Shown here piece by piece: positions 1 through 29,797 of a stretch of 29,797 nt of DNA. The stretch's first letter is position 1. Each line of letters opens with the position of its first letter. The notes under the pieces are model-generated. The model was not told where the DNA came from and searched no databases. It saw only the letters and a list, made by a program, of their open reading frames with translations. Origin of the DNA: Peribolospora baueri. Lineage: Eukaryota; Basidiomycota; Peribolosporomycetes; Peribolosporales; Peribolosporaceae. The translations under genes were made by a program, and so were the position numbers. The stretch covers positions 1 to 29,797 of the forward strand of contig JAMDHS010000142.1 in the NCBI GenBank assembly GCA_029717555.1, read 5' to 3'.

Positions 1-1
1 T

Positions 2-19
2 CCCCCCCCCCCCCCCCCC
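2..19. repeat. Homopolymer C run at the window edge
   Basis: Eighteen consecutive C bases follow the first T. The run lies in what reads as the last part of an intron of the P4-ATPase gene, with the acceptor AG at 42-43. It may be a natural polypyrimidine tract lengthened by slippage, or the place where an assembly stopped. Confidence 0.9.
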
Positions 20-43
20 TTCCTCCGGCCGCCCCCCACCCAG

Positions 44-2611
44 GTCTCCGCACGCTTTGTCTCGCTTCGATGGAGATCGACGAACAGGACTACGACGAGT
101 GGGCGCACAGGTTCCACGATGCCAATGTGGCGCTCGAGGGCCGAGAGGAAAAGATGGAGAAGCTCGCCGACGAGCTCGAGCGCGGCTTCCGCCTGCTCGG
201 TGCGACGGCCATCGAGGACCGGCTGCAAGACGGCGTGCCGGAGACGATCGCCGACCTCAAGCGGGCGGGGATCAATATCTGGGTGGCCACGGGCGACAAG
301 TTGGAGACGGCGATCGCCATCGGCTACTCCACCAACCTGCTCTCCAAGGACATGAACCTCATCATCGTCCGAGGCGGCGAGTACGGACAGCGCAACTCGG
401 CCTACGACCAGCTCCGGGCGGCCATCGAGCACTTCTTCGATGCCGACGCCATCCTCGGCTCCCTCGAGCATCACCCGCCGGACATGGAGCGACCGCCGAG
501 TCGGCGGAGCTCGACCTGGCGCCGTTCGACGCAGATGCAACGTCGTGCGAGCGGCATGGGCGAGTCGATCGTCGGAGCCAACAACGGCCAGCGACCGGGC
601 GGGTACGCGCTGGTGATCGACGGCGCGGCGCTGACGCACGCGTTGGAGGAAGAGTTCACCAAGGAGCTCCTCCTCGAGATCTCGACCAAGTGCGAGGCGG
701 TGATCTGCTGCCGCGTGTCGCCGCTGCAGAAGGCGCTCATCGTCAAGCTCATCAAGGACGGCCTGAACGTGATGACGCTCGCCATCGGAGACGGCGCCAA
801 CGACGTGTCCATGATCCAAGCCGCCCACGTCGGCGTCGGCATCGCCGGTGAAGAGGGCCTCCAGGCCGTCAACGCCTCCGACTACGCTATCGCCCAGTTC
901 CGCTTCCTCAAGCGATTGCTCCTCGTTCATGGACACTGGTCGTACTACCGCAACGGCAACATGATCGTCAACTTTTTCTACAAGGAGATGATCAACACTG
1001 GGTATTTGGTATGTCGTCCTCGTCGTCGTCCTCATCCTCCTCGTCATAAAACGGCCTCGTTTCGCAAACCCGTGGCGCTCTGACACCGTACCGTACTCTG
1101 CTCGCTGCGGTTCATCGCTCCCTATTCCTTCTTCCCCTTCCGCAGTGGTGGTTCCAGCTCTATTGCACCTTGTCCACCACCCAATTTACCGACTACGTCT
1201 ACCTCCTCTTCTGGAACGCGTTCTGGACCGTCGCTGCGGGTGCGTGGCCCCCTCCTCGCTTTGCTTGTCGCGTTCGCTTCGGATATGCCCGCTCACCTCG
1301 CTTGACCTGATTCTCCTCGTCTCCGTTAGTCATCGGCATCGGCATCTTCGATCGCAACGCGAGCGACCGTCTCTTGATGCAGGTGCCAGAACTCTACAAA
1401 CTGAGCAAGAAAGGCAGCTACTTCGGCCTCAAGCCGTTTCTCATCTACATGCTCGACGGTCTCTACCAAGCCACCATCTTGTACTTTTTCATCTCTTACG
1501 CCTACAACACCACCACGGCTCGAAAGGACGGACTGGACATTCAGCTCTACGAGTTCTCCACCGTAGTCGCCATCGTCAGCGTGTGGATCGCCAACTTTTT
1601 CAATGGCCTCAACACGCACGCTTGGACGTGGTGGATCGTCTTTGCCGTCTTTTTGGGACCCGTTCTCATTTCTTGCTTTGCTGTGAGTTCGGATCGGATA
1701 GCGAGGGTCAAGCGTCTTCTAGGATGCGAGCAGCGCTGAACGTCGTCTTTCCTCTCTTTTCTTTTTTTTTTTTCCTGCAGCCCATCTACGCTGCCTTCAA
1801 GCCTAGCACTTTCTTTACCTACTCCTACGGGAATAATTATTATTTGTACCGGTCCGGTGAGTCCCCTCGTCTCCCCTCGTCGATCGCGCGCGGGGCCGGA
1901 CCGGCTAACCCGTCTCACCTTTGTTCCTCTCCCCCTCAGCATACTTTTACTTTTCTTTCCCCATCGCCATCGTCCTCAGTCTCTTGCCGAGGTACATTTG
2001 CAAGTTCCTGCGCTTACAGGTGAGCGATGGATGTGGTCCGTACGGCGGTGCAAAAGACGACCATTTGTATTCATTCCATCCCGTCACCATCTCCCCGTCT
2101 CCCCTAGTTCTTTGCCTCCGACCTCGATATTCTTTCGTGGGTGGAGAAGGAAGACCCGAACCATGATTACATCAACGATCCGGCCATGCCGACACTGCGC
2201 GCGGTCAAGGCCTACTACGGACAGCGGCCGATGGCGGCCAACGCCGATGGCGGAGACGCGTCGCTCGAGCCCGTCGGGAGCGGCGAGCCGTTGCGCCAGC
2301 ACCGTTCACCGTCCATACCGATGCACCCGCTTCACCAGGTGCGTTCCAACGCGAGCGCGAGAAGCAGCGTCCACGACATGAGCACGGGGCGCACGAGCGT
2401 ACATCGCGGTTACAGCTTCTCGCAAGAGGACGACGCGTTCGGTCGGTCCTCGAGACGCCACGACGGCGGCGGCACACAACGCAAGAAGCGTACGTTCAAG
2501 CTACCGGGATCGCTGAGGAGGGGGTTATTCCGCAAGAAGAGCCCGCTGGAGGTCCAGTCGGAAATGGCGGAGGACGAGGAGGAGGGGCGAGGAGAGGAGG
2601 AGAGAGGCTGA
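44..2611 (+). CDS. P4-type ATPase, phospholipid flippase (Dnf-like), C-terminal part
   Basis: P4-ATPases flip aminophospholipids or phosphatidylcholine to the cytosolic leaflet of plasma, Golgi or endosomal membranes. Visible exons are 44-1008, 1146-1239, 1330-1682, 1781-1856, 1940-2019 and 2108-2611. All junctions are GT-AG and keep frame, giving 689 residues; the N-terminus, including the DKTGT phosphorylation site, lies outside the window. Diagnostic motifs are GLRTL at the first exon start, GATAIEDRLQDGVPE, TGDK (289-300) and GDGANDV (787-807) of the P-domain hinge, followed by QFRFLKRLLLVHGHWSY leading into the membrane half. Later exons carry hydrophobic helices and the family segments GIFDRN, VPELYK and LDGLYQ. 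The tail after about 2210 is Ser/Arg-rich and acidic at its end, probably cytosolic and regulatory. An Arg/Ser-rich insert (about 478-580) interrupts the cytosolic domain. Resemblance is to Dnf1/Dnf2/Dnf3 rather than Drs2, but the subclass is not certain. The gene converges on the Gag-GH5 gene. Confidence 0.93.
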
Positions 2612-3008
2612 CGGGACACGTTAGTCGGGGCCTTTCCCGCTTTTCCGACGCCGGACCCCTTTCTTTCTTTCTTTCTTTCTTTCTCGTCTCTTTTCATGTG
2701 CGTGGCGTGGCCAGGACGCTCGGGCGCCGAATAGAATGCCTGTCCTGCCGTTTTTTCACGATACTCGAAGGCATGATGGATGACAAACGGAGGATGAATC
2801 GAGAGAGCATGAGAGAATTTAGACTTGCTGACGGCTCTCTGTCGGCTCTACGAGTGAGGACGAGGGGGGGGCCGAGCGAGCCGAGCCCTTGAGGGGGCGA
2901 TGTCATGGCATACATACGCCCCACGTGTATTCCTCATATTCAACTTACCACTCGCTTCCACGACATTGGTAGTAGCTTTGTAAGAGCACAGATATCGCCA
3001 GCTCGGTT
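2612..3008. other. Convergent intergenic region
   Basis: This 397-bp stretch separates the 3' ends of the P4-ATPase and Gag-GH5 genes. Apart from the CTTT microsatellite I see no gene, structural RNA or long repeat. No sequence like the candidate promoter region upstream of the Gag-GH5 gene (5451-5640) is found here, so a second terminal repeat on this side is not supported. Confidence 0.7.
2659..2682. repeat. (CTTT)6 microsatellite
   Basis: Six exact CTTT units lie about 50 bp after the P4-ATPase stop codon, presumably in its 3' untranslated region. Confidence 0.9.
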
Positions 3009-5450
3009 TCACTTGCCCATGCTCGCTGCGTACCCTTGCTCGAAGCCGTGTTCAAATTCCCACCACCGGCTTCTGTCCGGAAACTCCTGCACCCGCTCCT
3101 CACATCTCCGCCTTGTCCACTCCTTCTTGAAGCCTAGCTCGGACGCTTTGGAGGCGAAGAGGACGGCGTCGGTCCAGCCTGTTGAGAAACCTGCTTCAAA
3201 GAGGTTTGGAACCGAGCCACCCCTGCTGGACCAGTAGGCGCGATGGCCCGCAGCTTTCTCCTCTAACAGCTTTTGCTTCTCTTCCTCCTCCTTTCCTCCG
3301 CGCCGGGGCCGGGACGGACCGTGGAAGCTGGAAGGAAGGATGCCGTGCTCCACCGCGTCTCTAAAGCTCCAGCCCTCTCTAAAGCAGCCCTCCTCTAATC
3401 CCTTCTCCTTCTTGTACGTCCAGAAGAACCACCCGCTCGCCGTCTCCTCGAACACCTCCAGTTGCGCCCTTGCCCAAGCCCTGCGTAGTGCGTTGTCGCT
3501 CCCCCAACCCTTCTGCTGCAGGCTACCCGGGTGCAGTGCGGCGCTCCACCCGCCGATGATAAGGTTGCCGTGTGAAGCTCGCATAGCGTGGGACAACATA
3601 TCTCGTCCGCGAGTCTTGACGAAATTTACGAGTTCCCAACCCGAATTGGCTTGATCCTTCGGCGTGAAGTACCGATAGAAGTGGTGGTCCACCACCGTCC
3701 ACCCCCACGCGCCTTTCCCCCTTCCCAAGCGATCCCCGTCCCAATGTCCGACCAACCTCGCATACCTCTCAAGGTCGTCCCAGGCATCGCTCACCACCAG
3801 CATGAAATCCGGCCCCACGCCGCCTTCCCTCCGAAGCTGTGCGATGGCCTCTTCGTAGAAGCCTTGGAGTCGATGGTTTTTCTCTGGCTCGTTGAGAAGC
3901 TCGATGCCAATCACGTTGGGGAATCGGTCAAGAGGAAAGGACAGGGCTAGGACTCGTAAGGCGCGCAGAGTGGTAGACCGATTCGAGGGCCGCCAAACAT
4001 TGACCTTGCCCGACGAGACGCCCGAGTGCGCGTCTCTGTTCTGCGCGCCAGGGGCGCATTGGAGGTCGAGGAGAACGCCAATGCCGAACTCCTCCGCTTT
4101 CCGGACCGCCTGTAGGATCCTTTCCAACGCCCCCTTGTACACGTCCTCGAAACCAGCAAAATCGGTGTTCTTGAGCAAGTCCATATCCGCTCCAACGAGG
4201 TGGAAGTAGCCGATAGGCAAACGAACGCAGTTGACCCCAACACTTTGCAGCCATTTCCAATCGTCTTCGCTCATGTACGTGTCCCAGTGGCGTTCCAGAA
4301 CGTCCTTGGGCCAACTTTGACCAGGCGGGACGGCATTTGGGAACGGCGTGTCGTCAATCCATCGCTCGAGGCAAAACCAGCCTCCGAGGTTCACGCCTCT
4401 TTGCTTTCGATACCTCCAGACGTCCTTTTGCCCCAGCGAACTCCCAGCCGCATTCCCTGTGTCCCTGCCGCCACTGCCCTCCGCTACCGAAGGCGGCGGC
4501 GGGATGGGTGCCACGTCAAGCTTGGTCTCTAGCCTGTCTAGCATTTCGGTGAAGGCTTTGAATGCTTTCTTCATGAGCGATAAGATGAACACTTGGTTAC
4601 CGAGATCGTTCCCGGATTCGCTACGATGAATGGATGGCTGGAGCTCGGTGGGGAGGGCGTCCCACGCGGCTTCGACAATTTTGTCGCCATCGTAGGTTCC
4701 GGCGTCGTGGAGAAGGCGAATCTTCCGCTCGTGGAACTGGTCGGTGAAGCGACGTCGAAGAGCGACCTTCCAACCGTCTGCAGACAAATGCAGCCATAGT
4801 TTCTCCTCGATAGGTAGGTTGGCGTACCAGGTGATCGCTGTACTGCCCTTGAGACGCTGGGAGATGTACGGTGCGATCACATTTCCGCCGTAGAGTGCCG
4901 CGAGCTCATCGATCTTGTCGATGAATACGGTGGCAGACGGGGAGTTGGGAGCGTCTGGGTTAAACTCGAACAGCATGTCGGGTTTGAAACTGTTATACGA
5001 CGACGCAGTAGCACCGAAAGAGCGAAGTTCGGCTCCAGGAGAGCGAGACTGGTGCTCTTCGGCTGGAGGATGCACAGGGCTACCGAAGTGGTCCATACGA
5101 GGACGGTCAGCTGAACGGTGACGCACAAAGGTCTCTTGAGGTTGAGTGTGAGCATGCTGAGTCACTAACAGCTGGATCATCTCTACCAGCAGCGTTATCT
5201 GTGTCTGCATAGCTCGAGTGGTTTCATTCGAGGCTGCCACTTGATCGAGGCAAGCTCGGGTGGCTTCATTTGAGGCTGCCAGTTGGTCGAGGCAAGCTCG
5301 GGTGGTTTCATTCGAGGCTGCCAGTTGATCGAGGAGCCTATCAAAGCGGTCCGTTTCAGGGCTAGTATTATTGACACGCTCGTCCTCGGTCGAGCGATTG
5401 TTGTTGTTATCATGGGTGGAGCTGGATACTCCGGACGGAGTCAACTGCAT
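3009..5450 (-). CDS. Gag-like / GH5 exo-beta-1,3-glucanase-type chimeric protein
   Basis: One uninterrupted frame of 813 residues. Residues 1-35 are polar, and 40-81 hold three copies of a 14-residue unit (LDQLAASNETTRAC type). Residues about 150-312 resemble Ty3/gypsy Gag capsid, with the pattern FIDKIDELAALYG, LKGSTAITWYANLP and W-K-VALRRRF. A Pro/Gly/Ser linker follows. From about 342 the protein is a GH5 domain: RGVNLGGWFCLERW (351 on), ERHWDTYMSEDDW, NCVRLPIGYFHL, APGAQNRDAHSG, IELLNEP with acid/base Glu521, VDHHFYRYFTP and GWFFWTYKKEKG. These match the yeast YBR056W-type intracellular GH5 branch, and no signal peptide is present. Family members have Glu in the GEWSAAL-like strand; here the strand reads IIGGWSAALHPGS with Gly634. 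The DLH motif reads DLQ (Gln464). The start at 5450 gives the full Gag-like part and lies about 90 nt after a TATA box. It may be a pseudoenzyme. Domain calls are strong; the function of the fusion is unknown. Confidence 0.88.
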   Translation of the reverse strand: MQLTPSGVSSSTHDNNNNRSTEDERVNNTSPETDRFDRLLDQLAASNETTRACLDQLAASNEATRACLDQVAASNETTRAMQTQITLLVEMIQLLVTQHAHTQPQETFVRHRSADRPRMDHFGSPVHPPAEEHQSRSPGAELRSFGATASSYNSFKPDMLFEFNPDAPNSPSATVFIDKIDELAALYGGNVIAPYISQRLKGSTAITWYANLPIEEKLWLHLSADGWKVALRRRFTDQFHERKIRLLHDAGTYDGDKIVEAAWDALPTELQPSIHRSESGNDLGNQVFILSLMKKAFKAFTEMLDRLETKLDVAPIPPPPSVAEGSGGRDTGNAAGSSLGQKDVWRYRKQRGVNLGGWFCLERWIDDTPFPNAVPPGQSWPKDVLERHWDTYMSEDDWKWLQSVGVNCVRLPIGYFHLVGADMDLLKNTDFAGFEDVYKGALERILQAVRKAEEFGIGVLLDLQCAPGAQNRDAHSGVSSGKVNVWRPSNRSTTLRALRVLALSFPLDRFPNVIGIELLNEPEKNHRLQGFYEEAIAQLRREGGVGPDFMLVVSDAWDDLERYARLVGHWDGDRLGRGKGAWGWTVVDHHFYRYFTPKDQANSGWELVNFVKTRGRDMLSHAMRASHGNLIIGGWSAALHPGSLQQKGWGSDNALRRAWARAQLEVFEETASGWFFWTYKKEKGLEEGCFREGWSFRDAVEHGILPSSFHGPSRPRRGGKEEEEKQKLLEEKAAGHRAYWSSRGGSVPNLFEAGFSTGWTDAVLFASKASELGFKKEWTRRRCEERVQEFPDRSRWWEFEHGFEQGYAASMGK
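4515..5003 (-). mobile_element. Gag capsid-like segment of Ty3/gypsy type, fossil within a host gene
   Basis: The segment encodes about residues 150-312 of the chimeric protein and has the hydrophobic and aromatic spacing of LTR-retrotransposon Gag. No protease, reverse transcriptase or integrase is found anywhere in the window, so this is a captured fragment and not an element. Age cannot be judged from a single copy; the open frame suggests either recent capture or selection. The assignment comes from pattern recognition, not a profile search. Confidence 0.65.
5208..5333 (-). repeat. Three tandem 42-bp coding repeats
   Basis: Three 42-bp units encode residues 40-81 of the chimeric protein as LDQ(L/V)AASNE(T/A)TRA followed by C, C and M. 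The units differ at only a few bases, pointing to fairly recent duplication. The repeated segment is predicted helical and, with the following ITLLVEMIQLLVTQ, could form an oligomerising coiled coil. Confidence 0.85.
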
Positions 5451-5640
5451 CGCGAAAACAGAGAAAGAGCTGGATCGATTGGTTTGGTAAGAGTAAGGTC
5501 AAGGTGATCCTCTAGGGATGATCTGAGTCCCCGTTCTTATATACATGGAATAAGGGTCAGGGGGTGAGTAACAATGGGGAGGAGTAATGTAAAATAAGTG
5601 AATCACGTGCGCCTGCGTACGCGGGTGTAAATACACGTGG
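5451..5640 (-). promoter_or_regulatory. Candidate promoter of the Gag-GH5 gene: TATA box and twin CACGTG boxes
   Basis: On the minus strand TATATAA lies at 5543-5537, about 90 nt before the start codon. Two perfect CACGTG palindromes lie at 5604-5609 and 5634-5639, 30 bp apart, upstream of the TATA box. CACGTG is the site of bHLH factors of the Cbf1/Pho4/SREBP class. The compact arrangement resembles an LTR U3-R segment, but I cannot see LTR ends. Confidence 0.5.
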
Positions 5641-6091
5641 AGCGTATGTCGTGTGGATGGAGCGGTACAAAAGCCAGCAAGCAGGCGTTGCTCTCTCGCC
5701 CGCTCCCGGTCCCGCTCTGGGTGGGTCGCACTTTCATCGGCAAAAATTTTTACGCTGTCGCACCTCGCTCGCATGGGCAAAGCGTAATCGAAAATACAAA
5801 GCCCGATGGAGGAGCCTTGAGGAGGCGAAGGAAGAATGACCGTTTATGATTGGTCAGCGAGCCCCCGGGGTCAGCAAGCGCGGGATCACAACACCGACAG
5901 GAGCGGAAAGGGCCGATCCGAGGGCGGCCATGTTAGGTGTATAGTGCTCGAATAGTGTACATGCATGCTTCCCAGAGCTGTGTGAAAGGATGGCGAGGTC
6001 GAGAGATGCAAACGGTCCGAGGAGTCGCGTGGCGAGTTCCAGCAGGTTGGGGACCGGGCGACTTGAACGTACGGCCCTGGTTTCTCCGCGT
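5641..6091. other. Intergenic region between RPC31 and the Gag-GH5 gene
   Basis: The stretch holds the RPC31 3' flank and distal upstream sequence of the Gag-GH5 gene. A minus-strand CCAAT motif is at about 5849-5853. I see no gene or structural RNA. Confidence 0.5.
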
Positions 6092-7308
6092 TCAATCGTA
6101 TGTACCGCCGTCTTGAGGACGTAGTCGTTGGGGACGATAAAGAAAGGACGGCACAAACAGGGAAGAAACGACGGACGTGTCGGAGCGAACGAATCGGTCA
6201 GCTCGCCACACGAAAAGTCTTTCACTCGCTCCTGAACACCCACCTTCGTCTCCGCCGCCGCCGCCGAAATCGTCCGGCTCGTCTCCCTCCCCGTTGTCGA
6301 AATAGTTCTGATCATAGTCGTCCTCCCCCTCGTCCTCATCGTAATCCGGTTCCGCCTCTTCTTCTCCTAGATCTTCGCCCAGAGTACCGTCGATGTCCTG
6401 AAGAACGTGGGAATAGGAGAAAAGAGCCACGATAAACGACGCTAGGGTGAGCTTGAGAGGAGGGAAGTGTCGAGGAGCGAGGTGTCGATTACGAGACGCA
6501 CCTCTCTCGCCTCCCCGCGTTCGAGCGCATCCCAGTCCAGCTTTCGTTTCTCCGCCTTTCTCTTTGCGGCTGTGAAAAGGGGTACGAGGGGAAGAAAAAA
6601 GCGACGAGTGTCAGATGGAAACCTCTCGGTGACACTTAACACTGGAGCATCCGTCCTCCACTCACCAGCCGCCTTGACCTCCTCGCCGTGAATGAAGCTT
6701 TTCCACACGTCCGGTGGGAAGAAATCAGGGTTCATCTTGACATCCTTCAGACTTGGGCGGTCCGCTTTGGCAGGTTTGAAGCGGTCGCTATACCGAGGAA
6801 GGTCTAGGAAGAAGCAAACGAGGACATTTGGAAGATTGTCAGTCGGCCGATGGAAGCATGAGGACTAGACGTGCTGCGCGAACTGGCGCACCTTTCAGCT
6901 TCTTCTCCTCCTCCTTCAGAAAAAAGGCCGAGACACGCATCTTGCGCACGTAGTCCGACTGCAGGTTCGCCGCCTGCAACTCGCCGTCATCCGCCGTTTC
7001 GAGCTGAGGGTTTACGGTGAGCTCCTGAGCCGCCGTGTAGGAAAAGGACACACACGTAAGCGACCGATCCCTATCCACACTACGTTACCTGTAACAAAGA
7101 CAATACTATACGCGCCAAGCTGCCTGTGGCGAGACGATAGACAGATACCAGCAAGGCGACATGCACTCACGGGGAATAGCTCAGTAGGCTTCTTGTTGAG
7201 CTCCTGGATCTCTTGAAAGGTGAATCCGGCCGGAGGAAGTTGGCGCCCACCACCTCCTCCGGGACCTCCTCCTCTGCCTCCAAAGCCACCTCTGCCTCCT
7301 CGAGACAT
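6092..7308 (-). CDS. RPC31: DNA-directed RNA polymerase III subunit RPC31 / RPC7
   Basis: This is the Pol III-specific subunit of the C82-C34-C31 initiation subcomplex, acting in the nucleus in tRNA, 5S and U6 transcription. Minus-strand exons are 7308-7171, 7024-6892, 6803-6666, 6569-6502, 6397-6244 and 6111-6092, giving 216 residues (S. cerevisiae Rpc31 has 251). The N-terminus is an RGG/GGG-rich stretch typical of the family. Then come LPRYSDRFKPAK, the FFPPDVW segment, a basic KRKAEKRKLDWDALERGE stretch and a strongly acidic tail (DEDEGEDDYD, then YFDNGEGDEPDD). The last intron (6243-6112, 132 nt, acceptor AAG) is inferred. If it is retained the frame stays open and adds a non-acidic 44-residue segment, which reads like translated intron. 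Spliced, the protein ends DEDGGTYD, which suits the acidic C-terminus of the family. The upstream neighbour on the same strand is KRE33. Confidence 0.9.
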
Positions 7309-8214
7309 ATCAAGGGAAGGGAGCGAGATGGAGGGAAGAGAGGCGGGGCATAGGATCACTGTATGGTGGGTGGTGGTTCGAAGGCAAGGTCGAGAAACTG
7401 CGGCAACCCATCTCCGCCGCGGCAAGGCGCGTCTCGGGCGGAACGGATTCGCACGTCCGTCTTCCATCCCGGTCCTCGCTTCCACGTCGACCACACAGCG
7501 CTGGCGACTATTCTAGTCTTGGTGTTGGTCCTGCCGTGAAGCTCGATCGGGAAGCGGCGAGTTCAGTGGGTCCTTGTGGCTTGAGCGAGTCGAGTTGAGT
7601 GATCTTCGTCACCATTTGAGTTGATCTACAAGGCCAAGCTAACAACGATGGGATGAAAGAGAGGTCGTTGGAGGCGTGTGCGTTTGATCACGAAGGCTGG
7701 GAACAATGTGCGACGTACTACGACGAGACGAGATGAGGGGACCGGGGGACAGGGAGCAGCAGATGGGTGGAACAGGATGTGGGCAGCTGACCGAGAGGAC
7801 GTGGCCGTGCCCATGCTCACGAGCGAAATGACAGGGTCGGGACGACGGGGAAGCGAGTGAACTCCGGATGCGATCAAGAAATGAGTGGGATGTTGCACTT
7901 GCGGGACAGAGGGAGGCCCCATTTCACATTCCATCTTCCTCGCACCCACAAGCACGACTGTCAGACAAGGATCCTCCCACTGGGCCTCTTACGACTTCAA
8001 CCCAGCCTAGCTATCCAGTACGACGACGCACTTTGCGCGGCTCACCTCCCCGACCGTCCAGGCGATCCGAGCCAGTCCTGTTTCTACGCCCGCTGCCGAC
8101 GACTGAGACGACGACGATCACTACAAGTCCGAGCCGGACCATCACCCGGGTCATCGTAGGGTCACCCTCGTCAGCCTGGTTACAGCCTCTGTGAGTCATA
8201 TTGTACATACAGGC
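7309..8214. other. Intergenic region, RPC31 promoter and KRE33 3' flank
   Basis: About 900 bp between the KRE33 stop and the RPC31 start. Open frames exist on both strands but none has a recognisable domain or protein-like composition. A GGTTCGAAGGC at about 7375 resembles a tRNA B box but has no partner A box or cloverleaf. I see no supported gene here. Confidence 0.6.
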
Positions 8215-11200
8215 TCAATCCCTCCTCGCCTTCTTGTCCGCCTTCGTCTCCCCCTCTCCTCCCTTGCGCTTTCCAGAAGCCTTCTCCGCGGGCGCAGGTG
8301 AGCCGTTCTGGGAAGGGGCCGCCGTGGGCACAGTGGAGGCGATCGCCACCTTCTGCACGTCCTGGACGCTCTTCGTAAGCCGGCGAATGGCTTTGACGAA
8401 CAAGGCCAGCGCTTGCGAGACTGGAAGTTTGAGCTCGGCCTGGGTGGTATGGAGGGGCGCGATGGACGAGAGGCGTAGGAAACGTGTGAGATGGACGAGC
8501 GCGGCAGACCAGCACCTCGGATGCGGGCGGAAAAAAAAAGCAGACCACTCACCTCCACGTCCTCGATGCTCTTCCTCTGCAGCCCCAAAGCGAGCAGAAT
8601 GCTGCTCTGCACTCCGCTCAGCCGGAGATCGTCACCGAAGCGCTGTGAAAAGTAGAGCGAGGCGAGCGAGGGGAGGAGGTCGAGGATGACGTGGTAGTCG
8701 AGCATGTTGTTGGCATACGACTCCAAGCGCTTGATGTCGAACGGGGTCACGAGGGTAGAGAGCTCAGACGAGTCGAGAGCTGCGACGGGGAGAGAGAGGG
8801 GTGCGCGAATGGTGAAGGAGAGCGGCGGTCTCTGCTAAGCACGCTTTGGGATCGGATCGGGAACAAGATAAGCACGAGCACTCACGTTTGACTTCCCCCT
8901 CGCCTTGACCCGCGCTCGCGGCCTCCATGATGCTCAAGGCGGTTACGGAGGCGAACTCGCGGAAGCGATAGGAAAGGAGGGAGATGAACCTTCGTCGAAA
9001 ATCTGTCCAAAAAAAAAAAGGGGAAATTTAGGCATTCAGCGCTTCGATTTACGAACGAACGGACTTGGGACAGACGAGAGCGGCCGAGCCCAACGCACCG
9101 AGAGCAAAGCTGGACAGCCATCCCTCCGCTTGAGCAACGTCGCTGTCGAGCGCCCGTAGCATCACGCACGAGTACTCGCCCGTGAGGTCGTTGGGCGTCT
9201 GTCGGAGGTAGAGCGGCACGAACCCGGCACGCTTCCAAAACTTGAGAAGCTGGGCGGTGAGACCATAACTGACGCCGATGTAGTCGAGCTTGTCCGGCTT
9301 CTTCTCCGACAGGCGCTCCAGCAGAGGTGGCATGGTCGCCGCGTCGCGCACGCCGAGCGTCTCGGTGTGAATGTCAGCATCTTCGGACACTTTGGCGGCC
9401 TTGGCGAAAGATACGCTTTTGTCCTCCTTCTCCGCCACCTCGTCGAGGTTGAGGAACTGACCGGAGTAGAACGAGTAGAGGGCCTGGAGGGCTCTGGAGC
9501 CGTAACCCATGCTGGCGTAATCGGGGTGCACGGCGATGCGCACGATACGCGCTCCCGAGAGCATGGCAAAATCATCGTCTTGGAACTGCTGCGACACGAG
9601 CCAGGGGATCATGTCTCCGCTGGAGCGAGCGCCGCGATTGAGAGAGGCGAGGATGGCCTGCCGGGAGATGTTGCCTTCGAGTGCAACCTGAATGAGCATG
9701 GGGAAGGGGGGAAGGGGGGAGGAGACAAAGTCAGGAACGCTGCGCCCCACCGTCGACCAAGATATGGACGAACGCGTGTCGGTCGCTCGACCGACTCACC
9801 TGCAGCACCACCAGAGGATCGGGCAACGTATTCTCATCGTCCTTGAGCGGGGGCAAGAGCACGAAGAGCTGGTGGGCGGGTGCGTCGCTCATGAGCTGGA
9901 GGTCGTTGGGACTGTTCTTGTAATGGCTCGCCACGTAAAGCGCCATCATGCGCTGGAGGAACACCTCGCTGGCCGGGTGATAGCTGAATAGCGCGTCCCG
10001 GTTCACCGCGTACAGCTCGCATTGGTTCGGGTGCGGACAGCCGGTGAGGGCGCGCGGGAGGACAGAGGCGTCGAGGCAGAGGAGTTGGTGAAGCCACTTC
10101 TCCACCGTATCCCCCGCAGTGTACCGGATCGGCTCGGTCAAGTTGATCTCTCGCAGCGTCCTCGCCGAGATGGCTGGCCCGCCCGAGCCGGGGCCGGATG
10201 CGCCCGTCTTTTTGCTCGTGCCTGCCGCATTCTCGTCGTCTCTCTTCGTTGAGCTCGCGAGGGATGGCCTCGTGGACTCACGTAGTTGTTGGATGAGCTT
10301 GAGAGAAAGGGAGCGTCCGGTGCCTTCGTAACCATTGATAGTCGAGGATAAGAAGACGAGGTAGGGACCCATAAGGTTTCGAACGAGCGGCAATGGGATG
10401 GCGGCCGCCTCGTCGATGACTACCAGCTCGGCCTGTCCGAGCACGTGTGCGTCTTGTGGTTGGATATACTATCGGTAGAGAAGAGATGCGAGAGCGTCGG
10501 CTCAGACAAAAGACATCCAATGCAGCCACGACCAGGGGGGGAGGTGTGGAACTCACCTGAATGGTCTGTCTATGGCCCCTGAACACATTCACCCGCACGA
10601 TCGCCTTCTTAAACTCGGGGTTCGTGCTCTGGACGATATCGTAATCCAAATGCTCCTCATAACCGATTCCGTCGAAGCCCTTGAAAATGAACTGGAAAAG
10701 CGTCGTGAGGTTCTCTGGGCTCGGCGAGGTGACAAAGATGTTGCTGTAGCCGTGCGCGACGGCGGCCGCGATCGCCAGGCCGAGCGCGGCGGACTTGCCG
10801 CGTCCTCGGGAGGCGGTGAGGGTGACGGTAGAGGAGAGCGTTTTGGAAGAGATGGCGTCGACGAAGGTGAGGATCGCCTTGGCCTGTATTGCGGAGCGGG
10901 GCGAAAGTTCATGAGCGTCGGTACGCCCTCCGAGGAAATCGAAAGCGTCAGCGGCGGAAAAGCGGAAGAGAAGGCTCACCTGGTCAAGCGTTTTGGCGTA
11001 CTTGATGATCTCTCCCACGGGTTTCGCATCCCTCATCTCGTCTTTCAACTCGTCCAACTGTTCCTCACTCTTTGCCTTTCCCTTGACCCCTCGCCCCTCT
11101 GGGCCATCCGGGAGCGGTCGGATGTCCTTTCCTTTGGAGAGAGGAAGAACGTTGAGCTCGTCGTCGAGGACGAGACAGTCGGGACAGGAGCCGAGGGAAA

Positions 11201-12140
11201 GGATGAAGCGCTCGTTGAAGCGCGCGACCACGTCGGTATGGGCTTCGGTGCGGTAACGACTGTGGACGTCCTGTTCGTGGTTTCGTAGAGGTACAAAAGC
11301 GTGAGACGATGAAAGGCAAACACGCAGAAGCGAGGGGGAAGCGTAGCGCTGACCATGGTCATATTGTAAAGCGTCTTCAAGCTGCTCATCGTCTTGAGTA
11401 GGATCACGACGATGCCTCCTCCCTCGACCGTCTCGATGGTCCGGGCGAGCAGGTTAGGCGTTAAGGCCTCGAAGTCCTGGAGGATGCACATGCCGTAGGT
11501 GTTTCCGAGTATCTTGGGGGTGTCCTTGTAGTAGCTTCACAAGGGCGATCGAGCAGAGGAAAAGAAGGGGGTCAGATGACTGGTGGTCAACGGGCAAAGG
11601 GAGAGGGAGGAAGAGTCGCACCAGTAGCGAATGTCGGTGACGGATACGAAAAGCTCGAAAGGGTTGTGCTCGTTGGCCTCCCGGATGCCTCGCTTGACAT
11701 CGCGTTTGATCTTTGCCTCCCGCTTCTTGCGGTGGCTGAAAAGAGAGCAAAAGAATGCGGTGAGGTGAGCAGGGGATGTCTTGACGATATGAGCCAGGAG
11801 ATCGGCAGGGATCCATGCGACGCGGACTGACCTCGTGAAGCCGAGGTCCTTCTTGTAGCACCACAAGACATTTGGACGGGCAGACACTCGAGTCTGGGAG
11901 AGCAAAAAGTGAAGGTTGACGACCTGCAGCGCACAGAATAGATGGGGAATAAGAGACAAGCGAACGACCGAGGTGAGCGTCTGTGTCTCTCTCTTCCCTT
12001 CGTTCTCGAGCACGACCGCGTCCGCGAAGACGCACCTGGTCTCTTCCGTGATCTCCGATGAGAACGAAGAAGCTGCGATGGCCGAGCTTGACATTGTTGC
12101 TGATGAGCGTTGGTATCCGGGAGTCGAGCTGTTTCCTCAT
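8215..12140 (-). CDS. KRE33: RNA cytidine acetyltransferase (Kre33/NAT10)
   Basis: Kre33/NAT10 makes N4-acetylcytidine in 18S rRNA and in tRNA-Ser/Leu using ATP and acetyl-CoA, and is needed for 40S biogenesis in the nucleolus. Minus-strand exons are 12140-12036, 11923-11832, 11735-11622, 11534-11354, 11270-10980, 10883-10557, 10468-9800, 9687-9099, 9002-8886, 8779-8553 and 8439-8215. All junctions are GT-AG and in frame, giving 978 residues (yeast 1056). Order: N-terminal DUF1726 part with RSFFVLIGDHGRDQ and ARPNVLWCYKKDLGFTSHRKKR; RecA-like helicase with Walker A GRGKS (288-292) and Walker B DEAAA (389 on); GNAT domain with RIAVHPDYASMGYGSRAL (acetyl-CoA loop, about 643-660); then DYIGVSYGLT, LRQTPNDLTGEYSC and the DFRRRF tRNA-binding region; finally a Lys-rich tail. 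A low-complexity Ser/Gly insert sits in exon 7 near 10180-10270. The start matches the family N-terminus (MRKQLDSRIP). Confidence 0.96.
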
Positions 12141-12760
12141 CTCGCTTCGCGGTGGGCGGGTGCGGGTCGACTGGAGATTGGTTCTTCTTGCCTGCCTGCC
12201 TGCCTGTCGAACGAGTGCACATCACTAGCGACGTTGCCGCAGGTTTTCTGGCGGAGCATCTTTCTATCTAAGTCCGCTCAGCTCCGTCGCCGCAGCAGAG
12301 CAATCGGCTGCGGGCCCTCCTCATTAGAGATATTAGAGATGGGCGTCGGTCATTACACTCGTCGTTACATCTTTATGGAGCAGGGACCCCCGTTAACGCG
12401 CTCGGCGCTGTGGATTATCACTGGCTGTATTGCCATTATCGCCGTGCTGATTTCACACTGCCTCGCCTTTCCCTCGCCCTCTTCCTCCTCGCCTCCGACA
12501 GCGCCGTCAACGTCTTGTCACCATCCTCCACTCCTCCACTCCCACCGCCCCCTCCCCTCCCCTCGCCCACCACCTTGCTCCCCCTTGCCCATCGTCCACC
12601 GCCTTTCTCCTCTTCTCCCAGTCCTCGCCGCCCCCCCCCACCTCTCCTTACCTCCTCTCGTCCCGGCTGGCTCCAGGCGTATTGCGGGCAATTCGCACCC
12701 GTCCGACCACCTCGCCTCGCGTCACACGCCGTCCCCTTCGCCCCTCTCGCCCCCTCCGTC
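12141..12760. promoter_or_regulatory. Divergent promoter region, KRE33 / UPF0658 gene
   Basis: The 620-bp region between two divergent starts contains a CCTG repeat (about 12190-12207), a short duplicated ATTAGAGAT (about 12325-12340) and, from about 12470, a long C-rich pyrimidine tract leading to the UPF0658 start, as expected of a 5' untranslated leader in this lineage. The frame of the UPF0658 gene stays open upstream to 12410, but the composition is not protein-like. Confidence 0.55.
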
Positions 12761-15501
12761 ATGGCCTACCACGGCCAATCCTCTCAGCCGTCCCTCCTCG
12801 CCTCCTCCCAACACGCTCCATCCTCGTATGCAGGCGCAGGCGCAGGCGCAGGCGACGCCGGCTATGCCACCGACGACGGGGGTGTGACCGACGATTTCCA
12901 GTCCTTCGCCCCCTCGTCCGTCGGTCACGATTCCCGTTACGCCGTCACAGTGCCCGGCACGCCTGGCGCCGGGGGCAAGGCGTGGATGGGTGCGGGCGCG
13001 GGCGCGTCGATGAGCACGCTCAGCGCCTCCAAGGCGTACGACGACGCGCGCGAGTTCGCCCCCGCCCAGGCAGGCACGCCCGCCTTGCAATCAACTCCTC
13101 CCATCCCCTCTAGCTCACAGCTCAGATACCACGACGATGGCGTCTACCCTCCCACCGTGGGCGAGCAGCGGAGAGAGGCGGCGGCCGCTTTGCACAGAAG
13201 AGACGCCCCGCTCCCCGCGCCTCCAGGCGGCGAAGCTTTCCCCGGCGCTTCCGCCGACAGCGCCGCTTCGTACCCGTTCCCACAAGCCCACCCGTACGGT
13301 GCAGAGGCGACAGCCCCGATGGAACCTGTGCAGGACGGCGGCTACGCCTCCTACGCATACCCACAGCCCCACTTATACCAGGGCGCTGGCGCCCCCGCGA
13401 CATCGCCGCTTGGTGGCAGCCTCAGCCAGGGCCCCGGCGGTCTGGCACCGGTGCAGACAGCCAGCGACGGGGAAGGAGTGATAGGCGAGCGTGGTCTGGG
13501 AAAGGGACAGACAACGGCGAGGATCATGCGAGATCGCACCCTCTTCCTGACTGTCATCATCGTCGAGGCCATCATCGTCATCGTCATGATCGCCATCGTC
13601 TTCGCCTCCGTGAGTCCGCTGGCCTCTCCGTGCCGTAGCACTCTTTGTCGCTCGTCCAGCCGCTCCTTGGCACATCTCATCCTCCGTCTCTTCTCTTGAC
13701 CGGCAGTTGAACGCCAACGTCAAGTCGTACTACCAGAACCTGAAGACGATCCCCGTCTACCTTGCCGTCTTCATCCTCGCCATGCTCTTCGAGGTCGGCA
13801 TCGCTTTGGATGCTGTGCGGTGAGTGAAGGGTGCGAGGAGAGGATTGATAGTTAGGAGGGGGGATGAAGGGAGGTTAGGGGTGTGGCCAGGATACGGAAG
13901 GCGGTCAGGTTCACAGGCTGACCTGTTTTTTTTATTACCGACCCGTGCTTAGCCTGAAGAACACGATCCAAAACATCGGCATCTGCCTCTTCAACTGCGC
14001 CATGCTCGTCTACGCCGCCCTCCAAGTTTCCGAAGTCCGCACGGCGCTTGAAACCACCGCCGGCGTCCCTCAGCTCGGACCTGGCGTTGGCGAAGCCCAC
14101 CATTGTTGGACCGACAAACATTTGGTAGGCTTGGCGCTATGCCTCTTTACGCCTCAGTCCTCGACCTTAAGTTCGTCTTACCTTACCATTTCGCATCTCT
14201 GTAGACCTGCTATGCCTTCGACGGCCTCTACGATAACCTCAGGCGCTTCCTCATCGTCGTGCCGGTCATACTAGGCGTCGCACAAATCTTCATCATGTTC
14301 TTCTCATACAGACTCTGGGGAGATTTCGGGTGAGCGATTCGGCATACGCGCATAGTGGAGGGAGGTGTTTGGAGGCGGTCGGACAGACGCTGACCTGAGG
14401 ATGGCTGGGTGGATTTGTCGACTCTCCCTCTTCGAACAGATGGGCCATCTACAAAAAGATCGGCGCTGACTTGGCGATCAAGCGTGAGTCGGACGGCCTG
14501 AGACAGAGGTGGTCCGTGCCTCTGCGGCAATCGGGCTCTGAATGATCGGTTCGGCCGTGTTCTTCGCTTTTCGACAGGAATGTACCTCTGGTACGAAGTC
14601 TACGTCGTATTGCTCAAGGTGCGTTTTTGTGACCTGTTGCACGGGTGCCCTCGTGGGTGGGCGCTAACATCCTCCCCTGCCTGTTTTTATTTGGGTTTCC
14701 AGATGGACGTTTTCTTCGGCATCGGCTATGTGTGAGTGGGGTCTACGGTTCGCTCGCATGTCACACCCGTCCCTGTTGTCGCCGTCGCTAATCGAGACTA
14801 CTCGCTCGTCCCACTCCTCTCTAGCATGCAACTACTCATACTCATCCCCATCGATTCCTCCGAGCTCGCCCTCACCATCGCCGCCGTGCCCGTTTGCTGT
14901 GTACTGCTAATTTGCGCCGGTATCGCGGTGCGGGGAGAGATCAAGAGCCTCATGCTGCTGACCCAGCTCGGTCTGTTGGCCGGATTGGCCTATTTCATGT
15001 GAGTCTGCCAATCGAGTCGAGATCGAAGATTACGCTGCCGGCGCTCTCGTCAAGGTCTTCATTGCTCATCCGCTCTCTGTGCCTCTTCGCCGCCACAGTT
15101 ACAAGCTGGAGCGCATGTACGACCCGTCCACGTCTCGAGAATACGTGGCCACGCAAATCACGCTCACCGTCTTCGCCGCCTTCTCCATCTTCCTTCTCCT
15201 GCTAACCTTCATCAACTCTGTCGTGTGCTTCCTCAATTTCGGAAAGGGCCTCCGCGAGGCGCATCAGAGCGTCGGACGCGTCAACGCGTCCGGGCTCGGG
15301 CGACGACAGAGCGAGGAGAAGCTGGGCAGGTTCGGAAGGAAAGACGGCGCGCTCGATGCGGGCGGGGCGCCGGTGAGCGGGTACGGCGTCGGCACGGGCA
15401 CTGGCACCGGCAGGACGGACTTGACGGGTTATTCTGGACAGAGCGGCGGAGGGGGGCGGGGGACGTTGGGGAGGACGCCGACGAGGCTATCGCTCGATTG
15501 A
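12761..15501 (+). CDS. UPF0658 family Golgi-type multi-pass membrane protein
   Basis: The family is known from S. pombe (C1952.10c, C23H3.04) as Golgi membrane proteins of undefined biochemical role. Exons are 12761-13609, 13707-13819, 13953-14124, 14205-14329, 14440-14483, 14578-14618, 14703-14731, 14825-14998 and 15099-15501, giving 649 residues. Residues 1-255 are low-complexity and rich in Ala, Gly, Ser and Pro, including a GAGAGAG repeat near 12833-12856; they are probably cytosolic and disordered. Then come about eight membrane segments, starting with TVIIVEAIIVIVMIAIVFAS and including YLAVFILAMLFEVGIALDAV, IGICLFNCAMLVYAALQV, FLIVVPVILGVAQIFIMFF, the LWYEVYVVLLKMDVFFGIGY pair, and a final long helix ending CFLNFGKGL. 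The marks LDAVRLKNTIQ and IYKKIGADLAIKRMYLWY fit the family. The C-terminal 85 residues are Gly/Arg-rich. The ATG at 12761 was chosen because upstream frame content looks untranslated. The exons of 29-44 nt are unusually small. Confidence 0.82.
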
Positions 15502-16315
15502 GTCGGAGCGGAGCGGCGCATCGCGTCGCGTCGCGTTGCGCCTCCGTTGGGACAGCGTTCCTGATAGGAACTCGGAGTCGGAATCGGAACTGGGCCGCTC
15601 GTCGTGATGTGTCGCTCGTCCCATATCCCCCTTCTCTGTGCTCGACGTTCGTACGCGACTTGCCCCCTCTTTCGTTTTTCTTCATTTTCCCCGTTTTCCT
15701 TCGCTTTCCTCTTTTCGCTTCACGCACCCCATCTCATCTACAGAACATTTGCATCCCTTCATTTCTTCATTTCCTTCATTCGCTTCCTTGTCTAACCCGT
15801 CTCCTCTCGCGGAGATATGGGGGGTTCGGTTCCATAGTCCGTCCATCTTTGTCGCTAGTCACGTCCGTCCTTTGGGGTGTTGCCGAAGGATTTCGAAACG
15901 CGTCAATCATGCCTTCATTTGTTGATGATCGAATCGAGGGCGGAAGGCGAAAGGAGACGTTTCCTTAACGCGACAGCCGACAGAGGCTGTCTTGTCTGTG
16001 CTCCCGGATCGCATTCTCGCAGACTGCGAAAACGGAAGTTGCGCGTGAAGAGTCTGCCTTTGCTTTTGCCTTTGCAGCATGCGCCCTGCTCAGCACCCGC
16101 TCTCGTCCTTGCCAGCCGTGTTTGGAAGACGTGAAGGTCGTCCTTATCGACGACTGCAGATGTCGATGGAGGTGACGCACGACGGCACAGGCTGCTGCGG
16201 CGACAGTGGCCGCTGCGGTCGAGCTCCCGATCACCTTCTTGGCCGCTCGCCTCCGTCCATCCGTACCCGTATCCATATCCTCCCATTCCCACCTTCCCGC
16301 TCACCCGCCGCCGTC
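15502..16315. other. Intergenic region, UPF0658 3' flank and NTR1 promoter
   Basis: An 814-bp stretch between two same-strand genes. The first half is T/C-rich, as expected of a 3' untranslated region. I see no further gene, RNA or repeat. Confidence 0.6.
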
Positions 16316-19300
16316 ATGCCTCACAAGAACAGAGGCCTCATGGAGGACGACATCTCCGACTCGGACATCTCGTCCGAGAACGACGACTTGGCCCCTGAGG
16401 ACGCCGCGGACGCCGACGAGCGCGAGGCCGCGGAGCTCTTCAACGACCCCTACCGCCGGGCGCGACGGAAGCGCAAGAGGGGGCCGAGCGGCAAGGAGGA
16501 CGCCATGTTGGGCATCTTTGGGGATGGAAGCGATGAGGAGAGGGAGGGCGGGATGGGCAGGACGGTGAAAGGGACGGATAGGAAGGGGAAGAAGATTGAC
16601 TACAAGAGGTGAGCCGCCCCCGGCAAGCGAGCGAGCGAGCTTCTCGCTCCGCTTCCGGATCATCCGTTTGCCACACATGAGTTCAGTTCGCTCTGATTCG
16701 ATCGCTGACAGTTTTGCCTCATTGAACCTCTTTTCGAATTCGTCTGCTTTGTTCGTCCGCCACAGAGGTCAAGCGTTCGTGCCTGCAGGCGAGGCCACCT
16801 CCTCTCGGCAAACGCCGGCGCCGGCGCAGGGCGAGGAAAAGCAGGCGGACGAAGCAGAAGCTTCGGGTTCGGATGACAGCGCCGCGCGGGACCGACAGGA
16901 CTATGAGGAAGATGCTTCTGCCAGGCCTGGTATTGGAACAAGTAAGAGCGGCCTCGGAGCGACGAGAAAACCGCCACAGCAGCGGGACTCCCCATCGGTG
17001 TCCTCCACGCCGACGTCTTTTGGTTCTCCCCGACCTTCGTTCACGCGCGGAGGGTTTGCGGGAATTCGAGGTCTCGGCGCAGGTGGATTTGGAGGCGGCG
17101 GCGGCGGGGGAGGGACCAGGGGGACCAGCAATCCGGGAGTGGGGGGTTCTTTTGCGGCCAAGGCGATGGCCAAGATGGGTTGGAAGGAGGTATGTACGAC
17201 ATCCGCCATGGCCGATCCGTCCATCCATTTCTGTTTTTTCGGCTCTGACGTTGCGTATTCGGTCTTCTCGAATCGTTTTTTTCAGGGTCAAGGTCTCGGT
17301 GCGTCCGGCGAAGGTATCCTAACGCCCATCGAAGTCAAGATCCGCCAAGCTGGCACCGGTCTGGCGTTCGGAGGGCAGAGGGAGAAGACGAAACAAGCGG
17401 TTGAAGAGGCTCGTAGGCGGGGAGAGCACGTTTCTGAGGACGAAGAAGAGGAGAACCTCGTTCCTGGAAGGAAGGGAAAGAGAGGGAAGGAGAAGAAGGA
17501 GCTCAGGCCCGAGGCGACGTATCGGTCCGCAAAGCCGAGAAAGGAGAAGGTTGTACACAAGACGTACGAGCAGATCGTCGAAGAGGCCGGCGGGGTAGTG
17601 GGCGTCGATGCCGGTGTAGGCCAGATCATCGACGCTACGGGCGCTACCGTGAGTTTTCACATCGTCGCTCTTTTCTTCGTCAAAGAGATGTGGAGAGGCC
17701 TTCGACCCCGTACTTACTTGTTTCTCACCTCTTTCCATTTGCAGCCTCGAGAGGTGGCCTCTCTCTCCCAACTTTCCTTAACAGTTGGAATTCCCACTTC
17801 CGACTCCCAACGCCTGCCCGAGCTCCGACACAACCTCCGCCTGATTGCCGACCTATCCAAGTCGTCATTGACGACGCTTGCAAAGGAAGCGTCAAGCATG
17901 CACGAGAAACGCCGGTATCTCGTCCGGGAGGAGCTGCGCGTGAAGCAGGTGCTTCAACAACAGGCGAGAAGGATGACGCGGCTGAAAGAGGTGGTGGATG
18001 TGGTTGGCGAGATCGAAAAGACGGCCAAGTTGGCCATGGCCCGCTCGCCGCCGAGTCTGCAAGTCTTCTCGGATCTCTTTCACCGCCTTGAGGTGGATTT
18101 CAGCCCGGAGATAGACGAACACCATCTGGACGAGGTGACCGTCGGCGCAGTGGCACCTATCTTCCGCAGACTCCTCGCCGATTGGGATCCTCTCTCAGAG
18201 CCGAGCTGGTTTGTGGACTGGTTCAAAAGGCACAAGCGTGCCCTCGGGTTCAGGAGAGATGCTGGGGCAGACGAGAGAACTTTGGATGTTTATGGACAAG
18301 AGATGCAGCCGGTGTCGCGAATGGAGACCAAGTGAGTTCAGTCGCTCTCTAGTCGGCGGCGCTCTTCTCCATCATGTCGGCGATGGCGCTGACCTACTGC
18401 GACCTTCTTTTGATGATCAGGTCCGTCATGTCTCCATACGACTCACTGCTCTGGAGCCTCTGGTTGCCCAGAGTGCGTTCGGCACTCAACAACGACTGGA
18501 CGCCGAAAAACGCTGCGCCGGCCGTGTCCCTGCTGTCCGTTTGGACATCTCTCCTGCCTCGGTTCATCTACGACAACATCCTCGACCAGCTCGTCCTTCC
18601 CAAGGTGGCTTCGGCGGTCGCCGAATGGACGCCTCGGTCGGCGGCATCGAAAGGGAAGGTGAAGGGCGAGCTCGGGGTGCAGTTGCACGAGCTCGTCTTC
18701 CCTTGGCTGCCGTACGTGGGAGAGAGGATGGAGGAGGTGATGGCAGAATCGAGGAGGAAGGTCAGGGGCTGGCTCAAGGGTTGGAGGGTCGAGGAGGGCG
18801 TGCCCAAGGGCTTTGCCATTTGGCAGGAGGTGAGCGGTCGCTCGGTTCGTCAAATTCTTTTTTTTTTCGTGTGGCCGACCTTTTCCTTCTTTGCCCCGTC
18901 TTGTCCCCCAGGCTTTCGCTCCCCAGGACTGGTCCAACATCGTCCTCGGCACAGTTCTCCCACGTGTATCCTCCTACCTCCGCTCCAATCTCACCATCAA
19001 CCCAGCTCAGCAGGACCTCTCTCCGCTCGAAGCGCTGGTTTCTTGGCGGGGTGTCGTGCGGGACAGGGAGATGGCCAAGGTGCTCGAGTTGGAGTTCTTC
19101 CCGAAGTGGCTTGACGTGCTCTGGCAGTGGTTGCGGATGGAAGGGGTCAGCGGTGGTGAAGTCGCGCAGTGGTGAGTCTGGCGAACAGATTCCACCTCGC
19201 TCGTCTGTCATCTTTCGATCGTGGCTCGTACGTTCGCCTGCTCATGTCGCCGCGCTCTTTCCGCTTCTTGATATCTCGCATAGGTACTCGTTTTGGAAGT

Positions 19301-19900
19301 CATACTTCCCTAAGGAGCTTGTCGAGATGGCGGGAGTTGCAACGGGCTTCGAGCGCGGTTTGGACCTCATGAACCAAGCCTTAGCGTTGGGTCAAGGCGA
19401 GAAACACAGGTGAGCGTGGCCCCCGATCGCTTCGCATGCTAGCTTGCCCTCAAGAGATGAAGCTGACCTGACCGGTACTTTGCTCCGTCAACCATCGCCT
19501 CGCCATCTTTGCCCACAGGCTTCGTCGACCTGAACCGATCACAGCTCCCACCAACGCCGCCTCGCACCGTCCGCGCGTGTCCACGTTGGCCGGAGAAGCT
19601 CGCAAGTCCGATGGGCGGGCGCCACCGCAAGCGGAGCTTACGTTCCGACAGATCGTCGAGGATTACCTGTCCACGGCGGACCTGCTTCTCGTCCCGCTGA
19701 ACCGGTCGCACGAGCGCACGGGGCTGCCGCTGTTCAGGGTGAGCGCGTCGGCGGACGGGAGGAAGGGGGTGAACGTGTATTTCGACGAGGACGTCTGTTG
19801 GGTCCAAGAAGGAGGAGGGAGCGGCGAGGCAGCGGGAGCGGAGTTTGTGCCGGTCGCCGTAGAGGCGTTAGTGGAGAAGGTTAAGCTGAAAGGAGGGTAG
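16316..19900 (+). CDS. NTR1: G-patch spliceosome disassembly factor (Ntr1/TFIP11)
   Basis: Ntr1/Spp382 (TFIP11 in animals) recruits and activates the DEAH helicase Prp43 to release the intron-lariat spliceosome in the nucleus. Exons are 16316-16608, 16766-17189, 17286-17648, 17745-18331, 18421-18829, 18912-19171, 19284-19409 and 19519-19900, giving 947 residues. The N-terminus is the acidic TIP_N region (DDISDSDISSENDD, then EAAELFNDPYRR). A disordered stretch follows, with a run of glycines near 17090-17115. The G-patch spans the second intron: AAKAMAKMGWKEGQGLGASG then GILTPIEVKIR, about residues 226-260. A Lys-rich segment and KTYEQIVEEAGG lead to the all-helical GCFC domain, with motifs SLLWSLWLPRVRSALNNDW, FPWLPYVGERME and FAPQDWSNIVLGTVLPRVSS. 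The C-terminus carries FRQIVEDYLSTADLLLVPLN, also family-typical. The 3' end converges on the unknown minus-strand gene. Confidence 0.94.
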
Positions 19901-20616
19901 ATGGGGAGGGTGGTTCAGGTTTGGCGAGGTCGACGGACAGGGGAAGGGAGGGAGGAGGGAAAGGAGTCGATCTCAGCGACCAATATGCTTAGAGACGAAC
20001 CGTTATGGCGATGCTCAACCCGAGAGGGGCGACGAACATTTCTAATACCTGCACATATTCGTGCACATTTTCCGACAGTCCGGTCTAGCACAGAGTGAGA
20101 ATCGTCTGTTCGTAGATGACCGGGTGGAGCGGAGCGTGATCGCTCGACTTTAGGCGGTCGCTTATCGTGGCGAGGAGAAGACGAGATTAGACGTTCCTGG
20201 CGAAGATTGACAGGATGCTCAACGGCATCTGGGCAGAATGATTGGATGGAGAAAGGGATAGGGTACGCGTGAGAAGAAGGAACTGGCGAGCGCTGGTTAC
20301 GTATATGAGCATGGTTTCTTTCCGAGTAGGCTCGTCTTCTGGCTCTCTGGGGGAAAGGCAGGAAGCCTACCATGGACAAGGGCACTTGCAAATTTTTTGA
20401 CTAGGCCATGACTGTCTCCCTCACTTCCTGCGATGACGACGGTGGCCTCCACCGTCACCGCATCCGCGTTACATTGCGTTGTCAACGTTTCGAACGCCCC
20501 CTTGGCTGGTATACCCTCGAAGTTGCATCTCCAATACAAAATGCGATCAATACGTGCAAGTCTCCGGAGGGAAGGAACGAAGGCGAAGGCGAAGGTGGAA
20601 GTCGTTCGAAAAAAAA
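19901..20616. other. Convergent intergenic region
   Basis: 716 bp between the NTR1 stop and the stop of the minus-strand membrane protein. Short open frames occur, but none has coding character. No structural RNA or repeat was recognised. Confidence 0.6.
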
Positions 20617-23600
20617 TCAGATGAACCAAAGAGCAGAGCGGATGACTCGGGCGATGGCGTCCAAGCCCTTCGAGGCGATGTAGTAAGGCGAGAGGAGGAG
20701 GAGAACAGGCCAGGGGTGTTGCTCGATTGCGTGGACGTCCCCTGGTGCGTGAACGTTGCCTAGTGCGTGAACGTCCCCTGGAGCGTATGCGGCCGGCGTC
20801 GCCGGCGCGAGAGGACCGTCGTCGTCGGCACTGATGACGTCTCCCCCGTGCTGCCCGTGTCTCGCGAGTGGCAGCGACACGCTGGGAGCTGCCTCTCGAG
20901 CAGGCTCAGACGAGGCTGCTGTCACCACCGCATCCGCTGGCGTATCCTCACAGTCGTCGACACTCGCACCGGGTAGGTCCCTCATCCACTCCGATCTCAC
21001 CGCTCCGTCTTTTGGGAACAGAGCCGAAAGGTTGTCCATCCTGCCGTCGATATCGTTGATGCGAGCGAGGAGGGTGAAGAGGACGTAGAGACAGACGACC
21101 CAGAGCAGGTACGAGCGGAAGACGCGGAGCACGTTGAGTCTGGATGCTCGTGATGAGTTGGCAGTCGTATGTCGCAAAGGGATGATAAGTGACGGCGCTG
21201 TGTAAGCGGGAAGGTGAAACCTGGCCATCGTCGCCGTCACCGTCGCAAAAGGACCTTTCGAGTGGTCCTGAAAGTTTGCAAAGTGGAAGCCCCGAGAGCG
21301 AGGTTCGGAAAGACGAAGGTTGTTCGGGCTATGGACGGTAACCTCATACCGAACGACAGGTAGTTGGAAAGCGGGCAGAGCACAGTCTTCCTCCCAGCGT
21401 CGGTCAGAAGCGCCAGGCGGCCTTCTCGTCAAGTATTGCAGCTCAAGGACAGGGACGGGATGTAGACCCGATTCTGCCGAGGCTGGGAGGTCGATCTCGA
21501 TCAAAGCGGCCAGACGCTTATCTGCCGCGACGACGCCCTCTGCCGTTTGAGATGGAGCAACGCCCCCGACGCGCCTCCAGCTCGCGCGGCGACCATTGAC
21601 ACTCGTCTCGAAGCCCGACAAAGACGGGTCTTCTGGCGACTCGTGAGAGCGCTGCACACTCACCAGCACTGTCCTTGGCAGCTCCGTGCCGCTGCCTGGA
21701 GCAGTCGGCCATGGCAGCCGTACCACCGCAACGGCAGAAGCGGAACCGCCATCGAGATCCTCGAGAGGGAGTGGCTCCTCAGGACAACAGAGATAGACGT
21801 CGACCGTGACCCACGGAAAGCTGGGATCTAGAGCTTCGAGGAAGGAGTCTGGTGGTGCTCTCTCTACGAGCGCCGGATCCTTTCGAGCCACGGATAAGGA
21901 GCTGAGCGGATCACCCGCTTGAGATGCAGTTCGAGGGGGAGCAGCTGCGGGGTTGATGACGCCTAGCATCACCGCTTCCTCACGAGCACCGGTCCTCGTC
22001 TCTTCCGCTGGGCTGCTCATGGGAGATGACGACGACAAATCAGGCCCGACGCTCCTGCGGAGTCTAATGACTTGATCATGGTCAGGCTCTCGTCCAAAGG
22101 AGCGCGTGCCATCCGGTAGACGGTCGACGATGGCCAGCCTTCGTCCCGACGAGGTGGGGCCCGTGAATATGGAGGTGAAGAGATCGTGTGCGGATGCAGA
22201 AGGGATGCGGAAGAAGGGCAGGGAGAAGACGGCTCTCGACAGGGAATTTGAATCGGAGGGACGCGGAGTGATGGAGAGCTTAGCGGAAAAGTTGACAACG
22301 AAGGGGGGACGGCGTTGCCGGCTTTGGCTGCTAAATCCGCCGACGACGTGGTTGACGTCGAGGACCAGACAGACGAGCTCAACCTCTGGGTCAGCGCCTT
22401 GTCCCACCGCGATCTTCTTCGTCCCACGCTTTTCGTCCTCAGCCTGTTCCTCAGCGAAATATTCCTCAACGATAGTCGACGCCGCGATCTGAGCGCCTCC
22501 TCCGACAGAGTAACGCCGCGCTTTGGTACGCCTGCCCGGCAAGGCGGACACCTCAAAGCTCATGTCCGGGTCCTGAAGGCCACTGGGCGGGGCGACCTGA
22601 AGGAGCGAAGGGCCCGAGACATTGTCGTTCCAGAGGGGCTTCGAAGTGCGGGAGACGTCCGCGGAGCCCTTTGGTCGCGCCCTGCCACCCGCTTGGAAAC
22701 GGTCCGAAGGAGAAGAGGAGGGGCCCATAGAAGCGGTGTTGTCGCCAAAGGAGGAAGTAGAGTGGGAGTCTGAAAGGCGAAAACTCGGCATAGAGTCGGA
22801 AGGGGTGAGGGGCTCGGGAGAGAAGCGCGATGAGGAAGTGGACGCGGGAGAGGTGGACGAAGGGCGTAAGACGTCGACAAGCCCAGGCACGCGCTCAAAG
22901 TGGAGGCTGAGGAGCTTGGCGCGATCACCGAAGGAGTCAAGCTGGAGCCTGTGGAGAGGCAAGGGACCGAGAAAACAAAGCGAGAGCAGTTGGTCGGTCG
23001 CTCGCCGGTGGCATCCACGCCGTCCCAGCGATTCTCTGTACTCACCATAGCTCGGACGTGCTCTCCAGCCCGTCGTACCAAGCGCCATACAGCGCAATCT
23101 GCCCTTCCACCTCCAACAGTACGTCGTTGCGTTTGTTTTCGTTTTCACCTTGGCCGTCGATCACACGCCTTCCTTGCGCCTTGGCCGGGGTGTCGTCCAC
23201 GAGGCCGTATTCTAGCCTGCTCTCCGCTTTATCCATACCCAGGGGGTCACCTCTCCCTCGATCCTCCTTCTCTTCTTCATGTCCTTCACCGCCTTTCCCT
23301 CCTTGGCTCCTCGAAGCGGCCCAACGGATGTGAAGACTCTCGGCGCTGGGGAAGATGCCTTCGATCACGTCTTTGTCCTCCTCGTCCTCCTCTTCCTCCA
23401 CGCGGTCCCGATCCAGCGTGCTCTCAGTTTCGGCGCTGCCCTCACTGCCAGCCGAGTCAACGGCGCTCCTACTCCCGCGATCCCGGTCGGCACCTTCCTT
23501 CCAACTGGATGGAGGATCCATACCTGCGCCGCGCGACCCACGGCGCCGATGAGCTTTTCTTGCCTTTTTCGGTCGGATGAGAGGGGGATCGGTCTGAACG

Positions 23601-24936
23601 GAGAGGGGCGTTCCCGGAGGGATCGAGTAGTGTGCGTGGAGGTCTTCGGGAAAGCGAAGGCTGGGAGAGAGGCACCGGGGGGGTGGGGTGGGAGATTGCG
23701 AAGTACACAGGTGTGAGACCAGCAGACAAAACGGGGGGGAGTGCGACAGAGGCGACTTGTCGGAGCGACTCACTATAGGCTATTTCGCAGACATCGAGGG
23801 ATGGGAAGAACGGCCTGTGCGTCCATGACGGACGGCGATCCGATGTCAGTGCTCTCGGCCCTATCGAAGAAAAGACCGGGAAGGAATCGGCGAAACGAAA
23901 GTCAATGCCTGCTACTTACGCTCCAAGGTGCCCTAGGTGGTTTGGTAGCTAGCTCAACGTCAACCTCCAAAGTGAGCATGTAGCTCCTTGTCGGCGGAGC
24001 GCTTCCTGCACCTGCTTGGTTAGACGCGCTCCTCCCGCTTCCATCCGCAGCGTGCTCCGCATACCCCTCGTCCGCACGGGAGGATGTGCCAAAAGCGGTC
24101 AAGGGGATGGATGAGAGCGGAGAAGAGGTAGCAGGGGTGGGAGAAAGGGGATGTGCAGTGGTGTTAGGCGACGAGGGCAATTGAGAGGGTGAATTTGTTG
24201 ACGAGGTGCTCTCTCGCGTCGGCGTCATTGAGGAGGCTGGAACGGTAATGGATATGAGATAGTTGGCGACCGTTACCGTCGGCAGTTTGCCCTCGTTCTC
24301 CCATCGAGACTGGTGGTCGGGAAGAGAGTAGCGCCTGCTCTTGATTTTGCCTTCATCCGAGCGACCGATAGACGAGGGCGAAGCAACTGAAATGCGGAGA
24401 GCAGAGGCTGCGATAGAGGCGGGCGATGTCGGCGAGGAGAAAGGTGCCGTGCCGTCCGGATTGAGGGGGCTGATGGAGGTGTTGAGGAGGCGGAGATCGG
24501 CCTCTGAGGGGAGACGGAAGGAGCCGGTCAGAGATGACCGTCTAAGGAGGGATGCGAGGCGAGAAGAGGATCAACTCACCGGGTAGGAGGGGGTACGTTT
24601 GAGCTCGAGACAGCACTGGGAGGTTGATCTGCATCATGAAACACGCCAAGAGAAGAAGTCAAAGGAGGAAGTCGATGAAGGGAGAAGACTGAGTGCAAGG
24701 CAGCCGCCATCCCGGTGGCCTACCTTGGCATACAACCAGAAGCGCACGCCTGATCCGCCCGCAACGCCCTCCACGGCGAGTTTGGAGCAAACTCGGGCCA
24801 GAGATAATGGAGTTGGACTGCGCATGATTCCTTCACCGCTACTGCCAGCCAGGCGGCCTGTTTCTCCTGTTGATGTTAGCGCCGCGTCGGCATTCCATCT
24901 TGCCGAGGACACGGCCTGGCTCGACCTCGTCGCCAT
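20617..24936 (-). CDS. Large membrane-anchored protein of unknown family
   Basis: I do not recognise this family. Minus-strand exons are 24936-24724, 24628-24580, 24503-23920, 23853-23774, 23660-23046 and 22948-20617. The junctions keep frame over 1290 residues, itself evidence for a real gene. Stretches with alternating hydrophobic residues suggest beta-strands (RFWLYAKINLPVL, NYLISITVPAS, YMLTLEVDVEL, ELVCLVLDVNHVV, PPFVVNFSAKLSI, PVVRYEVTVHS). They are separated by long Ser/Pro-rich, probably disordered linkers and an acidic run in exon 5. LPIPRCLRNSLYLRFPEDLHAHY is built across exons 4 and 5. Near the C-terminus a hydrophobic helix (SYLLWVVCLYVLFTLLARI, about 21056-21115) and a second hydrophobic segment (PWPVLLLLSPYYIASKG) suggest membrane anchoring with most of the protein on one side. 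No signal peptide is seen. The intron 3 acceptor (CCGAG) is the least certain junction. A start at the internal Met (MRSPTPLSL) is also possible. Confidence 0.72.
20729..20782 (-). repeat. Three tandem 18-bp coding repeats
   Basis: Three imperfect 18-bp units encode the (P/L)G(D/N)VHA series just before the last hydrophobic segment of the unknown membrane protein. Confidence 0.8.
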
Positions 24937-25990
24937 GCGTGCTCACTGAGCTCGGCTTGCAACGGCTGCGTTCGGCTGGTGTGACGTCGATGTGGTTTGC
25001 GTTGGACGACGAAGCGGTTCCTTGAGATGGCAATGAATGGTTGATGCAACACAAGGCTGCGGCTCGCATCGCTTCGGGCTCGTTCCTGCGTCGCGTCCGG
25101 CGCGCACGGCTCACATTCGATTTACGCGGCGCGCCTCGGTGGCCAGTCTGATCCACTAAGACAATTCGTTGCAAAGGAGACACAATGACTAGGAGCCGAC
25201 GCGCTGGGAATACCTAGAGTACATACTGTCCTGTGGAAGGTGGAACTTGGTCAGTGAAGCCTCTGACGGCTTCCAAAGCCCAGATGGACGCGAGTATACA
25301 CTCTCTGAGAAGGGTACGAACAGGCGCAGAGACATTCATTAGAGAAGCAGGATACAACGGTAGGGCAGAGCGAGCGTTTCTGCAAACTGGGCGCTGTCAG
25401 GCGGATGTCATGAGCACCGGGAGATCCATCAAAGGTGAAAGGTTGCGCATGGTAGAAGCAGGCGATGCAAGGCCGAGAGCATTGCAACCACGAGTGTCCA
25501 GCGGAGGCCGCCAAGAAGCAGCGTCGTCACAATGCGCAGCAAAGTAAGCTGGACATATAGACAAGGCATACCATACCGCGCGGTCAGTATACGACCACAC
25601 GGGCGACCTTACCAGTCCGCAGCTGCAGTGGCCGGAGCAAGCGTCGTCCAGCTTGTGACGCTTCGGCCTCCTTCTGCAACCATGCCAGCGACAAGGCGGC
25701 GGATCGTCCCATCGTTGCAGAAGCAGAACCAGCGTCGAGCAGCAGAAGCGACCACCAGCGGCAGCGTCATCTCACGTGCTTTGCCGCAGCGGTGTCCGAT
25801 TTCGGCCGCCTACGGGCGCCCCCGCATTCTGAATCGCCGTGACTTGGCCGACGGAACTCGGACCGACGCACCGGTCGGACAAGAGAGGAGCCGGCGCGCA
25901 CGGTCTTCTCCTCCTCTTCTTTGCGTCCCGTCCATCCTCCTCTCCCATCTTCATCCCGCCGTTCCTCGCCACTTTGCCTTCACCTCCAGC
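24937..25990. other. Divergent intergenic region, unknown membrane protein / polyol dehydrogenase
   Basis: 1054 bp between two divergent starts. Open frames here have no recognisable domains. The last 100 bp before 25991 are pyrimidine-rich, like the 5' leader of other genes in the window. An unannotated small exon or leader intron could be hidden here, but I cannot support one. Confidence 0.55.
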
Positions 25991-27590
25991 ATGACCGTGT
26001 GGAGAACGCAGTCACCGAGCTCCACGAGCGCTCCCAAGGCTACCAACCTCGCCGCCGTTTTACATGGCGCCGGCGACCTTCGCACTGTCCGTCCCGTCCT
26101 TTCTATGCTCCTGCTTTTCGTTCTCGTCCGCCAGTTCTGACCGTTGGGCGCTTCTGCTTGTCTTCCCGTACTACATAGGAGGAGCGCCTCAATAACCCCC
26201 CTGGTCCTGGCGAAGTGCAGGTGCAGGTCAAGGCGACGGGTTTGTGTGGGAGCGACCGTGAGTGGCAGGCAGGGCTTGTGCGAAGTTACGTTGTCTTAAA
26301 ACCTCCCTCCGTCCTCTTGTCACCCTGTTTCCAAAAGTCCATTACTATATGCACGGCCGCAACGGAGACTTCGCTCTCCAACACCCGATGGTATTGGGGC
26401 ACGAAGCGGCGGGCACAGTCGTCGCCGTCGGCCCTCCTCTCTCCACCTGCTCAGGCGCCTCCACCACCACCACCACCACCACCACTTCCCTCAAGGTCGG
26501 CGATAGAGTCGCCTTTGAGGCCGGGTTGTACTGCCGCCAGTGCAGGTACTGCTCCGAGGGAAGGTACAATCTGTGTACTCAGATGCGCTTTGCCAGTTCG
26601 GCCAAGACGGCGCCCCATCTGGATGGCACGTTGAGGGAATTCGTCAACTGGCCGGCCGAAAACGTACACCTGTGAGAGGAGAATCGCCGAGAATGGGCCG
26701 TTTCTCTGTTTCTATCTGAACGGAACGTTCAAACCTCGTGTCCCTTCCTTTCTCTCCACGGCCTGGCTCAGCATGCCGGACGAGGTGAGCTACGAACAAG
26801 GGGCGCTCATCGAGCCCCTCTCCGTCATCCTCCACGGTATCAAGCGCAGCCGTCTCACCGCCGGCGAGTCCGTTCTCGTTTTTGGTGCCGGCGCCGTCGG
26901 CCTGCTCGCCTGTGCCGCCGCTCGCTCGTTCGGCGCTTCGGTCGTGGCGTGCGCTGATATCGATGCAGGGCGGCTGGAGTTTGCGAGGAAGGAGGTGGGG
27001 TGGGCGCAGGAGACGGTGTTGTTGCCACTACCGGCCAAGAGACAAGAGCAAGACGGAGCGGCGAAGAAGGACGGATGGGAGGAGAAGAAAGAGGGCATAG
27101 AGAGGAGCAAGGAGCTGGCGTCGCGCATGCTCCGCGACCTCGGCGTCCTCGCTGACGGAGGCTTCGACGTCACTTTTGAGTGCACCGGCGCGGAGAGCTG
27201 TGTGCAGATGGGCATCTTTGTGAGTGTGCTCAGTCGCGCCGAATGGGAGGATGGTCGTCATGGACTGAGTCGTTATTTATTTCTTTGACGCAGGCCACCC
27301 GACCGACGGGCCGAGTCGTCCTGGTGGGCATGGGCACGCCCATTCACGCTCTCCCCCTCGGCGCGGCGGCGCTGCGTGAAGTAGATCTAATCGGCGTATT
27401 CCGGTACGCCAACACGTACCCCTCCGCTCTGTCCATGCTCGCCAAGGGAGGGCTAGGAAAGATGGGCCTAGAGAGGATGATCAGCCAACGCGTACCGCTT
27501 GGCGATGCGGCCAAGGCGTTCTCGTACTTGCGCGACGGAAAGGGAGAGAAGGGGGAGAGGGTGGTCAAGGTGTTCGTGGGCGATTATTGA
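25991..27590 (+). CDS. Zinc-dependent NAD polyol dehydrogenase (sorbitol/xylitol dehydrogenase type)
   Basis: A medium-chain dehydrogenase/reductase that would oxidise sorbitol, xylitol or L-arabinitol to the ketose with NAD+ in the cytosol. Exons are 25991-26086, 26179-26257, 26338-26671, 26772-27219 and 27294-27590, giving 417 residues; typical members have about 350-390. Catalytic zinc ligands: Cys55 in CGSD, His80/Glu81 in GHEAAG, and the IEPLS glutamate. The structural zinc cysteines are 124, 127, 130 and 138. The Rossmann motif GAGAVGLLACAAARSFGA is followed by ADID, whose acidic residue favours NAD over NADP. LHYYMHGRNGDF and FRYANTYPSAL fit polyol dehydrogenases. Two additions explain the length: an eight-Thr run (101-108) between GHE and the structural zinc loop, and a charged Lys/Glu-rich insert near 27030-27110. 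The substrate cannot be fixed from sequence. The 5' splice site of exon 1 (GTCCGT) is weaker than the others. Confidence 0.92.
26461..26484 (+). repeat. (CCA)8 coding microsatellite
   Basis: Eight CCA units, read as ACC codons, give the poly-threonine run in the dehydrogenase. The run lies in a loop before the structural zinc site. Confidence 0.9.
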
Positions 27591-28803
27591 GCGGCGTCGG
27601 CGTGACCGGGCCAGTAGATAGAGAAAAAGGACGATGTAACGACATAGACGAATAAGGTTGCAATGAACGGCGTCAGGTGTGCACCCTTCCTTCTCCGCCG
27701 AGCCGCTCCTTTTGTCTCCCGTTCTGTCCAAATGCGCGCCGTGCAGTGGCTGTTTTATAATTTCGGGAGAGGCGGAGTGAGATATAAACGTAGTGTATAT
27801 ATATTTATTGATGCGCGGTCACATTGAGGACCGAGTCGACGGCTAGCTAGCTTGTTCCTGCTGTACCCACGGCAAGCGTGGGTTCCTGACCTCCACCGAT
27901 ACGATCGCCATCGCCCTGGCCGCCGATCCTGGCTCTCAAGGTCACGCGCTCGGCTCAGGGCTGGCTGTCCATGCACGCCGTCGATCTATCGCTATCAACG
28001 CGGCAACTTAGTCAACTGACGCGGAGACCGCGACGGACGCCACTATCTCTGCCCGTCGCCACACCGGATCCGCCCCTTGTCTCTCATTCAAGCCGTGGCC
28101 CGGCGATGGCGCTCAAGAAGCTAGCGCTCGAGAGGATCATCGTCGGCGAGCCGTCCCGAGTCGTGTGATGGACGGGTGGCGTTGATATGAGACAGACGAC
28201 GACGACTACGATGGCTACGACGAGGAGGACGACGACGACGCGGACGACGCCTCGTTAAGCAACTCGGCGACCGCACATGCGGTACCAAGGCACGCATCGC
28301 TGATCACGGGTCGCCAGCTGCATAGATGGATGGTATATCGCCCTTTCTCACTTGTCGCCCCCCACGGTCCCGAGGACGGTCGCCCTCGTCCTCCATCTCG
28401 GCCGCCGGCCTGGCTGCGCTACTCATGCATATCGTGCCGCCGCATCTCATGACCTTCTGGAACTTTCATGACCTTCGGATAAGGTCGGCCTCATCAAGCC
28501 AGACAGACTCACGCTCACCCGACCCGCCGCCGGATGACCCTTCACCGTCGTTCACTCCATCTCTCTTTTGCACACTCGACAGGACTCGTGTGCAAGCGCA
28601 GCGCAGCGGTCTCATGACCTCTCCGATTCGCTCCACCCACCTCGACAGTGACAATGATCACGTCCTTTTTCGGGCTTCCCACCCGTTATCTGCTCGGCCC
28701 ATGTTACACCGTGGCCGTCAGCGACAGTGACCATGGGTCTCGTGGCCCTCATCACCTTCGTCTTCGCCTCACCACCTCGCCCACAACGCCCGGTCGCTGC
28801 GAA
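27591..28803. other. Intergenic region upstream of the GH18-like gene
   Basis: About 1.2 kb between same-strand genes. It contains an AT-rich patch (about 27781-27813) and a GAC-rich repeat at 28193-28250. Open frames here are not protein-like. It probably holds the dehydrogenase 3' flank and distal regulatory sequence of the downstream gene. Confidence 0.55.
28193..28250. repeat. GAC-rich imperfect microsatellite
   Basis: Imperfect GAC/GAG repeats in an otherwise non-coding stretch. Confidence 0.75.
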
Positions 28804-28810
28804 TATAAAT
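28804..28810 (+). promoter_or_regulatory. TATA box of the GH18-like gene
   Basis: TATAAAT in a GC-rich context, 173 nt before the GH18-like start codon. A transcript starting 25-35 nt downstream would begin near 28830-28845 and carry a leader with a strong pyrimidine tract (28848-28883). Confidence 0.6.
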
Positions 28811-28830
28811 CGGACGCACTTCTCCAGACC

Positions 28831-28977
28831 ATGTCGAGCTACGCAACGGCCTCCCCCCCCTCCCCCCCCTCCCCCTCCTCCCCACCGCTCACGTTGCTCA
28901 CGCTCTTTGGTCTCTCGGACCTCAACGCTCCGTTGCTCACGCTCACGCTCATTTCTTCACGGTCGCCGATACGATAA
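28831..28977 (+). other. Upstream open reading frame, 48 codons
   Basis: An ATG in good context (ACCATGT) opens a 48-codon frame rich in Ser, Pro and Leu. It ends in TAA five bases before the GH18-like start codon, in a different frame. Whether it is transcribed depends on the exact start site, which would fall close to 28831. Confidence 0.45.
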
Positions 28978-28982
28978 CGACA

Positions 28983-29681
28983 ATGAAGTTTACCCTCCCC
29001 GCATCCCTCCTTGCAGCCACGATCGCTCTCGCGGCCTCCACCCTGCCGGCCTTTGCGCGCCCTCTTGCGATCGATACCTCGGTTCAGGAGAGGTCCGTCC
29101 AGAGCCCGCCTCATTTTGTCATTTACTCGTCAGTTTTCTTTCTTTTCTTTCACCGCTCTGGTCGCCCGCACGGACCACGCGGACCACTGGTCGCTAATCT
29201 CTCATCGCGTGCCCGCTCTTCTTGTCGACCGACCGTTTGCGTTTGCAGAGACAAGTGGGTCGCCGGAGGCGCGCCGCCCAACGCCAGTGCCATTGCCGGA
29301 TGGAACGTCTTTGCGCTCAGTTTTTACCTCGATTACGGTCAGCCAGCCATTCCCGCCGTATCCGTACAAGAGAAGGGGTAGGATCCGCTGACGTTACGCC
29401 CGCTCGCACAGGTCCGACGGACATGGCCCAGGGCTGGCAGGAGCTCACTGCCGATCAGCGCACTGCCATCAAGTCGGAATATGCGTGAGCTCTCTCGGAC
29501 GGGCCTCTCGGACGGGCCTCTCGCACGTCATGCTGACAAGCCTGGTGCATCTCTTGACAGCGCCGCCGGCATCAAGCTCGTCGTCGCCGCCTTCGGCTCG
29601 AGCGCCACTCCCACCTCCTCCGGCATAGACGCCAAGACTATCGCCGACCAAATCGCTGCTTGGGTAAAGCAGTATGACCTT
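28983..29681 (+). CDS. Secreted GH18-like glycoside hydrolase, N-terminal part
   Basis: Exons are 28983-29128, 29249-29337, 29412-29484 and 29561-29681, in frame for 143 residues; the gene continues past the right edge. Residues 1-24 form a clear signal peptide (MKFTLPASLLAATIALAA, then AFA at the cleavage site), so the product is secreted. After it come PHFVIYSDKWV, WNVFALSFYLDYG, MAQGWQEL and IKLVVAAFGS, the first barrel strands of a fungal GH18/chitinase-like protein. The catalytic DxxDxDxE motif is not in the window, so activity cannot be judged. The last visible exon ends at LVVAAFGS plus a helix (IADQIAAWVKQYDL), where the family usually continues to the DGIDVDYE strand. Exon 1 was ended at 29128 because this restores HFVIYSDKWV; an earlier donor would lose that strand. 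Confidence 0.7.
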
Positions 29682-29743
29682 GTCAGTCCCATTTCCTCGC
29701 TCAAAACAAAACCTGCTTGTCCTTGCAACGCCTCCCCAACTAA

Positions 29744-29747
<4 letters not shown>

Positions 29748-29797
<50 letters not shown>
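29748..29797. repeat. Homopolymer T run at the window edge
   Basis: Fifty consecutive T bases end the window, within an intron of the GH18-like gene. Such a length is unusual in this GC-rich DNA and may mark a contig end or sequencing artefact. Confidence 0.9.

Follow-up and report, generated by a model that had tools for sequence, protein, structure and literature searches.

A Gag-Like Sequence Joined in Frame to a Retrocopied GH5 Coding Sequence Behind an LTR in Peribolospora baueri

Results

Structure of the Locus

The analyzed stretch of DNA (the window, 29,797 bases) is one whole contig of the P. baueri assembly, and all own-genome searches covered 22.1 Mb on 178 contigs. On the minus strand of the window, ORF analysis revealed a single frame of 813 codons starting with ATG (3009..5450). 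It is uninterrupted, as the first-pass annotation of this DNA had stated, and the remaining five frames over 3009–5450 contain 16–30 stop codons each. The frame joins Ty3/gypsy Gag-like sequence in phase to a GH5 protein. According to the alignments described below, its predicted layout comprises a Gag-like segment (residues ~150–268), a junction (~269–284), the 5′-UTR of the parental GH5 gene (~285–292), and the GH5 protein from M293 onward. The 813-residue protein gave 16 matches in its own genome in total, including GH5 matches and the window itself, and a Gag-GH5 fusion of this make was found there once.

The GH5 Part and Its Parent Gene

Residues 293–813 (3009..4574, minus strand) correspond to a complete GH5 coding sequence without introns. 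The GH5 domain PF00150 was detected on residues 394–681 (E-value 2.7e-6, 27.5 bits vs. a cut-off of 23.5), and exo-glucanases of the PDB match the copy with a best E-value of 2.4e-25. The full length given for GH5 in the first-pass annotation was borne out for the coding sequence.

The single close GH5 relative in the same genome is the parent gene on C18 (L009 4240–6645). Other GH5-like matches, located at two places on C112, on C166, and on C33, share 31–46% identity. The parent is interrupted by eight introns of 92–133 bases, all of them GT...AG, and a base-by-base alignment showed that introns are absent from the window copy at 8/8 parental sites. The similarity between copy and parent extends from 23 nt before the parental ATG, which are read in frame in the fusion (4575..4597, minus strand), to about 31 nt of parental 3′-UTR past the stop codon (2978..3008, minus strand). 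Judged from the alignment, both boundaries lie within the presumed UTRs of the parental transcript. No poly(A) tract follows after 2978. Because all eight introns are gone and the homology ends outside the coding sequence, the GH5 half is, to judge from its sequence, a spliced mRNA that was copied back into DNA.

The Gag-Like N-Terminal Half

The start of the frame, consisting of the ATG and the first codons (5385..5457, minus strand), is shared with a broken copy on C135, where 65 of 78 bases are identical (L012 1752–1829). It is followed by three direct repeats with a spacing of 42 bp (5211..5334, minus strand; family D3), which code for a 14-residue repeat at residues ~39–80 and whose copies are 88% and 95% identical to the reference copy. 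The Gag capsid-like segment itself, residues ~150–268 (4647..5003, minus strand), was recognized by own-genome homology, and its middle part is 23 residues shorter than that of a related piece on C110. Between this segment and the retrocopy lies a junction (4598..4646, minus strand).

Residues ~133–268 gave six own-genome matches at five places (two on C110, two pieces on C4, one each on C135 and C132). The match on C132 is a weaker one (E-value 4e-4, 32% over 100 residues). There, the Gag-like sequence is followed on its own strand by a protease-like region and by sequences of reverse transcriptase and RNase H; the profile E-values are 1e-15 for RVT_1, 7.6e-17 for RNase H and 0.0029, below the cut-off, for Asp_protease_2. 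Because this relative precedes protease-like, reverse transcriptase and RNase H sequence, the segment of the window is called Ty3/gypsy Gag-like. The Gag segment of the first-pass annotation therefore holds in kind, whereas its extent (residues 150–312) overruns into the GH5 N-terminus: since the parental protein starts at residue 293, residues 293–341 belong to the N-terminus of the GH5 protein rather than to Gag.

The profile search of the N-terminal part against Gag families, which had been proposed together with this segment, yielded no Pfam match for the window frame at E-values up to 1. The Gag of C132 itself matched no Pfam family either, and among the scanned relatives only one C110 piece reached Retrotrans_gag, weakly (E-value 0.0053, below the cut-off). 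A phmmer search of the first 290 residues against the PDB returned nothing at E-values up to 10, and tblastn of the N-terminal part against plasmids gave no match. A Gag call by Pfam or PDB sequence search was dropped for lack of a match and replaced by the homology to elements of the same genome. An AlphaFold model of the Gag piece (window 4581–5033, computed without an alignment) had a mean pLDDT of 34.6 and was unusable. The CCHC knuckle C-x2-C-x4-H-x4-C is absent from all 813 residues, and residues 1–292 contain two cysteines. By these sequence features the Gag of the fusion is truncated and its capsid incomplete.

LTR Sequences on Both Sides of the Frame

Directly before the ATG of the fusion, genome matches and an alignment identified an LTR-family repeat with a TATA-like box (5455..5647, minus strand). 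Seventeen other own-genome matches were obtained with window positions 5440–5680, and seven of these copies were aligned. The stretch containing TATATAAG (5523..5547, minus strand), a presumed promoter, is exactly conserved in 4/7 of the other LTR copies examined, and this TATA-like stretch may have promoter activity. The LTR end CCACGACA is present in 5/7 aligned copies. Between the LTR at 5455–5647 and the frame, no LTR remainder, primer-binding site (PBS), or leader was seen.

Downstream of the frame, DNA matches identified a remnant that belongs to the same LTR family but has lost its middle, retaining the first ~40 nt and the last ~15 nt (2901..2965, plus strand). Its orientation is the reverse of that of the 5′ LTR and of the fusion. 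Directly after its end lies the PBS-like sequence TGGTAGTAGC (2967..2976, plus strand), identified by its position and by a genome pattern search. The LTR end CACGACA together with TGGTAGNAG was found twice in the genome, in the window and on C171, and a control with the reversed pattern gave no hit. Behind the LTR and PBS of the C171 copy, the sequence contains three open frames of at least 200 residues and showed no match to the Gag of the window; no intact autonomous element carrying this LTR was found. In other elements a tRNA serves as the primer at the PBS. No tRNA genes were found in the window and eight loci, hence no tRNA was matched to the PBS-like sequence. The 4–6 bases before 2901 do not recur within 5640–5700 as a target-site duplication. 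The inverted 3′ remnant, unlike a standard LTR insertion, and the lack of a target-site duplication are both points against an origin as an LTR retrocopy.

Active-Site Residues of the Copy

The glutamate of the GEWS motif, which we take to be the GH5 catalytic nucleophile, is present in 1EQP and in the parent (GEWSAAL) and is replaced by glycine in the copy (GGWSAAL). Likewise, the conserved histidine in DLHGAPG of 1EQP and the parent is changed to glutamine in the copy (DLQCAPG). The glutamate of LNEP, presumably the catalytic acid/base, is kept (IELLNEP). In addition, the copy lacks eight residues of the parent's SDLDVARGP region, where the paralogue piece on C112 is ungapped. Against 1EQP the parent scores 114.3 bits and the copy 90.7. 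A serine occupies the nucleophile position in 3N9K and 4M80, the PDB entries that the copy matches best; both are reported to be catalytically dead mutants. The copy thus resembles the GH5 exo-beta-1,3-glucanases (1EQP/1CZ1, 1H4P) over most of the catalytic domain and in the LNEP glutamate, but differs from them in that the nucleophile glutamate and a conserved histidine are replaced.

Polarizing the 44 differing aligned positions by 1EQP, eight favour the parent, six favour the copy and 30 are uninformative (P 0.79), so that there is no overall sign of quicker decay in the copy. The changes at the nucleophile and at the conserved histidine both lie on the copy's side. With the nucleophile gone, the function as a cell-wall-related enzyme that had been suggested for this protein is unlikely.

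Divergence Between Copy and Parent

Over 512 aligned codons, 116 of 1536 bases and 70 amino acids differ between copy and parent (86.3% identity). For this GH5 part, pairwise dN was 0.066 and dS 0.126, giving a dN/dS of 0.53 (bootstrap 0.37–0.77), which is also expected of a neutral copy beside a constrained parent. The 70 observed amino acid changes compare with 81 (73–90) under random placement. No stop codon arose in the GH5 part, against 5.0 expected if all changes are placed on the copy (P 0.0075), 4.3 expected under neutrality at d = 0.063 (P 0.014), and 2.7 expected at d = 0.04 (P 0.066); for the whole frame, none was found against 6.1 expected under neutrality (P 0.002). All five coding indels between copy and parent are multiples of three, and the sole indel past the stop codon is a single base. 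The frame is thus somewhat more open than expected under neutrality, the statistics on stops and changes being weakened by the fact that the frame was picked for its length. Taken together, the absence of stops, the lower number of amino acid changes and the in-frame indels count against a plain dead pseudogene.

Discussion

Proposed Origin of the Fusion

We consider it probable, at about 0.82, that the frame is a chimeric retrocopy made by a Ty3/gypsy-type LTR retrotransposon. The odds for the origin and those for the present state of the copy, discussed below, concern separate questions and do not add up to one. In the proposed course of events, the GH5 gene on C18 would have supplied a spliced host mRNA, to be packaged or copied by the reverse transcriptase of the element. 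A template switch would then have connected the GH5 mRNA near its 5′ end with retrotransposon RNA inside gag, and the cDNA would have entered the interval that separates a P4-ATPase gene from its neighbour. With the frames of Gag, of the short 5′-UTR and of GH5 in phase by chance, a long ORF would have resulted behind the LTR promoter. Both the template switch and this order of events are proposed along the lines of the established model, as outlined in PMC5408686 with reference to Tan and coworkers, in which LTR elements package host mRNA by chance and reverse transcriptase switches templates at short similarities.

One reading of the inverted LTR-PBS end is that plus-strand strong-stop DNA acted as a primer at the end of the GH5 message. 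In Ty3 particles, such plus-strand strong-stop products are reported to accumulate as dead ends (PMC5371799); in the element considered here they may have carried LTR and PBS and may have acted as primers at this site.

The view of a glycoside hydrolase equipped with a Gag module, put forward in the first-pass annotation, is correct as far as the in-frame fusion is concerned. It does not represent an ordinary gain of a module, the GH5 part being instead a spliced-mRNA retrocopy set on an LTR and a truncated Gag. Most likely, the fusion is a by-product of a retrotransposon rather than a new kind of enzyme.

Alternative Explanations

The 3′ LTR remnant and its PBS are opposed to the 5′ LTR, as if two origins meet at this locus, and the 5′ LTR is devoid of its end, PBS and leader. 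Both would fit a GH5 cDNA with an LTR-PBS end that landed in an older resident LTR-gag fragment, the retrocopy and the Gag piece having arrived separately and the fusion having formed at the DNA level; the retrocopy step is common to this and the main explanation, and the odds of the two overlap. However, when five pieces of gag and pol, taken from C110 and C132, were compared with 2400–3008 and 5450–6300 (tblastn, E-values up to 1), none matched, DNA searches beside the insertion gave the LTR-end match only, and the junction is close to the presumed 5′ end of the mRNA. Separate arrival is therefore regarded as rather unlikely. An erroneous joining of two loci during assembly might be suspected in a window that is a whole short contig of 29,797 bases, but it is hardly credible: the 116 differing bases among 1536 aligned coding bases and the missing introns make a mis-joined piece of C18 impossible, and the junctions are placed well inside the contig.

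As to the present state, selection could have maintained an LTR-driven Gag-GH5 protein without catalytic activity, in the role of a scaffold or of a carbohydrate-binding pseudoenzyme, with an N-terminus pictured as repeat-bearing and capsid-like. The 813 open codons, the deficit of stops (P 0.014 in the GH5 part at d = 0.063, P 0.002 in the whole frame), the dN/dS of 0.53 (0.37–0.77), the five in-frame indels and the TATA-like LTR upstream speak for such a domesticated chimera. We nevertheless hold it to be unlikely, as the same dN/dS is given by a neutral copy with a constrained parent, the nucleophile and the conserved histidine are lost, the score against 1EQP has fallen behind that of the parent (90.7 vs. 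114.3 bits), the capsid is incomplete, and the stop test, which loses strength at d = 0.04 (P 0.066), was applied to a frame selected for its length. It is also conceivable, with a low probability, that the parental ATG (M293, position 4574) is the start in use, in which case the Gag part would be transcribed only as a leader and translation would yield a GH5 pseudoenzyme lacking Gag. The copy indeed retains the whole parental start codon together with the preceding 23 nt, but an in-frame ATG lies upstream, directly behind the LTR, and would normally be used first.

A maintained non-catalytic protein retains a small probability because no stops were found against about four expected and dN/dS is 0.53. 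It is similarly improbable that the LTR-driven Gag-GH5 is expressed and selected with its capsid-like N-terminus assembling or localizing a beta-glucan-binding pseudoenzyme. The catalytic losses make an ordinary retropseudogene likelier as things stand. With the nucleophile, the conserved active-site histidine and a stretch of eight residues lost, the copy most likely represents a catalytically inactive retropseudogene or a short-lived chimeric gene, a dead retrocopy being its likeliest state on the sequence evidence, and it presumably lacks a function.

Comparison With Known Chimeric Retrogenes

The ORF of the maize element Bs1 reportedly contains gag sequence, too. According to PMC13317346, genes for a plasma-membrane ATPase, a xylan endohydrolase and a beta-1,3-glucanase have contributed segments to Bs1, whose chimeric gene is transcribed and translated. 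The claim that a glycoside hydrolase with a Gag part is without precedent was thus too strong. As in the window, an LTR element with transduced host-gene pieces, among them a glucanase, gave rise to a chimeric gene; Bs1 contains partial segments of three genes, in contrast to the one complete GH5 coding sequence found here (PMC13317346). A Gag-GH5 fusion itself was not encountered in titles and abstract openings of the open-licence literature among the matches listed.

In both plants and animals, LTR elements are known to form chimeric retrocopies (PMC5408686), and the fusion described here adds one more case. As in the retrocopies outlined there, a host message copied without its introns is attached to sequence of an LTR element and has LTR sequence at its sides; the fusion differs from them in the inverted and deleted 3′ remnant, the missing target-site duplication and the join in frame with gag (PMC5408686). 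LINE-type retrocopies are characterized by a poly(A) tract and a target-site duplication, neither of which is shown by the window copy. In Magnaporthe, chimeric retrogenes were attributed to the LINE machinery, one of them with 14-bp flanking direct repeats (PMC2104539). These are likewise fungal fusions of different transcripts that were ascribed to template switching, but they are LINE-made, and the abstract of PMC2104539 does not mention an in-frame protein fusion.

The locus is a well-preserved case in which an LTR retrotransposon would have copied a complete host coding sequence and brought it, in phase, under its promoter and downstream of its Gag, and each step can be traced because the parent, the LTR family and the Gag relatives are all found in one genome. 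If the protein is made, it would exemplify how an accident involving a retrotransposon can lead to a pseudoenzyme that bears a capsid domain; a selected chimera, if true, would be the equivalent in a fungus of maize Bs1, with the host protein present in full. Should the inverted LTR-plus-PBS end be met in other copies, it would bear on the priming of such chimeras.

An LTR remnant with a PBS-like sequence is located at positions 2901-2976 (+) of the window, on the far side of the retrocopy, and is inverted with respect to the LTR at 5455-5647 (-). A standard LTR insertion does not account for this orientation.

Elsewhere, the window carries ordinary neighbors identified by Pfam matches, namely a phospholipid-translocating P-type ATPase (70-1083, +), a GNAT_acetyltr_2 gene of the Kre33/NAT10 type (9049-9750, -), a GCFC gene with G-patch (16596-18335, +) and a zinc-binding dehydrogenase (26773-27288, +). 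An open frame of 843 codons (20617-23148, -) gave no Pfam match at E 0.01.

Elsewhere in the genome, a stretch of about 115 bases holds two adjoining pieces of the LTR family that face opposite ways (L036 and L038, C129:117423-117537). On contig C4, a 346-base stretch of locus L011 (2693-3036) matches its own reverse complement at 93%, and this near-palindrome lies next to Gag and LTR remnants. Contig C68 contains two reverse-transcriptase loci with equal scores, separated by 2.7 kb (L057 and L058, C68:6197-9646), whose open frames of 854 and 842 codons are the longest two among the 31 reverse-transcriptase matches listed.
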